Program-made: the position numbers and the translations under genes
Shown: in pieces, positions 1 through 64,000 of the stretch
How positions within the stretch are numbered: position 1 is the first letter of the stretch
How the letters are laid out: the number at the start of each line of letters is the position of its first letter
Notes under the pieces: generated by a model
What the model was told of the DNA's origin: nothing
The model's input: only the letters and a program-made list of their open reading frames with translations
The model's database searches: none
From: Streptomyces phaeoluteigriseus
GTDB lineage: Bacteria > Actinomycetota > Actinomycetes > Streptomycetales > Streptomycetaceae
DNA: 64,000 nt
NCBI RefSeq assembly: GCF_001896135.2
Contig: NZ_MPOH02000011.1
Span: 47,829 to 111,828 of the forward strand
Direction: 5' to 3'

Positions 1-121
1 TGGCGGCGCGGGCCGCGAGGGGCTGCACGAGGGCTGCCGCGAGGGCGGCCGCGGTGACCGCGGCGACCCGTCCGGCATGGGTGGTGCGGCGCGTCCCGGG
101 CGCCGGCCATCTCGGTGTCAC
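1..121 (-). CDS. Secreted protein, N-terminal 40 codons only (probably pullulanase)
   Basis: The gene runs leftward off the window edge. It starts at a GTG at 119-121, with AAGGAG about ten bases upstream. The 40 visible residues have a basic start (several Arg) followed by an Ala/Val/Leu-rich stretch ending Ala-Arg-Ala-Ala, a typical Streptomyces secretion signal. It lies in the same direction as the alpha-amylase gene, separated by a strong hairpin. In S. coelicolor the gene next to the aglA/malEFG locus encodes a secreted pullulanase/amylase (SCO2226). That identity is inferred from neighbourhood only; the sequence itself shows just a signal peptide. Confidence 0.55.
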   Translation of the reverse strand, partial: MTPRWPAPGTRRTTHAGRVAAVTAAALAAALVQPLAARAA

Positions 122-225
122 AGGTGTGAACTCCTTGCGATTACGGCTCATTGGGTCCGACCCCTGCGCCACGGGACGGCTGTGTCGCCGGGCGCCGGCG
201 CGACCGTAACCCCGGCGCAAGGCTT

Positions 226-275
226 ACAGCAAGGGTCGTGAAAGACATGGAAAGAAATTTCACGACCCTTGCTGT
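226..275 (-). terminator. Long hairpin terminator after the alpha-amylase gene
   Basis: Perfect 18-bp inverted repeat: arms 226-243 and 258-275 (ACAGCAAGGGTCGTGAAA and its complement) with a 14-base A-rich loop. It begins eight bases beyond the amylase stop codon and ends about 100 bases before the next gene's start. It should end amylase transcription and insulate the downstream secreted-enzyme gene. Confidence 0.8.
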
Positions 276-282
276 CACCCGG

Positions 283-1656
283 TCAGCAGCTCGACTTGCC
301 CGCGTGGATCGCCAACGCGGTGTTCGCGCCGAGGGTGGCGGTGAACTGGCCGCTCGAACCGACCGTCACCGTCGTGTTGTTCTGCACGTTGCAGTACGTC
401 CCGGCGGGCAGGGAGGTCTGGTAGGTCCGGCTCAGGGAACCGCTTTCGTGGTTGATCGCGACATAGCCCTTGGAGCCCCGGCCGAAGGCGATCGCGTCGC
501 CGCCGTTGTCCCACCAGTTGGTCACCGACTCGCCGCGGGTGGCGTTGCGGAAGGCGACCATGCGCTGGATCTCCGGCCAGGCGTGCTGGCACTTCCAGCC
601 GTTCTGCCAGCAGGCGCTCACCGAGCCTCCGGCCGGCGGTCCGGCGTCCGTGTCGGAGAACTCGTAGCCCGAGTTGACGTCCGGGGCGCCGTAGGGCCAG
701 GCCAGCATGAAGACGTTGGCCAGCGTGTAGGTGGCACCGTCCTTGTAGCTCAGCGTGGAGCCGTTGCGCTCGGTGTCGTGGTTGTCGACGAAGACACCGG
801 AGACGGAGCTGTTCATGTAGCCCCAGCCCTCGCCGTAGTTCTTCAGGTAGGCGAGGTTCTCGTTGTTGAAGACCCGCTTGAGGTCGTAGGCGTAGCGGAA
901 CTCCTGGACGTCCCCGTTGCCCGTGTACTCGGAGGGCTGGACGGCCTCGCCGCTGCCGTGGATGGCCTCCTGCTTCCAGTAGGCGTTCGGCTTCGTCAGC
1001 CGGGACTTGATGTTGGCGAGGTCGGCGGTGTCGATGTGCTTGGCCGCGTCGATGCGGAAGCCGTCGACGCCGAGGGACAGCAGGTCGTTCAGGTACCCGG
1101 CGATCGTCCTGCGGACGTAGTCCTCGCCCGTGTCCAGGTCGGCGAGGCCGACCAGTTCGCAGCGCTGGACGTTCCAGCGGTCGCCGTAGTTGGTGATCTG
1201 CGAGGTGCAGTCGTCGAAGTCGTACGAGGAGTACAGGCCGGGGTAGTTGTACTTCGTGTACGACGAGCCGCCGGTGCCGGTGCCGCTGCCCGCGGACATG
1301 TGGTTGATGACGGTGTCCACGACGACCTTCACGCCCGCCGCGTGGCAGGTGTTCACCATGTTCTGGAAGGCCGTGCGGTCGCCGAGGCGTCCCGCGATCT
1401 TGTAGCTGACCGGCTGGTACGACGTCCACCACTGCGCGCCCTGTATGTGCTCGGCGGGCGGCGAGACCTGCACGTATCCGTAGCCCGCGGGGCCCAGGGT
1501 GGTGGTGCACTCCTTGGCGACGGAGGCGAAGTTCCACTCGAAGAGGACGGCGGTGACGTCCTTGGTGCCGGGCGGGGAGGCCTGCGCGAGCGACGGGGTC
1601 ATGACAAGGGCGGCGGCCGAGAGGGCGAGCGCCCCGGAGAGGGTTCTGCGTGCCAT
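283..1656 (-). CDS. aml: Secreted alpha-amylase (GH13)
   Basis: 457-residue extracellular alpha-amylase that hydrolyses internal alpha-1,4 bonds of starch. Residues 1-26 form a signal peptide (MARR, hydrophobic Ala/Leu core, AQA-type cleavage site). The GH13 motifs are in order: VDTVINH near 113-119, GFRIDAAKH near 199-207 with nucleophile Asp203, acid/base Glu230, and FVDNHD near 289-294 with the third acid Asp294. The length equals the single-catalytic-domain Streptomyces amylases, with no starch-binding domain. The start ATG at 1654-1656 has GGTTCC/GAAGGAAC upstream. CTTGC repeats like those near malE precede it, so MalR repression and maltodextrin induction are likely. Its products feed the MalEFG transporter encoded upstream. 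Confidence 0.95.
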
Positions 1657-1682
1657 GTGGGGTTCCTTCGACGTTGAAGGTT

Positions 1683-1709
1683 CTTGCTGAAAGATTCCCG
1701 CAATCTTGC
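1683..1709. promoter_or_regulatory. Putative MalR operator of the amylase gene
   Basis: CTTGC occurs at 1683-1687 and again at 1705-1709, the second as part of the palindrome GCAATCTTGC (1700-1709). This lies 27-53 bases upstream of the amylase start, where a promoter would be. The same CTTGC/GCAAG words are concentrated between malE and malR. Assignment to MalR is inference from that similarity. Confidence 0.5.
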
Positions 1710-1727
1710 GGTGACGCAGATGTTAAA

Positions 1728-1755
1728 GGCCCGCTGCCTGAAAAGGCAGCGGGCC
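1728..1755 (-). terminator. Hairpin terminator after aglA
   Basis: Perfect 12-bp stem (GGCCCGCTGCCT at 1728-1739; complement at 1744-1755) closed by a GAAA tetraloop. It lies about 35 bases past the aglA stop and before the amylase promoter. Confidence 0.8.
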
Positions 1756-1789
1756 GTGTGAAGTTGATGCAAGAAGTTTCCCGGGGCCG

Positions 1790-3483
1790 TCAGACCGTCG
1801 TGAACCACACCGTCGTGTCCGCCGGCACCTTCGCCTCGCCCTCCGCCTCGGTCAGTTCACCGCTGGCGAGCAGCAGCCGGCCGTACGCCGGGGTCGTCAC
1901 CGCCTCGCCGGAGGTGTTGGCGACGCACACGAACTCACCGCGCCGGAACGCCAGCACGCCCTCGGGGGCGCGCAGCCACTCCACCGAGTCGCCCGCGCCG
2001 AGGTCCGGCAGGGACCGGCGCAGCGCCAGCGCCGAACGGTACAGCTCCAGCGTCGAGCCGGGCACGCCCTGCTGCGCCTCGATGCTCAGCTCGCCCCAGC
2101 CCGCGGCTGCGGCAGCCAGCTGCCGCCCGCGCCGAAGCCGTAGGACGAGCCCTCGCGGGTCCACGGGATCGGGACGCGGCAGCCGTCACGGAAGCCGTCC
2201 TGGCCCGCGCCGCGGAAGTACGCCGGGTCCTGGCGCACCTCGTCGGGCAGGTCGACGACGTCCGGCAGGCCCAGTTCCTCGCCCTGGTAGACGTACGCCG
2301 AGCCGGGCAACGCCAGCATCAGCAGGCTGGCCGCGCGGGCGCGCCGCAGGCCCAGCGCGCGGTCGCCCGCCGTGCGGATCTGCGTGCCGAGGCCGGGCGG
2401 GTTGGCGAAGCGGGTGGCGTGCCGGGTGACGTCGTGGTTGGACAGGACCCAGGTGGCGGGGGCGCCGACCGGGCGCATGGCCTCCAGGGTGCGGTCGACG
2501 ACCTGACGCAGCTCCTTGGCGTCCCACTCCGTCGCCAGGTACTGGAAGTTGAACGCCTGGTGCAGCTCGTCGGGGCGGACGTAGTTGGCGGTCCGCTCGA
2601 CGGTCGGGGTCCATGCCTCGGCGACGAAGATGCGCTCGCCCGCGTACTCGTCGAGGACGAGACGCCACTGCCGGTAGACCTCGTGCACGCCGTCCTGGTC
2701 GAAGAACGGCATGACATCGTTGCCCAGCAGCTTGAGCTGGTCGTGGGAACCAAGGTCGGGCAGGCCCTCGGCCTTCACCAGGCCGTGCGCCACGTCGATG
2801 CGGAAGCCGTCGACGCCGATGTCGAGCCAGAACCGCAGGATGGAGCGGAACTCGTCGCCGACGGCCGGGTGTTCCCAGTTGAAGTCGGGCTGCTCGGGGG
2901 CGAAGAGGTGCAGGTACCACTCGCCGGGCGTGCCGTCGGGCTCGGTGACCCGCGTCCAGGCCGGGCCGCCGAAGATGGACTCCCAGTCGTTGGGCGGGAG
3001 TTCGCCGTCAGCGCCCTTGCCGGGGCGGAAGTGGTAGCGCTCGCGCAGCGGGGAGCCGGGGCCCTCGGCGAGCGCCCGCTTGAACCACTCGTGCTGGTCC
3101 GAGGAGTGGTTGGGGACCAGGTCGACGATGATCCGCAGGCCCAGCTCGTGGGCGTCGCGGATCAGGGCGTCGGCGTCCAGCAGGTTGCCGAACATGGGGT
3201 CGACGGCACGGTAGTCGGCGACGTCGTAGCCGGCGTCGGCCTGCGGCGAGGCGTAGAAGGGGCTGAGCCACACGGCGTCCACGCCGAGGCCCTGCAGGTA
3301 CGGGAGACGGGAGCGTACGCCCTCCAGGTCACCCATGCCGTCGCCGTTGCTGTCGGCGAAACTGCGCGGGTACACCTGGTAGATGACCGCGTCCCGCCAC
3401 CAGTCGCCGCGCTGCGCGACGGTGGCGACGGCCGGGTCGGGCCGGGTGGTCGGGGCCGGGGCGGCGGAGTACTGCTGGCTCAT
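1790..3483 (-). pseudogene. aglA: Cytoplasmic alpha-glucosidase AglA, one-base frameshift near its end
   Basis: GH13 alpha-glucosidase acting on imported maltodextrins. There is no signal peptide. The start ATG is at 3481-3483 with AAGGA before it; 12 further codons are open upstream but lack a ribosome site. Family motifs are present: DLVPNHSS, GFRIDVAHG (nucleophile Asp), IFVAEAW (acid/base Glu) and LSNHDVTRH. The reading frame stops early at 2086, but the next frame continues the same protein to 1790 (GELSIEAQQGVPGS to the C terminus). One lost G in the run at 2101-2113 restores a normal ~565-residue enzyme. Either the last ~100 residues are lost or this is a sequencing error; the latter is favoured because similar losses recur in the window. 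Confidence 0.85.
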
Positions 3484-3500
3484 GGCTTCCTTGATGCGGT

Positions 3501-3540
3501 GGGGGTCCCCCCCGCTCACGTGGAGTCGAGAGTGGGGGAC
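3501..3540. repeat. Dispersed palindromic (REP-like) repeat, copy 1
   Basis: GGGGGTCCCCCC..CTC....GAGTCGAGAGTGGGGGA, immediately upstream of aglA. A second copy with the same ends and GTCGAGAGTGGGGGA core is at 7049-7086 upstream of malE. The ends pair (GGGGGTCCCCC against itself and against GTGGGGG), giving a stable hairpin. Such sequences recur in Streptomyces intergenic regions (recalled, not checked). Confidence 0.6.
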
Positions 3541-3578
3541 GGGTCATCGGGATCAGGCATGCGTACGGCGGTGCTGAC

Positions 3579-3625
3579 GAGGCGGCGCGGTCACAGCGGG
3601 GTCGGATGGTGACCGCGGCCGCCTC
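3579..3625 (-). terminator. Stem-loop between malG and aglA
   Basis: Interrupted inverted repeat: arms 3579-3594 and 3609-3625 (GCGGTCAC/GTGACCGC core, extended by GAGGCGG/CCGCCTC). It lies between the malG stop and aglA. It would end or attenuate the malEFG transcript, leaving aglA on its own or at reduced read-through. Confidence 0.65.
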
Positions 3626-3662
3626 GGGTCTTCGGGGGGCGTCCCGGCCTCCCGGCGGAGGG

Positions 3663-4568
3663 TCACCCCTTCGTGCCACCCGCGGTCAGACCGGTCACCA
3701 GGTTCTTCTGCACGAGGTAGAAGAACGCGGAGACCGGTATCGCGATCAGCACCGCGGTGGCGGCCATCAGGTTGCGCTGGGCGTCGTGCTCGCTGACGAA
3801 GCTCTGCAGTCCGACGGCGAGGGTGTACTTCTCGTCGTCCAGCAGGAACGTGGTGGCGAAGGCGACCTCGCCGAAGGCCGTGATGAAGCTGTAGAACGCG
3901 GCCACCGCGAGGCCCGGCTTGGCGAGCGGCAGGATCAGCCGCGCGAACGTGCCGAAGGGGGACAGTCCGTCGACCCGGCCGGCCTCGTCGATCTCGAACG
4001 GGATGGTGTCGAAGTACCCCTTGAGCAGCCAGGCGCAGTACGGCACGGCGGTCGAGCAGTAGACCAGGATCAGACCGAGGTAGGTGTCGATGAGCTGGAG
4101 GTCCGACAGGATCTGGTACATCGGCACCATCAGCACGGCGACCGGGAACATCTGGGTCACCAGCAGCACCCACATGAACTTGCGGTAGGCCGGGAAGCGC
4201 ATGCGGGACACGGCGTAACCGGTGGTGGCGGCGATCATCACGCCGATCACCGTGGTGCCCAGCGACACGATCAGCGAACTCTTCAGCCAGTCGAAGAAAT
4301 TCGTGTTCTGCAGGACGAACGAGTAGTTGTCCAAGGTCATCTTCGACCAGATGCGCCCGGGGTGGAGGTAGTCGTCCTTGTCCGGGCCGAGGGAGAGGAA
4401 GACCAGCCAGGCGATCGGGAAGAGCGCGATCAGCGAGGCGACGATCAGCACGCCGTGCGAGGCGAGCGAGGCGACGACACCGCGCTTGCCTCGCCCGGGG
4501 CCCCCGGCGGGGCCGGCCGTGGGCCGCTCGGTCACGTCGGCGGAGGTCTCGACGGTGGTGGTACTCAT
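3663..4568 (-). CDS. malG: Maltodextrin ABC transporter permease MalG
   Basis: 301-residue inner-membrane permease, partner of MalF in the maltose/maltodextrin importer. About six membrane segments are visible, the first near residues 30-55 after a Pro/Gly-rich cytoplasmic start. The ATPase-contacting EAA loop reads EIDEAGRVDGLSPFGTFARL followed by ILPLAKPG, about residues 190-220. It starts 13 bases after the malF stop, so the two are translated from one message. No ATPase gene is nearby. In Streptomyces the shared ATPase MsiK, encoded elsewhere, energises this transporter (established knowledge). Confidence 0.97.
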   Translation of the reverse strand: MSTTTVETSADVTERPTAGPAGGPGRGKRGVVASLASHGVLIVASLIALFPIAWLVFLSLGPDKDDYLHPGRIWSKMTLDNYSFVLQNTNFFDWLKSSLIVSLGTTVIGVMIAATTGYAVSRMRFPAYRKFMWVLLVTQMFPVAVLMVPMYQILSDLQLIDTYLGLILVYCSTAVPYCAWLLKGYFDTIPFEIDEAGRVDGLSPFGTFARLILPLAKPGLAVAAFYSFITAFGEVAFATTFLLDDEKYTLAVGLQSFVSEHDAQRNLMAATAVLIAIPVSAFFYLVQKNLVTGLTAGGTKG

Positions 4569-4581
4569 GGGAACTCCTGCC

Positions 4582-5583
4582 TCAGATCGCGAGCTGCTGC
4601 TCGTTGCGGTTCAGCCAGCGGCGGTAGAACGAGGTGAAGACGATCAGGATGGCCAGCAGCAGGATGCCGTAGGCCGCCGACTGGGCGAAGTCACGCGGCT
4701 GCTGTCCGAAGCCGAGGTAGTACGCCCAGGTGACAAGAATCTGGGCATCCGGCGCGGTGGTGCCGAACAGCAGGAAGATCACGGCGAACTGGTTGAAGGT
4801 CCAGATGATGCCGAGGAGCACGACGGTCGAGCTGACCGAGCGCAGGCCCGGCAGGGTGACGTGACGGAAGCGCTGCCAGGCGTTGGCGCCGTCCATCTCC
4901 GCGGCCTCGTAGAGCGTGGAGTCGATGGACTGGAGGCCGCCGAGCAGGGAGACCATCATGAACGGCACACCGCACCAGGTGTTGACCATGATCGCGGCGA
5001 ACCGCTGCCAGAAGGTGTCCTCCAGCCACAGCGGCGTCGGCAGGTGCAGGCTCTCCAGGGCGGAGTTGATGATGCCGCCGTCGGAGAGCATGAACCGCCA
5101 GCCGAAGACGGTGACGAAGGTCGGCACGGCCCAGGGCAGGACCAGGATCAGCCGGTAGAAGGTGCGTCCGCGCAGCTTCTGGTTGAGCAGGAGGGCGAGG
5201 CCGAGACCGATGGTGTAGTGCAGGGCGACGCAGGCGGCCGTCCAGACGATCGTCCAGATGAAGTGCGACCAGAAGCGGTCGTAGGCGGTCTCGCCCCACA
5301 GGATGTCGGCGTAGTTGTCCAGACCGATGAACTTGTAGGTGGCCTCGATCTCGTTGACGCCGATCGTGCGGCCGGTGTTCAGGCTGTTGGCGTCGGTGAG
5401 GGTGAGGTACATGCCGTACCCGAGGGGATACAGCACGAGAACGCCGAGGACGACCACCACGGGGGCGATCATGACGTAGGCGTACCAGTGCTTCTGGTAA
5501 CCGTGCTTCAGGCGCTGACCCAGCCCGGGGCGCGGCGCGTCACCGCGGCGCTTGCCGGTCGCGCGGTCGATGGCGACTGTCAT
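4582..5583 (-). CDS. malF: Maltodextrin ABC transporter permease MalF
   Basis: 333-residue permease. The start chosen is the ATG at 5581-5583 (MTVAIDRATGKRRG), preceded by AGAAGG. The frame stays open far upstream, but that stretch crosses the malE-malF hairpin and is not credible protein. The first membrane segment is YVMIAPVVVVLGVLVLYPLG, about residues 36-56. The EAA loop is YEAAEMDGANAWQRFRHVTL, about 220-240. It forms the channel with MalG and receives sugar from MalE. A hairpin separates it from malE, which probably sets a higher level of binding protein than permease. Confidence 0.96.
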   Translation of the reverse strand: MTVAIDRATGKRRGDAPRPGLGQRLKHGYQKHWYAYVMIAPVVVVLGVLVLYPLGYGMYLTLTDANSLNTGRTIGVNEIEATYKFIGLDNYADILWGETAYDRFWSHFIWTIVWTAACVALHYTIGLGLALLLNQKLRGRTFYRLILVLPWAVPTFVTVFGWRFMLSDGGIINSALESLHLPTPLWLEDTFWQRFAAIMVNTWCGVPFMMVSLLGGLQSIDSTLYEAAEMDGANAWQRFRHVTLPGLRSVSSTVVLLGIIWTFNQFAVIFLLFGTTAPDAQILVTWAYYLGFGQQPRDFAQSAAYGILLLAILIVFTSFYRRWLNRNEQQLAI

Positions 5584-5637
5584 GGTTCGACACCTTCTGG
5601 AAATTCGAAGATCAGGGGCGGGCTGGGGGACAGGCCG

Positions 5638-5683
5638 GTGGCCGCCGATCACTCCCCCATGCGCGGGGTGATCCGGCGGCCAC
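5638..5683 (-). terminator. Attenuator-like hairpin between malE and malF
   Basis: GTGGCCGCCGATCAC (5638-5652) pairs with GTGATCCGGCGGCCAC (5668-5683), a 15-bp stem with one bulged base. It follows the malE stop and precedes the malF ribosome site. In binding-protein operons such hairpins favour excess binding protein by partial termination or mRNA stabilisation. Confidence 0.7.
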
Positions 5684-5690
5684 TCGGGAC

Positions 5691-6965
5691 TCACTTGCTG
5701 AAGTCCGGCACCAGCTTGGCGATGGCGGTCTCGGCGTTGCTCAGTCCCTTGTCGAGGGAGACCTTGCCGCCCGCGATCTTGGGCAGTTCGGTGTCCAGCG
5801 GACCCCACAGGGAGCTGTACTCCGGCAGCGCGGGGCGCGGCTGGGCGGCGGACAGCACGGTCTGGTAGCCGGCGATGCCCGGGTCGGCCTTGACCTCGGC
5901 GGTGTAGGCGTCGTCGCGGGTCGGCAGCGTGGAGTTCTTCTGCGCGACGGCCGCCTGCGACTTCGCGGAGGTCATGAAGTTGACGAACTTCAGCGCGGCC
6001 TTCTGGTGGGCGGCGTCCGAGCCGGCGTAGACCGAGAGGTTGTGGCCGCCGGTCGGGGCGCCCGCCTCGCCGGTGGAGCCGGCCGGGACGGTGGCGATGC
6101 CCAGGTTGCTCTTGTCCGTGAACGCCGAACCCTTGTAGAAGTTCGTGATCTCCCAGGGGCCCTGGACGATCGCGGCGACCTTGCCGTTGACGAACGCGTC
6201 CTGGATGTGGGCGTAGGCGTCGGCGGTGGTGTCCGCCTTGTGCAGGCCCTTGCCGTCGAACATGCCGAGCCAGGTGCCGTACGCCTTCTTCGCCTCCGCC
6301 GAGTTGACGGTGATCTTCTTGCCCTCGGCGTCGACCGTGTCGGTGCCCTCGCCGTAGAGGAAGGACTGGGCGTAGTAGGCCTGGGTCGAGCCCCAGTAGC
6401 CGTCCACCCCGGTCTTGTCCTTGATCGTGGCGGCGGCCTTCTTGAGGTCGTCCCAGCTCTTGGGCGCCTCGGTGAGGCCGGCCTTGGCGAAGAGCGCCTT
6501 GTTGTAGACCAGCGCGAGGGTGTCGGTGACAATCGGCACGCCGTACGTCTTGCCCTCGTACTTCGCCTGCTCGATCAGGTTCGGCTTGAACTTGGCCTGT
6601 TCGGCGAGGGCCTCGGTGCCGTCCAGCGGCAGGAAGAAGCCCTTCTTGGCGAAGGCGGGGGTCCAGCCGACCTCGGAGCGCAGCACGTCCGGCGCGCCCT
6701 TGGAACCGGCGGCGGTGTCGAACTTGTTCTGCGCCTGGTCGAAGGGGACGTTGACGTACTTGACCTTGACGTCCTTGTTGGCGGCCTCGAACTCCTTGAC
6801 CAAGGCCTGGTACGTCGGGGCCTCATTGGTGGCGTTGGAGGTGTCCCACCAGGTGATGGTGACCGGGCCGTCGGCCGAGTCGCCGCTGTCGTCACTTCCG
6901 CCGCAGGCCGTCGCCGCGAGGGCGAGGGACGCCACCAGCGCGGTGGCCGCTATGCCACGCCGCAT
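5691..6965 (-). CDS. malE: Maltose/maltodextrin-binding lipoprotein MalE
   Basis: 424-residue solute-binding lipoprotein, anchored to the outer face of the membrane, that delivers maltodextrins to MalFG. The start ATG at 6963-6965 has AAGGAG seven bases upstream. Residues 1-20 are a lipoprotein signal ending LAATA, with lipidated Cys21 followed by a flexible Gly/Ser/Asp linker. The mature part has the group-1 binding-protein pattern (VTITWWDTSN near the start; APDVLRSEVGW; a VQGPWEITNFY stretch). It is the first gene of the malEFG operon and divergent from malR, with CTTGCA/TGCAAG operators between them. Confidence 0.97.
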   Translation of the reverse strand: MRRGIAATALVASLALAATACGGSDDSGDSADGPVTITWWDTSNATNEAPTYQALVKEFEAANKDVKVKYVNVPFDQAQNKFDTAAGSKGAPDVLRSEVGWTPAFAKKGFFLPLDGTEALAEQAKFKPNLIEQAKYEGKTYGVPIVTDTLALVYNKALFAKAGLTEAPKSWDDLKKAAATIKDKTGVDGYWGSTQAYYAQSFLYGEGTDTVDAEGKKITVNSAEAKKAYGTWLGMFDGKGLHKADTTADAYAHIQDAFVNGKVAAIVQGPWEITNFYKGSAFTDKSNLGIATVPAGSTGEAGAPTGGHNLSVYAGSDAAHQKAALKFVNFMTSAKSQAAVAQKNSTLPTRDDAYTAEVKADPGIAGYQTVLSAAQPRPALPEYSSLWGPLDTELPKIAGGKVSLDKGLSNAETAIAKLVPDFSK

Positions 6966-7048
6966 TGAGTTCTCCTTGAGGGTGAAAGCCCGTGTAGCCC
7001 AGGAAACGGCCCCGTCCGCCGCTCCTGTCGACTTGCCGACTGCGCCAT

Positions 7049-7086
7049 GGGGGTCCCCCCGCTCGAGCGAAGTCGAGAGTGGGGGA
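7049..7086. repeat. Dispersed palindromic (REP-like) repeat, copy 2
   Basis: GGGGGTCCCCCCGCTCGAGC followed by GAAGTCGAGAGTGGGGGAG. It nearly matches the copy at 3501-3540 and contains the nested palindrome CTCGAGCGAAGTCGAG. It lies in the malE leader between the malE start and its probable promoter. Confidence 0.6.
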
Positions 7087-7135
7087 GGCCGCCGGGCGTC
7101 CAGAACGTAACAGCGATGTAAGCGTTGCGAAAGAC

Positions 7136-7156
7136 CTTGCAGAAAAGAAGTGCAAG
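7136..7156. promoter_or_regulatory. Putative MalR operator at the malE promoter
   Basis: Inverted repeat CTTGCA (7136-7141) and TGCAAG (7151-7156) with a 9-base A-rich spacer, next to GTTGCG at 7124-7129. Two-fold symmetry suits a LacI-family dimer. Published work on S. coelicolor malE describes a CTTGCAG-type motif bound by MalR, which fits. Confidence 0.65.
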
Positions 7157-7242
7157 GGATCTCCGAAGTTATTCGTGCGTGACCTCTTGGCGACCGTCAT
7201 GAGACGCTTGTTTCCAACGGTGGAGCGGCCAGAGACGGGTTG

Positions 7243-7266
7243 TGCAAGACTCTGCAAGCTCTTGCC
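7243..7266. promoter_or_regulatory. Second TGCAAG cluster, malR side
   Basis: TGCAAG at 7243-7248 and 7253-7258, then CTTGCC at 7261-7266: a direct repeat with 10-base (one helical turn) spacing followed by an inverted copy. It lies about 120 bases upstream of malR and may serve autoregulation of malR or cooperate with the site at 7136. Confidence 0.5.
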
Positions 7267-7381
7267 ATCACTTTCACGAGGGAGCGCGATGACGCAGCAG
7301 CCCGGCCGGGGCCGTCCAACAGGTCGCCCGCGGCGCCCGTTTGGTGTGCAAGGGGACACCTGGCCGGTACAGTCCAACCCT

Positions 7382-8401
7382 GTGACCACACGGCTTGCCG
7401 ACATCGCTGCGCAGGCGGGGGTGAGCGAAGCGACCGTCAGCCGCGTCCTCAACGGGAAGCCCGGCGTCGCCGCCACCACCCGCCAGTCCGTGCTCGCCGC
7501 ACTGGACGTCCTGGGCTACGAGCGCCCCGTCCGCCTGCGCCAGCGCAGCGCCGGCCTGGTCGGTCTGATCACGCCCGAGCTGGAGAACCCCATATTCCCG
7601 GCCCTGGCCCAGGTCATCGGCCAGGCGCTGACCCGCCAGGGCTACACCCCCGTCCTCGCCACCCAGACCCCGGGCGGCTCCACCGAGGACGAGCTGACCG
7701 AGATGCTGGTGGACCGCGGGGTCGCCGGCATCATCTACGTCTCCGGCCTGCACGCGGACACCACCGCCGACATGCAGCGCTACGAGCAGCTGCGCGCGCA
7801 GGGCGTCCCCTTCGTCCTCGTCGACGGCTTCTCCCCCAAGGTGCAGGCGCCGTTCATCTCCCCCGACGACCGGGCGGCGATGACCCTGGCGGTCACCCAC
7901 CTCTCGTCCCTGGGCCACACCCGGATCGGCCTGGCCCTCGGCCCCAAGCGCTTCGTCCCGGTCCAGCGCAAGATCGAGGGCTTCGTCCGCGCCATGCAGG
8001 ACACCCTCGGGCTGAACGCGGAGACGGTCGAGCAGGACATGGTCCAGCACTCCCTCTACACACTGGAGGGCGGCCAGGCCGCCACCATGGCCCTGATCGA
8101 CCGCGGCTGCACGGCGGTGGTCTGCGCCAGCGACATGATGGCCCTCGGCGCGATACGGGCGGCCCGCCAGCGCGGCCTGTCCGTCCCCCACGACATCTCC
8201 GTCGTCGGCTTCGACGACTCCCCCCTGATCGCGTTCACCGACCCGCCCCTGACCACGGTCCGCAAGCCGGTCCCCGCGATGGGCCAGGCCGCGGTGCGCA
8301 CCCTGCTGGAGGAGATCGGCGGTACGCCGGCCCCGCACAGCGAGTTCGTGTTCATGCCGGAGCTGGTGGTCCGCGGCTCGACGGCCTCGGCCCCCCGGTG
8401 A
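7382..8401 (+). CDS. malR: Maltose operon repressor MalR (LacI family)
   Basis: 339-residue LacI/GalR repressor. The start chosen is GTG at 7382, which puts the helix-turn-helix at residues 2-22 (TTRLADIAAQAGVSEATVSR, then VLNGKPGV), as in nearly all LacI proteins. An upstream in-frame ATG at 7289 has a better ribosome site but would add 31 low-complexity residues. TACAGT at 7368-7373 could be a -10 box giving an almost leaderless message from the GTG. The effector domain follows (GLITPELENPIFPALAQ; VVCASDMMALGAIRAA; SVVGFDDSPL). It lies divergent to malEFG and is expected to repress malEFG, aglA and the amylase gene without maltodextrins. Confidence 0.95.
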   Translation: MTTRLADIAAQAGVSEATVSRVLNGKPGVAATTRQSVLAALDVLGYERPVRLRQRSAGLVGLITPELENPIFPALAQVIGQALTRQGYTPVLATQTPGGSTEDELTEMLVDRGVAGIIYVSGLHADTTADMQRYEQLRAQGVPFVLVDGFSPKVQAPFISPDDRAAMTLAVTHLSSLGHTRIGLALGPKRFVPVQRKIEGFVRAMQDTLGLNAETVEQDMVQHSLYTLEGGQAATMALIDRGCTAVVCASDMMALGAIRAARQRGLSVPHDISVVGFDDSPLIAFTDPPLTTVRKPVPAMGQAAVRTLLEEIGGTPAPHSEFVFMPELVVRGSTASAPR

Positions 8402-8426
8402 CCGCAATCGTCCGTAGGGCGGAGAA

Positions 8427-8440
8427 GCCCGTTTTCGGGC
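8427..8440 (+). terminator. Short hairpin after malR
   Basis: GCCCG-TTTT-CGGGC, a 5-bp stem with a T loop, 26 bases past the malR stop. Short, so only a weak terminator candidate. Confidence 0.35.
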
Positions 8441-8541
8441 AGTACGTTCGCCGTATCCCCCCAGGGTCCACCGGTGGGAGAACATGCGGGCCGTATCGGA
8501 CCAGGGGATGATCGGAGAAGAAGGCTTTTCTGGCAGACTCT

Positions 8542-9396
8542 GTGTCCATGGGTGAATCGACCGTGACGACGTCACTGGAAGGCCGTGAACAGGCCGTTCC
8601 AGCGCCTGTGACGGCCGCACAACGCCCGGGTCCGCTCCAGCGCCTGCGCACTGCGCGCCGCCCCCGCCTCTGGTTCGAGATCCTGCTGATCGCGGTGAGT
8701 TACTGGACGTACTCGCTGATCCGCAACGCGGTCCCGGAGCAGCGCGCCGAGGCCCTGCGCAACGCCGACTGGATCTGGCGGATGGAACAACACCTCGGCA
8801 TCGCCGTCGAGGAGTCCGTCAACCACGGTGTCAACGCGGTGACCTGGCTCATCGTCGGCATGAACTACTACTACGCCACGCTGCACTTCGTGCTGACCCT
8901 GGCCGTCCTGGTCTGGCTCTACCGCGCCCACCCCGGCCGCTACGGGGCAGCGCGCACGGCCCTGTTCGCCACCACGGCGGTGGCCCTGGTGGGTTACTAC
9001 CTGTATCCACTGGCTCCCCCGCGCCTGATGAACGGCAACGACTTCATCGACACGGTGGTCGTCCACCAGACGTGGGGCTCGATGGCCTCGGGCGACCTCA
9101 AGAACATGTCGAACCAGTACGCCGCGATGCCCTCCATGCACATCGGCTGGTCCCTGTGGTGCGGCCTGACGATCTTCACCCTGGCCAAGCTGCCCTGGGT
9201 ACGCATCCTCGGCCTCCTCTATCCCACGGCCACCCTGATCGTCATCGTCGCCACCGCCAACCACTTCTGGCTCGACGCGGTGGGCGGCATGATCTGCCTG
9301 GCCTTCGGTTACACGGTGACCCGCACCTGGTCCGGCGCCTTCCCCCACGCCCTGCCGAGACAGCCCGCACCGAGACAGTCCGCACCGAGACCGTAG
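8542..9396 (+). CDS. PAP2-superfamily integral membrane protein
   Basis: 284-residue membrane protein with about six helices (LWFEILLIAVSYWTYSL; VTWLIVGMNYYYATLHFVL; FATTAVALVGYYLYPL; others). The motifs MPSMHIGWSLW (about residues 194-204) and ATANHFWLDAVGG (about 238-250) are the SxxH and second His/Asp signatures of the PAP2 family (inositol-phosphotransferase/Aur1-like branch). It likely acts on phospholipid or isoprenoid phosphates at the outer membrane face; substrate unknown. Start could be GTG 8542 or ATG 8548; no good ribosome site separates them. It stands alone between malR and convergent glnE. Confidence 0.85.
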   Translation: MSMGESTVTTSLEGREQAVPAPVTAAQRPGPLQRLRTARRPRLWFEILLIAVSYWTYSLIRNAVPEQRAEALRNADWIWRMEQHLGIAVEESVNHGVNAVTWLIVGMNYYYATLHFVLTLAVLVWLYRAHPGRYGAARTALFATTAVALVGYYLYPLAPPRLMNGNDFIDTVVVHQTWGSMASGDLKNMSNQYAAMPSMHIGWSLWCGLTIFTLAKLPWVRILGLLYPTATLIVIVATANHFWLDAVGGMICLAFGYTVTRTWSGAFPHALPRQPAPRQSAPRP

Positions 9397-9571
9397 CCGT
9401 ACAGCCGCGCATGGCCGACGGGATCGGCGCACCGCCACGGCCCCGACCCGCGACCCGCCGCCCGCCGCCCGCGACGCATGGTCGGCGCACACCGCGCCGC
9501 ACCCGGCAGCGCACCCAGCACCGCACCCACGCCGCATCCGGCAGCGCACCGCCTCCCCCGTCACACCGCGC

Positions 9572-12568
9572 TCACGCTCCGTAGAACAGCGCGTCCACAA
9601 CCCCCCGAGCCCGCCGCCCGGTCCGCCGGTAGTCGTCGAGCATGTCCCCCACATGACCGGGCCCGTACCCCAGATACCGCCCCACCGCGGCCAGCTCGCG
9701 GGGATCGGACGGAAACGTGTCGCCGGCCCGCCCCCGCACCAGCATCACCGCGTTCCGCACCCGAGTGGCCAGCACCCAGGCCTCGTCCAGCGTGGCCGCG
9801 TCCTCCTCCGACAGCAGCCCGCACGCCCGGGCGGCCGCCAGCGCCCCCCGCGTACGCGTGGTCCGCAGCCCCGCCTCCTCGGCCCCGTACCGCAGTTGCA
9901 GCAGCTGCACGGTCCACTCGACGTCCGACAGCCCGCCCGGCCCCAGCTTGGTGTGCAGCTTCGGATCGGCCCCGCGGGGCATCCGCTCGGACTCCATGCG
10001 GGCCTTGAGCCGCCGGATCTCCCGCACCGCGTCGTCCCCGAGCCCGGCGCGCGGATACCGCAGCGGATCGATCAGCTCGACGAACCGCCGCCCCAGCTCC
10101 TCGTCCCCCGCGACCGGCTCGGCCCGCAGCAGCGCCTGCGACTCCCATCCCAGCGACCACCGCCGGTAGTACGCCTCGTACGACTTCAGCGTCCGCACGA
10201 GCGGCCCGGACTTCCCCTCCGGCCGCAGGTCGGCGTCGACGAGCAGCGGCGGGTCGGCGCTGGGGACCTGGAGCAGCCGCCGCATCTCGGAGACGACCGT
10301 GTTGGCGGCCCGCCCGGCCTCGTGCTCGTCGACCCCGTCCCGGGGCTCGTGCACGAACAGCACGTCGGCGTCGGAGCCGTAGCCCAGCTCGTGCCCGCCG
10401 AACCGCCCCATGCCGATGATCGCGAACCGGGTGGGCAGTGTGTCGCCCCACCCTTCCCTCACGACGGCCCGCAGGGTGCCGGCCAGGGTGGCCGCGGTGA
10501 TGTCGGAGACGGCCCCACCGACCAGGTCGACGAGCGTGCCCCGGTCGGCCTCGACGGGCTGTGCCTCGGTGCCGTAGGAGGCGACGATGTCCGCGGCGGC
10601 CGTCCGGAACAGCTCCCGCCGCCGCACCCCGCGCGCCGCGGTGACGCCCTGCACGGCGCTTCCGGCGCGCCCGACCGCGGAGAGTATCTCCTGCTCCAGG
10701 TGGGCCCGCCCGCGCGGCGCCAGCCCGCCGGCGTCGCCGTCGCCGAGGAGCGCGACGGCCTCGGGCGCCCGCATCAGCAGGTCGGGGGCGAGCCGCCCGG
10801 CCGACAGGACGCGCGCGAGGTTCTCCGCGGCGGCCCCCTCGTCGCGGAGCAGCCGCAGGTACCAGGGCGTCTTGCCCAGCGCGTCCGACACCTTGCGGAA
10901 GTTCAGCAGTCCGGCGTCCGGGTCGGCGGAGTCGGCGAACCAGCCGAGCAGCACGGGCAGCAGCGTCCGCTGGATCGCCGCCTTGCGCGTCACCCCGGAC
11001 GCCAGCGCCTCCAGGTGCCGCAACGCCGCGGCGGGGTCGGCGTACCCGAGGGCGACGAGCCGCTCACGGGCGGCCTCGGTGCTCAACCGCGTCTCACCCG
11101 AGGGGAGTTGCGCCACCGCGTCCAGCAGCGGCCGGTAGAACAGCTTCTCGTGCAGCCGCCGTACGACGGCCGCGTGCCGCTTCCACTCGCGGTTCAGCTC
11201 GGCCACCGGATCGGTCCGCAGGCCCAGGGACCGTCCGAGCCGCCGCTGGTCGCCCTCGACCACGGGGACGAGGTGGGTCCGGCGCAGCCGGTAGAGCTGG
11301 ATCCGGTGCTCCATGGACCGCAGGAACCGGTACGCCTCGTCGAGCTGCACGGCGTCGGTCCGCCCGACGTATCCGCCGGCGGCGAGCGCCCGCAGGGCGT
11401 CGAGCGTGGTGCCGCTGCGCAGCGACGCGTCGGCCCGCCCGTGCACCAGCTGGAGCAGTTGTACGGCGAACTCCACGTCCCGCAGTCCGCCGGGGCCGAG
11501 CTTGAGTTCGCGCTCGACCTCGGCGACGGGGATGTTCTCGACGACCCGCCGCCGCATCTTCTGCACGTCGGGGACGAAGTTCTCCCGCTCGGCGGCCTGC
11601 CACACCAGCGGCGCGACGGCGGTGACGTACTCCTCGCCCAGCGCGAGGTCCCCGGCGACCGGCCGGGCCTTGAGCAGGGCCTGGAACTCCCAGGTCTTGG
11701 CCCAGCGCTGGTAGTAGGCGAGATGGCTGCTGAGGGTCCGCACCAGCGGGCCGTTGCGGCCCTCGGGCCGCAGGTTGGCGTCGACGGGCCAGATGGACCC
11801 CTCGACGGTGGTCTCCGAGCAGATCCGCATCATGTGCGCGGCCAGCTTGGTGGCGGCGCGCAGGGCCTTGCCCTCGTCGGCACCGTCGGCGGCCTCGCCC
11901 ACGAAGATGACGTCGACGTCGGAGACGTAGTTCAGCTCGCGTCCGCCGCACTTGCCCATCGCGATCACCGCGAGCCGGCACAGTGCGGCGTCGTCGGGGG
12001 CGGCGGCGCGGGCGAGCGCGAGGGCGGCCCGGAGGGTGGCGGTGGCGAGATCGGCCAGTTCGGCGGCGGTCTCGGCGAGGTCGGTGGTCCCGCACACGTC
12101 GCGGGCGGCGATGGACAGCAAGCAGCGCCGGTAGGCGATCCGCAGCGCCACCGGGTCGTCGGCCTCGGCGAGCCCGCGTTCGAACTCCTCCACCCCGGGG
12201 TGGAGGTCCCGCGGCTCGTAGGTGACCAGGGCCTCCCAGTCGCGGGGGTGGCGGGCGAGGTGGTCGGCGAGGGCGGCGGACGCGCCGAGCACCCCGAGCA
12301 GCCGGTCCCGCAGCGGCTTGGCGGCTATCACGGTGTCGAGCAGCTCCCGCCGGGCGCTCGCACCGGGCTGCGCCTCCAGCAGCCGGACGAGTCCGTGGAG
12401 GGCCAGGTCGGGGTCGGCGGTGCGGCCGAGGGCTTCGAGCAGCACCGGGTCGTTGCGCACGGGGGACAGCTCGGCGCCGTCCAGGAGGCGTTCGGCGCCG
12501 GAGGCATCGGTGAACCCGTGCCGCAGCAGTCGCGTGAAGGTACTGCTCCTGCGCCCCGGCCCCGTCAT
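9572..12568 (-). CDS. glnE: Bifunctional glutamine synthetase adenylyltransferase/adenylyl-removing enzyme
   Basis: 998-residue enzyme that adds AMP to, or removes it from, glutamine synthetase I, so nitrogen status sets enzyme activity. The start ATG at 12566-12568 follows GAGGAGG; an ATG eight codons upstream has no ribosome site. It has two nucleotidyltransferase domains, each with GG..LxYxSDxDxxFV: GGRELNYVSDVDVIFV near residue 210 and GGHELGYGSDADVLFV near 725. Both also show the downstream GPGGLRDVEF/GPGGLSDVEW signature. Length is normal. In S. coelicolor the glnE neighbourhood also carries a glutamine synthetase gene; here only its end remains at 13391. Confidence 0.97.
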   Translation of the reverse strand: MTGPGRRSSTFTRLLRHGFTDASGAERLLDGAELSPVRNDPVLLEALGRTADPDLALHGLVRLLEAQPGASARRELLDTVIAAKPLRDRLLGVLGASAALADHLARHPRDWEALVTYEPRDLHPGVEEFERGLAEADDPVALRIAYRRCLLSIAARDVCGTTDLAETAAELADLATATLRAALALARAAAPDDAALCRLAVIAMGKCGGRELNYVSDVDVIFVGEAADGADEGKALRAATKLAAHMMRICSETTVEGSIWPVDANLRPEGRNGPLVRTLSSHLAYYQRWAKTWEFQALLKARPVAGDLALGEEYVTAVAPLVWQAAERENFVPDVQKMRRRVVENIPVAEVERELKLGPGGLRDVEFAVQLLQLVHGRADASLRSGTTLDALRALAAGGYVGRTDAVQLDEAYRFLRSMEHRIQLYRLRRTHLVPVVEGDQRRLGRSLGLRTDPVAELNREWKRHAAVVRRLHEKLFYRPLLDAVAQLPSGETRLSTEAARERLVALGYADPAAALRHLEALASGVTRKAAIQRTLLPVLLGWFADSADPDAGLLNFRKVSDALGKTPWYLRLLRDEGAAAENLARVLSAGRLAPDLLMRAPEAVALLGDGDAGGLAPRGRAHLEQEILSAVGRAGSAVQGVTAARGVRRRELFRTAAADIVASYGTEAQPVEADRGTLVDLVGGAVSDITAATLAGTLRAVVREGWGDTLPTRFAIIGMGRFGGHELGYGSDADVLFVHEPRDGVDEHEAGRAANTVVSEMRRLLQVPSADPPLLVDADLRPEGKSGPLVRTLKSYEAYYRRWSLGWESQALLRAEPVAGDEELGRRFVELIDPLRYPRAGLGDDAVREIRRLKARMESERMPRGADPKLHTKLGPGGLSDVEWTVQLLQLRYGAEEAGLRTTRTRGALAAARACGLLSEEDAATLDEAWVLATRVRNAVMLVRGRAGDTFPSDPRELAAVGRYLGYGPGHVGDMLDDYRRTGRRARGVVDALFYGA

Positions 12569-12737
12569 CCCGGCCTCCTCGACTCCGATCAAGGTCGTAC
12601 GGGCTCGAGCGTAACCCGCGCCGCCACGGTGGCGCCCCGGCCGGGTTTCGGGTTGTGTGGGAGGCAGCCATGTGCCTCAGGGCTGCCCCGAGGCGGCCGT
12701 ACGGCATCTATGACGGTCGCGACAAAGGAGTCACGCC

Positions 12738-13184
12738 ATGGACATGACCCTCGAAGTCATCCTGTTGCCGGTGTCCGACGTGGACCGCTCCAAGGAGTTC
12801 TACCGGGACAAGGTCGGCTTCCATGTGGACCTCGACGACGAGGTGATGGAAGGGGTGCGGATCGTGCAGCTCACGCCGCCCGGCTCGGGCTGTTCGATCG
12901 CCCTGGCGGACGGCTTCCAGACGCCCACGGGCACGCCGGCCCCGGGGACGTACCACGGCCTGCAGCTCTGCGTGACGGACGCGAAGGCGGCCCACGCGGA
13001 GCTGACCGCCCGCGGCCTGGACGTGAGCGAGCCGCAGCAGTTCGCCCCGCAGGACGGCGCCACCTTCATGTACTTCAAGGACCCCGACGGCAACGGCTGG
13101 GCGATCCAGGAGTACCGCCGCCGCGCGACCGAACCCCTGCACCAGCTTCTCGCGGACCTCGCCGCGCGACGGGAACAGGAGTAG
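12738..13184 (+). CDS. VOC-family (glyoxalase-like) protein
   Basis: 148-residue protein of the vicinal-oxygen-chelate superfamily, with AAGGAGT just before its ATG. The fold signature is an N-terminal half (VILLPVSDVDRSKEFYRDKV) and a C-terminal half with FMYFKDPDGNGWAIQEY, where the final Glu is a usual metal ligand. Members include dioxygenases, glyoxalase I and drug-binding proteins; the substrate cannot be told from sequence. It stands alone, divergent from glnE, and ends in a strong hairpin. Confidence 0.85.
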   Translation: MDMTLEVILLPVSDVDRSKEFYRDKVGFHVDLDDEVMEGVRIVQLTPPGSGCSIALADGFQTPTGTPAPGTYHGLQLCVTDAKAAHAELTARGLDVSEPQQFAPQDGATFMYFKDPDGNGWAIQEYRRRATEPLHQLLADLAARREQE

Positions 13185-13238
13185 CCCCCGCCGGCCACGG
13201 CCCGGAACACCACCGCTGCCCGACGCGCAGGGAACCAC

Positions 13239-13275
13239 GAGGGGCCGGCGACCGATGATCGGCCGCCGGCCCCTC
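13239..13275. terminator. Bidirectional hairpin terminator
   Basis: Perfect 12-bp stem, GAGGGGCCGGCG (13239-13250) with its complement at 13264-13275, and a 13-base loop. It lies between the converging VOC gene and the glutamine synthetase remnant and can serve both directions. Confidence 0.8.
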
Positions 13276-13308
13276 GCCGTACGCACGAGACGCGCCGCGC
13301 GCGCCCAC

Positions 13309-13390
13309 GGCCTGTCGCTCGGATCCGGTCGCGGGAAGTCGACAGCGCTGTTCAGACCCCGCGTCTGCGGCGTGATCCAAACGACAGGCC
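13309..13390. mobile_element. MITE-like element, family A, short copy
   Basis: 82 bp bounded by GGCCTGTCG (13309-13317) and its complement CGACAGGCC (13382-13390). The right-hand ~36 bases (CCCCGCGTCTGCGGCGTGAT onward) match the right end of the longer copy at 47623-47807 except for one base. It has no coding capacity, so it is probably moved by a related IS transposase (IS5-like suspected). Its right end directly abuts the TAG stop codon of the glutamine synthetase remnant. Confidence 0.7.
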
Positions 13391-13477
13391 CTACAGCACC
13401 GGCAGGTTCTTCCGCAGCTCGAAGGCGGTGACCTCGGAGCGGTACTCCTCCCACTCGCTCTTCTTGTTGCGCAGGAA
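13391..13477 (-). pseudogene. glnA2: Glutamine synthetase, last 28 codons only
   Basis: Reading leftward, the frame gives FLRNKKSEWEEYRSEVTAFE then LRKNLPVL and a TAG stop. This is the conserved C-terminal tail of GlnA-type glutamine synthetase. Homology ends abruptly around 13477; beyond it the frame reads unrelated residues and no synthetase body follows. From memory of S. coelicolor order (glnE, VOC gene, glnA2/SCO2241) this is the expected gene in the expected direction. The fragment could be the 3' segment left at an integration site of the adjoining element, or one side of a deletion. The symbol is tentative among the GlnA paralogues. Confidence 0.8.
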
Positions 13478-13542
13478 GTGACGGCGGCCTGGAGCGACCT
13501 CGAACGATCGAGATCGGCGCAGCGCTGACCTGCGGTCGAGCG

Positions 13543-13572
13543 GTCGTCATTAGTCGTTATTGGTCACTGTGG
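13543..13572. repeat. Three 10-base direct repeats at the element's left end
   Basis: GTCGTCATTA, GTCGTTATTG and GTCACTGTGG lie head to tail, about 70 bases inside the glutamine synthetase junction. Such units near an element end could be recombinase arm sites or a regulator site. Nothing else is recognisable in 13478-13673. Confidence 0.4.
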
Positions 13573-13673
13573 GCCACCCTTCGACGGCCCCCAGACGGCC
13601 CCTGAAGCAAGCTGCGAGTAGGGTCGCGCTCACTCGTCAGAGGAAGCTGCCTTCCTCGCATGGTCTCGTTTCT

Positions 13674-15680
13674 CTAGCCCGACTCCCCAGCCTCCCAACC
13701 CGAACGAAGCAAATCGAGATCTCGCCACATTTGCAATCCAGCGTCCCCCATAAAGAACGCCGTATTGTTCCGGTCGGCGAACGCCTGCCTTAATTGGTCA
13801 TCGCCACCAAAACTCTCAAGGGAAATGTCGGGGATAGTGACATAAAGGCATATACTGGCTGGCCTACCGTCTCGCAATATGCGCAGAGCTATCCGTACAG
13901 CTTCCACGCTTCGATTAAAGAGGAGATGCGCGTCTTCGATCGCCAAGAGGATGGCTGGCCGCTCTCGTGCGGGAACTTCGTATCGACCATCACCGATGCG
14001 GAAGTCGATGGCCCTTTCAATTTTCGCAAGGAGTTCAAGGGACTCCTGCAAGTTGTTCCCGGCGTTCAAGAAAGCCGCTTCCCTAAGTTCAGCGAAGTGC
14101 TTCTGCTCGTGAGACCAATCAAGCAGACCTAGGGTGAATATCTGAGAACTTAGCGCACCAAGCAGAACGATGCTTAGTGTGTTGCTTTTTCCAATTCCTG
14201 GCGCCCCGACAATCATGGCATGACGGACGCCATCACCCGGTTTATGCAATTGGAATTTGACCCGCTCGCCGCGTCGACTCCACCCCGTGGCCACCGTGCC
14301 GTCTTCAGGGTCGTATTCGACCCCCGGGAAGTCTAGCTTCTGCGAGTAGAAGTCATCCTGTGCAGCAATTCTCCGCCAGTGCCTTACCTCCTGAGCGTCA
14401 CCCTTCTCTAGGTATACTGCGACAAGGTTAGATGCCGCCTCATAATATCCGTGCTCAGCCAACGGTCGCCAAGCGGTAATAGCATATTCTGTTTGACCTG
14501 CCATATATGCACGCATGCCAATAAGCCATTGGCCTTCATTCTCAGAATTCAGAGCCAAGGCCTCCTCCCAAATGAAGTTAGGAATCGCCAGCGAGGCCTT
14601 ACGATCCCTCGACAGCGCGTCAGGGAGATAGTCAAACGCCTGCCATGTCTGCTCGTATGCACCAGGGACTAGCAGGCTCGACACGCCGTACATCACTTCG
14701 GTTGCCCACGAAAGGGCCTCCTCCCAGGACTCCGGCCGAAGCGAGGGATTCGTCAGGTAGCGGACATGGATGTCCCGTAGGACTTCGATGTCAACCCCGC
14801 CAGTGAAACCCGCACGTGCCAGGTCGACACTGGCTCGCACCAAGGCTGCCCCTCTGGCGTGGCCCCCAACGCGGCTAGCTCTCCTCCATACCTGCATCAG
14901 CGATGGCCCGGCAGCTAGATACTCGGACACCCCGTAGCTGGAGCTATGTTTGAGGGCTTCCGATACACGCTCGTCGGAAATCCTGGATGCTCGCGTAAGT
15001 TCCGAAGGGCTCCAAATCCTTTCCAGTCTTACGGGCTCCAGCATGCGAAGTAGGCGATTACCCACGTGCCATCTATCCTGCCCCTCCCTACCGGCCACTT
15101 CGCGAGGCTGACCTGTATAACTGTCGAATAGGTCGTCGCGGATTGTACAAACCAGGGGTACTCCGAGACGCTGCATAGCTTCTACAAATAGGGGGTCTAC
15201 GCCATTCCGTCCCAAAAAGCCGTCGAGGTCATCCAACCAGACCAAGAAAGGGCCATCACTGGAAGACTGCACCAACTGAGGCAGGCCGGAAAGATGAGTC
15301 CCCGGTGTGGGCGCGTAAACCCTGTAGTTCGGCATAAAGCGTCTAAGGAAATTGTAGGCCGTTCGGGTCTTTCCAGATGTTGAGTCGCCCGTGAGCAATA
15401 GAACGCCGCCAGAAATTATGTCCATAGCTCGTTCAGCTAATTCGACATCAACGTCTCGCTCAACATATGCGGGCAAGGTAGGGGCCCCCGCAGCGTTCCA
15501 CGTTCTGTGTACACCCAATGAAAGGGCGTTAGTCTCTCTAACTCTGGGCCAGTCACCCGGATCCGGGACGGACACATCGCTAGTCAGGTAAAACCTAGGA
15601 TTAGTGAAGATGGGTGCGTTGACGTCTCCCCCGACAGCCACGGACGCGTTACCGTCGGAGGATACATTCTTCGGCTTCAT
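13674..15680 (-). CDS. Dual-NTPase protein with N-terminal Gly-rich motif (STAND/FtsK-like), unknown function
   Basis: 668-residue cytoplasmic protein. Residues 10-26 read GNASVAVGGDVNAPIFT, a short motif shared with the membrane protein encoded just upstream. A first P-loop NTPase follows: Walker A GDSTSGKT at 98-105 and Walker B FLVWLDD at 145-151. Residues ~360-440 look like TPR/Sel1-type helices. A second NTPase has Walker A GAPGIGKS near 492-500 and Walker B ILLAIEDAH near 573-580, resembling FtsK/HerA-type conjugation ATPases. It ends soon after MWRDLDLLRSGW, perhaps slightly short. Its ATG overlaps the membrane gene's TGA by four bases, so the two are co-translated. Base composition is clearly less GC-rich than the flanks, implying recent transfer. 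A defence or signalling role is inference only. Confidence 0.8.
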   Translation of the reverse strand: MKPKNVSSDGNASVAVGGDVNAPIFTNPRFYLTSDVSVPDPGDWPRVRETNALSLGVHRTWNAAGAPTLPAYVERDVDVELAERAMDIISGGVLLLTGDSTSGKTRTAYNFLRRFMPNYRVYAPTPGTHLSGLPQLVQSSSDGPFLVWLDDLDGFLGRNGVDPLFVEAMQRLGVPLVCTIRDDLFDSYTGQPREVAGREGQDRWHVGNRLLRMLEPVRLERIWSPSELTRASRISDERVSEALKHSSSYGVSEYLAAGPSLMQVWRRASRVGGHARGAALVRASVDLARAGFTGGVDIEVLRDIHVRYLTNPSLRPESWEEALSWATEVMYGVSSLLVPGAYEQTWQAFDYLPDALSRDRKASLAIPNFIWEEALALNSENEGQWLIGMRAYMAGQTEYAITAWRPLAEHGYYEAASNLVAVYLEKGDAQEVRHWRRIAAQDDFYSQKLDFPGVEYDPEDGTVATGWSRRGERVKFQLHKPGDGVRHAMIVGAPGIGKSNTLSIVLLGALSSQIFTLGLLDWSHEQKHFAELREAAFLNAGNNLQESLELLAKIERAIDFRIGDGRYEVPARERPAILLAIEDAHLLFNRSVEAVRIALRILRDGRPASICLYVTIPDISLESFGGDDQLRQAFADRNNTAFFMGDAGLQMWRDLDLLRSGWEAGESG

Positions 15681-16075
15681 GTGCCCTGAGACCCCCCGCT
15701 TTCGGTAACGTCTGTAGATACGTCTCCGAGGGCCTCCCCACCAATGGCAATACTCCCGGGCCCTTGAGCATTAATTCCACCCACCATGCTGGTGGACGAT
15801 TGCTGGCCTGTCGCCTGTACATGCGTAGTGACTGACCCGCGCGTCGTACCGCCTACTGCGACGCTGCCCACTCCGGCTGCCGTGACGTCAGAAGAACGCC
15901 CCTCGAAAAGCGTCAGTCCGACCTGAGTGAGGGCTCCGAGTAGTAATAGGCATCCGAGCGTTACCCACCACGCAATATTCGGCTCATCGGTAGCTATGTT
16001 GGTCACAATCCCCGCCGCTGTAGCGACCACTACGGACACTGCAGCGAGGCTCGCTCGTGCTGTGACTGTTGACAT
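15677..16075 (-). CDS. Two-helix membrane protein with repeated Gly-rich motif
   Basis: 132 residues; the ATG at 16073-16075 follows GGGAGG. There are two membrane helices, about residues 7-25 and 35-56, so both ends should lie on the same side. The C-terminal half carries two copies of one motif: GVGSVAVGGTTRGSVTTHV (68-86) and GPGSIAIGGEALGDVSTDV (105-123). A partial copy lies between them near 96-107. The downstream NTPase has the matching GNASVAVGGDVNAPIFT. Short Gly-rich motifs shared between an NTPase and a small partner are typical of amyloid-like signalling motifs in bacterial NLR-like systems. A membrane effector triggered by the NTPase is the working inference; no homologue is recognised. 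Confidence 0.75.
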   Translation of the reverse strand: MSTVTARASLAAVSVVVATAAGIVTNIATDEPNIAWWVTLGCLLLLGALTQVGLTLFEGRSSDVTAAGVGSVAVGGTTRGSVTTHVQATGQQSSTSMVGGINAQGPGSIAIGGEALGDVSTDVTESGGSQGT

Positions 16076-16142
16076 GATTCCTCCCCCGGCCGTCAGGGGA
16101 CGACGATAGCGACCGCTGGTGCCAACCGGACACCTACGGCCC

Positions 16143-16155
16143 GGACAAAGTGTCC
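16143..16155. promoter_or_regulatory. GGACA-AAG-TGTCC palindrome upstream of the XRE gene
   Basis: GGACA (16143-16147) and TGTCC (16151-16155) with a 3-base centre lie in the divergent region between the membrane-protein gene and the XRE regulator gene. The same half-sites recur at 18121-18133 after the operon. A likely operator, perhaps for the adjacent XRE protein. Confidence 0.45.
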
Positions 16156-16284
16156 CCGGGTCGCCGTCTGCTTAGACCGGCACTCTTGCCGTGGGCATGC
16201 GGCAGAGGATGCGCCGGCTACCCGCCCGTTCGTCAGCTCTGTACGGTGAAACGGGTCCCTACAGCCACCGGGAGGCAGCACGTA

Positions 16285-17520
16285 ATGCGTGGTCTTGGAG
16301 ATCACCTCAGCATCGGTGAGCGGATCGCGTTCTACCGGAAGCGTCGCGGCTACACGCAAGAGGTGCTCGCCGGCCTGGTCGGGCGTAGCACCGACTGGCT
16401 GGCAAAGATTGAAACTGGCCGTAGGAAGCCGCCCCGTATCGACATGCTCGCAGAGCTGTCACGCATCCTGCGCGTACCTCTCGGAGACCTGCTCGGTCAG
16501 ACCGTGCTCATGGAGGACGAGAAGCAGCAGGACGACGTTCCGGCCGTGCGCGACGCGCTCATGAGCCCGCGCCGGCTGTCTCGTCTGCTCTTCGGCCCCG
16601 AGGCTGAGGTTCAGCTCCCCGTGCCGGCGCCCGTGGCCGTCCGTGTGGAGCAGGCATGGAACGACTACCAGGGCGGGCGGCTCGGTAGCGTCATCGCCGC
16701 CCTTCCCGCGCTCCTCCAGACCGCACATGAGCTGGAGGAGCGAGCCGCACGGCGCGGCGAGGATCGGAGCGACTGCTGGGCAGTGTCGGCCCGTACCCAC
16801 CACCTCGCGGCAACGACGCTCGCGAAGATCGGTGAATCGGACATCTCATGGCTCGCTGCCGAGCGCGCGATGCGTGCCGCAGACGAGTCGGATGACCCGC
16901 TCGTGTTGGCGTCTGCCGCACGGTCCGGCACGCACGCCCTATTGGCCAACGGCCGGTACGACGACGCATTGGAGCTGGGTAACACGGCCGCTGCATGGCT
17001 CTCGTCTCAGGTGACCGACAACGACCCCGCGGCACTGAGTTTGCTGGGGATGATCCACCTGCGGGCCGCTGTGGCAGCGGCCCGCCACCAGGACCGGCCC
17101 ACCGCAACCGACCTGCTGGATCGAGCCGAGGCACTCGCGGATGACCTCGGCTCGGATGAGAACTACTGGCAGACCAGCTTCGGACCCACAAACGCCCTGC
17201 TTCACCGGCTGTCGGTTGAGTTGGACCTCGACAATGTGTCGTACGTGGTGGAACACGGCCGGATCAACGTCGACCACATGCCGCAGGAACGCAGCGTGTC
17301 CCACCGCATCGACTTCGCTCGTGCGCTGTCGCTCAACGGGCAAGGCGATGAAGCGTTCACAGAACTCCGCACGGCTGAGCGAACATCGCCGCAGCTCGTG
17401 CGCAACAATCCAAGGGTGCGCGAGACGCTGCGGGACTTGATCAAACAATCACCAGTCACCGGCGGCTCGCGATCGTCCGAGGTGTTCGTGATGGCTCAAC
17501 GGTGCAGGGCGGTGCAGTGA
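16285..17520 (+). CDS. XRE-family transcriptional regulator with TPR-like C-terminal region
   Basis: 411 residues from the ATG at 16285, preceded by GGGAGG. The N-terminal helix-turn-helix (about residues 8-62: LSIGERIAFYRKRRGYTQEV ... WLAKIETGRRKPP) is a classic Cro/CI type. The remaining ~300 residues are Ala/Leu-rich paired helices (for example LLDRAEALADD, DLDNVSYVVEHGRI), resembling the TPR sensor regions of many Streptomyces XRE regulators. It overlaps the flavoprotein gene by four bases (GTGA), so the two proteins are made together. It is GC-rich, unlike the cargo to its left. Possible targets are the GGACA-N3-TGTCC palindromes on both sides. Confidence 0.85.
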   Translation: MRGLGDHLSIGERIAFYRKRRGYTQEVLAGLVGRSTDWLAKIETGRRKPPRIDMLAELSRILRVPLGDLLGQTVLMEDEKQQDDVPAVRDALMSPRRLSRLLFGPEAEVQLPVPAPVAVRVEQAWNDYQGGRLGSVIAALPALLQTAHELEERAARRGEDRSDCWAVSARTHHLAATTLAKIGESDISWLAAERAMRAADESDDPLVLASAARSGTHALLANGRYDDALELGNTAAAWLSSQVTDNDPAALSLLGMIHLRAAVAAARHQDRPTATDLLDRAEALADDLGSDENYWQTSFGPTNALLHRLSVELDLDNVSYVVEHGRINVDHMPQERSVSHRIDFARALSLNGQGDEAFTELRTAERTSPQLVRNNPRVRETLRDLIKQSPVTGGSRSSEVFVMAQRCRAVQ

Positions 17521-18080
17521 GTTCAGGCAAGCGCGGGGTGCTTGGAGTCGTCGGGTCAGCAGCCGGAGGCGTAGAGACGTTGCGCACCGGGCTGGTTGAG
17601 CCTGCCATGGAGCGCGGATGGCAGGTGGCCGTCACTCTGACGCCGACCGCCGGTCAATGGCTGCGGATAGGCGGCGAGGTTGAGCAGTTGGAGAAGCTGA
17701 CTGGCCTGCCCGTACGCGATGAACGGCGCCTGCCTGGCGAGGCCCGACCGCACCCGCCGGTTGACTGCTACGTGGTAGCCCCCGCGTCGGCCAACATGGT
17801 GGCCAAGCTCGCCACGGGCCTGATGGACAACCAGGCGCTGACGCAGGTGGGCGAGGCAATCGGCACCATCGGGTTGCCGGTAGTCGTCTTCCCTCGGGTG
17901 AACGCGGCGCACGCTCGTCATCCGGCATGGCAGCACCACATCGAGACCCTTAAGGCCGGAGGCGTGCGCATTATCTCCGGCCCGGCGGTGTGGCCGCTGT
18001 ACGAGCCGCGCGAGGCGCCGGCGGGGAGGGATCTCCCCTGGGGGGCAGTGCTGGACGCCGTGGACGAAGTCACCAGATAG
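17517..18080 (+). CDS. Flavoprotein (DFP/PPC-decarboxylase-like)
   Basis: 187 residues from GTG 17517, whose GTGA overlaps the XRE stop; an in-frame GTG at 17502 is less likely. The flavoprotein signature is VVAPASANMVAKLATGLMDN, about residues 84-103, plus an N-terminal VLGVVGSAAGG nucleotide-binding loop. This is the FMN-binding fold of phosphopantothenoylcysteine decarboxylase and lantibiotic decarboxylases such as EpiD. No substrate can be assigned. The coupled XRE regulator suggests a redox- or metabolite-linked switch, but that is inference. It ends 35 bases before a perfect hairpin. Confidence 0.8.
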   Translation: MSSGKRGVLGVVGSAAGGVETLRTGLVEPAMERGWQVAVTLTPTAGQWLRIGGEVEQLEKLTGLPVRDERRLPGEARPHPPVDCYVVAPASANMVAKLATGLMDNQALTQVGEAIGTIGLPVVVFPRVNAAHARHPAWQHHIETLKAGGVRIISGPAVWPLYEPREAPAGRDLPWGAVLDAVDEVTR

Positions 18081-18114
18081 CGAGGCGTCAACCCTCCTGA
18101 CCTGCAAGGAAATA

Positions 18115-18139
18115 GGACCCGGACACTTTGTCCGGGTCC
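18115..18139 (+). terminator. Perfect hairpin after the flavoprotein gene
   Basis: 11-bp arms GGACCCGGACA (18115-18125) and TGTCCGGGTCC (18129-18139) with a 3-base CTT loop. It embeds the GGACA-N3-TGTCC palindrome also present at 16143-16155, so it may be both terminator and protein-binding site. Confidence 0.7.
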
Positions 18140-18169
18140 TCTGCCGTTCACGGCCACATGCTCATTGGC

Positions 18170-18388
18170 ATGTCAGGGATCAATGAGCGAAGCGGCGAGC
18201 TGGAAGGCATGACTCCTGCTGAACTCGCTTTGATCAAAGCGAGTTTGAGGGATGCCCGCGTCAAGGTTGAGCGACTGCTGAAGCGTGCGGACGAACTCAC
18301 GGCGCAGGTGGAGTCTCGCTACCCACAAGACGCTCAAGCCGGTCAAGCCGCTCCCCGAGCAAATGGAGAGCGTCATGAATCGTGCTGA
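18170..18388 (+). CDS. Possible small helical protein, doubtful
   Basis: 72-residue frame from ATG 18170 (MSGINERSGELEGM...). Residues ~14-45 (TPAELALIKASLRDARVKVE then RLLKRADELTAQVES) would form a charged amphipathic helix or coiled coil, which is protein-like. Against it: no convincing ribosome site, the start just after a terminator hairpin, and a 92-base overlap with the 3' end of the opposite GntR gene. Confidence 0.3.
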   Translation: MSGINERSGELEGMTPAELALIKASLRDARVKVERLLKRADELTAQVESRYPQDAQAGQAAPRANGERHESC

Positions 18389-18692
18389 GCTCTGCGGCCA
18401 GGGCCGCGAAAGCAGGGCTGCTGCCTGGCTCGGTGCCGAGGGGTACCGCAGGATCACGGACGAACGTCCCGCGTCCCTGCTGAGTGAGGATCAGCCCCTC
18501 GTCACGGAGTTGGCCGTACGCACTTTGAACGGTCATGAGCTGCACGCCAAGTTCCTTGGCGAGCGAGCGAGCAGCCGGAAGCCGGTCCCCCGGGTCGTAC
18601 TCGCGATCGGGGCCCGTGATCTTTCCGCGGAAGTGCGCCGCAATCTCCTTGGCCGTCGGTGTGGGCTTGGGCACTTCAGGGCTCTGATCCAT
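18297..18692 (-). CDS. GntR-family regulator (KorSA-like) of the conjugative element
   Basis: 131 residues. The winged helix-turn-helix fills residues ~10-80 (TAKEIAAHFRGKI ... LPAARSLAKELGVQLMTVQS ... LILTQQGRGTFVRDP). A short helical tail (LSTIHDALHLLGERLDRLER) suits dimerisation; there is no large effector domain. This compact form matches KorSA, the repressor of pSAM2-type elements. Just upstream lie two copies of a GACCTAGGTCAATCT operator, one a perfect 20-bp palindrome. It should repress itself and the rightward transfer/replication genes. Confidence 0.85.
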   Translation of the reverse strand: MDQSPEVPKPTPTAKEIAAHFRGKITGPDREYDPGDRLPAARSLAKELGVQLMTVQSAYGQLRDEGLILTQQGRGTFVRDPAVPLGTEPGSSPAFAALAAELSTIHDALHLLGERLDRLERLVGSETPPAP

Positions 18693-18709
18693 ACCTCCGA
18701 GAGTAACCG

Positions 18710-18775
18710 GACCTAGGTCAATCTCACGCTCTTCTGCCGCACCCTCTTGACAGTCAGATTGACCTAGGTCAATCT
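18710..18775. promoter_or_regulatory. Double operator/promoter of the GntR regulator
   Basis: Site 1 is GACCTAGGTCAATCT at 18710-18724. Site 2 is the perfect 20-bp palindrome AGATTGACCTAGGTCAATCT at 18756-18775. TTGACA at 18747-18752 is a -35 candidate for rightward transcription. The sites flank the start of the GntR gene, as expected for an autoregulated KorSA-type repressor. Confidence 0.75.
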
Positions 18776-19209
18776 GAGCTCACGCCGGAACGCGAGGCCC
18801 GAAGAGGGCTTCACCGGCCGTGTCAGTGCCCGGAAGCAAGGCCCGGATTCCGCACTGCAAAGAACTCAACAGAGTGCCGACCCAGCCACCTGAACAGGGG
18901 TGGTCGATGGGTGCGGGTCACCATCCCGACCGCCCATGTCGGGCCGGGTGACCTGCCCGGATCCGCCCTCCGGGGCGGTAGCTGGCATTGCTTGATCTGA
19001 CTGCATAGAACCTTCGCGGGCCGTCTGAACCCGCGCTGAGCACCCGTGCTCACGGTCCCCGACACCAGCGTCATACACGGCGCTTGGTGCCGGGTGGCCG
19101 TGGCCGCTCGTGAATACGAGAGGTCCTCACCACAACGGCGCGCGGCCCCGGAGGTGCAACTCCGGGGCCGCTGTTCGGGCCGTCCCTCTGCGAAAGGAAC
19201 CACGACCCA
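18776..19209. other. 434-bp non-coding leader with hairpin; candidate cis transfer region
   Basis: No credible gene. A strong hairpin (GCGGCCCCGGAG at 19142-19153, complement at 19160-19171) lies 38 bases before the first rightward gene. GCCCGGA occurs three times (near 18829, 18841 and 18954); pSVH1-type TraB recognises 8-base repeats of related sequence (GACCCGGA, recalled). The region could hold the transfer origin-like clt locus or a long regulated leader. Confidence 0.4.
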
Positions 19210-19479
19210 ATGAGCCACATCGTCACTGTTCAGGACGCTGTTACCGCGTTCGCTCCGTGGATGGAGCCGACGGACGCTGAGTTGGACGCGACCGAGCAGG
19301 AGATGCCCGTCATCCTGGCGGACGTCGACCTGTTGGACGCGCACATCGTCACCCTGGACCGCACCCCGAGTGAGCTGGACGACCGCCGCATCCGTCGGGC
19401 CCGCCGACGGGCGCTGGCCGCGCGGGTCGCGCTGGTCAACCGTGCGGCCGGTGAGAGCCTGCCGGGGGGTGCGGCATGA
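19210..19479 (+). CDS. Small conserved element protein (DUF6284-like)
   Basis: 89 residues; the ATG follows GAAAGGAACC. The charged pattern (EPTDAELDATEQEMPVILAD ... LDRTPSELDDRRIRRARRRA) matches what I recall as the DUF6284 family, found next to transfer genes in actinomycete elements. Function unknown. It starts the rightward operon and overlaps the next gene by four bases (ATGA). Confidence 0.7.
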   Translation: MSHIVTVQDAVTAFAPWMEPTDAELDATEQEMPVILADVDLLDAHIVTLDRTPSELDDRRIRRARRRALAARVALVNRAAGESLPGGAA

Positions 19480-20381
19480 GGGCCAAGACCGTACTGCCCG
19501 CCGTAGCGATGACGGCGGTGTCCATGGTGCTCACCCTGGCCGTGGTCGTGATGTGGCTGGGCACGGCGGTGCCATGGCCCGTGGCCGTGGTCGTCGGTCT
19601 GGGGATCGATGGGGGATGGCTGGCCACCCTCGCCTACGAACGCCGACTGGCCGCGCAGGGTGACCACAATCCCGCGGTGACCGGTGTCGGCTGGTTCTTC
19701 GGTCTGATCGCGGCCGGCGTCCTGGTGGCCCACGCGCTGACCGCTGAGGAGTCCGCCGGCGCGTGGCTGGCCGTGGCGTGGCTGCCGGTTGCGGCCAAGG
19801 CGCTGTGGCTGGTGCATGGGCTGTGGGAGCGCACCGCGCTCACTCCGACGGCGCTCGGGGCGATCCGGGGTATTCAGCAAGAGGCCCGTGACGAGGCGGC
19901 CGTGGCCCGTGCCCGATTGCGGGCGGAGGCCGCCACGGAGGAGACGCGGCTGACGGCCGTGACGGCGGCCGGTGCCCGCGTCGCACGCGTGCAGGCAAAG
20001 ACCGCCGAAGCGCTGTCGCGGGCGTGGTCGACGCTGGAGACGGCTCGTCATGGCGAGGACACCGACAGGGCGCTGACCAGCGTGACGCGGGACGTCACAC
20101 CCGGCGTCACACCCCGATGGGACCTGCCCGTCTGGGGCCCCATCGAGCCGGTGGCGACGCTGGCACTGGAGACGGCCCCCGCACTGAGTGACGATGCGCT
20201 GGACGCGTTGGTGGATCACATCCGGCACAGCCAGACCCCGCCGTTGTCGTACCGGGAGATGGCTCACCGGTTCCGGACCGCCGGACACTCCGCCTCCGAA
20301 GTCCGGCTGCGAGCTGCGTGGAAGCGCGTGGTCGCGGCCACCTCCGGTGACCCGCTCGCGGTCCGGGAGGAGCGGTCGTGA
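19476..20381 (+). CDS. SpdB-like membrane spread protein
   Basis: 301 residues with four predicted N-terminal membrane helices (about 5-30, 33-52, 68-87 and 92-115). A long Ala/Arg/Glu helical region follows (about 130-185: EEAARDEAAV-type charged repeats) and a C-terminal domain with a helix-turn-helix look (LSYREMAHRFRTAGHSASEV). This layout matches Spd proteins that help plasmids spread between hyphal compartments (pock formation). It overlaps genes on both sides by four bases, hence a tightly coupled operon with the TraB-like gene. Confidence 0.7.
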   Translation: MRAKTVLPAVAMTAVSMVLTLAVVVMWLGTAVPWPVAVVVGLGIDGGWLATLAYERRLAAQGDHNPAVTGVGWFFGLIAAGVLVAHALTAEESAGAWLAVAWLPVAAKALWLVHGLWERTALTPTALGAIRGIQQEARDEAAVARARLRAEAATEETRLTAVTAAGARVARVQAKTAEALSRAWSTLETARHGEDTDRALTSVTRDVTPGVTPRWDLPVWGPIEPVATLALETAPALSDDALDALVDHIRHSQTPPLSYREMAHRFRTAGHSASEVRLRAAWKRVVAATSGDPLAVREERS

Positions 20382-20710
20382 CGCGCTGCCCTGCGGCCCA
20401 CCCCGAGGACCCGGATGCCTGCTCCGGGCCGGTGGCCGTGACGGTCCTGGACGCCGCCAACGTCGGTGCGTCGGGATGCGAGCACCACGGGCCGCGCCGG
20501 CGCCGTCCGCCGCTGGTCGCCTACCTCTACCGCATCGACCTGGCCAAACCGGTCCGGCCCATGACGGAGGCGAAGTGGGCGGCGCTGGCCAAGGCCAACA
20601 CCGCCCGCCGTATCTGCCCCGAGTGCGGGCGGGATGCGGGCTACGTCATCCCGACCTCGCTCGGCATGTGCGTGCCCTGCGCCTACCCCGACGAACAGCG
20701 CGCCGCATGA
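20378..20710 (+). CDS. Small zinc-ribbon-like element protein
   Basis: 110 residues from GTG 20378 (GTGA overlap with the previous stop). Cys/His pairs suggest metal binding: N-terminal C4 and C15, then ICPECG (about 84-89) with MCVPC near 99-103, a CxxC-N11-CxxC ribbon. Similar small zinc proteins occur beside TraB genes in Streptomyces elements. Function unknown. Confidence 0.65.
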   Translation: MTRCPAAHPEDPDACSGPVAVTVLDAANVGASGCEHHGPRRRRPPLVAYLYRIDLAKPVRPMTEAKWAALAKANTARRICPECGRDAGYVIPTSLGMCVPCAYPDEQRAA

Positions 20711-20792
20711 ACCGACGGGCCCGGCCGCCCACCTCTCACAGCGCCGGCCGGGCCGCCCTCCCTCCCTCACACCAGAAGTGGAAGGACACTCA

Positions 20793-22967
20793 GTGAAGCA
20801 CCCCGACGACGACGAACTGTTCAACCGGCTGGAAGCCGAGATGGCCGACACCCCCGCCGCGCCGGCCGCTGCGGTGGTCGACCTCGACAAGCACCGCGCC
20901 GCACGCGAGAAGGTGACCGATGCCGAGTCGGCCGACCCGACCGCGCCCGTCATGGTCGACCAGCCGACCGTGACCGCCGTCGGTCCGGGCTACCTCGGTC
21001 GGCTGGCCGCAGCGCAGCGCCGGGCGGTCGTACCGGTGTGGCTGCGGTCCCTGGCGGAACTGCGGACCGCCGCCGCGTGGGTGGCCCGCCACTACGCCCA
21101 CTCGGTCGGCTACCACGCACTCCGTGCCCCGGTCTACGCCCTCCGCCTCACCCTGCAAGCGCCGTCCGGGGCCGCGAGGTTCGTGGGCGGCACGATGCGG
21201 TGGGTGGCCGACCGCGAGGGCGAGCCGGTCCGACTCGCCACCGTGCGCCGCGAGGACGCGGCGGAGTACCTGAAGCTGTCGCGGCAGCGCGACGGACGGG
21301 TTCGACTGCGCACCCTCGTCGCCGTGCTGGCGATGTTCACCGGACTGGGGGCCGCGCTCGCCATCTACGTGCTCGCCCCCGACTGGCTTCAGGCCCTGTC
21401 GGTCGGCGCGGTCGTGCTGGCGCTCGGAGCGGCCGGCCGCCGCGCGGATGCCCCGGTCATCCACCGGGCTGTGGAGTTGCCCACCGCGGTCAAGCTCACC
21501 AGTGACATCGTGCTGCGGGCGCTCGGCTCGCTCGGCATCCCGGCCATCAACCAGGCGCAGGCCAAGGGCCGCGACGGGTTCGAGTTCACCGCCCCGATCA
21601 CCCGCGACGGCCCCGGCTGGCAGGCGGAGGGCAACCTCCCCTACGGCGTCACGGTCACCGACGTCATCGAGCGCCGCGACCGGCTCGCCTCCGGCCTGCG
21701 GCGTCCCCTCGGGTGTGTGTGGCCGGAGGCGGTGCCGGACGAGCACACCGGGCACCTGGTGCTGTGGGTGGGCGATCAGGACATGAACAAGGCCAAGAAG
21801 CCCAAGTGGCCGCTGCTCACTGCGGGAAGCGTGGATCTGTTCAAGCCCGTCGCGTACGGCACCGACCAGCGCGGACGCTGGGTCGAGGTCACGCTGATGT
21901 ACATCGCGGGCATCATCGGCGCCATCCCCCGCATGGGCAAGACGTTCCTGCTCAGGCTGCTTCTGCTCATCGCCGCCCTGGACCCGCGCGCCGAGCTGCA
22001 CACCTACGACATGAAGGGCACCGGCGACCTGGACCCGGTCGGCAACGCCGTCTCCCACCGGCACGCCGCCGGCGACGACGACGAAGCGATCCTGTACTGC
22101 CTGAACGACTGGCGGGCGCTGCGGGAGGAACTGCGCCGCCGCACCAAGGTGATCCGCTCCCTGCCCCGGGACATCTGCCCCGAGTCGAAGGTGACCAGCC
22201 AGCTTGCAGACAAGCGCTCGCTTGGACTGCACCCGATCGTGATCGGCGTGGACGAGTGCCAGGTGCTCTTCGAACACCCCGAGCACGGCAAGGAGTTCGA
22301 GGAGATCGGCACCGACCTGGTCAAGCGCGGCCCCGCGACCGGGATCGTGCTGCTGCTCGCCACCCAGCGCCCGGACGCCAAGGCACTGCCCACCGGCATC
22401 AGCGCGAACGCGTCGGCCCGCTGGTGCCTGAAGGTCATGGGCCAGCTGGAGAACGACATGGTGCTCGGCACCTCCGCCTACAAACGCGGCGTGCGGGCCA
22501 CCATGTTCGCCTGGGGAGACAAGGGCATCCACTACTTCGTCGGTGAAGGCTCCGATGCCCGCATCGTCTCCTCCGTCTACGTGGACGCCCCCGGCGCGGA
22601 CGGCATCGCCGCCCGCGCCCGCAGGATCCGCGAGAAGGCCGGACTGCTGTCCGGCTACGCGCTCGGGGAGGCACCCGAGCCGGTCGCGTCCGGCTACGAC
22701 CTGCTCGCCGACATCCTCGCCGTCGTCCCCGCCGACGAACCCAAGGCGTGGTCCGAAACCGTCGTCGCCCGCCTCGCCGAACTGCGCGAGGACGTCTACA
22801 GCGGCTGGGACGCCGAATCCCTCGCCGCCGCGCTCAAGCCGCACGGCGTCGAGACCGTGCAGATCGGCCGACGGGTGGACGGCAAGGTCGTCAACCGACG
22901 CGGCATCGTCCGCGCCCACATCGCCGCCGCTGTTGCGGAGCGTGACGGGAAGCGGGACGCGGGCTGA
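20793..22967 (+). CDS. TraB-like FtsK/SpoIIIE DNA translocase of the conjugative element
   Basis: 724 residues from GTG 20793, preceded by GAAGGA; the frame stays open 53 codons further upstream over another gene's end. Two membrane helices near residues 170-215 follow an N-terminal cytoplasmic region. The motor domain has Walker A GAIPRMGKT (about 376-384) and Walker B PIVIGVDECQ (about 482-491), then LLLATQRPDAKALP, the typical FtsK sensor segment. A small C-terminal domain (about 650-724) would be the DNA-recognition winged helix. TraB moves double-stranded DNA between mycelia without nicking; this is the key transfer gene of such elements. Confidence 0.9.
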   Translation: MKHPDDDELFNRLEAEMADTPAAPAAAVVDLDKHRAAREKVTDAESADPTAPVMVDQPTVTAVGPGYLGRLAAAQRRAVVPVWLRSLAELRTAAAWVARHYAHSVGYHALRAPVYALRLTLQAPSGAARFVGGTMRWVADREGEPVRLATVRREDAAEYLKLSRQRDGRVRLRTLVAVLAMFTGLGAALAIYVLAPDWLQALSVGAVVLALGAAGRRADAPVIHRAVELPTAVKLTSDIVLRALGSLGIPAINQAQAKGRDGFEFTAPITRDGPGWQAEGNLPYGVTVTDVIERRDRLASGLRRPLGCVWPEAVPDEHTGHLVLWVGDQDMNKAKKPKWPLLTAGSVDLFKPVAYGTDQRGRWVEVTLMYIAGIIGAIPRMGKTFLLRLLLLIAALDPRAELHTYDMKGTGDLDPVGNAVSHRHAAGDDDEAILYCLNDWRALREELRRRTKVIRSLPRDICPESKVTSQLADKRSLGLHPIVIGVDECQVLFEHPEHGKEFEEIGTDLVKRGPATGIVLLLATQRPDAKALPTGISANASARWCLKVMGQLENDMVLGTSAYKRGVRATMFAWGDKGIHYFVGEGSDARIVSSVYVDAPGADGIAARARRIREKAGLLSGYALGEAPEPVASGYDLLADILAVVPADEPKAWSETVVARLAELREDVYSGWDAESLAAALKPHGVETVQIGRRVDGKVVNRRGIVRAHIAAAVAERDGKRDAG

Positions 22968-22976
22968 CGCTTCGGG

Positions 22977-23066
22977 GCCGCTAACGATAGCGGCACACCC
23001 CGCTAACGTTAGCGGCCCCGCTAGCGCCCCAAACCCACTCTGATCAGGCCGCTAGCGGATAGCGGC
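22977..23066. repeat. Cluster of four CCGCTA palindromes
   Basis: GCCGCTAACGATAGCGGC (22977-22994), CCGCTAACGTTAGCGG (23000-23015, perfect), CGCTAGCG (23019-23026) and GCCGCTAGCGGATAGCGGC (23048-23066), all in the 141 bases after the TraB-like gene. The repeated half-site CCGCTA suggests a multi-site protein-binding locus: replication origin, transfer locus or operator of the small-gene operon. Confidence 0.7.
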
Positions 23067-23108
23067 CCACCTGCGGAAACCCCTGAAACCTGCCTGGAAG
23101 GGCCCGTC

Positions 23109-23384
23109 ATGCCCTCTGCCCTGCTCGCTATCGTCCTGATTCTCGGCGTCACGTTGTGTTATGTCGCCGTGTGTGCTGCCTCGCCGTTCGGCGACTGCCG
23201 CAAGTGCCGCGGCATGGGCCACGCACTCAAGACCGACCGCAAGGGCCGCATGAAGCGCGGCAAGGACTGCCGCCACTGCAAGGCCACCGGCAAGCGCATC
23301 CGCGTCGGTCGCTGGCTCTACAACCGCTGGGCCCGCATCTACCGCGCCGGAACCGACGCCCCCCGCCCGGAAGGACTCCGATGA
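23109..23384 (+). CDS. Membrane-anchored DnaJ-type zinc-finger protein
   Basis: 91 residues. One N-terminal helix (residues 3-24, ALLAIVLILGVTLCYVAVCA) is followed by CRKCRGMG (about 30-37) and CRHCKATG (about 54-61), the two CxxCxGxG half-motifs of a DnaJ-like zinc ribbon. A basic tail follows. Such proteins are frequent between TraB and replication genes of actinomycete elements; the role is unknown. It overlaps the next gene by four bases. Confidence 0.7.
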   Translation: MPSALLAIVLILGVTLCYVAVCAASPFGDCRKCRGMGHALKTDRKGRMKRGKDCRHCKATGKRIRVGRWLYNRWARIYRAGTDAPRPEGLR

Positions 23385-23575
23385 TCCTCAACATCTCCGC
23401 CGTGCTGCTGTTCGGCGCCGCCTCCGCCCTCGCCGTCAAGACCAAGTCCGCCGGGGGCGGCGCGGCCATCGTGCTGTTCCTCTTCGGCTTCTTCGCCGCC
23501 GGCACCGGCGCGTACGAGCCCATCCACAACCTCGTGCAGGCATCCGCCGACGCCCTGTCCGCGCTCGGCAACTGA
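23381..23575 (+). CDS. Small two-helix membrane protein
   Basis: 64 residues from ATG 23381 (ATGA overlap). Two hydrophobic segments (about 2-19 and 26-44, the second with VLFLFGFFAAG) separated by KTKSAGGG. The position and size are those of Spd-type accessory proteins. No catalytic features. Confidence 0.65.
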   Translation: MILNISAVLLFGAASALAVKTKSAGGGAAIVLFLFGFFAAGTGAYEPIHNLVQASADALSALGN

Positions 23576-23588
23576 AGGAGACCCGGCC

Positions 23589-24041
23589 GTGAACGAACCC
23601 ACCACCCACCGGACCGCGCCCCTCGTGGTCCACCACCCCACCCCGATCACCCCCGCCGTACACGCGGCGCCGGTCGTTCCCGTCCAGCCGGGCCACATCC
23701 CGGCCGTGGCGAGCGTCGTCCTGCCGGACGGCCGCGTCGTCACCGGCTACGCCGTGGCACCGGCTCAGCCGGAACCGATCACCACCAAGCCGGCCGTGTC
23801 CCGCATGGCGGTGAACGTCGCCCTCGGGGGCATCGGGTTCCTCGCCGTGTGCGGCGGTCTACTCCTGCTCACCTCGTTCATCGCCGCCCTGACCGCCTTC
23901 ATCGGCCAGCTCATCATCCTCGCCGCCGTGATCTTCGGCGGATGGATCGCTGTCCAGGTCTTCAGCGCGAGCGGCCACCACGGCAGAACCACGGTCAACA
24001 TCCGCAAAGCCGTGATCAAGCGCAACCACTTCCACGGCTGA
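23589..24041 (+). CDS. Element membrane protein, Spd-like
   Basis: 150 residues from GTG 23589 with GGAGACC before it. A Pro/His/Val-rich N-terminal 70 residues (VVLPDGRVVTGYAV included) is followed by two membrane helices (about 78-99 and 101-124) and a basic tail. Co-transcribed with its neighbours. Probably a spread or mating-bridge accessory protein; no family named with certainty. Confidence 0.65.
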   Translation: MNEPTTHRTAPLVVHHPTPITPAVHAAPVVPVQPGHIPAVASVVLPDGRVVTGYAVAPAQPEPITTKPAVSRMAVNVALGGIGFLAVCGGLLLLTSFIAALTAFIGQLIILAAVIFGGWIAVQVFSASGHHGRTTVNIRKAVIKRNHFHG

Positions 24042-24058
24042 CCAGAGGAGATCACTGC

Positions 24059-24223
24059 ATGTTCGAAGACGAGTACTGCGACGAGTGCGGCGACTACGGA
24101 TGCCCCGGCCACTTCCTGTGTGACGAGTGCTCCGGCGACATCTGCAACGAGTGCAACGGCTGCGACTGCCCCGACAGCTACTGCCCCGGCCCCATCGCCC
24201 ACATGACCGGCACCGACTTCTAG
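24059..24223 (+). CDS. 54-residue cysteine-rich protein
   Basis: ATG 24059 follows AGAGGAG. Ten of 54 residues are Cys, arranged CDEC, C, CDEC, CNEC, CDC, C with many acidic residues (for example FEDEYCDECGDYGCPGH). This would bind two or more zinc ions. It is the last gene before a strong terminator, within the element operon. A small DNA-, RNA- or protein-binding zinc module is likely; function unknown. Confidence 0.6.
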   Translation: MFEDEYCDECGDYGCPGHFLCDECSGDICNECNGCDCPDSYCPGPIAHMTGTDF

Positions 24224-24230
24224 CTACGCC

Positions 24231-24273
24231 AAGGGCGGCCCCCGATTCCGCCAAGAACACCGGGGCCGCCCTT
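24231..24273 (+). terminator. Hairpin terminator before the replication genes
   Basis: AAGGGCGGCCCC (24231-24242) pairs with GGGGCCGCCCTT (24262-24273), 12 perfect base pairs. It separates the transfer/small-gene operon from the primase gene. Confidence 0.75.
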
Positions 24274-24313
24274 GTCCACCTGCCAACCACTTGACCTGTG
24301 GAGGTCTCCCAGC

Positions 24314-25201
24314 ATGACGCAACCGACCCTGATCCGGCGAGGGCACGGCGGCATGAGCGCGCTCCCCGAACCCTTGCCGACTGCTCTGGCACTGGCCGCT
24401 ACCGGCGTGCCAGTGCTGCCCCTGCGCCGAGGCAAGGTCCCGTTCGGCAACTGCCCCACCTGCGCGGGCAACACGTGCGGCGGCCGACCGAACATGAAAA
24501 CACCGGGGCCCTGCTCGTGCCCTGGCGTCTGCCACGCGTGGGCCGCCGCCACCACCGACCCGGCGGTCATCGTCTCGCCCCCGTGGGCGGCGGCGTGGCG
24601 GCGGGCCGTCTGCATTGCGTACCACCCCGGCGCCGCCGGGCTGACCGTCGTCGACCTGGACAACGCGGACGCCATCGCGTGGGCTCGTACCGCCCTGCCG
24701 GCCACGCGCACGGTGCCGACGACACGCGGTGAGCACTGGATCTACCGGGGCACCATGCCATCGCGCAACGCGGTCCGGCCCGGCGTCGACATCAAGTCGT
24801 CCATGTCCTACGCCCGCTACCTCGGACCCGGCACCGGCACCATGACCGACCTGCCAGACGCCGTGCGCGCCCTCGCGGTCAAGAAGCCTTCCTCCGTCCG
24901 GTCGGCGCAGCACGTCGGCACCGTGCCCGCAGGGGCCGGGGCCGGGGAGTGCCCGCACCGCACACCCTCCTACCTGGAGCGCGGCATCGCGATGGCCGAA
25001 CGGCGCATCACCGAGGCGCACAGCGCGATCCACGCGACCGTGTACCGGACGTTCCTCGCGGTGCTGTCTAGGCACGGCCGGTGCGGCTGCCTCACCGACA
25101 CCCACGTCGCCCGGCTGTTCACCGCCGCGCAGGCCAAGGGCGAGTCCCTGCGGCACTGCACGGACGCGTGGAACAACGCCTCCACCACGTTGGGACTGTG
25201 A
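24314..25201 (+). CDS. Bifunctional DNA primase/polymerase (Prim-Pol) of the element
   Basis: 295 residues from ATG 24314, with GGAGGT upstream. The Prim-Pol fold is indicated by the N-terminal LALAATGVPVLPLRRGKVPF, catalytic LTVVDLDNADA (about 112-122), the RGEHWIYRG strand and VDIKSSMSYARYLGPGTG (about 158-175). A Cys-rich insert (CPTCAGNTCGG ... CSCPGVCH, about 44-72) may bind zinc. It would prime or copy the element's DNA with the ATPase encoded three bases downstream. Its C terminus (KGESLRHCTDAWNNASTTLG) is normal for the family. Confidence 0.85.
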   Translation: MTQPTLIRRGHGGMSALPEPLPTALALAATGVPVLPLRRGKVPFGNCPTCAGNTCGGRPNMKTPGPCSCPGVCHAWAAATTDPAVIVSPPWAAAWRRAVCIAYHPGAAGLTVVDLDNADAIAWARTALPATRTVPTTRGEHWIYRGTMPSRNAVRPGVDIKSSMSYARYLGPGTGTMTDLPDAVRALAVKKPSSVRSAQHVGTVPAGAGAGECPHRTPSYLERGIAMAERRITEAHSAIHATVYRTFLAVLSRHGRCGCLTDTHVARLFTAAQAKGESLRHCTDAWNNASTTLGL

Positions 25202-25204
25202 CCC

Positions 25205-26218
25205 ATGTCCGACGACGACAAGGACCCCGCCCGCAAGGTCATCACCGACTACGCGCAATCCCACTTCCGGTACTTCCGCACCGCCGACGGAACCGTGTAC
25301 GCGCAGCGCAACGGCCACCCCGTGGCCCGCCCGATCCGCTCCCAGGGCACCACGGGAAGCCACCGGCAAGAACTCATGGTCGGACTGTTCAAGGACGGCA
25401 TCGGCGTCTTCAACGGCACCGCCATGAAGGAGGCGCTCGACTTGATCGAAGCACTCGCACTGACCGAGGACGTCCAGCCCGTGCACATCCGCGTCGCCCC
25501 CGGATACGACGGGGCCACATGGCTGGACCTAGGCCGCAGTGACGGGCAGTCCGTGCGTATCCACCCCACCGGCTGGGACATCCTCACCCCTGACCCGCAG
25601 GAAGTCTGCTGGCGCCGCACCCAGCTCACCGGGGAACTGCCCCTGCCGACCAAGGACACCGACGGCAAAGGCATCGACCTGCTGATGCGGCTGTGCAACT
25701 TCGCCAACGCCGAAACGGAGTGCCTGGCAATCGCCTGGCTCATCGGCTGTCTCGGGCCGTCCGTGCCCGTCCCGGCCCCGTTCCTCACCGGGCCGCAGGG
25801 CGCGGGCAAGTCCACCGGTGGGCGGATGCTCGTACGGATCATCGAGGGCATGACCGGGGACCTCCGCCGGGCACCCAAGGACGAAGAGAACCTGATCGCG
25901 GCCGTGGCCGCCGGATGGGTCACCGCCCTGGACAACCTCTCCCACATGACCCCGGACCTCTCCGACGCCATGTGCTGCATCGTCACCGGGGCCGAGAACG
26001 TCAAACGTGCCCTGTTCACCGACGGGGACGTCTTCCGCGTCGCTACCGCCGCCGAGTGGTTCTACCTGGACACCCGCCCGATGCCGGAGGACTTCGCGGA
26101 GAGGTACGCGCAGGAGTACGCCCCCGGGTACACGGAGGAACACGCCGCCCACGGGTACGGCCCGGGGTACACGGACGGCTACGCGCAGAGTTACCCGCGG
26201 GGGCATGCCCCCCACTGA
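25205..26218 (+). CDS. Replication ATPase/helicase-like protein, truncated and fused to a foreign tail
   Basis: 337 residues as read. The N-terminal ~277 residues match the ATP-binding replication proteins of actinomycete elements: Walker A LTGPQGAGKS near 196-205 and Walker B WVTALDNLSHM near 239-249, then NVKRALFTDGDVFRV. In intact relatives (recalled, ~500 residues) this continues with YRRPLLLTGID-type sequence. Here, after about 26040, it changes to ATAAEWFYLDTRPMPEDFAE and a Tyr/Gly-rich tail (YAPGYTEEHAAHGYGPGY), unlike the family. So the gene is cut at a rearrangement joint, and the integrase normally found beyond it is missing. Product probably inactive. Confidence 0.8.
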   Translation: MSDDDKDPARKVITDYAQSHFRYFRTADGTVYAQRNGHPVARPIRSQGTTGSHRQELMVGLFKDGIGVFNGTAMKEALDLIEALALTEDVQPVHIRVAPGYDGATWLDLGRSDGQSVRIHPTGWDILTPDPQEVCWRRTQLTGELPLPTKDTDGKGIDLLMRLCNFANAETECLAIAWLIGCLGPSVPVPAPFLTGPQGAGKSTGGRMLVRIIEGMTGDLRRAPKDEENLIAAVAAGWVTALDNLSHMTPDLSDAMCCIVTGAENVKRALFTDGDVFRVATAAEWFYLDTRPMPEDFAERYAQEYAPGYTEEHAAHGYGPGYTDGYAQSYPRGHAPH

Positions 26219-26592
26219 CGGCTCACCCCGCCCGCCCCGTCGTCACGCCGTCACGCCGTACGACACCCCGGTCAGCCGCCGCGACTCCGTCCACGGCCGT
26301 TCTCCCGCCCGGTCGTCGAGAAGAGTCCAGGGCACCCACCAGGAGGGTGCGGGCCGGTGGAGAAGGCCCGCCGTCGGCGGCTGAGACGACGGCGGTGCGG
26401 CCGCCCTGGTCGGGGATGTCGCGCGTGCTCCGGCCGGACATGGCCGTCCTCCCTCCGCCGCTGTCCCGGCCCCGGCATCTTCCCGTCACGGCGTGTCCAC
26501 GACACGGTCACCCGGTGCTCGTAGCGTCCCTGACCGCACGACCCCCGCAGCCGGCCGGCCGCGGGGGGTCACGACACCCCTTGGGAGTGAGC
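26219..26592. other. 374-bp non-coding stretch at the element's right joint
   Basis: No gene, tRNA or attachment site is recognisable. CGTCACGCCGTCACGCCGTACG near 26240-26261 is a short tandem repeat (CGTCACGC twice). No integrase fragment was found in any frame. The next gene's promoter presumably lies near 26540-26590. Confidence 0.5.
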
Positions 26593-27753
26593 GTGGAACG
26601 TCGTACCCTCCTGCGTGCGGCCGTCCTCGGCGGGTCCTCCGCCGTGCTCGGCGGAACCCTGTGGCGCGGCGCCGCGTACGCCGCGCCGGCACAGCCCGGC
26701 ACGAGCCCGTACGGGGCACTCGGCTCGCCGGACGCGAACGGCATCAGGCTTCCGGCCGGCTTCACCAGCCGGGTGATCGCCCGCTCCGGGCAGACGGTGC
26801 CCGGCACGTCGTACACGTGGCACAACGCCCCCGACGGAGGCGCCTGTTACGCGGACGGCACCGGCTGGATCTACGTCTCCAACTCGGAGATCAACCCGTC
26901 CGGCGGGGCCAGTGCGGTGAAGTTCTCGTCGACGGGCACGGTGACCGGCGCGTACCGCATCCTGTCCGGCACGCGGCAGAACTGCGCGGGCGGCAAGACC
27001 CCGTGGAACACCTGGCTGTCCTGCGAGGAGGTCTCCCTGGGCTACGTCTACGAGACGGACCCGTGGGGCGTGAACGCGGCCGTGCAGCGACCGGCGATGG
27101 GCCGCTTCAAGCACGAGGCCGCCGCCGCCGACCCGGTGCGCAAGGTGATCTACCTGACCGAGGACGAGACGAACGGCCGCTTCTACCGCTTCGTGCCGAC
27201 GACCTGGGGCAGCCTGGCCTCCGGCACGCTCCAGGTGATGGTCGCGGGCAGCGCCACGTCCGGCTCCTTCACCTGGGCGAACGTCCCCGACCCGGACGGC
27301 TCCCCCACCACCACCCGCACCCAGGTCTCCGGCTCGAAGTCCTTCAACGGCGGCGAGGGCTGCCACTACGCCGACGACACGGTCTGGTTCACGACCAAGG
27401 GCGACAACCGGGTCTGGCAGCTCAACCTCACCAGCAACACCTACGAGCTGGCGTACGACGACTCCCTGGTCACCTCCGGCACGGCCCCTCTCACCGGGGT
27501 CGACAACATCACCGGCTCCGCCTCCGGTGACCTGTTCGTCGCGGAGGACGGCGGCACCATGGACATCTGCATCATCACCCCGGGCGACGTGGTCGCCCCG
27601 TTCCTCCGCGTCGACGGCCAGTCCGGCTCGGAGATCACCGGCCCGGCCTTCTCCCCCGACGGCACCCGGCTGTACTTCTCCAGCCAGCGCGGCACGACGG
27701 GCAGCTCGTCCGGCGGGATCACGTACGAGGTGAGGGGCCCGTTCCGGGCGTGA
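26593..27753 (+). CDS. Tat-secreted PhoX-like protein (DUF839)
   Basis: 386 residues from GTG 26593 (GGGAGTGA upstream; an alternative GTG lies two codons earlier). The twin-arginine signal ERRTLLRAAVLGGSSAVLGG ends with AYA-type cleavage near residue 37. The mature part has PhoX/DUF839 features: FKHEAAAADPVRKVIYLTED, DETNGRFYRFVP, FNGGEGCHYADDTVWFTTKG and ITGPAFSPDGTRLYFSSQRG, as in calcium-dependent beta-propeller phosphatases. Probably a secreted phosphatase-like hydrolase; activity not certain. The frame is open far upstream, but that part is the element's 3' end. Confidence 0.8.
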   Translation: MERRTLLRAAVLGGSSAVLGGTLWRGAAYAAPAQPGTSPYGALGSPDANGIRLPAGFTSRVIARSGQTVPGTSYTWHNAPDGGACYADGTGWIYVSNSEINPSGGASAVKFSSTGTVTGAYRILSGTRQNCAGGKTPWNTWLSCEEVSLGYVYETDPWGVNAAVQRPAMGRFKHEAAAADPVRKVIYLTEDETNGRFYRFVPTTWGSLASGTLQVMVAGSATSGSFTWANVPDPDGSPTTTRTQVSGSKSFNGGEGCHYADDTVWFTTKGDNRVWQLNLTSNTYELAYDDSLVTSGTAPLTGVDNITGSASGDLFVAEDGGTMDICIITPGDVVAPFLRVDGQSGSEITGPAFSPDGTRLYFSSQRGTTGSSSGGITYEVRGPFRA

Positions 27754-27953
27754 GGTCCGTCCCGGCGCCGAGCCCCTCCCGGGATTGAAAGGAACCTGAC
27801 AGCCAAGGGGTGGAACACGGTCGGACGGCGGCTCGTTACTCGCCATCGAAGTGTCACAGCAGCGGTGTGTCGCGTACGACATACAGCTCACGGCGCTACG
27901 AGCCTCGCCACAGGACGCGTCCGCCGCCCGACCCCACCCCGGAGGCACCGAGC

Positions 27954-28892
27954 ATGACCCCCACCCCGTCCCGCCGCACCTTCCTCGCCGGCACCGCTCT
28001 CGCCACCCTCACCCTGACGGCCACGGCGGCCCCCGCCGACGCGACCGGCGCCAGGCCGACCTGGCCGACCGTCTTCCCCCTCCCCGACGGCTGGCTTCCC
28101 GAGGGCATCGCCATCGGCGGCAAGCCGTACGCCTACCTGGGCTCCCGCGCCAACGGCGGCATCTACCGCACCGACCTGCGCACCGGTGAGGGCACGGTGC
28201 TCCACGCCGGGGGCGCCGGCCAGATCGCCGTCGGCCTCAAGCTGGACCACGACGGCCTGCTGTACGTGGCGGGCAGCACCGGAGTGGCCCGCGTCATCGA
28301 CTCCCGCACCGGCGAGCTGCTCACCACCCACCAGCTCACCGCACCCACCGGTCACTTCATCAACGACGTGACCCTGCTGGGCGGCCGCGCCTGGTTCACC
28401 GACTCCCGCGACGCGGTCCTGTACGGCGTCCCGCGCGGCGGCCGCACCGGCGAGATCCGCGCCCTCCCGCTCACCGGCGACTGGACCCAGCTGCCCGACG
28501 TCAACAACGCCAACGGCATCGTCGACACCCCTGACGGCCGCGCCCTGATCGTCGTCAAGAGCACCCCCGGCGAGCTGCACAAGGTGAACCTCAGGACGGG
28601 CCTCACCACGAAGATCACGCTGGTGGGACAGGAGAACGTCGTCAACGGCGACGGCCTCCACCGCATCGGCCGCACCCTGTACGTCGTCCAGAACCGCCTG
28701 AACCTGGTCAGCGTCTGGACCCTGGACCGCACGTCCACCACCGCCACGCTCACCCGCACGATCACCTCCCCCCACTTCGACGTCCCCACCACCGCCGCCC
28801 GCTACGGCAACCGCCTCTACCTGGTCAACGCCCGCTTCACGAGCCCCCAGACTCCCACGACGACGTTCACGGGGGTGGCGGTGAGCCTCTGA
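27954..28892 (+). CDS. Tat-secreted SMP-30/gluconolactonase-like beta-propeller protein
   Basis: 312 residues; ATG 27954 with GGAGG nine bases upstream. The Tat signal is SRRTFLAGTALATLTLTATA, with cleavage after about residue 30 (PADA). The mature protein has repeated propeller strands (LDHDGLLYVAGSTGVARVID; FINDVTLLGGRAWFTDS; NNANGIVDTPDGRALIVVKS). These resemble SMP-30/strictosidine-synthase-like lactonases; similar proteins are sometimes annotated superoxide dismutase by error. Substrate unknown. It stands alone downstream of the PhoX-like gene. Confidence 0.8.
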   Translation: MTPTPSRRTFLAGTALATLTLTATAAPADATGARPTWPTVFPLPDGWLPEGIAIGGKPYAYLGSRANGGIYRTDLRTGEGTVLHAGGAGQIAVGLKLDHDGLLYVAGSTGVARVIDSRTGELLTTHQLTAPTGHFINDVTLLGGRAWFTDSRDAVLYGVPRGGRTGEIRALPLTGDWTQLPDVNNANGIVDTPDGRALIVVKSTPGELHKVNLRTGLTTKITLVGQENVVNGDGLHRIGRTLYVVQNRLNLVSVWTLDRTSTTATLTRTITSPHFDVPTTAARYGNRLYLVNARFTSPQTPTTTFTGVAVSL

Positions 28893-29032
28893 GCGAGGGC
28901 ACGACCGGGGACGACTCCCCGCCTCCTCCGACCGACGCCACACACATTCTCATCACAAATAAGACACGTAGCCTTCACTCCCCGCCTCGGCGCCCTACGG
29001 TCGTCCCCCTGACACCAGCTCAGGGGGACGAC

Positions 29033-29482
29033 ATGAGCAACCCGTACACCACTCACCCGGCGCCGAGATGGGCCCGCAAGCGCTATGTCCTGCCGGCGCT
29101 CGCCCTCGCCCTGTTCATCGGGGTCGGCATAGGCGGCAGCGACGAAGACTCCACGAAGGACACGGAACCCCTGTCCGCCAAGCCCCGGCCGACCGTCACG
29201 GTGACGACGACGGCCACGGCCACGGCCACGGCGACGGCCGCGCCCGAGCCGGCGGAGACGGTGACCGCCACGGAGACGATGAAGGTACGGGTGACCGTGC
29301 CGGCGGCAGCGGCGGACACGCGGGAGGAGGACCCGCCCGCCGACTCCGAGGACACGACCACCACCGTCCACTACGCCAACTGCACCGCGGCCCGAGCCGC
29401 GGGCGCGGCCCCCGTCCACGCGGGCGACCCCGGCTACGGCAGGCACCTCGACAGGGACGGCGACGGGACGGCCTGCGAGTAG
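29033..29482 (+). CDS. Excalibur-domain surface protein
   Basis: 149 residues; ATG 29033 with AGGGGGA upstream. One N-terminal membrane helix (about 18-35, YVLPALALALFIGVGIGG) is followed by a Thr/Ala-rich low-complexity linker (TVTVTTTATATATATAA) from tandem ACGGCC repeats. The C-terminal excalibur motif is YANCTAARAAGAAPVHAGDP then DRDGDGTACE, with the DxDxDGxxCE calcium site and two Cys. Likely anchored outside the membrane, binding Ca2+; function unknown. Confidence 0.85.
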   Translation: MSNPYTTHPAPRWARKRYVLPALALALFIGVGIGGSDEDSTKDTEPLSAKPRPTVTVTTTATATATATAAPEPAETVTATETMKVRVTVPAAAADTREEDPPADSEDTTTTVHYANCTAARAAGAAPVHAGDPGYGRHLDRDGDGTACE

Positions 29483-29522
29483 GACCCGCAAGGGGCGGTT
29501 CCCGGCGCACCGCGACCGCCCA

Positions 29523-29556
29523 AGAGGGCGGCACCCCCGCACGGGTGCCGCCCTCT
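29523..29556 (+). terminator. Hairpin terminator after the excalibur gene
   Basis: 14-bp perfect stem AGAGGGCGGCACCC (29523-29536) with its complement at 29543-29556, and a 6-base loop. Confidence 0.85.
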
Positions 29557-29623
29557 CTCGGTGCGCCGGAGCCGCCGCGATCGGTGCTGAGGGTCGGGGA
29601 CCGCGGCGGCTCCGGGGTTCGGT

Positions 29624-29663
29624 GGGGGTGGGGACGCTCCGTCAGGGAAGCGTCCCCACCCCC
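29624..29663 (-). terminator. Hairpin terminator after ppdK
   Basis: 15-bp perfect stem GGGGGTGGGGACGCT (29624-29638) with its complement at 29649-29663, immediately beyond the ppdK stop codon at 29667. Confidence 0.85.
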
Positions 29664-29666
29664 GGC

Positions 29667-32414
<2,748 letters not shown>

Positions 32415-32463
32415 GGGTCTCGACTCCTCGAGGACGCGGTGGCTGCCCTGACGGGCAGGAACA

Positions 32464-32488
32464 TACCCAGATCAAAGGCGTCTGGGTA
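32464..32488. promoter_or_regulatory. Palindrome TACCCAGA-N9-TCTGGGTA upstream of ppdK
   Basis: Eight-base arms with 9-base spacing, one helical turn apart centre to centre, in the ppdK leader or promoter. It could be a regulator site or a short mRNA hairpin. Confidence 0.45.
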
Positions 32489-32665
32489 CGTCCACTTGTG
32501 CGTCATGCGCCTGTAACCAGTCGTCCGCCACCGGATCGAAAGTCAAAGCTTGGCAAGCGCAGGACAGCCGATGTTTTCACTTCTTGAACGCATCCACTCC
32601 TCATGGACCGCCTTCCCGCTCGAACGAGCGGCTCCAGCTACGTTTGAGTTCGATCGATGAACGAT

Positions 32666-32694
32666 CAAGGGGTGGCACTGAGTGCCACCCCTTG
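32666..32694 (-). terminator. Hairpin terminator after the ROK gene
   Basis: 13-bp perfect stem CAAGGGGTGGCAC (32666-32678) with its complement at 32682-32694, loop TGA. It lies about 180 bases downstream of the ROK stop. Confidence 0.75.
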
Positions 32695-32877
32695 AGGAAG
32701 TGCAAACGAGCGCGTTCCGCTCATGTGAGCGCTACCCCTATCAAGGGTGGCGAGAATCACGCTTCCACAGGCTGCGGAATTTCACCATCCGGACGCTCCG
32801 CGGACCCGCCTCACAACGGAAACGCGCTCGTCACACAGGTCGCCGCACGCCGCTCGTGGCACGTCGCCGTACGCCGC

Positions 32878-34097
32878 TCACACCCCCAGCGCCAGCAGCC
32901 GTTCCTCCACCCGCGTCGGCGCGTACAGGTGCTCCACGACCATGGCACCGGCGCCCACCAGTCCCGCCCGGTCGCCCAGCCGCGAGGTCACCACGTCCAG
33001 CCGCGCCGTGGAGCGTGGCAGCGCCCGCTGGTAGAGCAGCTCGCGCACCCCGGTGAGGAAGGAGGTGCCGGCGAGGTCCCCGGCGATCATCAGGACGCCC
33101 GGGTTGAGCAGCGTCACGACCGTCGCCAGCACGTCGCCCACCTGCCGGCCGGCCTCGCGGGCCAGCGCCGCCGCACCCGGATGCCCGGCGGCGAGCAGGT
33201 CGCGTACGTCCGAGCCGGAGGCGGCGGGCACCCCGGTCTCGGCCAGCCGGCGGGCCACCGCTCCCCGCTGGCGACCGCCGCGAGACAGCCCTGCGAGCCG
33301 CAGCGGCACAGCGCCTCCGAGCCCACCCGGATATGCCCGATGTCACCGGCGCCGCCGTCGACGCCCCGGAAGATCTCGCCGCCCACCACGACCCCGGCGC
33401 CGATCCCGGTGGAGACCTTGACCAGCACGAACGCCGAGCAGTCGCGGTATCCGGTGCGCTGTTCGCCGTACGCCATGAGGTTGGCGTCGTTGTCGACGAG
33501 GACCGGGACGGGTGCGACGCCCGTGCGCTCCGTGAACGCCCTGGAGAGGCGGGAGCGGATGTCGTAGCCGTCCCAGCCGGGCATGATCGGCGGCTGGACC
33601 ACCAGTCCGGTCTCGCTGTCGACCGGGCCGGGGACGGCGAGGCCTATGCCGCACGCCTCCCGTGCCCCCCGGCCGGCCTTCTCCAGCAGTTCCGCGAACC
33701 AGCCGCCCAGCTCGCCGAGCACGGCGTCCGGGCCGTCCTCGACGGCCAGGACGGCGGAGTGCTCGGCCAGGATCTCGCCGGTCAGGGACAGTACGGCCGC
33801 GCGCGCGTGCCGGGTGTCGAGGTCGGCGGCGAGGACGACGGCGTGCGCGTCGTCGAACTCGAGCGTGATGGAGGGCCGGCCGCCCAGCGGGGAGTCGACG
33901 GGGCCGCCCGCGCCCTCGCGCAGCCAGCCCGCGCGGAAGAGACGGTCCAGGCGCTGCCCGACCGTGGCCCGGGAGAGTCCGGTGGCCTGCTGGAGCGCAC
34001 CGCGTGTCGTGGCCCGGCCGGTCCGCACCAGCGCGAGCAGATCTCCGGCGCCGGCCTGACCGCCGCCCCTGCCCGTCCGTCCGGGCTGTCCGGTCAT
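32878..34097 (-). pseudogene. ROK-family transcriptional repressor, one-base frameshift
   Basis: Start ATG at 34095-34097, with AAGGGGG upstream. An N-terminal winged helix (LLALVRTGRATTRGALQQAT then GLSRATVGQRLDRL) precedes the ROK sugar-kinase-like domain (DNDANLMAYGE; GVDGGAGDIGH; zinc motif CRCGSQGCLAAVASG). The frame then breaks in the CCCC run at 33263-33266. Adding one base restores GAVARRLAETGVPAASGSDV and a normal C terminus ending at 32878, giving a ~406-residue protein. Divergent from two glycosidase genes, which it probably represses in response to a sugar. The break is likely a sequencing artefact (see findings). Confidence 0.85.
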
Positions 34098-34229
34098 GCA
34101 CACCCCCTTGTGTTTCCCAACTCTGCATTACATATTGGGTTCTGCGTGTTAAATAGACGTAACTCTACGGTAGCCACTGCCGAACTGGTCGACCGTGGCC
34201 TCGTCGTCGTCGTTCTTCGGGGAGCCCGA
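34098..34229. promoter_or_regulatory. Divergent promoter region between ROK and glycosidase operon
   Basis: 132 bp, unusually AT-rich for this genome around 34120-34170 (CATTACATATTGGGTTCTGC; GTTAAATAGACGTAAC). TTACATATTGGG and CCCAACTCTGC form an imperfect inverted repeat. TTAAAT-type sequences could be -10 boxes. The likely operator of the adjacent ROK repressor. Confidence 0.5.
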
Positions 34230-35666
34230 GTGGATCGCACCGCCCAGCTCATCGCCCGCCCTGCGGAGTACACCGCCGTATACGATCCGACCACCGCGGC
34301 CGGTTCGGTGCACCTCAGGGCCATAGAGGTACTGGACGGCAACTGGACGGGCACCTCGACCGTGCCCTCGCGTGGTCTGTACCCGCACCAGTGGTCCTGG
34401 GACTCCGCGTTCATCGCGATCGGGCTGCGGCACGTCTCCCCGCGCCGGGCGCAGACCGAGCTGGAGACGCTGCTGGACGCCCAGTGGGGCGACGGGCGGA
34501 TCCCGCACATCGTCTTCAACCCCTCCGTGCCGCTCGACGCGTACTTCCCGAGCCCCGACTTCTGGCGCTCCTCGACCGCGGGGCGCGCTGCGGGCGCCCC
34601 GCGCACCGTACAGACCTCCGGCATCGTGCAGCCACCGGTGCACGCGCTGGCGGCCTGGCTGGTGCACCGCGCCGACCCCGGCCTGTCGCGGGCGCGCGGC
34701 TTCCTGGCCCGGGTCTACCCCCGGTTGGCCGCCTGGCACCGCTATCTGCTGCACCGGCGTGACCTGGGCGGCGGCGGCCTGGTGTCGGTCGTGCACCCCT
34801 GGGAGCAGGGGATGGACAACGCCCCGTCCTGGGACGCCCCGCTGGCCCGGATCGCCCCGGCCCCGGCCCGCTCCTTCCGGCGCGCCGACCTCGCCCACGG
34901 GGCGCCGGAGGACCGGCCCACGGACCTGGACTACGGGCGGTACGTGCGGCTGGCGACGGACTACCGGGACGGCGAGTACACGGACGGGCGGGCCTCGTTC
35001 GCCGTCGAGGACCCCGCCTTCAACGCCCTGCTCATCGCCTCCGAGCACGCGCTGGCCCGGATCGCGGAGGAACTGGGGGCCACCGGCACCGCCCGCCGCG
35101 CGCGGGCGCAGCGGCTGACGGCGGCGCTCGTCGACCGGCTGTGGGACCCGGCCGAGGGCCTGTTCCTCTGCCGGGACCTGCACGGCGACGGCCTGATCCG
35201 CGAGCGCGGGGTCTCCGGCCTGGTCCCCCTGCTGCTGCCCGGCCTGTCCCGCGAGGTCGTCTCCGGTCTCGTACGGGCCCTGCGCGGCCCGCACTTCCAG
35301 GTGGGCTCCGCCACCCGCCTCGTCCCCAGCCACGACCTGCTGGGCGAGGCCTTCGACCCGCACCGCTACTGGCGGGGGCCGGCCTGGTTCAACACGAGCT
35401 GGCTCGTCGAGCGGGGCCTCAGGTTGCACGGCGAGGGGGCGTACGCGGACGCGCTGCGCGAGGCGGTGCTGGACGTCGCCGACACCTCCAACTTCGCGGA
35501 GTACGTCGACCCGTACACCGGCGAGGCCTGCGGGGCGACCGGCTTCAGCTGGACCGCCGCGCTCACGCTCGACCTGCTGCACGACACGCACGGCACGCAC
35601 CACGTGCCGCACGGCACCGCAATCGCCAGGGACGACAGCTCGTTCAAGGGAGGGGACCGGGGATGA
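34230..35666 (+). CDS. GH63-like glucosidase (mannosylglycerate hydrolase/MGH1-type)
   Basis: 478 residues from GTG 34230 (GGGGAGCCC upstream); the frame is open further upstream but over the ROK gene. The (alpha/alpha)6-barrel glycosidase pattern shows LYPHQWSWDSAFIAIGLRHV (about 46-65), PHIVFNP, SGIVQPPVHALAAWLVHR, HPWEQGMDNAPSWD (catalytic-region acids), RYWRGPAWFNTSWLVERG and a C-terminal TGEACGATGFSWTAALTLDL. This is the GH63-type family that includes bacterial alpha-glucosidases and mannosylglycerate hydrolases. Cytoplasmic, no signal. ATGA overlap with the next gene makes a two-enzyme operon. Confidence 0.85.
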   Translation: MDRTAQLIARPAEYTAVYDPTTAAGSVHLRAIEVLDGNWTGTSTVPSRGLYPHQWSWDSAFIAIGLRHVSPRRAQTELETLLDAQWGDGRIPHIVFNPSVPLDAYFPSPDFWRSSTAGRAAGAPRTVQTSGIVQPPVHALAAWLVHRADPGLSRARGFLARVYPRLAAWHRYLLHRRDLGGGGLVSVVHPWEQGMDNAPSWDAPLARIAPAPARSFRRADLAHGAPEDRPTDLDYGRYVRLATDYRDGEYTDGRASFAVEDPAFNALLIASEHALARIAEELGATGTARRARAQRLTAALVDRLWDPAEGLFLCRDLHGDGLIRERGVSGLVPLLLPGLSREVVSGLVRALRGPHFQVGSATRLVPSHDLLGEAFDPHRYWRGPAWFNTSWLVERGLRLHGEGAYADALREAVLDVADTSNFAEYVDPYTGEACGATGFSWTAALTLDLLHDTHGTHHVPHGTAIARDDSSFKGGDRG

Positions 35667-37600
35667 CGGACCGGCATCATCTGCTCGTGTACGGCGGGAC
35701 GTTCGCCGCCGTCGGGGACCGCGGGGACATCAGCGGCGTACGCGGCGCCGGAGCCCCCGACGGGTTGTTCGTCAGGGACGCGCGCCACCTCAGCCGCTGG
35801 CAGCTCACCGTCGACGGGGCGGTGCCCGAGGTGCTCGCGCCGGTCGCGGACGGGGACGCGGCGCGCTGTGTGCTCGTGCCGCGCGGCGGTCGCACCGAGC
35901 CGCCGTCGTGCACGCTCTTCCGCGAGCAGGCGGTGGGCGACGGCTCGTTCGTGGAGTCCCTGCGGGTGGTCAGCAACCGTCCGGTGCCGCTGGCGGTCCG
36001 GCTGGCGCTCACCGTCGACGCCGACTTCACCGACCAGTTCGAACTCCGCTCCGACCACCGCACCTACGCCAAGACGGGCGCGGTCCGGGCCCGCCAGATC
36101 CTCGACGACGGCGTGGAGTTCAGCTACCGGCGCGGTGAGTGGCGGTCCGTCACCACGGTGACCGCCGACCCCGCGCCGGACGGCGTCGAGGAGACCGGCA
36201 CCGGTGCCCGCCGCCTCGCGTGGACCCTGGAACTGGAGCCGCACGGCTCCGCCGAACTGACCCTGCGGGTGATGGCCCGCCCGCACGGCGAGAAGCGCGC
36301 CCTGCGCGTCCCCCGCTCCCCCGCCGCACTGACCGAGAAGCTGCTGGCGAAGGAGGGCGAGTTCGTGGAGGGCGTGGCCTTCCCGACCGGCTGGCCCGAG
36401 CTGGCCGCCGCCTGCGCGCGGGGCCTCGCCGACCTGGCCGCGCTCCAGGTCCCCGCGACCGGTCCGGACGGCGAGGAACTCCGCGTCCCGGCCGCCGGGG
36501 CCCCCTGGTTCCTGACCCTGCTGGGCCGCGACGCCCTGCTCACCTCGCTCTTCGCGCTCCCCTACCGGCCCGACCCGGCCGCCGCCACGCTCCTCGCGCT
36601 GGCCGCGGCCCAGGCCACCGAGACCGGCCCGGAGTCGGTGTCCCAGCCCGGCAAGATCGTCCACGAGGTGCGGCACGGCGAACTCACCCACTTCCACCAG
36701 GTCCCCTACGGCCGCTACTACGGCTCGGTGGACGCCACCCCGCTCTTCCTGGTCCTGCTCGGCGCCTACGTCGAGCAGACCGGTGACGCGGCGCTCGCCC
36801 GCCGGCTGGAGCCGCACGCCCGCGCCGCCATCGGCTGGATGCTCGACCACGGCGGCCTCACCTCGCGCGGCTACCTGGTCTACCGCGCCGACCAGGGCGG
36901 TCTCGCCAACCAGAACTGGAAGGACTCCCCCGGCGCCATCTGTTCGGCCGACGGCACCCGCGCCTCCGGGCCGGTGATGGCGGCGGGCGCCCAGGGCTAC
37001 GCGTACGACGCGCTGCGCCGCACCGCGTTCCTGGCGCGCACGGCGTGGCGGGACGAGACCTACGCGGCCCTGCTCGAGCAGGCCGCCGCCGATCTGCGCG
37101 ACCGCTTCCAGCGGGACTTCTGGATGCGGGAGCGCTCCTTCCCGGCGCTCGCGCTGGACGGCGAGGGCCGCCAGGTCGACGCGCTCGCCTCCGACGCCGG
37201 TCATCTGCTGTGGTCGGGGCTGCTGGACAAGGAGTACGGCGAGATGGTCGGCCGGCGGCTCCTCGAACCGGACTTCTTCTCCGGCTGGGGTGTCCGCACG
37301 CTCGCGGCCGGGCAGCCGGCGTACCACCCGCTGTCGTACCACCGCGGGTCGGTGTGGCCGCACGACAACGCGCTGATCACCCTGGGCCTGGCCCGCTACG
37401 GCCTGCACGACGAGGCCCGCACGGTCGCGCACGGCCTGGTCGACGCGGCGACCGCGACCGGCCACCGCCTGCCCGAGGTGCTCGCGGGCTACGGCCGCGA
37501 CACCCACGCGGAACCGGTGCCGTACCCTCACGCCTGCGTGCGGGAATCCCGCTCGGCGGCGGCCCCGTTGGCGCTGCTCACGGCGGTGGGCGGAGCGTAG
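35663..37600 (+). CDS. Glycogen-debranching-type amylo-alpha-1,6-glucosidase
   Basis: 645 residues; ATG 35663 overlaps the previous stop. An N-terminal GDE_N beta domain (GLFVRDARHLSRWQLTVDG; SYRRGEWRSVTTV) is followed by a GH15/GDE-like barrel (FLTLLGRDALLTSLFALPYR; IVHEVRHGELTHFHQVPYGR; YYGSVDATPLFLVLLGAY; QNWKDSPGAICSADG; YHRGSVWPHDNALI). Predicted to hydrolyse branched or oligomeric alpha-glucans in the cytoplasm. With the GH63 enzyme and ROK repressor it forms a sugar-responsive module; exact substrate unknown. Confidence 0.85.
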   Translation: MTDRHHLLVYGGTFAAVGDRGDISGVRGAGAPDGLFVRDARHLSRWQLTVDGAVPEVLAPVADGDAARCVLVPRGGRTEPPSCTLFREQAVGDGSFVESLRVVSNRPVPLAVRLALTVDADFTDQFELRSDHRTYAKTGAVRARQILDDGVEFSYRRGEWRSVTTVTADPAPDGVEETGTGARRLAWTLELEPHGSAELTLRVMARPHGEKRALRVPRSPAALTEKLLAKEGEFVEGVAFPTGWPELAAACARGLADLAALQVPATGPDGEELRVPAAGAPWFLTLLGRDALLTSLFALPYRPDPAAATLLALAAAQATETGPESVSQPGKIVHEVRHGELTHFHQVPYGRYYGSVDATPLFLVLLGAYVEQTGDAALARRLEPHARAAIGWMLDHGGLTSRGYLVYRADQGGLANQNWKDSPGAICSADGTRASGPVMAAGAQGYAYDALRRTAFLARTAWRDETYAALLEQAAADLRDRFQRDFWMRERSFPALALDGEGRQVDALASDAGHLLWSGLLDKEYGEMVGRRLLEPDFFSGWGVRTLAAGQPAYHPLSYHRGSVWPHDNALITLGLARYGLHDEARTVAHGLVDAATATGHRLPEVLAGYGRDTHAEPVPYPHACVRESRSAAAPLALLTAVGGA

Positions 37601-37666
37601 GGCCGTCGGTTTGCCGGGTGTTTGCCGACTGCGGGCCGGGACGGTTGAACACCGGGCGGGGGCACT

Positions 37667-37731
37667 CCGTACGAAACGGTGGCGGATCCGGCCCCACCAC
37701 CGGATCCGCCGATCCACCCGGCTTCGTACGG
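37667..37731. terminator. Nested palindrome between the glycosidase and sulfatase genes
   Basis: Outer arms CCGTACGAA (37667-37675) and TTCGTACGG (37723-37731) enclose inner arms GGCGGATCCGG (37681-37691) and CCGGATCCGCC (37700-37710). It lies 66 bases after the debranching gene and ends 13 bases before the next start, so it may be a terminator or a leader structure. Confidence 0.55.
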
Positions 37732-37744
37732 AAGGACCCCTCGG

Positions 37745-39562
37745 GTGCCTGTCTTCACACGGTCTCGCGATCTGCCCGACTCCGGCGACGACGGCACGCC
37801 CGCGAGCGCCGACGACACCGCGGCGGCCGGGGAGCCCGAGGCGGCGCCGAGCGGGGCACCGGAGAGCGACACCCCGGCGCGCACCCTCAGGTCCCGTGTC
37901 GCGCACTGGCGGGCCTGGCGGGGCCGTTGTCCGCGGGCGGCGCGCGCGGTGTGGTGGACGACGACCGCGCTGTCCCTCGCGCTCGTGCTCGGTGCCATGG
38001 TGATGCCGAACCAGCTGCACCTCCTGCGGGCCGACCAGTTCGTCCGGCTGCCCGGCGAGGCGATCATCGCTGCGGCCCTGCTGCTGTCGCTGCCCCGCCG
38101 CCCCCGGCTGGTGGCCGCGGCGGCGCTCGGGGCCGGCCTCGCGGCACTGACCGTGGTCAACGTGCTGGACATGATGTACGCCGAGTACCTGGGCCGCGGT
38201 TTCAACCTGGTCCTGGACTGGGGCCTGCTGGACGACGCGCAGTCCTACGTCGCGGACTCGATGGGCGGGGCCGTGGCCCTCGGGGCCACGGCCGGCCTTC
38301 TCCTGCTGATCGTCGCGCTGTTCGCCGTCATGTCCCTGGCGGCGGTCCGGCTGAGCAACCTGCTGGTGCGCGACGTCTCCGCGTCGACCCGCGGCACGCT
38401 GATCGCCGGCACGGTCTGGATCACCTGCTCGGTCCTCTCGATCCAGTACGCCGGACTGCCGCTCGCCTTCCACCGCGCGGTGACCGCCACCGCCGTCAAG
38501 GCCAAGGCCGTGCGGCAGACCCTCCAGGACGAGGCCGCGTTCGCGAAGGAGAACCGCGCGGACGCCTTCGGCAACACCCCGCCCGAACAGCTCGTGCCCG
38601 ACCTGCGCGGCAAGGACGTCATCTTCACCTTCATCGAGAGCTACGGCCGCAGCGCGATCGAGGACCCGGTCATGGCCCCCGGCGTCAACCGGACGCTCAC
38701 CGCGAGCACCGACGCGCTGACGAAGGCCGGTTACCACGCCAGGAGCGGCTGGCTGACCTCGGCGACCTTCGGCGGCAGCAGCTGGCTCGGCCACTCCACC
38801 ACGCTGTCCGGGCTGTGGATCGACAACCAGCAGCGCTATCGCACCGTCATGAACAGCGACCGCCTCAGCCTGCCCAAGATCTTCAAGAAGACCGGGGCCT
38901 GGGACACGGTCGGCGTGATGCCCGGCATCCAGAAGGCGTGGCCCGAGCAGAAGCACTACGGCCTCGACAAGGTCTACAACGCCTTCCAGATGGGCTACCA
39001 GGGCCCGAAGTTCAGCTGGTCCACGATGCCCGACCAGTACGCGCTGGAGGCGTTCCAGCGGCTGGAGCACGGCAAGGACCGCGACAGGCCGCTGATGTCG
39101 GAGATCATCCTGACCTCCAGCCACCAGCCGTGGGCCCCGCTCCCGGAGATGGTCGGCTGGGACGAGGTGGGCGACGGCTCGGTCTTCGACGGCATCCAGA
39201 AGGCCGGCGAGAAGGCCTCCGACGTCATCTCCGACTCGGCCAGGTCCCGCAAGGCGTACGGCGAGTCGATCGAGTACTCGGTGACCGCCCTCACCCAGTG
39301 GCTGGAGCGCTACGGCACCGAGGACACCGTCCTGGTCTTCCTCGGTGACCACCAGCCCATCGCCCGCGTCAGCGGCGACAACGCCAGCCGGGATGTGCCG
39401 GTCTCGATCGTCGCCAAGGACCCGAAGGTCCTCGACAAGGTCGCCTCCTGGAACTGGACCGACGGCCTCCGCCCGGCGAAGGACGCCCCGGTCTGGAAGA
39501 TGGACCTCTTCCGCGACCGTTTCCTGACGGCGTACGGGTCGACCCCCCGCCCCTCGAAGTGA
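37745..39562 (+). CDS. Membrane sulfatase-like enzyme (alkaline phosphatase superfamily, LtaS/MdoB-like)
   Basis: 605 residues from GTG 37745 (GAAGGA upstream; 22 more open codons lie across the palindrome). A disordered N terminus (~60) is followed by about five membrane helices (about 75-95, 105-120, 125-145, 175-200, 215-235). The extracytoplasmic catalytic domain shows DVIFTFIESYGRSAIED (metal-ligand Glu), TFGGSSWLGHSTTLSGLW (nucleophile Thr/Ser region) and VLVFLGDHQPI (metal-ligand Asp/His). This is the LtaS/phosphoglycerol-transferase type. It may add phosphoglycerol or similar groups to envelope polymers; the family also contains hydrolases. Confidence 0.85.
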   Translation: MPVFTRSRDLPDSGDDGTPASADDTAAAGEPEAAPSGAPESDTPARTLRSRVAHWRAWRGRCPRAARAVWWTTTALSLALVLGAMVMPNQLHLLRADQFVRLPGEAIIAAALLLSLPRRPRLVAAAALGAGLAALTVVNVLDMMYAEYLGRGFNLVLDWGLLDDAQSYVADSMGGAVALGATAGLLLLIVALFAVMSLAAVRLSNLLVRDVSASTRGTLIAGTVWITCSVLSIQYAGLPLAFHRAVTATAVKAKAVRQTLQDEAAFAKENRADAFGNTPPEQLVPDLRGKDVIFTFIESYGRSAIEDPVMAPGVNRTLTASTDALTKAGYHARSGWLTSATFGGSSWLGHSTTLSGLWIDNQQRYRTVMNSDRLSLPKIFKKTGAWDTVGVMPGIQKAWPEQKHYGLDKVYNAFQMGYQGPKFSWSTMPDQYALEAFQRLEHGKDRDRPLMSEIILTSSHQPWAPLPEMVGWDEVGDGSVFDGIQKAGEKASDVISDSARSRKAYGESIEYSVTALTQWLERYGTEDTVLVFLGDHQPIARVSGDNASRDVPVSIVAKDPKVLDKVASWNWTDGLRPAKDAPVWKMDLFRDRFLTAYGSTPRPSK

Positions 39563-39596
39563 CCGACCCGTCGAAGGACCGACCCGGCCGGGGACT

Positions 39597-40739
39597 TCAG
39601 CCGCCGGAGGTGTCCAGTTCCGCTTCCTCGCCGATGCCCGCACAGTCGTAGGGGTCCTTCAGCCAGCCGTCCGGGAGGACGACCCTGTTGTTGCCGGAGG
39701 TACGGCCGCGGGGGCCGTCGGCGCCGGTCGGCCAGGGCTGGTCGAGGTCCAGCTCGTCGAGTCCGGCGCGGAGTTCGCCGAGGGACGAGGTGATCGCCAG
39801 GCGCTTGCGCATCTCGGACCCGACGGCGAAGCCCTTCAGGTACCAGGCGACGTGCTTGCGGAAGTCGACGACGCCCTTCGCCTCGTCGCCGATCCACTCG
39901 CCGAGCAGGGTGGCGTGCCGGACCATGATGTCGGCGACCTCGCGAAGGGACGGGCGCGCGATGTCCTGGGTGCGTCCCTCGAAGGCGGCCACGAGGTCCG
40001 AGAACAGCCACGGACGGCCCAGGCAGCCGCGGCCGACGACCACTCCGTCGCAGCCCGTCTCACGCACCATCCGCAGGGCGTCCTCGGCCGACCAGATGTC
40101 GCCGTTGCCCAGGACGGGGATCTCCGGGACGTGCTCCTTCAGGCGGGCGATGGCCTCCCAGTCGGCGGTGCCGCCGTAGTGCTGGGCGGCGGTACGGCCG
40201 TGCAGCGCGATGGCCGTCACGCCCTCCTCGACGGCGATGCGGCCGGCGTCGAGGTAGGTGATGTGGTCGTCGTCGATGCCCTTGCGCATCTTCATGGTGA
40301 CGGGGAGGTCCCCGGCGCCGCTGACGGCCTCGCGGAGGATCGCGCGCAGCAGGTTGCGCTTGTAGGGAAGGGCGGAGCCGCCGCCCTTGCGGGTGACCTT
40401 GGGGACCGGGCAGCCGAAGTTCAGGTCGATGTGGTCGGCCAGGCCCTCCTCCGCGATCATGCGGACGGCCTTGCCGACGGTCGCCGGGTCCACGCCGTAC
40501 AGCTGGACCGAGCGGGGCTTCTCGCTCGCGTCGAAGTGGATCAGCTGCATGGTCTTGTCGTTGCGCTCGACCAGCGCCCGGGTCGTGATCATCTCGCTCA
40601 CGAACAGACCCTTGCCACCGCTGAACTCCCTGCACAGGGTGCGGAAGGGCGCGTTGGTGATACCGGCCATGGGAGCGAGGACGACCGGCGGCTGGACGGT
40701 GTGCGGGCCGATCCGCAGCGGGGAAACGGGCGTGGACAT
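39597..40739 (-). CDS. dusB: tRNA-dihydrouridine synthase
   Basis: 380 residues from ATG 40737-40739 (MSTPVSPLRIGP); an alternative ATG is six codons upstream. FMN-dependent enzyme reducing uridines in the tRNA D-loop. Motifs: VVLAPMAGITNAPFRTLCRE (FMN site), LNFGCPVPKVTRKGGGSALP (catalytic Cys), MKMRKGIDDDH, AIALHGRTAAQHYGG and VLGNGDIWSAEDA with VVVGRGCLGRPWLF. A clear DusB/NifR3-type protein; length slightly above average owing to the C-terminal ~50 residues. Single gene, facing the MFS gene's start. Confidence 0.95.
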   Translation of the reverse strand: MSTPVSPLRIGPHTVQPPVVLAPMAGITNAPFRTLCREFSGGKGLFVSEMITTRALVERNDKTMQLIHFDASEKPRSVQLYGVDPATVGKAVRMIAEEGLADHIDLNFGCPVPKVTRKGGGSALPYKRNLLRAILREAVSGAGDLPVTMKMRKGIDDDHITYLDAGRIAVEEGVTAIALHGRTAAQHYGGTADWEAIARLKEHVPEIPVLGNGDIWSAEDALRMVRETGCDGVVVGRGCLGRPWLFSDLVAAFEGRTQDIARPSLREVADIMVRHATLLGEWIGDEAKGVVDFRKHVAWYLKGFAVGSEMRKRLAITSSLGELRAGLDELDLDQPWPTGADGPRGRTSGNNRVVLPDGWLKDPYDCAGIGEEAELDTSGG

Positions 40740-40807
40740 CCGCCCATTGTCGCGCATCGGCGACGATCATGTAACGGTCATTAGTTAGCCGCACTATCGA
40801 CATCGGC

Positions 40808-40820
40808 GTAGCATGACCGC
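40808..40820 (+). promoter_or_regulatory. Likely -10 box giving a leaderless MFS transcript
   Basis: TAGCAT at 40808-40813, seven bases before the ATG at 40821, with no ribosome site between. This spacing is typical of leaderless Streptomyces mRNAs. Confidence 0.45.
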
Positions 40821-42218
40821 ATGCCAGAGCTGAGCCAGCGACGACGTCTGCTCGTCCTCGCGATCTGCTGCATGAGCCTGCTGATCGTGAGCCTCGACAA
40901 CACCGTTCTCAATGTCGCCCTCCCCGCGATGGAACGCGACCTGCACGCCGGCACCTCCGGCCTCCAGTGGACGATCGACGCGTACACGCTCGTACTCGCC
41001 TCCCTGCTGATGCTCGCCGGGTCCACGGCCGACCGGATCGGCCGCAGGAAGGTCTTCCTCGCGGGCCTGGTCGTGTTCTCGCTCGGTTCCCTGCTCTGTT
41101 CCCTCGCCCCCGACCTGGAGTGGCTGGTCGTGGCCCGCATGGTGCAGGCGGTCGGCGGCTCGATGCTCAACCCGGTCGCCATGTCGATCATCACCAACAC
41201 CTTCACGGACCCGCGCGAGCGCGCCCGCGCGATCGGCGTGTGGGGCGCGGTCGTCGGCATCTCCATGGCCGCCGGCCCTCTCATCGGCGGCCTGCTGGTG
41301 GAGTCCGTCGGCTGGCGCTCCATCTTCTGGGTCAACCTCCCGGTCGGCCTCGCCGCCCTCCTGCTGACGCTGCGCCACGTCCCCGAATCGCGCGCCCCGA
41401 AGGCCCGCCGCCCCGATCCGGTCGGCCAGCTCCTCGTCATCGCCCTCTTCGGCTGCCTGACGTACGCGATCATCGAGGCCCCCGAGGCCGGGCTCGGCAT
41501 CAGCCTGCCCTTCGCGGCGGTCGCCCTGGCCGCCCTGCTCGGGCTCCTGCGCTACGAACCCCGCCGCGACGAACCCCTCATCGACCTGCGGTTCTTCCGG
41601 TCGGCGCCGTTCAGCGGGGCGACCGTCATCGCGATCAGCGCGTTCGCCGCACTCGGCGGATTCCTGTTCCTGTCCACGCTCTACCTCCAGAACGTCCGCG
41701 GCCTCGACGCCCTCCACGCCGGCCTGTGGATGCTGCCCATGGCCCTCCCCACCTTCCTGTGCGCCCCGCTGGCCGGACGGCTCGTCGGCAGCCGGGGGCC
41801 ACGGGTGCCCCTGTTCGTCGCCGGGCTCGCCATGACCGCGAGCGGCGTCCTGTTCGCCGCCTTCGACGCGGAGACGTCCGACACCACGCTGTTCCTCGGA
41901 TACCTGCTGTTCGGCATCGGCTTCGGCTTCGTCAACGCCCCCATCACCAACACGGCGGTCTCGGGCATGCCCCGCGCCCAGGCCGGTGTCGCCGCCGCCG
42001 TCGCCTCCACCAGCCGGCAGCTCGGCCAGACCCTCGGGGTCGCGGTGATCGGGGCGGTGCTCGCGGCGGGCATCGGGGCGTCGGCGTACCGCGAGACGTT
42101 CGTGTCGGCCGCGGTGCCCGGCTGGTGGATCCTCGCGGGGTGCGGCGCCGTGGTCCTGGTGGTGGGCCTGGTGAGCAGCGGGGCGTGGGCACGGGGGGAC
42201 CGCGGAGCGGACGGCTGA
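40821..42218 (+). CDS. DHA2-family MFS drug/proton antiporter (EmrB/QacA-like)
   Basis: 465 residues, about 14 membrane helices. DHA2 signatures: LDNTVLNVALPAMERDLHAG (motif D1), STADRIGRRKVFLAGLVVFS (motif A, about 68-87), ARMVQAVGGSMLNPVAMSII (motif B) and GVWGAVVGISMAAGPLIGG (motif C, antiporter). Expected to export amphiphilic drugs or metabolites. It stands alone, with no regulator gene adjacent, and seems to be expressed from a leaderless message. Confidence 0.93.
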   Translation: MPELSQRRRLLVLAICCMSLLIVSLDNTVLNVALPAMERDLHAGTSGLQWTIDAYTLVLASLLMLAGSTADRIGRRKVFLAGLVVFSLGSLLCSLAPDLEWLVVARMVQAVGGSMLNPVAMSIITNTFTDPRERARAIGVWGAVVGISMAAGPLIGGLLVESVGWRSIFWVNLPVGLAALLLTLRHVPESRAPKARRPDPVGQLLVIALFGCLTYAIIEAPEAGLGISLPFAAVALAALLGLLRYEPRRDEPLIDLRFFRSAPFSGATVIAISAFAALGGFLFLSTLYLQNVRGLDALHAGLWMLPMALPTFLCAPLAGRLVGSRGPRVPLFVAGLAMTASGVLFAAFDAETSDTTLFLGYLLFGIGFGFVNAPITNTAVSGMPRAQAGVAAAVASTSRQLGQTLGVAVIGAVLAAGIGASAYRETFVSAAVPGWWILAGCGAVVLVVGLVSSGAWARGDRGADG

Positions 42219-42352
42219 GCGGCTGGCCGCGCCCGAAGTGCGCGAACAGGTCGGCGCGTAGCGCTCAGCGCCTTGCGCCGGCTCCTGGACGGCACGTGCG
42301 GGTCGTCGGTGGCCGGGGGCGCACTTCCCCGTGCCCGTGAGGGGAACCGGCG

Positions 42353-45300
42353 TCACGCCAGGCGCGAGGCCAAGCCGGGCCAGCGCTCGAGCAGGACCCG
42401 TTCCACCTCCGGCAGCGCCTTCTGGCCCGCCAGGGCCGCGACGATCGCTGCCAGGACTCCAGCCCAGGCCAGCGGGCCCAGCGGGGTGCAGCCGAACAAC
42501 TGACTGGCGCCTGGGGTCTGCACCAGTGCGAACAGGGCGACCGCCGAGCCCAGGGACGTGAGGCGGACCAGCGGGCTGTCCCGGCGGTCGGCCAGGGTCT
42601 GGGCCAGCTGGGTGCCTACCACCGCGCACAGGGCCATCGTGGTCGAGCGGCGGGTCGTGCCGGGGGTGAAGCGGCCGATGAGCCAGGCGACTGTGGCGCC
42701 GAGGCAGGTGGTGAGGGCCCTGTGGCGGATCTGGCGGATGAGGGGGGCGCCGAGGAGCGCCGTGCCCAGGGGGGCGTCGGTGTCCGGGGAGTCGGCCTCC
42801 TCCTTGGGGGTGACGGCCACCGCCATGGCCGGGAACAGGTCCGTGAACAGGTTGACCAGCAGCATCTGGCGGGTGGACAGGGGGGCGGAACCCGACAGCA
42901 GGGTGCCGAGGATGCCGAAGCCGACCTCGCCCGCGTTGCCGCCGATGAGGATGGCGATGGCGTCGGCGACGCTGTGCCAGAGGGAACGGCCCTCCTGTAC
43001 GGCCTCGATGAGCACCGACAGGTCCTCTCCGGTGACGACGAGATCGGCCGCGTTGCGGGCGGCGGCCGAACCGCGGGCGCTGATGCCGACGCCGATGTCG
43101 GCGGCACGGATCGCGGCGGCGTCGTTGGCGCCGTCGCCGACCATGCCGACGACCCGGCCGGCGTCCCTGAGGGCCTCCACGACCTGGAGTTTCTGTTCGG
43201 GCGCGACCCGGGCGACGACGTCGGCGTCGCGGAGCATGCGGGAGCGGACCGAACGGTCGGCGGCGGCGAGTTCGTCACCGGTGACCACGTTCGCGTCGTC
43301 CGGCCAGCCGAGCCCGACGGCGATGGCGTGGGCGGTCTGCGGATGGTCGCCGGTCAGCACGACGGGCCGTACGCCCGCTTCGCGCAGCCCGCGGACCAGG
43401 GCGGGTGAGGTCTCGCGCGGTACGTCGGCGAGGGCCACGAGCCCTGTGAACTCCAGGTCCGCCAGGGGCGCTTCGAGGGCGTCCGAGGCCTGTTCGTCCT
43501 CCACCAGCCCGCGTCGGGCCACCGCCAGGACGCGCAGGCCCTCCCCGGCCAGGGACCCGGAACTGTCGGGGATGTGCGAGGGCAGGCCCGAGCAGGTCGG
43601 CAGGACCGTCTCGGGGGCGCCCTTGACCACCAGGACCGGTGCGCCGTCGGCGGCGCGGCCGACCGCCGCCGCGTAGCCCCGGCCCGCCTCGAAGGGCAGG
43701 CCCTCGGTCTGCCGCCAGTCCGGGTCCGGGCCGGCCGCGTCCAGGACGGCCTCGTCGGTGGCGTGGGCCGGGCGGTGCGGGTCGCTGTCCAGCCGCGGGC
43801 AGGCCCGGGCCGCCGCGCGCAGGGTGTCGGCGGCGGCCGGGTCGTCGAGGGTGCGGACCGTGCCGTCGGGGTCTGCCACCCGGACCAGGCGCAGCCGGTT
43901 CTCGGTGAGGGTGCCGGTCTTGTCGAAGCAGATGGTGTCCATGCGGCCCAGCGCCTCCAGCGTGCGCGGGGTGCGCACGAGGAGACCTCGGCTGCTGAGC
44001 CGGCGGGCGGCGGCGAGCTGAGCGACCGTGGCGACCAGGGGCAGTCCCTCGGGTACGGCGGCCACGGCGACGGCGACCCCGCCGCTCACGGCCCGGTGGA
44101 TCGGGGTGCCGCGCAGCAGCGCCAGGCCGGTCACCGCGGCGCCGCCCGCCATGGTCAACGGCATGGCCTTGCGGGTGAGTTCCTGGAGCCGGGCCTGCAC
44201 TCCGGCGGCCGACGGGACCCGCGCGGCGAGGGAGACGGCGCGGGCGGCCTCGGTGCGGTCGCCGGTGTCGACGACGACGGCCTGGGCGCGTCCGGCGACC
44301 ACGGTCGTCCCCTCGAAGACCATGCAGTGCCGTTCCGCCACAGGAGCGCTCGGGGTGGGGTCCACGGCCTTGTCGACGGGCAGGGACTCGCCGGTCAGCG
44401 CGGACTCGTCGACCTCCAGCCCGTCCTCCCACAGCAGGCGGGCGTCGGCGGGCACGACGTCGTCGGCCTTGAGGTCGATGACCTGGCCGGGGCTGAGCTT
44501 GGCGGCGTCGACCACGTGCGTGGTCCGCTCGTCGTCGGCGACCCGCGCCTTCTGCTTCTGTCCGGCGACCAGCCCCGACAGGGCACGTTCCGCCCGCAGC
44601 CGCTGGAAGCCGCCGACCAGGGCGTTCAGGTCGAGGGCGCCGACGACGAGCAGCGCGTCCACGACCGAGCCGAGGATCGCGGACGCCGCGGAGCCCACGA
44701 CGAGGACCGGGGTGAGCGGATCGTCCAGCTCGCGGCGTACGGCCCGGCCGAGCTGCGCCGACCAGCGGGCCGGAGCCAGCACGGGAAGCCGTACGACGGC
44801 GTCCGCGGCCGTGCGCGCCCGGGCCGCCGCCCGTTCGACGGAGGTCGGTTCCGGGGGCGCCTCGCGCTCCAGCCGCTCGCGTACGTCGTCGGGGTGCAGG
44901 GTGTGCCAGGCGACCCGGGGCCGGGGGTGCGGGGGCGGGCCAGGGCGACCCCGAGGGCGGCGCGCGCTCCGGACAGCAGGGCCGCCGCGGCGCCCAGGTC
45001 TACGGGCGCGTGCCGCGGGCCGGGCAGCGGGGAACCCGGGCGTCCGTGGGACTCGCGACGGCCACGAGCAGGCCGGACAGCGCGGCGCCGGACCGGGCCA
45101 GGGTCTGCGACCGGCCACCGACGCGGCGGGCCGCCGGTACGGCGGTCAGCAGCCGCCACACGTCCGCCAGGCCGTGCCGGGCGAGGACGTCCGCGCCCCA
45201 CACCACCTGGCCGTCCGCGTCGGTGAGGGCGACCGCCACGTCACCGCGCAGGAGTCCGGCGGTGACGTCCGCGTCGCCGCGCGGGCTGGGCCGGGCGACG

Positions 45301-46663
45301 GTGACGACCCCGCCCTCGCCGCGCAGGCTGTCGACGACCTCGCTCAACGGGCGGTCCGCGCCCACGACCTGATCGGCGAGGCCGGTGAAGTCGGCCAGCG
45401 CGGGGTCGTCGACCACCACGACACGCAGGCCGGCCCGGCGGGCCGCGTCCAGGACGGGCTCGGTCCACGGGTCGGCGCCCTCTCCGGGCTTTCTGAGCGC
45501 GCTGGGATGCAGGACGACCGTCCCGGCCATCTCCAGCTGCCGCAGCCGCTCCGGGTCGCGCACCAGCACGCCCTCGCGGGACAGGGCGACGCTCAGGAGG
45601 GCGTGGAAGACGGCGGGCCCGTACCGCGCGGCCTTCGGCGAACCGGCCAGGACCGCCTCCGCCGACTCCGTGACGTCGTGCTTGACGAGCAGTGCCGCCA
45701 CCGCGCCCAGGACGCTGCCGGTCGAGGCGTGGGCGGCGTACTCCTGGGCCGGGGAGGTGCGCAGTGGCGGCCGTGCGGACGGATCGGCGGGCACGCTGTG
45801 CCGGTCCGGCGCGCACAGCTCGTCGTGCACGGTCTCGAAGGCGGCCGTCCGCACGAGCGCCTCCGCCAGCTGGCCGACGCGCAACGCCCCGTCGAGCACC
45901 AGCGAGGTCGGGGAGTGTCCGGCGCCGTGCACGGCCGCGTTGGCGACGGCGAGGAGGACCTCCATGCGGGCGTTGCCCAGGCGGGCCCGCAGCAGGGCGC
46001 GGAAGCGGGGGTTCTCGCGCAGCAGTGTGACCGCGGCGGTCACCAGCCGCGGCGAGGCAGGAAGCCGCATCGCGGATCCCGCCAGCGCGGCCACGGCACC
46101 CGCCACGTCGGCCGCGAGGGTCTCGGCGGCGGTCCGTACGGATGCGGGGTCACCGGGGTGCCCGAGGTCCTCCACGTCGTCCCCGGCGGGGACCAGCCCG
46201 TGCCGCTCCGCGAGCGCCTGCGCTCGCTCGACGACGCTGTCGCTGACGGACGCCTCGACGGCCACCACGACCAGGCGGGCCAGCCCGCTGTCCCAGTAGG
46301 CGAGGGCGACGTCCGGATGTTCGGCGAGGGCGGCGGCCACCCGCCCGGCGCGGTGTCCGAGGGTGTGCGTTCCGGCCCCGTCGTCCGGCCGGCCCGGATC
46401 CCGGGGCCCGGCCTCCCGAAGGGCCAGGTGCGTGCGGGCGCCGGCGCGCCAGTCGGCGGAGGTGCCCGGGAGGGCGGCGCGGGTGACTCTGGCCAGACGC
46501 ACCGCGGAATCCGCGGCCCGGACGCCGGCTCGGGCCGTGCCCGCGACCGCGCCCGCGGCGACACCCACCGCCGGGGCCGTACCGCGGGCGAGCAGACGTG
46601 GGCCGGCCAGGACGAGCCCGGCGGCGGCGCCGTGGGGCGGGTGAGGATTCCCGTGGCGGTCAT
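42353..46663 (-). pseudogene. CtpI-like P-type metal ATPase, two one-base frameshifts
   Basis: A large P-type ATPase of ~1435 residues if frames are joined. The N-terminal half (46.6-45.04 kb) has a metal-domain-like region (VALAYWDSGLARLVVVAVEA) and a degenerate ATPase-like part. The C-terminal half (44.92-42.35 kb) has the full core: ALTGESLPVD, ICFDKTGTLTENRL with phosphorylated Asp, VGMVGDGANDAAAIRAADIG and C-terminal helices. This resembles mycobacterial CtpI. Two single lost bases (near 45038-45041 and 44917-44920) break it; both joints rejoin smoothly when one base is restored. Start is uncertain: ATG 46661-46663 overlaps the upstream stop but needs a further shift; ATG 46671-46673 is in frame. 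Ion substrate unknown. Confidence 0.8.
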
Positions 46664-47157
46664 CGGCCCTCATCGCCTCGTCCGGCATCCTGCGGCGTCG
46701 CATGGTGCGAGGGGAGCTTGTCGGAGGGGGTGGCGGGTTCCGCCGCGCCCCCCGTCGGCACGCCGTGCGCCGTGGTGCCCCGTGCCGCCCGTCCGGCCGC
46801 CGGGGGCCTGGGGGGTGCGGTGGCGAGCACCTTCGGCGTGGGCGGCGTCCCGGAGGCATCACCCGCGGTACCCCCGTCCGCGCGCCGCCGCGCGCCCTGC
46901 TGCGGTCGTGGCTGCGTCAGCCAGGCCACCGCCGCTCCGGTGACCGCGACGGGCCACTCCACGACTCCCGCGACGCCGAGCACTCCCGCACCGGTGTAGA
47001 CGGCGAGCCGTCGTCCGCGCGGGGAGACGGCGCCGACCTTGTCGAGCGCGCCCTCGGCGGCCCGGCCGACCGTGCCGGCGCCGGGCACCCTGCTCAGTAC
47101 CGAGGCCGCCGCCCGCAGCGGCTGTGGGAGATCCTGCGACGACTTCCGCTCGGTCAT
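46660..47157 (-). CDS. Small membrane-associated protein upstream of the P-type ATPase
   Basis: 165 residues from ATG 47155-47157 (MTERKSSQDLPQPLRAAASV). A hydrophobic segment (about 53-80, LAVYTGAGVLGVAGVVEWPV then AVTGAAVAWLT) would form one or two helices, and a Pro/Ala/Thr-rich tail of ~80 residues follows. Its stop overlaps the start region of the CtpI-like gene, so the proteins are probably made together and may act as a pair. No family recognised. Confidence 0.65.
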   Translation of the reverse strand: MTERKSSQDLPQPLRAAASVLSRVPGAGTVGRAAEGALDKVGAVSPRGRRLAVYTGAGVLGVAGVVEWPVAVTGAAVAWLTQPRPQQGARRRADGGTAGDASGTPPTPKVLATAPPRPPAAGRAARGTTAHGVPTGGAAEPATPSDKLPSHHATPQDAGRGDEGR

Positions 47158-47417
47158 GGCTCTCGCTCCTCGGGTCGCCCCCCAGCTCTCCGACCGCCCG
47201 AGTTCCCGCACCGCGCCCCCTCACCCGCGGATCGCCACTCCAGTCTCGGTTTCCCCGCTCCGGGGTCCGCTCCCGCCCCGGCCGGGGCGGGCGCGCCCCC
47301 TCGGACGATCACCCGGGTCCACGGAGGCGGGTCGGACAACTCACAGGGGCGGATCCCCCGTTGACGTCAGACATGCTGCACACTCCTTGCGGCGTCGGCC
47401 CGGCTTCTGGAGGCAGC

Positions 47418-47624
47418 ATGGTGGAGATCAGCACGAGCAAGGTGAGCCGATGGGACCAGCACGGGCGCGAGCACGTGGTCCGGGTCCGGCGGGCGGGGCT
47501 CCAGCGCACGATCAGCTGCGACACGTGCGGCTGGCGGCAGGGGGCGCAGTTCCTGCCGTGGCTGAAGGCGGAGGAACACCTGGCCGAGGCCCACCAGGCG
47601 ACCGTGGACCCGGCGGGCGCGTAG
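47418..47624 (+). CDS. Small zinc-finger-like protein
   Basis: 68 residues; ATG 47418 with GGAGG upstream. ISCDTCGWRQGAQFLPWLKA then EEHLAEAH forms a Cys-x2-Cys ... His-x4-His C2H2-like arrangement, probably binding one zinc. Arg-rich first half. Conserved-looking but of unknown function. Its TAG stop codon overlaps the first bases of a MITE-like insertion. Confidence 0.65.
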   Translation: MVEISTSKVSRWDQHGREHVVRVRRAGLQRTISCDTCGWRQGAQFLPWLKAEEHLAEAHQATVDPAGA

Positions 47625-47807
47625 GGCCTGTCGTTCGGATCGGGCCGCAGAAAATCGACGGTGCTGTCCAGCGCGGTGAGCGGGGCCTGGTGCGTGCGGC
47701 CGCGAGGCGGAGGAGGGAGTCGACGCGGAGAGTCGGCGAGTGACGACAACGCGGCAGATGCGCGTGCCGGGCCCCGCGTCTGCGGCGTGATCCGAACGAC
47801 AGGCCCT
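47623..47807. mobile_element. MITE-like element, family A, full-length copy (185 bp)
   Basis: Bounded by a perfect 19-bp terminal inverted repeat, AGGGCCTGTCGTTCGGATC (47623-47641) and its complement (47789-47807). No coding capacity. Its right 36 bases match the copy at 13309-13390 with a single difference, and the left inner segment (ATCGACGGTGCTGTCCAG) is also related. Non-autonomous, presumably mobilised by an IS with matching ends. It sits against the TAG stop of the small zinc-finger gene. Confidence 0.8.
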
Positions 47808-47829
47808 GAGGGCCTCCCGTCGGTCCGGG

Positions 47830-48426
47830 TCAGCGGGCGGCGAGACCCCTCAGCAGCAACTCGACCACGGCCTCGAACTCGTCCTCCACGCCCGGCTGTT
47901 TCCACTCGCGCGCGTAGCAGGGGTCGTGGAAGCGGCCCGTGGCGTGGAACAGGGCGCGGGCCTCCGTCTCCGCCGGGCCGGGGACGGCGAAGGCGCCGCT
48001 CTCGACGCCGTCCCGCACGATCCGGGTGAGCTGACCCACGAGGTCGGCGAGGTGCTCGGCGACCGCCCCGCCGCTCTCGTCGGTGAGCACCATGTACGTG
48101 GCGAACAGCTCGGGGTCGTCGCCCGCCTTGCGGCGCTTGGCCTCGAAGAGGGCGGCGAGCCAGTCGCGCAGGCGGGCGGCGGGGTCCCGCTCCGCATCGG
48201 CGGCGATACCGGCCAGCGCCTGGGAGGTACGGTCCAGCCACCGTTTGCTGACCGCTTCGCGCAGCGCCGCCTTGGTACGGAAGTGGCGGTACACGCTGCC
48301 GTGACTGACGCCGAGCGCACGGGCCACGTCGACCACGGTCGCCTTGGCCGGGCCGTGGCGGCGCAGCACCTCCTCAGTGGCTTCGAGGATGCGTTCGGCG
48401 GTCAGGGTCTCGGGGGTCGGTGCCAT
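47830..48426 (-). CDS. TetR-family transcriptional repressor
   Basis: 198 residues. N-terminal TetR helix-turn-helix (about 12-55: ILEATEEVLRRHGPAKATVV, then ARALGVSHGSVYRHFRTKAA) and a helical ligand domain with the C-terminal pattern of the TetR_C group (FATYMVLTDESGGAVAEHL). It lies 25 bases downstream of the aldo-keto reductase gene in the same direction, so the two form one operon. The palindrome CTGACAGAT-N6-ATCTGTCAG in front of that operon is its probable operator, implying autoregulation. Confidence 0.9.
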   Translation of the reverse strand: MAPTPETLTAERILEATEEVLRRHGPAKATVVDVARALGVSHGSVYRHFRTKAALREAVSKRWLDRTSQALAGIAADAERDPAARLRDWLAALFEAKRRKAGDDPELFATYMVLTDESGGAVAEHLADLVGQLTRIVRDGVESGAFAVPGPAETEARALFHATGRFHDPCYAREWKQPGVEDEFEAVVELLLRGLAAR

Positions 48427-48451
48427 GGTCAGACCGTACCCGGGGTGGTGG

Positions 48452-49488
48452 TCACCGCTCGCTGTCGAGGTGGGCCATGGCGGCCGGTGCGTACCGCTCG
48501 CCGGCGGCGGCGTCGGCGGGGACGGCCGCCTCGATCGCGGCGAGGTCGGCGGCGTCCAGGACGACGTCCAGCGCGCCGAGCGACTCCGCGAGCCGCTCCC
48601 GGCTGCGGGCGCCGATCAGCGGGACGATGTCCTCGCCCTGGGCCAGCACCCAGGCGATGGCGATCTGCGCGACGGAGACGCCCTTCTGCTCGGCGATCTT
48701 CCGCAGCGCGTCCACGAGGGCGAGGTTGTGCCGCAGGTTCTCGCCCTGGAAGCGGGGGGAGTGGGCACGGAAGTCGTCGGCGGCGAGCTGCCGGTCGGCG
48801 CTGAAGTGGCCGGAGATCAGGCCGCGGGACAGTACGCCGTACGCGGTGATGGAGATGCCCAGCTCACGGGTGGTGGGCAGGATCGACTTCTCGATGCCGC
48901 GGGAGATCAGCCCGTACTCGATCTGGAGGTCGGCGATCGGGGCGGTGGCGGCGGCCTTGCGGATCGTCCCGGCGCCGACCTCGCTGAGGCCGATGTGCCG
49001 GACGTACCCCTGCTCGACGAGTTCGGCGATCGCGCCGACGGTCTCCTCGATGGGGACGTCCGGGTCGAGCCGGGCGATGCGGTAGACGTCGATGTGGTCG
49101 ACGCCGAGGCGCTGGAGGGAGTAGGCGGCGAAGTTCCTGACCGCTTCCGGGCGGCCGTCGTAGCCGGCCCAGGCACCGTCCGGGGCGCGCAGGGCGCCGA
49201 ACTTGACGCTGGTCAGGGCCTGTTCGCGGCGGGCCGCGGGGGCGGTGCGCAGGGCCTCGCCGATCAACAGCTCGTTGTGGCCCATGCCGTAGAAGTCGCC
49301 GGTGTCCAGCAGGGTCACGCCGGCCTCCAGGGCGGCGTGGATGGTGGCGACGGACTCGGCCCGGTCGCCTCGCCGTACAAGGCGGACATGCCCATGCAGC
49401 CGAGGCCGAGGGCGGAGACCTGGGGGCCGCCGGTTCCGAGGGTGCGGGTCTGCGTCGTGTGCTTCGTGGTGTTCTCCGTGTTCTCCAT
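48452..49488 (-). pseudogene. Aldo/keto reductase, one-base frameshift
   Basis: NADPH-dependent aldo/keto reductase of about 345 residues when joined; start ATG 49486-49488 (MENTENTTKHTT). The first part, TRTLGTGGPQVSALGLGCMG then MSALYGEA, reaches 49366, where one C is missing. Restoring it gives AESVATIHAALEAGVTLLDT and continues as the long frame TGDFYGMGHNELLIGEALR with the tetrad Asp and Tyr; ALTSVKFG carries the Lys. Later motifs HIDVYRIARLDP and HIGLSEVGAGTIRKA are normal. Operon with the downstream TetR gene suggests induction by a toxic aldehyde or xenobiotic. The frameshift is probably a read error. Confidence 0.85.
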
Positions 49489-49510
49489 GTGTTCCACCAT
49501 GACATGACAG

Positions 49511-49534
49511 CTGACAGATTTCAATATCTGTCAG
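49511..49534. promoter_or_regulatory. TetR operator palindrome before the aldo/keto reductase operon
   Basis: CTGACAGAT (49511-49519) and ATCTGTCAG (49526-49534), perfect 9-bp arms with a 6-base spacer, about 23 bases upstream of the reductase start. Further TGACAG/TGTCAG half-sites lie at 49505-49510 and 49543-49548. Matches the size of TetR sites. Confidence 0.7.
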
Positions 49535-49580
49535 TCCATTCTTGTCAGCCGACGGGGGAGGCGCGGTGCGCGGGCAGCAC

Positions 49581-49617
49581 GAAGCCCCCGGCTCCCAAGA
49601 AGGGAACCGGGGGCTTC
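49581..49617 (-). terminator. Hairpin terminator after glyS
   Basis: GAAGCCCCCGG with CTCCC (49581-49596) pairs with GGGAA and CCGGGGGCTTC (49602-49617); 11 plus 3-4 base pairs around one bulge, with an A-rich loop. It starts 16 bases past the glyS stop. Confidence 0.8.
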
Positions 49618-49632
49618 GACGGGTGGTGCGGC

Positions 49633-51015
49633 TCAGGCGCCGATCAGGCGGGCGGCCAGGTAGCCCTCGATCTGGTCGAGGGACACGCGCTCCTGCTTCA
49701 TCGAGTCACGCTCGCGCACGGTCACCGCGTTGTCCTCGAGCGTGTCGAAGTCGACGGTCACGCAGTACGGCGTACCGATCTCGTCCTGGCGGCGGTAGCG
49801 GCGGCCGATCGCGCCGGCGTCGTCGAAGTCGATGTTCCAGTTCTGCCGCAGCGCCTGGGCGAGGCCCTTGGCCTTGGGCGACAGCTCCGGGTTGCGGGAC
49901 AGCGGCAGCACCGCGACCTTCACCGGGGCCAGCCGGTGGTCGAGGCGCAGCACCGTGCGCTTCTCCAGCTTGCCCTTGGCGTTGGGCGCCTCGTCCTCGA
50001 CGTAGGCGTCGAGCAGGAACGCCAGCATCGCGCGGCCGACACCGGCCGCGGGCTCGATGACGTACGGCGTCCAGCGCTCGCCGGCCTCCTGGTCGAAGTA
50101 GGAGAGGTCCTGGCCGGAGGCCTTGGAGTGGGCGCCGAGGTCGTAGTCGGTGCGGTTGGCGACACCCTCCAGCTCGCCCCACTCGTTGCCGCCGAACTGG
50201 AAGCGGTACTCGATGTCGGCGGTGCGCTTGGAGTAGTGGGAGAGCTTCTCCTTCGGGTGCTCGTACCACCGCATGTTCTCTTCACGCAGGCCGAGACCGG
50301 TGTACCAGTTCCAGCGCTGCTCCATCCAGTACTCCTGCCACTGCTCGTCCTCGCCCGGCTTGACGAAGAACTCCATCTCCATCTGCTCGAACTCGCGGGT
50401 GCGGAAGATGAAGTTGCCGGGCGTGATCTCGTTGCGGAAGGACTTGCCCATCTGGGCGATGCCGAACGGCGGCTTGCGGCGCGAAGTGGTCTGCACCTGG
50501 GCGAAGTTGGTGAAGATGCCCTGGGCGGTCTCGGGGCGCAGGTAGGCGATGGAGCCGGTGTCCTGCGTCGGGCCGAGGTGGGTGGAGAGCAGGCCCGAGA
50601 ACTGCTTGGGCTCGGTGAACTGGCCCTTGTTGCCGCAGTTGGGGCAGTTCACATCGGCCAGGCCGTTCTCCGGCAGGCGCTTGTGCTTGGCCTCGTAGGC
50701 CTCCTCCAAGTGGTCCGCGCGGAACCGCTTGTGGCAGGAGGTGCACTCGGTGAGCGGGTCGGAGAAGGTGGCGACGTGACCGGAGGCGACCCAGACCTCG
50801 GGGGCCAGGATGACGGACGAGTCGATACCGACCACGTCCTCGCGCGACGTCACCATGTAGCGCCACCACTGGCGCTTCAGGTTCTCCTTGAGCTCGACAC
50901 CCAGCGGTCCGTAGTCCCAGGCGGCGCGCTGGCCGCCGTAGATCTCACTACAAGGGAATACGAAGCCACGGCGCTTGCTCAGGCTGACGATGGTGTCGAT
51001 CTTGTCGGCGGCCAC
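49633..51015 (-). CDS. glyS: Glycine--tRNA ligase
   Basis: 460-residue class II synthetase of the alpha2 (eukaryotic/archaeal-like) type normal in actinobacteria. Start ATG at 51013-51015 ([20 protein letters not shown]). Core motifs: [20 protein letters not shown] (glycine/ATP site), [20 protein letters not shown] (motif 2), [11 protein letters not shown], and [19 protein letters not shown] (motif 3 region). A zinc-ribbon CTSCHKRF ... CPNCGNKG is inserted near residues 85-140. The C-terminal anticodon domain is [20 protein letters not shown]. Complete and single copy here. Divergent from znuA. Confidence 0.97.
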
Positions 51016-51187
51016 GGTGCTCTCTTCATAACGACGACGGGCGACGAAGCGAGATGCTTCCAGCGAATTTCCTCAGGGTACCGGCGAGGGCTCCCCCTCG
51101 ACCAAATCGGTGCCCGTCCACGGACTTCCGCAGCCCCGGGCGACGTCCTTACGCCCCCCTTACCTCAGTCCTTACCCGAGGCTTTGT

Positions 51188-51224
51188 TGACAACGGTTTC
51201 CATATTTGTTGAAAATGACTGTCA
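51188..51224 (+). promoter_or_regulatory. Two putative Zur boxes at znuA
   Basis: TGACAACGGTTTCCA (51188-51202) and TGAAAATGACTGTCA (51210-51224) each match 11 of 15 positions of the pattern TGAAAATGATTTTCA recalled for actinobacterial Zur. They overlap the probable promoter and start of znuA, so zinc-bound Zur would block transcription. Confidence 0.7.
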
Positions 51225-52198
51225 TGAACGTACGACGACACCACATATCCGGGATAGCCGTAGCGGCCGTCACCGCCCTCGGTCTCGGGACCCTCTCCGC
51301 CTGCTCGACCGACAGCGCGGCCGCCGGCGGCACGGACAAGTTCGACGTCGTCGCGTCGTTCTACCCGATGGCCTACCTCGCCGAGCAGATCGGCGGCGAC
51401 CACGTGAAGGTCACCAGCCTCACCGAGCCCGGCCAGGAACCGCACGACCTGGAGATCAGCGCCCAGCAGCGCACCCAGCTGGAGAAGTCCGACGCCGCCC
51501 TCTACCTCAAGGGCCTCCAGCCCTCCGTCGACGAGGCCGTCACCCAGTCCGGGATCAAGACGAAGATCGACGCCGCCACCCTCACCACGCTGGAGGAGCA
51601 CGGCACCGAGGTCGGCGGCCACGCGGCCGAGCACGAGGAACACGAGGAAGAAGAGCACGAGCACGAGGAGACCGGCGGCAAGGACCCCCACGTCTGGCTG
51701 GACCCGGTGAAGTACGCCGAGGTCGCCGAGGGCGTCGGCAAGGCCTTCGAGAAGGCCGACCCGGGCAACGCGGCCGACTACCGGAAGAACACCGCGGACC
51801 TGGTCGCCAAGCTCGGCGCCCTGGACACCGAGTTCAAGAACGGCCTGGCCGACACCAGGACCAAGGTCTTCATCACCACGCACGCCGCCTTCGGCTACCT
51901 CGCCGAGCGCTACGGCCTGACCGAGGAGGCCATCAGCGGCCTCGACCCCGAGTCGGAGCCCAGCGCGGCGCGCGTCAAGGAACTTGAGAAGATGGCCAAG
52001 GCCGACGGCGTCACCACCGTGTTCTACGAGACGCTCGTCAGCGACAAGACCGCCAAGACCATCGCCGGTGACTCGAACCTCAGGACGGACGTCCTCGACC
52101 CCATCGAGGGCATCACCGAGAAGTCCCGGGGCACGGACTACTTCGCGGTCCAGAAGGCGAACCTCAAGGCCCTGCAGACGGCCCTGGGAACCACATGA
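51224..52198 (+). CDS. znuA: High-affinity zinc ABC transporter substrate-binding lipoprotein
   Basis: 324 residues from ATG 51224 (MNVRRHH); ATG 51215 three codons earlier is possible and neither has a good ribosome site. The lipoprotein signal ends LGTLSAC near residue 28. Cluster A-I metal-binding fold: ASFYPMAYLAEQIGGDHVKV, EPGQEPHDLEIS (His ligand), the acidic His-rich loop HAAEHEEHEEEEHEHEE (about 132-148) diagnostic of zinc importers, DPHVWLDPVKYAEVAEGV and ITTHAAFGYLAERYGL. It captures Zn2+ outside the membrane for ZnuBC. The stop overlaps znuC by four bases. Confidence 0.96.
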   Translation: MNVRRHHISGIAVAAVTALGLGTLSACSTDSAAAGGTDKFDVVASFYPMAYLAEQIGGDHVKVTSLTEPGQEPHDLEISAQQRTQLEKSDAALYLKGLQPSVDEAVTQSGIKTKIDAATLTTLEEHGTEVGGHAAEHEEHEEEEHEHEETGGKDPHVWLDPVKYAEVAEGVGKAFEKADPGNAADYRKNTADLVAKLGALDTEFKNGLADTRTKVFITTHAAFGYLAERYGLTEEAISGLDPESEPSAARVKELEKMAKADGVTTVFYETLVSDKTAKTIAGDSNLRTDVLDPIEGITEKSRGTDYFAVQKANLKALQTALGTT

Positions 52199-52992
52199 GC
52201 TTCACGGAGGGCGTGATGGACACCAAGAGCGAGACCGTCATATCGCTGCGCGGTGTCCGCGCCGAGCTGGGCGCACGACCCGTCCTGCGCGGCATCGACC
52301 TCACCGTGCGCCACGGTGAGGTCGTCGCCCTGCTCGGCGCCAACGGCTCCGGCAAGTCGACCGCCGTACGCGGCATCATCGGCCAGGTGCCCCTCAGCGC
52401 CGGGCGGATCGAGCTGTTCGGCACCGACCGGCGGCACTTCAGGGACTGGGGGCGCCTCGGCTACGTACCCCAGCGCACCACGGCCGCGGGCGGCGTCCCG
52501 GCGACCGTCACCGAGGTCGTCTCCGCCGGGCGTCTGTCCCGGGCCCGCTTCGGCGTCCTGCGCAAGGCCGACCGCCGGGCCGTACGCCGCGCGCTGGACC
52601 TCGTCGGCATGGCCGACCGTGCCAAGGACTCCGTCGACGCCCTCTCCGGCGGCCAGCACCAGCGGGTGCTGATCGCCCGCGCGCTCGCCGCCGAACCCGA
52701 GCTGCTGATCATGGACGAGCCCATGGCGGGCGTCGACCTGGCCAGCCAGGAGGTCCTGGCCGAGACGCTGCGCGAGCAGGTCGCCCAGGGCACCACCGTC
52801 CTGCTCGTCCTGCACGAACTGGGCCCCCTGGAGCCCCTCATCGACCGGGCGGTCGTCCTGCGCGACGGCTGTGTGACGCACGACGGCCCGCCGCCGCGGG
52901 CACTCGGCCAGCACGCGCTGCCCGGCCACGACCACGTACACCCGCACGCTCCGGCGGGCGCCGAACCGATCCGCACGGGACTGCTGAGCTGA
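52195..52992 (+). CDS. znuC: Zinc ABC transporter ATP-binding protein
   Basis: 265 residues from ATG 52195 (ATGA overlap); an in-frame ATG eight codons on (MDTKSETV) is possible. Complete ABC ATPase: Walker A LLGANGSGKST, Q-loop VPQRTTAAG, signature LSGGQHQRVLIARALA, Walker B LLIMDEPMAGVD and switch His in LLVLHELG. The His-rich C-terminal tail (GQHALPGHDHVHPHAPAG) is frequent in zinc/manganese transporters and may sense metal. It powers import with ZnuB, encoded immediately downstream. Confidence 0.95.
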   Translation: MSFTEGVMDTKSETVISLRGVRAELGARPVLRGIDLTVRHGEVVALLGANGSGKSTAVRGIIGQVPLSAGRIELFGTDRRHFRDWGRLGYVPQRTTAAGGVPATVTEVVSAGRLSRARFGVLRKADRRAVRRALDLVGMADRAKDSVDALSGGQHQRVLIARALAAEPELLIMDEPMAGVDLASQEVLAETLREQVAQGTTVLLVLHELGPLEPLIDRAVVLRDGCVTHDGPPPRALGQHALPGHDHVHPHAPAGAEPIRTGLLS

Positions 52993-53882
52993 TGGATCTC
53001 CTCGACTACGCCTTCATGCAGCGGGCGCTGCTCGCCGCCGTCCTGGTCGGCATCACCGCGCCCGCCGTCGGCATCTACCTCGTGCAGCGCCGCCAGGCCC
53101 TCATGGGCGACGGCATCGGACACGTCGCGATGACCGGCGTCGGCCTCGGCTTCCTGCTGTCCTGGTCCCCCATCTGGATGGCCACCGCCGTCTCCGTCCT
53201 CGGCGCCGTCCTCATGGAACTGATCCGGTGGTACGGCAGGACCCGCGGCGACATCGCCCTCGCCATGCTCTTCTACGGCGGCATGGCCGGCGGTGTGATG
53301 TTCATCAACCTCGCCCCGACCGGCTCCAACGCCAACCTCACGTCGTACCTCTTCGGCTCGTTGTCGACGGTGTCCGAGTCGGACGTGTCCGCGATCTGCG
53401 TCCTCGCGGCCTTCGTCGTCCTCGTCACCGTCGGACTGCGCCGGCAGCTGTTCGCCGTCAGCCAGGACGAGGAGTTCGCGCGGGTCACCGGGCTGCCGGT
53501 GCGCGCCCTGAACCTGCTGACGGCGATCACCGCGGCGGTCACCGTCACCGTCGCCATGCGGGTGGTCGGCCTGCTGCTGGTGTCGGCGCTGATGGTGGTG
53601 CCGGTGGCGGCGGCCCAGCAGCTCAGCCGCAGCTTCGCGGCGACCTTCGCCATCTCCGTCGCGATCGGCGTCAGCGTGACCATCGGCGGCACGGTCACGT
53701 CGTACTACCAGGACGTTCCGCCGGGCGCCACGATCGTGCTGCTGACCATCGGCGCGTTCGTCCTGCTGACCGCGCTGGCCACCCCCGTGGCCCGGCGCCG
53801 CGCACGCGCGGCCGCCGCCGCCCAACCCGCCGGAGATCCGGCGGAGTGCGCGATTCCGGCAACCCGCGGTTCCGGTGACTGA
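52992..53882 (+). CDS. znuB: Zinc ABC transporter permease
   Basis: 296 residues; ATG 52992 shares a base with the znuC stop (TGATG). Eight or more membrane helices of the ABC-3 family: FMQRALLAAVLVGITAPAVG, LMGDGIGHVAMTGVGLGFLL, AMLFYGGMAGGVMFINLAP, LFGSLSTVSESDV, MRVVGLLLVSALMVVPVAAA and VTIGGTVTSYYQDVPPGATI. Forms the zinc channel with ZnuAC. Confidence 0.95.
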   Translation: MDLLDYAFMQRALLAAVLVGITAPAVGIYLVQRRQALMGDGIGHVAMTGVGLGFLLSWSPIWMATAVSVLGAVLMELIRWYGRTRGDIALAMLFYGGMAGGVMFINLAPTGSNANLTSYLFGSLSTVSESDVSAICVLAAFVVLVTVGLRRQLFAVSQDEEFARVTGLPVRALNLLTAITAAVTVTVAMRVVGLLLVSALMVVPVAAAQQLSRSFAATFAISVAIGVSVTIGGTVTSYYQDVPPGATIVLLTIGAFVLLTALATPVARRRARAAAAAQPAGDPAECAIPATRGSGD

Positions 53883-53953
53883 ACCGGCGTCCGACCACGC
53901 ACAGCCCGGACTGGCACAATGGCCCGGCAAAGCGCAGACGTGAGGAGGCAACG

Positions 53954-54370
53954 GTGACCACCGCTGGATCGCCCGTGAAGGGCCGGGCCACCCGGCAGCG
54001 TGCCGCCGTGGCCGCGGCGCTCGACGAGGTCGACGAGTTCCGCAGCGCTCAGGAACTCCACGACATGCTCAAGCACAAGGGCGACTCCGTGGGGCTGACC
54101 ACGGTCTACCGCACCCTGCAGACCCTCGCCGACGCCGGCGAGGTCGACGTGCTGCGCACCTCCGACGGCGAGTCCGTCTACCGCCGCTGCTCGACCGGCG
54201 AACACCACCACCACCTCGTCTGCCGCGCCTGCGGCAAGGCGGTCGAGGTCGAGGGACCGGCGGTCGAGACGTGGGCCGAGGCCATCGCCTCGGAACACGG
54301 GTTCGTGAACGTGGCGCACACGGTGGAGATCTTCGGCACCTGTGCGGAGTGCGCGGCAGGCGGTAGCTAG
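53954..54370 (+). CDS. zur: Zinc uptake regulator Zur (Fur family)
   Basis: 138 residues from GTG 53954 with GAGGAGG upstream. The winged helix (AAVAAALDEVDEFRSAQELH then SVGLTTVYRTLQTLADAGEV) is followed by Fur-family metal ligands HHHHLVCRACGKAVEV (regulatory zinc and first structural CxxC) and the second pair CAEC near the end. Downstream of znuACB, completing an autoregulated zinc-homeostasis operon through the boxes at 51188. Its TAG stop lies inside the terminal repeat of a MITE-like insertion. Confidence 0.95.
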   Translation: MTTAGSPVKGRATRQRAAVAAALDEVDEFRSAQELHDMLKHKGDSVGLTTVYRTLQTLADAGEVDVLRTSDGESVYRRCSTGEHHHHLVCRACGKAVEVEGPAVETWAEAIASEHGFVNVAHTVEIFGTCAECAAGGS

Positions 54371-54536
54371 TGCCGCGGCAGGCAACGTTTGCCCGTTGAG
54401 GAGCGGCGTCCGGTGCGTGCTCTCGGTGTGCCGGCCGGAAGTCCTCGTACTGGATGTACTTGGGCTTTCGGCCGGTGCGGCGAGAGTGCGTGCCGGGCGT
54501 CGCGACGGGGCGACCGTTGCCTGCCGCGGCACTAGC
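54366..54536. mobile_element. MITE-like element, family B (about 170 bp)
   Basis: Terminal inverted repeat of 22 bp at 54366-54387 and 54515-54536 (core GTGCCGCGGCAGGCAACG preceded by GCTA). The outermost CTAG at both ends may be the duplicated target. Internal segments are also self-complementary (CCGGCCG near 54432 with CGGCCGG near 54472; CTCTCG with CGAGAG), so the whole unit can fold back. No transposase. It follows zur so closely that CTAG supplies the zur stop codon. Confidence 0.8.
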
Positions 54537-54584
54537 CGCGCGGGCCCGGGGGCCCAAGGTCACCTCCGGGCCCGCGCGACCCGG

Positions 54585-55418
54585 CTACTCCTGCCTGCCC
54601 TCCATCGCCAGCAGTTCCTCGTTGGGGATCGCGCCGCCGAAGCGGCGGTCCCGGGAGGCGAACTCCAGGCAGGCCCGCCACAGGTCGCGGCGGTCGAAGT
54701 CCGGCCACAGGACGTCCTGGAAGACCATCTCCGCGTAGGCGCTCTGCCACAGCAGGTAGTTCGACGTGCGCTGCTCGCCGCTCGGGCGCAGGAACAGGTC
54801 CACGTCCGGCATGTCCGGGTAGTACATGTACTTCTGGAGCGTCTTCTCGTTGACCTTCGACGGGTCGAGACGGCCCGCCTTCACGTCCTCCGCGAGAGCC
54901 ATCGCGGCGTCGGCGATCTCCGCGCGGCCGCCGTAGTTCATGCAGAAGTAGAGCGTGAGACGGTCGTTGTCCTTCGTCTGCTCCTGGGCGATCTGCAGCT
55001 CCTTGGCGACCGACTTCCACAGCTTGGGCATACGGCCCACCCAGCGCACCCGGATGCCCAGCTCGTCGAGCTGGTCACGGGTCTTGCGGATGAAGTCGCG
55101 GTTGAAGTTCATCAGGAAGCGCACCTCGTCGGGCGAGCGCTTCCAGTTCTCGGTGGAGAAGGCGTACAGGGAGATGTTCCGCACACCGATCTCGACGCCG
55201 CCCTGAAGGACGTCCAGCACCCGCTCGGCACCCACCTTGTGGCCCTCGGTGCGGGGCAGGCCCCGCTCCTTCGCCCAGCGGCCGTTGCCGTCCATGACGA
55301 TCGCCACATGCTCGGGGACCAGCTCGCCGGGGAGCTTCGGCGCGCGGGCGCCGGACGGGTGCGGTTCCGGTGCCTTGTACTCCCGACGCTGCCGCCCCAG
55401 GAACCCGCGTACGACCAT
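54585..55418 (-). CDS. uppS: Isoprenyl transferase (undecaprenyl diphosphate synthase family)
   Basis: 277 residues from ATG 55416-55418 (MVVRGFLGRQRREYK). Cis-prenyltransferase that extends isoprenyl diphosphates to make the cell-wall lipid carrier precursor. Motifs: HVAIVMDGNGRWAKERGLPR (catalytic Asp and phosphate site), TEGHKVGAERV, YAFSTENWKRSPDEV, and the C-terminal LFLRPSGEQRTSNYLLWQSA plus YAEMVFQDVLWPDFDRRDLW. Full length for actinobacteria. Downstream of recO in the same direction, gap 32 bases. Confidence 0.96.
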   Translation of the reverse strand: MVVRGFLGRQRREYKAPEPHPSGARAPKLPGELVPEHVAIVMDGNGRWAKERGLPRTEGHKVGAERVLDVLQGGVEIGVRNISLYAFSTENWKRSPDEVRFLMNFNRDFIRKTRDQLDELGIRVRWVGRMPKLWKSVAKELQIAQEQTKDNDRLTLYFCMNYGGRAEIADAAMALAEDVKAGRLDPSKVNEKTLQKYMYYPDMPDVDLFLRPSGEQRTSNYLLWQSAYAEMVFQDVLWPDFDRRDLWRACLEFASRDRRFGGAIPNEELLAMEGRQE

Positions 55419-55450
55419 GTGCTTCTCGTCTCCTCTTGCGTTTCGGCTTG

Positions 55451-56200
55451 CTACTGCTTCTCGACGTACCGGAGGGAGCGCAGGCCGCGCTCCAGATGCC
55501 AGTGCAGGTAGGCGGACACCAGCCCGCTGCCCTCCCGGACGTACCGCGCCTCGCAGGTGTCCGCGGTCTCCCAGTCTCCCGTGAGCAGCGCACCCAGCAG
55601 GGCCAGGGCCTGCGGCGAGGGTACGACGCTGCCGGGCACCCGGCAGTCGACGCAGACGGAGCCGCCGGAGGCGACGGAGAAGAACCGGTTCGGGCCGGGC
55701 ATCCCGCACTTCGCGCAGTCGCCGAAGCTGGGCGCGTAGCCGTTGACGGCGAGGGAGCGCAGCAGGAAGGCGTCCAGGACGAGGTGGGGGGCGTGCTCGC
55801 CGCGGGCGAGGGTGCGCAGGGCGCCGACGAGCAGCAGGTACTGCTGCACGGCCGGTTCGCCCTCGTGGTCGGTGAACCGCTCGGCGGTCTCCAGCATGGC
55901 CGTGCCGGCGGTGTAGCGGGCGTAGTCGGTGACGATGCCGCCGCCGTACGGCGCGATGGTCTCGCTCTGGGTGCACAGCGGAAGCCCGCGCCCGATCAGC
56001 TCGCTCCCCCGCGCGAAGAACTGCACGTCCACATGGGAGAAGGGCTCCAGCCGGGCCCCGAACTTCGACTTGGTCCGCCGCACCCCACGCGCCACGGCCC
56101 GCACCCGACCATGACCTCGGGTGAGGAGGGTGATGATCCTGTCGGCCTCGCCGAGCTTCTGCGTCCGCAGCACGATGCCGTCGTCCCGGAAGAGACTCAT
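55451..56200 (-). CDS. recO: DNA repair protein RecO
   Basis: 249 residues from ATG 56198-56200 (MSLFRDDGIVLRTQKLGEAD). An N-terminal OB fold (RIITLLTRGHGRVRAVARGV, RRTKSKFGARLEPFSHVDVQ) precedes a helical domain with the zinc-like CAKCG ... CVDCR motif near residues 160-185. It loads RecA at gaps with RecR. The pairing recO-uppS is conserved in Streptomyces and other actinobacteria. Confidence 0.95.
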   Translation of the reverse strand: MSLFRDDGIVLRTQKLGEADRIITLLTRGHGRVRAVARGVRRTKSKFGARLEPFSHVDVQFFARGSELIGRGLPLCTQSETIAPYGGGIVTDYARYTAGTAMLETAERFTDHEGEPAVQQYLLLVGALRTLARGEHAPHLVLDAFLLRSLAVNGYAPSFGDCAKCGMPGPNRFFSVASGGSVCVDCRVPGSVVPSPQALALLGALLTGDWETADTCEARYVREGSGLVSAYLHWHLERGLRSLRYVEKQ

Positions 56201-56327
56201 CGCACACCACCGCAGGACGGCTGGGGGTGTGGGAACAGGCTCATGCCGCCATTCTCGCCTACGCGGGGAGGGCGGTGTGCCGTACCCACTACGATCGCCC
56301 GGTTCGTGAGGCGCGGAAGGGAGTGCG

Positions 56328-57580
56328 GTGGCGAGGCGTGCGCTGGGGCGGTCGTTCGGGTGGCTGTGGGGGGCGTACGCGGTCAGTGCGTTCGGGACGC
56401 GGCTGGCGTTCGACGCGTTCGCCCTGATCGCGGTGCTCGTGCTGCACGCCGGGCCGGGCGAGGTGGCGGCGCTGGCGGCCGTGGGGCCCGCGGTGGGGGC
56501 GGCGCTGGCGGTGCCGCTCGGGCCGTGGGTGGAGTTCCGCCGCAAGCGGCCGGTGATGATCACGGCGGACCTGGTGCGGTGCGCGGCTCTGGCGAGCGTC
56601 CCCGTGGCGTTCGCGCTGGGCGCTCTCGGCGTCGGGCAGCTGCTGGTGGTGTCGATGGTGGTGGCCGCGGCGACATCTGTTTCACGGCGGCGAGCGGCGC
56701 CTTCCTGAGGCATCTGCTGCCGCCGGAGGACCTGCTCGTCGCCAACGGCCGTCTCGAGTCGACGACGTGGACGGCGACCATGCTGGGGCCGCCGCTGGGC
56801 GGGGCCGCGGTCGGCCTGTTCGGGCCGGTGGTGACGGTGGCGGCGGACGCGGTCGGTCATCTGCTGTCGGCGGCGGGCCTGCGCGCGGTCGGCGGGCACG
56901 AACCGGCGCCCGTGCGGAAGGAGCCCGCGCGCCGGCTGACCGCCGGGGACGTCGTCGCGGGCTGGCGCCATCTCCTCACCCACCCGGCGCTGCGCCCACT
57001 GTTTCTCAACGCGCTGCTCGTCAACGGCCTGATCATGGCAGCCTCCCCGCCGCTGGCGGTGCTGATGCTGGGCCCGCTGGGTTTCCCGCCCTGGCAGTAC
57101 GCCCTCGCCTTCGCCGTGCCCTGCACCGGCGGGCTGATCGGCGCCCGGCTGGCCCCGCGGCTGGTCGCCCGGTACGGGCGGCGCCGGGTGTTGCTGGCCG
57201 CGGGGACACTGCGCGCGTGCTGGCCGGTGGGGCTGGCCTTCGTGCGGCCGGGGCCCGCCGGACTGGCCCTCGTGATGGCCGTGGAGCTGGGGCTGATCAC
57301 CTGCATCGGCGTCTACAACCCGGTCCTCGCCACCTCCCGGCTGGAGCTGACCCCGACCGACCACCTCGCCCGCATGCTCGCGGCGTGGTCGGTCAGCACC
57401 AAGGCCGCCATCGCCACGCTGACCGCCCTCTGGGGCGTCCTGGCGGCGTTCACCGGCGCGCGTACGGCCATCGCGCTGGCGGGCGTGCTCCTGCTGGCGA
57501 CCCCGTTGCTGCTCGCAACCGTGCGGCGTGACGGGGCGTCCGTGACCAAAGGGGCCCCGGAGACCGCCGAGGTCCCCTGA
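56328..57580 (+). pseudogene. MFS transporter, one-base frameshift
   Basis: About 417 residues when joined, from GTG 56328 (GGAAGGGAG upstream). About 12 membrane helices: FGWLWGAYAVSAFGTRLAFD, AVGPAVGAALAVPLGPWVEF and VAFALGALGVGQLLVVSMVV in the first frame to 56672. After restoring one lost G come DICFTAASGAFLRHLLPPED, GPPLGGAAVGLFGPVVTVAA, FAVPCTGGLIGARLAPRLVA and a normal end. Resembles MFS_3 exporters of macrolide type; substrate unknown. The frameshift falls in GCGGCG, like others in the window, so it may be a read error. Confidence 0.85.
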
Positions 57581-57606
57581 CACGTCACCGACGGACGGAG
57601 AGAACG

Positions 57607-58500
57607 ATCTCAGGCTCGACGAACCGCCGTACTCTGCTCACCACCGCGGGCGCCGTCACCGCGGCCTCCCTGCTGGGCGCCGGTCAGGCCGCCCACGCCG
57701 CCGACGGCACCGACCCCGTCGGCGTGCGCCTGCGCGCCCTGGAGGAGGCGCACGGTGCCCGCCTCGGCGTCTTCGCGTACAACGTGCGCACCCGGCGCTC
57801 CGTGCGCCACCGCGCCGCCGAACGCTTCCCGGTCTGCTCCCTGTTCAAGGTCCTCGCGGTCGCCGCCGTGCTGCGCGACCTGGACCGGGACGGCGAGGTC
57901 CTGGCCCGCCGCATCCACTTCACCGAGGACGACCTGGTGGAGAACTCGCCCGTCACCGAGGAACACGTGCTCGACGGCATGACCGTCGCCGAACTGTGCG
58001 ACGCGGCGATCCGCCGCAGCGACAACACGGCCGCCAACCTGCTGCTGCGCGAGCTGGGCGGCCCGGCCGCGGTCACCCGCTTCGCCCGATCGATCGGTGA
58101 CCGGTTCACCCGGCTCGACCGGTGGGAGCCGGAGCTGAACTCCGCCGAACCCTGGCGGGTGACGGACACCACGACCCCGTACGCGATCGGCCGCTCCTAC
58201 GCCCGGCTGGTGCTGGGCGACGAGCTGGCGGCCGACGACCGGCGGCGGCTGACGGACTGGATGCTCGCCAACCGCACCAGCGACAACCGTTTCCGCGCCG
58301 GGCTGCCGCCCACCTGGACGCTCGCCGACAAGACCGGCGGCGGCTGGTACGGCGCCAACAACGACGCCGGGATCGCCTGGACCCCCGACGGCACGCCCGT
58401 CGTGCTGGTGGTCCAGGTCACCGCGCCGGAACGGGAAGCGGCCTACGACCACGAGCTGATCGTGGAGACGACGAAGGTGCTGGCGGCGACGCTCGGCTGA
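57607..58500 (+). CDS. Class A beta-lactamase, apparent ATC start codon
   Basis: About 297 residues. A Tat-like signal NRRTLLTTAGAVTAASLLGA ends AHAA near residue 35. All class A residues are present: SLFK (Ser78), SDN (138-140), EPELN (Glu174), KTG (242-244). Serine hydrolase for beta-lactams, exported. The coding frame with the signal has no ATG or GTG: at the position set by the GGACGGAGAG ribosome site stands ATC (57607-57609). The only in-frame alternatives are CTG 57577 inside the previous gene, or GTG 57724, which would delete the signal. Read as a non-standard start or an error for ATG. Confidence 0.85.
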   Translation: MSGSTNRRTLLTTAGAVTAASLLGAGQAAHAADGTDPVGVRLRALEEAHGARLGVFAYNVRTRRSVRHRAAERFPVCSLFKVLAVAAVLRDLDRDGEVLARRIHFTEDDLVENSPVTEEHVLDGMTVAELCDAAIRRSDNTAANLLLRELGGPAAVTRFARSIGDRFTRLDRWEPELNSAEPWRVTDTTTPYAIGRSYARLVLGDELAADDRRRLTDWMLANRTSDNRFRAGLPPTWTLADKTGGGWYGANNDAGIAWTPDGTPVVLVVQVTAPEREAAYDHELIVETTKVLAATLG

Positions 58501-58542
58501 GGCACGGCCCCCGCCGCCCCCGGTTCCGGCCCGGACGGTGCC

Positions 58543-59526
58543 TCACGCGCCGTCCGGGTCGGAGCCGGGGGTCAGCACGGGAACGGTGTCCGGGGTGCCG
58601 TTCGGGGACGGCTCCGCGGAGGCGTCCCACAGCTGGTTGAAGCGCCGGATCAGCGGCTGGACCTCGTCCGCGCGGGCGTTCACCGTGGTCGAGGAGTTCA
58701 CGCTGAGCTGGTCGGCGTGGATCTCGTACGTCAGCGCCCCGTCGAAGACGATCCAGTCGATCATCTTGCCGCGCCGCAGATGGGCCGGGAGCTGTTCCAG
58801 GACCACCACCCGCACCTGGATGCCGATCTGGCGCTGTTCCTCGCAGATCGGGGCGAGCGCCGAGCGCTCCTCGCGTTCCTTGACGATGAACAACCGCCGC
58901 ACGGTGACGCCCCGTTCGAGGATCGCCTCGCGCTGGGCGGTGAGATAGCGGCTCGCGGGTTCGGTGGACCAGAAGCCGTCGTCGACGACGCTGGTGCTGA
59001 TGGCGTCGATGCTGCTTCTGGTGCACTTGGTCAGCGTCATCAGCCAGTCGTGGTTCTCGCCGGGCGTCTCGGCGCTGAGGTTGGTGAGGTCCTCCATCTG
59101 CGCGGCGAGGCGGTTGATCTCCTCGTGCGCGAACTCGTGCAGGATGTCGGGCCCCATGGAGACGACCTTGGTGGCGTGCTCGGCGAGCCGGGGCACCCCG
59201 TCGCCGCGCAGCTTCTCCACCTCGTTGAAGAGTTTCGTGGCCTCGCCTATGTCGGCGAAGCGCTTCTCCACGACGTCCTTCAGTTCGCTGAGCTGGTTCA
59301 CGAACGACGCCATGAACTGGACGATCAGGACCGTGCCGCCGCACAGCACGGACAGGACCAGCTGCCAGGGTCCTTCCTCCTTCGGCAGCAGGACGTTGGT
59401 GAGTACGTAGACCACTCCGCCCACCACTACGGTGACCAGGAGCTTCAGCGTGAGCTGACGTGCGCTGTCGTTGTCGGACCGCCGTTGCTGGTCGCTTCGG
59501 AAGTACGAGTTCGTCGGTGCGCTCAT
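58543..59526 (-). CDS. Membrane-anchored protein of unknown function upstream of the SCO2521-type cluster's end
   Basis: 327 residues from ATG 59524-59526, with GGGGGAG upstream. Two membrane helices (about 26-48 LTLKLLVTVVVGGVVYVLTN and 56-76 WQLVLSVLCGGTVLIVQFMA) precede a charged helical stretch (about 78-130). A C-terminal domain follows with STSVVDDGFWSTEPASRYLT, GVTVRRLFIVKEREERSALA, IGIQVRVVVLEQL and MIDWIVFDGALTYEIHAD. The last part resembles the phospholipase-D-like fold of proteins that receive signals, but catalytic HxK motifs are absent. Same direction as, and 170 bases downstream of, the SCO2521-family gene, so possibly the last member of that cluster. Function unknown. Confidence 0.75.
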   Translation of the reverse strand: MSAPTNSYFRSDQQRRSDNDSARQLTLKLLVTVVVGGVVYVLTNVLLPKEEGPWQLVLSVLCGGTVLIVQFMASFVNQLSELKDVVEKRFADIGEATKLFNEVEKLRGDGVPRLAEHATKVVSMGPDILHEFAHEEINRLAAQMEDLTNLSAETPGENHDWLMTLTKCTRSSIDAISTSVVDDGFWSTEPASRYLTAQREAILERGVTVRRLFIVKEREERSALAPICEEQRQIGIQVRVVVLEQLPAHLRRGKMIDWIVFDGALTYEIHADQLSVNSSTTVNARADEVQPLIRRFNQLWDASAEPSPNGTPDTVPVLTPGSDPDGA

Positions 59527-59574
59527 CTCTCTTTCTCCCCCCGTTGGGATCATGCGTCGAGTCGTGCGTCGGAT

Positions 59575-59696
59575 CGTGCTCGGACGGATGCGGTGCCGGT
59601 GGTGCCGTGTCGGGTGGTGCCGTGTCGGGTCCGTGCTGTGTGGTGCCGCGGTGCTGTGTGTGGTCGTGCTGTGTGCCGCCGTGCTGTGTGCCGCCG
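59575..59696. repeat. Degenerate tandem GTGCCGTGT/GTGCTGTGT repeats
   Basis: GGTGGTGCCGTGTCG occurs twice in tandem (near 59597-59626) and GTGCTGTGTGCCGCC twice (near 59667-59696), with further GTGCTGTGTG units between. A Cys/Val-rich frame over it on the plus strand is an artefact of the repeats. It fills the gap between two genes of the cluster. Confidence 0.65.
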
Positions 59697-60668
59697 TCAG
59701 GACGGGGTCAGCGCGTCGCTCCGGGTGAGGAGCTGGACGGCGAGCTGGTCCCGGATGCGCTGGGCCAGGCTCGTCCACTGTCTGCTGAATCCCGGTGTCT
59801 CCTCCAGTTCCTGCCACAGGGTGTTCAGGGTGCGGTCGACGCGGGCCTGCGGCATCCACAGGTGCAGCAGGTGGTCGACGAGCGGGCGCAGCACCTTGAG
59901 TGCGGCGCGGCCGTCGTCGGAGCCCAGCCGCAGGCCGTCGAGTTTGTCGGCGACGGTGGTGAGCAGCCAGTCGTGCAGGGCGAGGTCCTCGCAGAGCGCG
60001 GCCGCCGCGGCGGGTGAGGTCCCTCGGGGCAGCCGCAGTTCGACGACCCGTCGGCCGTCGTCGGCGACGGTGAAGTGCGGGGCGGCCGGCTCACCCTCGG
60101 CGGCCGGTGAGGCGGCCCAGCGCAGGCTGGTGTCGGTGGTGGTGAGCGGGGTGTCGTAGTCGAGCAGCCGGTGCTGGCGGGAGATCCGGGCGAGGAGGCT
60201 CTCGGCGACCGAGCCGACGTCCAGCTCGTCCGGCTGCTGTCCCGCCAGGAAGCCCTTGAGGACGGCCTGTGGGGCGAGTCTGCCGACGGGGACGAGGACG
60301 CCGGGGCGGACCAGGTAGTAGCCCCAGGGCTGCCGCCGGTCGGGGCCGTCGGCGGGAGCCGAGAAGTGGGCGGTGGCCTGGAGCACCCTTCCTTCGACGA
60401 GGGCGGCGCGGGCGGTCACGGTGCCGACGGCACGGATCTTGGCGCCGCCCGCGGTGGGCAGCCGGCAGTCGACGCCCGTGAGGACGTCCGGGGAGACGGC
60501 GTGCCGGTTGGGGCGCCGGGAGAGCCGGACGCGTTCGTCGGCGCGCAGCCGCAGCAGCCGTTCGGCGACCTGCTCGTCGACCGCGTCCCGGGTGGGTAAC
60601 AGGCAGGTGCGGACCTCCCCGCAGGCGAGGACCGTCTCCGCTTCGCCGGACTCCTTCGGGCCGCTCAT
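59697..60668 (-). CDS. SCO2521 family protein
   Basis: 323 residues from ATG 60666-60668 (MSGPKESGEAETVLACGEVR). Soluble, no signal or catalytic motif recognised. Notable segments: VRTCLLPTRDAVDEQVAERL, SRRPNRHAVSPDVLTGVDCR, WGYYLVRPGVLVPVGRLAPQ and a C-terminal helical end. Name given from recall of the actinobacterial family always clustered with SCO2522-SCO2525 homologues. It starts one base after the SCO2522-type stop, so is co-expressed. Function unknown. Confidence 0.75.
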   Translation of the reverse strand: MSGPKESGEAETVLACGEVRTCLLPTRDAVDEQVAERLLRLRADERVRLSRRPNRHAVSPDVLTGVDCRLPTAGGAKIRAVGTVTARAALVEGRVLQATAHFSAPADGPDRRQPWGYYLVRPGVLVPVGRLAPQAVLKGFLAGQQPDELDVGSVAESLLARISRQHRLLDYDTPLTTTDTSLRWAASPAAEGEPAAPHFTVADDGRRVVELRLPRGTSPAAAAALCEDLALHDWLLTTVADKLDGLRLGSDDGRAALKVLRPLVDHLLHLWMPQARVDRTLNTLWQELEETPGFSRQWTSLAQRIRDQLAVQLLTRSDALTPS

Positions 60669-60669
60669 G

Positions 60670-61655
60670 TCACAGCCCCGGCGGGAAGACGTAGGAGGTG
60701 CGGTCGACGACGGCCGTGGGGACGGGCAGGCCCTCGGCTGCGGACCGCTCGGCGACCTGTCGTAACGCCTCGGACTCGACGTGGACCTGGTCGAGGACGA
60801 CGCGCACGGCGTGTTCGACGGGCAGGAAGCGGGCCGGGAGGACGCTGCACGTGGCGTACGCGGTGAAGGGCGTGGCGAGCGGGTTGAGGCGCACCACGGG
60901 CGGCAGGGCGTCCCACTCGGCGGGGAACTCCTCGGCGTCCCAGGGGGTCGGGGTGAGCACGGCCTGGCCGTCGTGGCGCAGCAGGCCGAGCCGGACCAGC
61001 TGCCAGACGGAGGCGAGGAAGGCGCAGGACCAGAGGCGTTCGTCCTCGGGTCCGCTCCACAGTTCGACGTCGACGAAGACGGAGTGGCCGCGGGCGCCGG
61101 TCTCGCTGGGCGGTGCCCAGACGGCGCCGGTGGCGTCCAGGGCGGCGGAGGTGCGGTGGGAGGGCGTGCGCCGGCCGTTGGTGAGCCAGCCGGTGCGGCT
61201 GACGGGCGGGCGGAAGCCACTGCTGCCGGGCGGCGGGGATTCCACCAGCCGGTGCAGGACGCCTCGGCGAGTTCGGTCCGGTCGCGGTGGCCGGGTTCGG
61301 CGACGGCGCAGCCGGACTCGCGGGCCAGGTAGTCGATGCTGAGGCCGGCCTCGGCGGCGGCCTCCAGCAGGGGCGGTATGAGTTCGGCGGGGGTGGACAG
61401 CCGGCTGAAGTAGTCGTCGATGAGGAAGCAGGTGCTGATCCGGGGCCGTTTGCCGGCCGGCAGCGGGCCCACGGCGGCGCGGGCGGCGTCCACCCAGGGC
61501 CGTACGGCGGCGAAGTGGCGGCGCAGCCGGGCGGGGCCTTCGGCGAAGTCCTCCATGTACAAGTGGCCGAGTTCCAGGGAGAGATGGGAGAACGGCACGG
61601 ATTCGGTGCGCGGCTGAGCGCTGGTCTCCCGGAAGACGGTTCCCGGCCCGCTCAC
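60670..61655 (-). pseudogene. SCO2522 family protein, one-base frameshift
   Basis: About 328 residues when joined. GTG 61653-61655 overlaps the P-loop gene's stop (GTGA). The first part (FSHLSLELGHLYMEDFAEGP; KRPRISTCFLIDDYFSRLST; ELIPPLLEAAAEAGLSIDYL) runs to about 61260, where one C is missing in GGACGCC. With it restored the protein continues VLHRLVESPPPGSSGFRPPV ... GHSVFVDVELWSGPEDERLW and ends PTAVVDRTSYVFPPGL. A family of unknown function with a conserved LIDDYF motif, part of the SCO2521-SCO2525-type cluster. The break matches the error pattern elsewhere in the window. Confidence 0.75.
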
Positions 61656-62572
61656 AGTTGCCCCCAGTGCTTGTCCTCGGTCAGGCGCTGGGCGAGTTCG
61701 CCCATCTTCTGCCAGGTCTCCACATTGGCGATCCGCCGGTCGTGCACGTCTTCGTCGGTGATGAGCCTCTCCTGCCACTGGAGAACGGGCTCCAGCGGAA
61801 TGGACGACAGGACGCGTGACTTGCCGATGCCGCGGCCGGCCGCGATTTCCTCGAGCTGGGTGTCGCACTGCCGCATCCACGCGTACTGCGCGGCCGAGAC
61901 CTGCGACCACATCGGGGAGTCGAGATCGGGTACGGCGGCCCGGACGAACCGGATCGAGGCGGAAAGCGCGTCGGTGTCGTGGCCCATGGCGACACCGGCC
62001 TGCACAATGCCCTGTTTTCCGTACACGAGTTCGGCGGCGGCCATGACGTGCTGACGGGTCCAGCGGTGATAGACGAGCCAGCGCGTTTTCAGGCGGCCGA
62101 GTCCGCCGCGGGGTGAGGTGGCGGCGAGGGCGAGGTCCATCGCATAACTGCGTCCGGCGCTCAAGTCCACGATGATGACGTCGAATTCGCGTTTCAGGCG
62201 CAGGACGAGATCGACGCAGCGGTGCAGGTTCTCCTCGTCGGTGACGAATTCGCCGCCGGTGCGGTCGCCGGGCAGCAGGACGAGCCGTCCCGAGCCGCCG
62301 GGCCGGCTGCGCAGCACGGGGTGTTCGGTGCGCGACCAGACGTCGACGCGCAGGGGTTCGCCGGTCTTGCCCTTGAGGTAGGAGTGCAGGCCGCGTCCCT
62401 CGGCCTCGGAGAGGACGTCGGGCAGGTCGAAGACGGCGGCCGCGGTGGGCGAGCCGAAGTCGAAGTCCAGGTAGCAGACGTCGTCCCCGTCCAGCGCGCG
62501 GTGGTAGGCGAGGTTGGCGCTGGTCACGGACCGGCCGGTGCCCCCCTTGTCGGAGGCGGCGAACACGAGCAC
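61652..62572 (-). CDS. SCO2523 family ParA/MinD-like protein with variant P-loop
   Basis: 306 residues from GTG 62570-62572. Deviant-Walker ATPase fold: VFAASDKGGTGRSVTSANLA (residues 3-22). In ordinary ParA/MinD proteins this loop ends GK(T/S); here it is GRS, Arg in place of the catalytic Lys. Other fold elements are kept: VCYLDFDFGSPTAAAVFDLP (Walker A' Asp region), FDVIIVDLSAGRSYAMDLAL (Walker B) and WLVYHRWTRQHVMAAAELVY. Altered nucleotide binding or loss of hydrolysis is likely, suggesting a switch or scaffold. Tightly packed with neighbours (3 bases after SCO2524, 4-base overlap with SCO2522). Confidence 0.85.
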   Translation of the reverse strand: MLVFAASDKGGTGRSVTSANLAYHRALDGDDVCYLDFDFGSPTAAAVFDLPDVLSEAEGRGLHSYLKGKTGEPLRVDVWSRTEHPVLRSRPGGSGRLVLLPGDRTGGEFVTDEENLHRCVDLVLRLKREFDVIIVDLSAGRSYAMDLALAATSPRGGLGRLKTRWLVYHRWTRQHVMAAAELVYGKQGIVQAGVAMGHDTDALSASIRFVRAAVPDLDSPMWSQVSAAQYAWMRQCDTQLEEIAAGRGIGKSRVLSSIPLEPVLQWQERLITDEDVHDRRIANVETWQKMGELAQRLTEDKHWGQL

Positions 62573-62575
62573 GTC

Positions 62576-64000
62576 TCAGACCCCCCGGTAGTCGGAGCCG
62601 CCGCGGGCCCGGGAGAGGGAGTCCAGCCGGCTGAGCACGCCGAGGGCGAGTGCGTAGGCGGTGCCGGGTTGTTCGTCGACGAGCAGGCGGGCCCGGCGCA
62701 GGTCGGCCTCGATGCCCTTGACCTCCTCGCCCTGGGGGCTCTTGGCGGTGGGCGCGGGCTGGCCCATCTGCTCCTTGCCGAAGAGGTGGGCCGCCTCGCT
62801 GATCAACGCCCTTGCCAGCAGCGAGAGTTCGGCGCTGCGGATGGGCGGCTGGTCGTAGAGGGCGTGCGCGGCGACCATGCACTCGGTGACGCGCTCGGTC
62901 ATGCTCCAGGACACCGGGCCCTGCCGTTCCGGGGACTCCGGGTAGACGGCGTGCACGTTGTCCCAGAGACCGACGCCCGGTCCGTCGCTGATGCGGCGCT
63001 GCCAGAGGTGGTCGAGGATGTCCTCGGCCAGCCGCAGCAGCCGGTCCTGGGAGGCGATGTTCCGGGACAGTGAGCAGAGTTGGATGGTCCGCTTGAGCAG
63101 TTGGGCGGAGAAGTCGGTCATCGTCCACTTCATGGGCGGACCGAGGGCCTCGCTGCCCAGCAGGGGCAGGGTGACACCGGGGTTGTGCAGGCCGACCGCG
63201 GGGTCGTCGCGGGTCATTCCGCTGGTGATCCGGCCGCGTTCGGCGAGGCGCTCCATGACGGCGACGGTGCGGGTGAGGTCGTCGTCGGTGGCGCGGCGGC
63301 GGACCAGGTCGTGGACGAGGATGGAGGCGACGGAGAGGGAGAAGTACTCCGACTCCAGTTGCTGGAGGGTGGTGCGCCAGGGGATCTCCTCCAGCGGCCA
63401 GGTGCCTTCGCCGAAGCGCGCGATGGCCGACCAGTACTGCTGGGTGATCTCCCAGCGCAGCCGCAGGGCGTCGGCGAGTTTCTGCTGTTCGGCGGTGAGC
63501 AGGCCGAGGACGAGGGTGCGCTCGGAGAACAGGTCGGGGATGCCGTCGAGGGCGACGACGGTGAAGTACAGGTAGGGCGTGGGGTGGGCGACGCCGGCGG
63601 GCTGTTTGCCGATGGCCTCGCCCGTCTGCGGTTCCACCTCGACCTCGGGGGCGCCTTTCACCAGGCTCCATGCCCAGCCGCACTCGAAGAGGCGGTTCTC
63701 GTTGCGCAGGTCGTCGGTGACGTCGGTGTCGAGACCGAGGGTGACGCTCTCGCTGATGACGGCGCGCAGGGCCTTGAAGCGCTCCTGGAAGCGCTGGAGG
63801 ACCTGGCGTTCGGAGAGCCGGCCCTGGCCGAGCAGCCGGGTGAGGGACTGCCCCTGGTCGGAGGAGACGTCGACGACGTTGACGGTGAAGGAGCGCAGCA
63901 GGCTCACCATGGCGGCGGTCAGCCGGGCGCTGGTGGCGTCCCAGAGCCGGTCGATCTGCTTGATCGTGCTCGCGCGCTGGGTCTTGCCCCGGTAGACCTT
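62576..64000 (-). CDS. SCO2524 family protein, 5' end beyond the window
   Basis: The frame is open from the window edge (KVYRGKTQRASTIKQIDRLW at the edge), so the true start lies outside; an internal ATG at 63908-63910 is not needed. At least 474 residues, helical and soluble: LQRFQERFKALRAVISESVT, LYFTVVALDGIPDLFSERTL, ADALRLRWEITQQYWSAIAR, ESEYFSLSVASILVHDLVRR. Ends GGSDYRGV three bases before the P-loop gene. Family name from recall. A SAM-methyltransferase-type SCO2525 homologue is expected just outside the window. Function unknown. Confidence 0.7.
   Translation of the reverse strand, partial: KVYRGKTQRASTIKQIDRLWDATSARLTAAMVSLLRSFTVNVVDVSSDQGQSLTRLLGQGRLSERQVLQRFQERFKALRAVISESVTLGLDTDVTDDLRNENRLFECGWAWSLVKGAPEVEVEPQTGEAIGKQPAGVAHPTPYLYFTVVALDGIPDLFSERTLVLGLLTAEQQKLADALRLRWEITQQYWSAIARFGEGTWPLEEIPWRTTLQQLESEYFSLSVASILVHDLVRRRATDDDLTRTVAVMERLAERGRITSGMTRDDPAVGLHNPGVTLPLLGSEALGPPMKWTMTDFSAQLLKRTIQLCSLSRNIASQDRLLRLAEDILDHLWQRRISDGPGVGLWDNVHAVYPESPERQGPVSWSMTERVTECMVAAHALYDQPPIRSAELSLLARALISEAAHLFGKEQMGQPAPTAKSPQGEEVKGIEADLRRARLLVDEQPGTAYALALGVLSRLDSLSRARGGSDYRGV

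What the first reader, a model, noticed from the sequence alone, without database searches (positions are those of the whole stretch)
59697..64000. SCO2521-SCO2524 family cluster: uncharacterised four-gene system with an altered ParA P-loop
Four tightly packed genes (gaps of 1-3 bases or 4-base overlaps) encode three proteins of unknown function and a MinD/ParA-like protein whose P-loop reads KGGTGRS, with Arg where the nucleotide-binding Lys should be. The rest of the fold (LDFDFGSP, VIIVDLSAG) is intact, which argues for a kept, altered function rather than decay. From recall, these families occur together across Streptomyces with a SCO2525-type methyltransferase. The upstream-facing membrane protein at 58543-59526 may belong.
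Basis: partly seen in the sequence, partly recalled or inferred. Interest (0 to 1): 0.6.

Follow-up and report, generated by a model that had tools for sequence, protein, structure and literature searches.

The report
Streptomyces operon with arginine-fixed ParA-like protein
A group of genes of unknown purpose is kept together in many Streptomyces relatives, and one of its proteins always carries a change that, in well-studied relatives, stops the molecular switch from turning over, so it may be a natural locked switch.

Summary
The cluster is real and conserved. NCBIfam already names its families (SCO2521-SCO2525); searches found no paper explaining it. In 296 genomes of the class, SCO2521, 2522, 2523 and 2524 pass their cut-offs in the same 29 genomes and never apart. 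The "membrane protein that may belong" does: same strand, last gene of the operon, in 25 of 29 carriers and 101 of 109 loci. SCO2525 methyltransferase is in 19 of 29. None of the seven genes, GNAT included, was found beside leuA in 19 non-carrier Streptomyces; recO was in view in 15. The P-loop Arg is fixed in 109 of 109 loci through four synonymous codons. FxSxx-COOH TPR proteins share KGGTGRS. In V. cholerae ParA2 (KGGTGKS), K-to-R abolishes ATPase, keeps some ATP binding and immobilises the protein (PMC10287910). Best reading: a non-cycling ParA/MinD-fold scaffold in a membrane-linked complex affecting growth and development. Models: SCO2524 is an (alpha/alpha)6 barrel; SCO2522 resembles class I aaRS cores in fold only. 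Corrections: SCO2522 is frame-broken in this assembly; SCO2524 runs past the window.

The parts
62576..64000 (-). SCO2524 family protein, C-terminal 474 codons; the gene runs on to L009:10273 (window position 64444), 622 aa in all; predicted (alpha/alpha)6 barrel
   Evidence: (NF040567, 900.6 bits, cut-off 300)
61652..62572 (-). SCO2523 family variant P-loop protein, 306 aa, MinD/ParA-type
   Evidence: (NF040564, 470.3 bits, cut-off 200)
62528..62548 (-). P-loop KGGTGRS of SCO2523; Arg14 codon at 62531-62533 where the catalytic Lys of ParA/MinD would be
   Evidence: Arg in 109 of 109 loci; codons CGC 80, CGG 13, CGT 11, CGA 5
60670..61655 (-). SCO2522 family gene, frame-broken in this assembly near 61262; in relatives one open frame of about 320 aa, class I aaRS-like fold by model
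   Evidence: (164.8 and 271.3 bits in two frames)
59697..60668 (-). SCO2521 family protein, 323 aa, no fold recognised by sequence; not modelled
   Evidence: (NF040565, 391.9 bits, cut-off 150)
58543..59526 (-). Membrane protein (MEM), 327 aa: two hydrophobic segments near the N-terminus, C-terminal DUF6879 match; last gene of the operon
   Evidence: (PF21806, 24.3 bits, cut-off 23.9)

Best explanation
An obligate complex of four soluble proteins (SCO2521-2524) is held at the membrane by the co-directional two-helix protein MEM. SCO2523 is its nucleotide-bound organiser: it has the ParA/MinD-type motifs with the signature Lys (K9), both switch I Asp and the Walker B Asp kept, but Arg14 in place of the catalytic Lys. 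By analogy with K-to-R mutants of ParA, it binds ATP, probably as a dimer, hydrolyses it little or not at all, and so makes a static, long-lived assembly platform instead of a cycling gradient or oscillator. SCO2524 (barrel) and SCO2522 (aaRS-like Rossmann core) would be substrate- or ligand-binding subunits. SCO2525 methyltransferase and the GNAT are accessory modifying enzymes that come and go with the unit. The output is on growth and morphological differentiation. Shown: co-occurrence, gene order, fixed Arg, MEM membership, absence at the same site in non-carriers. Predicted by model: the two folds. Inferred: complex formation, ATP locking, membrane anchoring, developmental role.
For: Same 29 of 296 genomes for all four genes above cut-off. 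MEM strong hits in 25 genomes, all carriers. Order -GNAT,2525,2524,2523,2522,2521,MEM in exactly that form in 80 of 109 loci. Spacers estimated from profile starts are short: median 3 bases between 2524 and 2523, -7 and -8 for the next two pairs, 113 to MEM. Core pairwise protein distances correlate at 0.92-0.95 over 66 loci (no species-tree control, and the core-GNAT values of 0.86-0.91 are not much lower). Among the longest blocks of SCO2523 conserved at 97% or more are S7-T17 and D36-T43, with D136 and S138-S142, the nucleotide site of the fold; the stretch R164-H175, of unknown role, is similarly conserved. ParA2 K124R (KGGTGKS to KGGTGRS): no ATPase, lower but present MANT-ATP binding, DNA affinity like wild type, immobile foci; P1 ParA K122R is described there as anchoring irreversibly (PMC10287910, passages seen). 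HupS-dependent operon sco2521-sco2526, and SCO2525 stated to be necessary for normal growth (PMC11472566, passage). HrdB target 'with a morphogenetic role' (PMC6344877, passage).
Against: No interaction, nucleotide or localisation data for any member turned up in the searches made (14, 16, 32). The Arg could as well abolish nucleotide binding; the eLife paper calls related MinD/ParA-like domains inactive (PMC7159879). The phenotype is reported for SCO2525, the first gene, and could be polar or belong to the methyltransferase alone; the original 2004 paper could not be read. Four of 29 carriers lack MEM, and SCO2525 was not found above cut-off in 10 of 29. SCO2523 falls below the cut-offs of all ParA/MinD-type Pfam and NCBIfam models it matched.
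Confidence: 0.4

Rival explanations
1. A biosynthetic set: SCO2522 (adenylate- or aminoacyl-handling Rossmann enzyme), SCO2524 (barrel enzyme acting on a sugar or terpenoid-like substrate), SCO2525 (NNMT-type N-methyltransferase) and the GNAT make a small signalling molecule, with SCO2523 as regulator and MEM as anchor or exporter.
For: SCO2525 is over the cut-off of PF01234 NNMT/PNMT/TEMT (50.8 bits, cut-off 25). The barrel fold is that of sugar epimerases and glycosidases, with squalene-hopene cyclases lower in the list. SCO2522 has many invariant polar residues (D78 D79 Y80, H183, D188, E190). No member, GNAT included, was found beside leuA in 19 non-carriers.
Against: Methyltransferase and GNAT are missing in some carriers that keep the four-gene core. 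No canonical HIGH or KMSKS motif in the SCO2522 consensus, and no sequence-profile link to ArgS, CysS or MetG. Catalytic residues of the barrel could not be mapped.
Confidence: 0.27
2. SCO2523 is a working ATPase in which Arg replaces Lys functionally, so the module runs an ordinary ParA/MinD-type positioning cycle with SCO2524, 2521 or 2522 as cargo adaptor or activator.
For: Signature Lys, switch I DxD and Walker B region are conserved at 97% or more, as in active relatives. Natural deviant Walker A variants exist, such as McdA SGGQGKT and BcsQ RGGVGTT in the table of PMC9178275 (passage).
Against: K-to-R abolished ATPase in ParA2 (PMC10287910). No ParB- or MinE-like match among the members in the Pfam and NCBIfam scans.
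Confidence: 0.18
3. A conflict or immunity module of the multicellular-actinobacteria type, built from inactivated enzyme modules, related to FxSxx-COOH/VMAP systems.
For: SCO2523's best non-self NCBIfam match is the KGGVGR-motif domain (38.7 bits). FxSxx-COOH TPR-type proteins with identical KGGTGRS lie about 11-15 kb from SCO2523 in three genomes of one genus (two of the three named, the third by clustering; P-loops). Patchy presence at one site.
Against: No PADLOC match beyond a P-loop stretch and one weak hit that recurs in 1 of 50 SCO2521 proteins. The core is conserved and in fixed order, without a hypervariable member seen. FxSxx neighbours are seen in one genus only.
Confidence: 0.1
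4. In this particular strain the module is decaying: SCO2522 is a real pseudogene.
For: One-base gap against the three nearest relatives; the only locus of 108 with SCO2522 in two pieces.
Against: The same assembly shows frame breaks in an MFS gene of the window (56328-57610) and in a CysS-family gene elsewhere, which points to indel errors of the assembly. The other genes of the cluster are intact.
Confidence: 0.05

Closest known systems
NCBIfam SCO2521-SCO2525 families (NF040564-NF040568)
   Same: All genes score over the curated cut-offs (for SCO2522 only the C-terminal piece in this assembly)
   Different: Those entries name families; MEM has no NCBIfam match and the GNAT no match over a cut-off; no mechanism was seen in print
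ParA/MinD deviant Walker A ATPases (MinD, Soj, Mrp/ApbC)
   Same: P-loop region, signature Lys, switch I DxD, Walker B region; best PDB matches by profile are Mrp/ApbC-type proteins, then MinD
   Different: Catalytic Lys replaced by Arg in 109 of 109 loci; below curated cut-offs; no known partner recognised
KGGVGR-motif variant AAA domain (NF047398) of FxSxx-COOH TPR proteins
   Same: Identical KGGTGRS P-loop, best non-self NCBIfam match
   Different: 38.7 bits against a cut-off of 90; stand-alone 306 aa protein; other partners
V. cholerae ParA2 K124R and P1 ParA K122R (laboratory mutants)
   Same: Same residue exchange in the same motif, KGGTGKS to KGGTGRS (ParA2)
   Different: Mutants of cycling ATPases; here the exchange is natural and fixed
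Streptomyces conservons (make-up recalled)
   Same: Small operon with a membrane protein and a P-loop protein; cvn12 is in the same HupS-only group in PMC11472566
   Different: No histidine-kinase, roadblock, DUF742 or Ras-like domain found in the Pfam scan

Membership tests
NCBIfam SCO2521/2522/2523/2524/2525 families | score over curated cut-off | tested here: met
   391.9/150, 271.3/200 (C-terminal piece of SCO2522; N-terminal piece 164.8), 470.3/200, 900.6/300, 313.1/240
NCBIfam SCO2522 family | one full-length open frame in this genome | tested here: not met
   two frames
ParA/MinD deviant Walker A ATPases | signature Lys (first K of KGG) | tested here: met
   K9 at 97% or more in 109 loci
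ParA/MinD deviant Walker A ATPases | catalytic Lys of KGGxGK[ST] | tested here: not met
   Arg in 109 of 109 loci
ParA/MinD deviant Walker A ATPases | switch I DxD and Walker B Asp | tested here: met
   DFDFGSP 108 of 109 and DLDLGSP 1; D136 at 97% or more
ParA/MinD deviant Walker A ATPases | score over Pfam cut-off (CbiA, ParA, MipZ, AAA_31) | tested here: not met
   25.0/25.4, 22.9/27.1, 17.9/20.7, 17.6/27
ParA/MinD deviant Walker A ATPases | ATP binding and hydrolysis | not testable with these tools
   biochemistry needed
KGGVGR-motif variant AAA ATPase (NF047398) | score over cut-off 90 bits | tested here: not met
   38.7 bits
KGGVGR-motif variant AAA ATPase (NF047398) | Arg in place of the P-loop Lys | tested here: met
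class I aminoacyl-tRNA synthetases (SCO2522) | catalytic-core Rossmann fold | tested here: inconclusive
   VIA Z 12.7, rmsd 3.6, 188 residues, all 50 listed rows titled class I aaRS; Foldseek best E 0.076 and not an aaRS, a CysRS second; hhalign probability at most 0.4% against argS/cysS/metG
class I aminoacyl-tRNA synthetases (SCO2522) | HIGH and KMSKS signatures | tested here: not met
   consensus has ELGH within strand 1 and the protein ends just after the last strand
(alpha/alpha)6 barrel, AGE/cellobiose 2-epimerase type (SCO2524) | barrel fold | tested here: met
   VIA Z 20.1, rmsd 4.1, 341 residues; pLDDT 92.1; Foldseek best E only 5e-3
(alpha/alpha)6 barrel, AGE/cellobiose 2-epimerase type (SCO2524) | catalytic histidines of the epimerases | not tested
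   model coordinates are not among the files of the Python box
Streptomyces conservons | roadblock, DUF742, kinase-like and Ras-like members (recalled) | tested here: not met
   no such Pfam domain in the 7 sequences scanned
known anti-phage systems (PADLOC) | match to a system's models | tested here: inconclusive
   only a P-loop stretch and one weak hit; the library covers known and candidate systems of 2023 only

The most novel reading that the evidence does not exclude
A new kind of actinobacterial membrane-linked machine: a ParA/MinD-type protein naturally fixed in the ATP-locked (K-to-R) state nucleates a permanent assembly of two repurposed enzyme folds (an aaRS-like Rossmann core without its signatures and an epimerase-type barrel) plus SCO2521 on a DUF6879 membrane anchor, tuned by a methyltransferase and a GNAT, to control hyphal growth and development.
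Probability: 0.22. Interest if true: 0.75.

Novelty: new variant of a known kind. Interest (0 to 1): 0.52.

Why it matters
ParA/MinD proteins are known for ATP-driven cycling. A family in which the cycling-dead exchange is fixed and yet the whole nucleotide site is under strong constraint would show that the locked state itself is useful. It would also supply partners (SCO2521, 2522, 2524, MEM) and a tractable host, S. coelicolor, where the first gene already has a reported role in growth and development. The question becomes testable with one deletion series and one ATPase assay.

Tried and rejected
Sequence search of solved structures with profiles of SCO2524, 2521, 2522 and MEM gave nothing usable (best E 0.0092, 1.3, none up to 5, 0.45). 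Pfam on all members of the SCO2521 and SCO2522 alignments gave only scattered weak hits; DUF6829 for SCO2524 reached 4 of 12 members at E up to 1, best 0.0031, too weak to use. The class I aaRS relation of SCO2522 was tested by profile-profile comparison and failed at sequence level, while ArgS, CysS and MetG (24, 28 and 24 sequences) find each other at 96-99.6%; it is kept only as a fold resemblance. The first version is discarded: it used a wrong alignment option and too few sequences. HEC-02B for SCO2521 did not recur (1 of 50). The FxSxx-COOH neighbourhood is not general: three genomes of one genus. Phage link: only a ParA-like PHROG for SCO2523. Papers: three papers mention the S. coelicolor locus tags, one passage each; searches found no other in this library; DUF6879 and DUF6829 are in no paper held; searches added only background papers.

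Limits of the counts. The 296 genomes are an even draw of the class and include the window's own. The SCO2523 profile also matches 44 further genomes at E up to 0.001, all below its cut-off, as expected of a P-loop family; 'never apart' is meant above cut-off. In one carrier (G292) the cluster is split over two short contigs and SCO2524 has one stop inside. The 109 loci are the window's own, 28 from the class survey and the best 80 of 415 confirmed in genome contigs; at least two contigs are in both sets (L043/L141, L055/L079, equal contig lengths), and 79 of the 80 bear Streptomyces in the title, one 'Actinobacteria bacterium'. L062 was mis-called by my gene caller but found by the profile search. 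Hydropathy is a loose test: 8 of 100 MEM segments, cut to the profile, pass no window and 23 only one, while 46 of 108 SCO2524 proteins also pass at least one. In the empty-site test the SCO2522 query was its C-terminal piece only, and recO was not in view in 4 of 19 genomes. The distance correlations have no species-tree control.
Full report
What is there. The window is a stretch of contig C3 of an 8.6 Mb genome; the nearest named relatives are Streptomyces, SCO2524 being 97% identical to that of S. bobili. Reading past its right end (L009) gives, all on the minus strand in transcription order: SCO2525-type methyltransferase (L009:10338-11135), SCO2524 (622 aa), SCO2523 (306 aa), SCO2522, SCO2521 (323 aa) and a membrane protein, MEM (327 aa). 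A GNAT gene lies divergently beside the methyltransferase. NCBIfam has curated families for the first five. The SCO2522 frame is broken in this assembly near 61262: N- and C-terminal pieces match the family in two frames, and the three nearest relatives differ by a single one-base gap there. An MFS gene in the window (56328-57610) and a CysS-family gene elsewhere in the same genome (probably mshC; name recalled) are also split between frames, so an assembly error is more likely than decay.

Is it a unit? Among 296 genomes of the class, each of the four families passes its cut-off in the same 29 genomes and in no other; SCO2523 alone has weaker matches in 44 more, as any P-loop family would. 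SCO2525 passes in 19, all inside that set; five further genomes hold weaker relatives. A profile of MEM gives strong matches in 25 genomes, all carriers, and three weak ones elsewhere (59.8, 32.1 and 27.2 bits). In 109 loci (the window's, 28 from the survey and 80 of 415 confirmed in genome contigs) the order GNAT (divergent), 2525, 2524, 2523, 2522, 2521, MEM is found exactly in 80. Totals are 2523 109, 2524 109, 2522 108, 2521 107, MEM 101, GNAT 100 and 2525 99, some cut by contig ends. In three loci of one genus, and a fourth cut by a contig end, MEM sits between 2523 and 2522, so it travels with the operon and is not a chance neighbour. In the window's own genus 9 of the 28 genomes drawn carry the cluster, eight of these nine with recO and uppS in the same 20 kb. 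For the 19 that do not, the leuA region was fetched: recO and uppS lie in view in 15 of 19, and none of the 19 holds any of the seven genes at 45 bits or more (for SCO2522 only the C-terminal piece was the query). The module is thus most simply gained or lost whole, GNAT included, at one chromosomal site of Streptomyces.

The altered P-loop. It reads KGGTGRS in 107 of 109 loci, KGGAGRT in one and KGGACRS in one: Arg in all. Its codons are CGC 80, CGG 13, CGT 11 and CGA 5, so the amino acid is held while the codon drifts. The signature Lys, both switch I Asp and the Walker B Asp are as conserved as the P-loop, which argues that the nucleotide site is in use; another stretch, R164-H175, is similarly conserved and unexplained. 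By profile the nearest solved relatives are Mrp/ApbC-type proteins and MinD; the protein is below the cut-offs of the four Pfam models it matched. The same KGGTGRS stands in FxSxx-COOH TPR-type proteins found near the cluster in three genomes of one genus. [quoted passage not shown] In V. [quoted passage not shown] that paper cites P1 ParA K122R as irreversibly anchoring (PMC10287910, passages).

The other members. The SCO2524 model (44 sequences, pLDDT 92.1) matches (alpha/alpha)6 barrels, foremost sugar epimerases and glycosidases, Z 20.1 over 341 residues at 4.1 A; squalene-hopene cyclases and complement C5 follow at Z 16-17. Foldseek's own best E is 5e-3. The SCO2522 model (of the intact L041 relative, 47 sequences, pLDDT 82.6, residues 154-184 unreliable) gives class I aminoacyl-tRNA synthetases in all 50 listed rows, best Z 12.7 over 188 residues at 3.6 A. 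Foldseek alone gives no significant match (best E 0.076; a CysRS is second), and profile-profile comparison shows no sequence relation. Its consensus lacks canonical HIGH and KMSKS, so it is not filed as a synthetase. SCO2525 belongs to PF01234, NNMT/PNMT/TEMT. MEM has one or two hydrophobic segments in 92 of 100 sequences and a DUF6879 match at E up to 1 in 42 of 45, best 6.8e-11. SCO2521 was not modelled and remains without a fold.

Literature. PMC11472566 places an operon sco2521-sco2526 under HupS and calls SCO2525 necessary for normal growth (passage). PMC6344877 lists SCO2525 as an HrdB target with a morphogenetic role (passage). PMC3017869 mentions its mutagenesis (passage). PMC6344877 and PMC3017869 point to Gehring et al. 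2004 in their reference lists; that paper is not held. I recall its abstract as reporting effects of SCO2525 on colony growth and development. No paper of the library holds the tags SCO2522, SCO2523 or SCO2524.

Reading. The most likely mechanism is a non-cycling, nucleotide-bound ParA/MinD-type organiser within an obligate membrane-linked complex that affects growth and development. Steps shown: co-occurrence, order, fixed Arg, presence or absence as a unit. Steps predicted: the folds of SCO2522 and SCO2524. Steps inferred: complex, ATP lock, anchoring and output. The main rival is a biosynthetic set.

Noticed in passing
window 56328-57610 (+): An MFS transporter gene is split between two frames; it is one frame in L070, L099 and L052. 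With the broken SCO2522 and a split CysS-family gene (G000:C7:555129-556078) this suggests indel errors in the assembly.
   Followed up: partly
L049, L065, L067 (one genus): FxSxx-COOH system TPR-type proteins with an N-terminal KGGTGRS domain lie about 11-15 kb from SCO2523.
   Followed up: partly
L059, L061, L066: In three loci without MEM a convergent membrane protein (about 270 aa in two of them; pore-like C-terminal segment by eye; no Pfam match) lies next to SCO2521.
   Followed up: partly
L062:12662-13970: In a fourth locus without MEM a protein that looks like an XRE-type regulator (by eye; not searched) follows SCO2521 in the same direction.
   Followed up: no
L114:12767-15182: An insertion of about 2.4 kb separates SCO2523 and SCO2522, and the same copy has KGGACRS in the P-loop; perhaps a decaying copy.
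   Followed up: no
recO-leuA interval, L228-L246: The interval between recO and leuA is variable among Streptomyces (beta-lactamase, sialidase, tyrosine-phosphatase-like genes come and go); in L241 and L243 recO is next to the TerB-like gene.
   Followed up: partly
G101, G173, G191, G216, G243: Five non-carrier Streptomyces hold an SCO2525 relative at 120-141 bits, below the family cut-off of 240.
   Followed up: no
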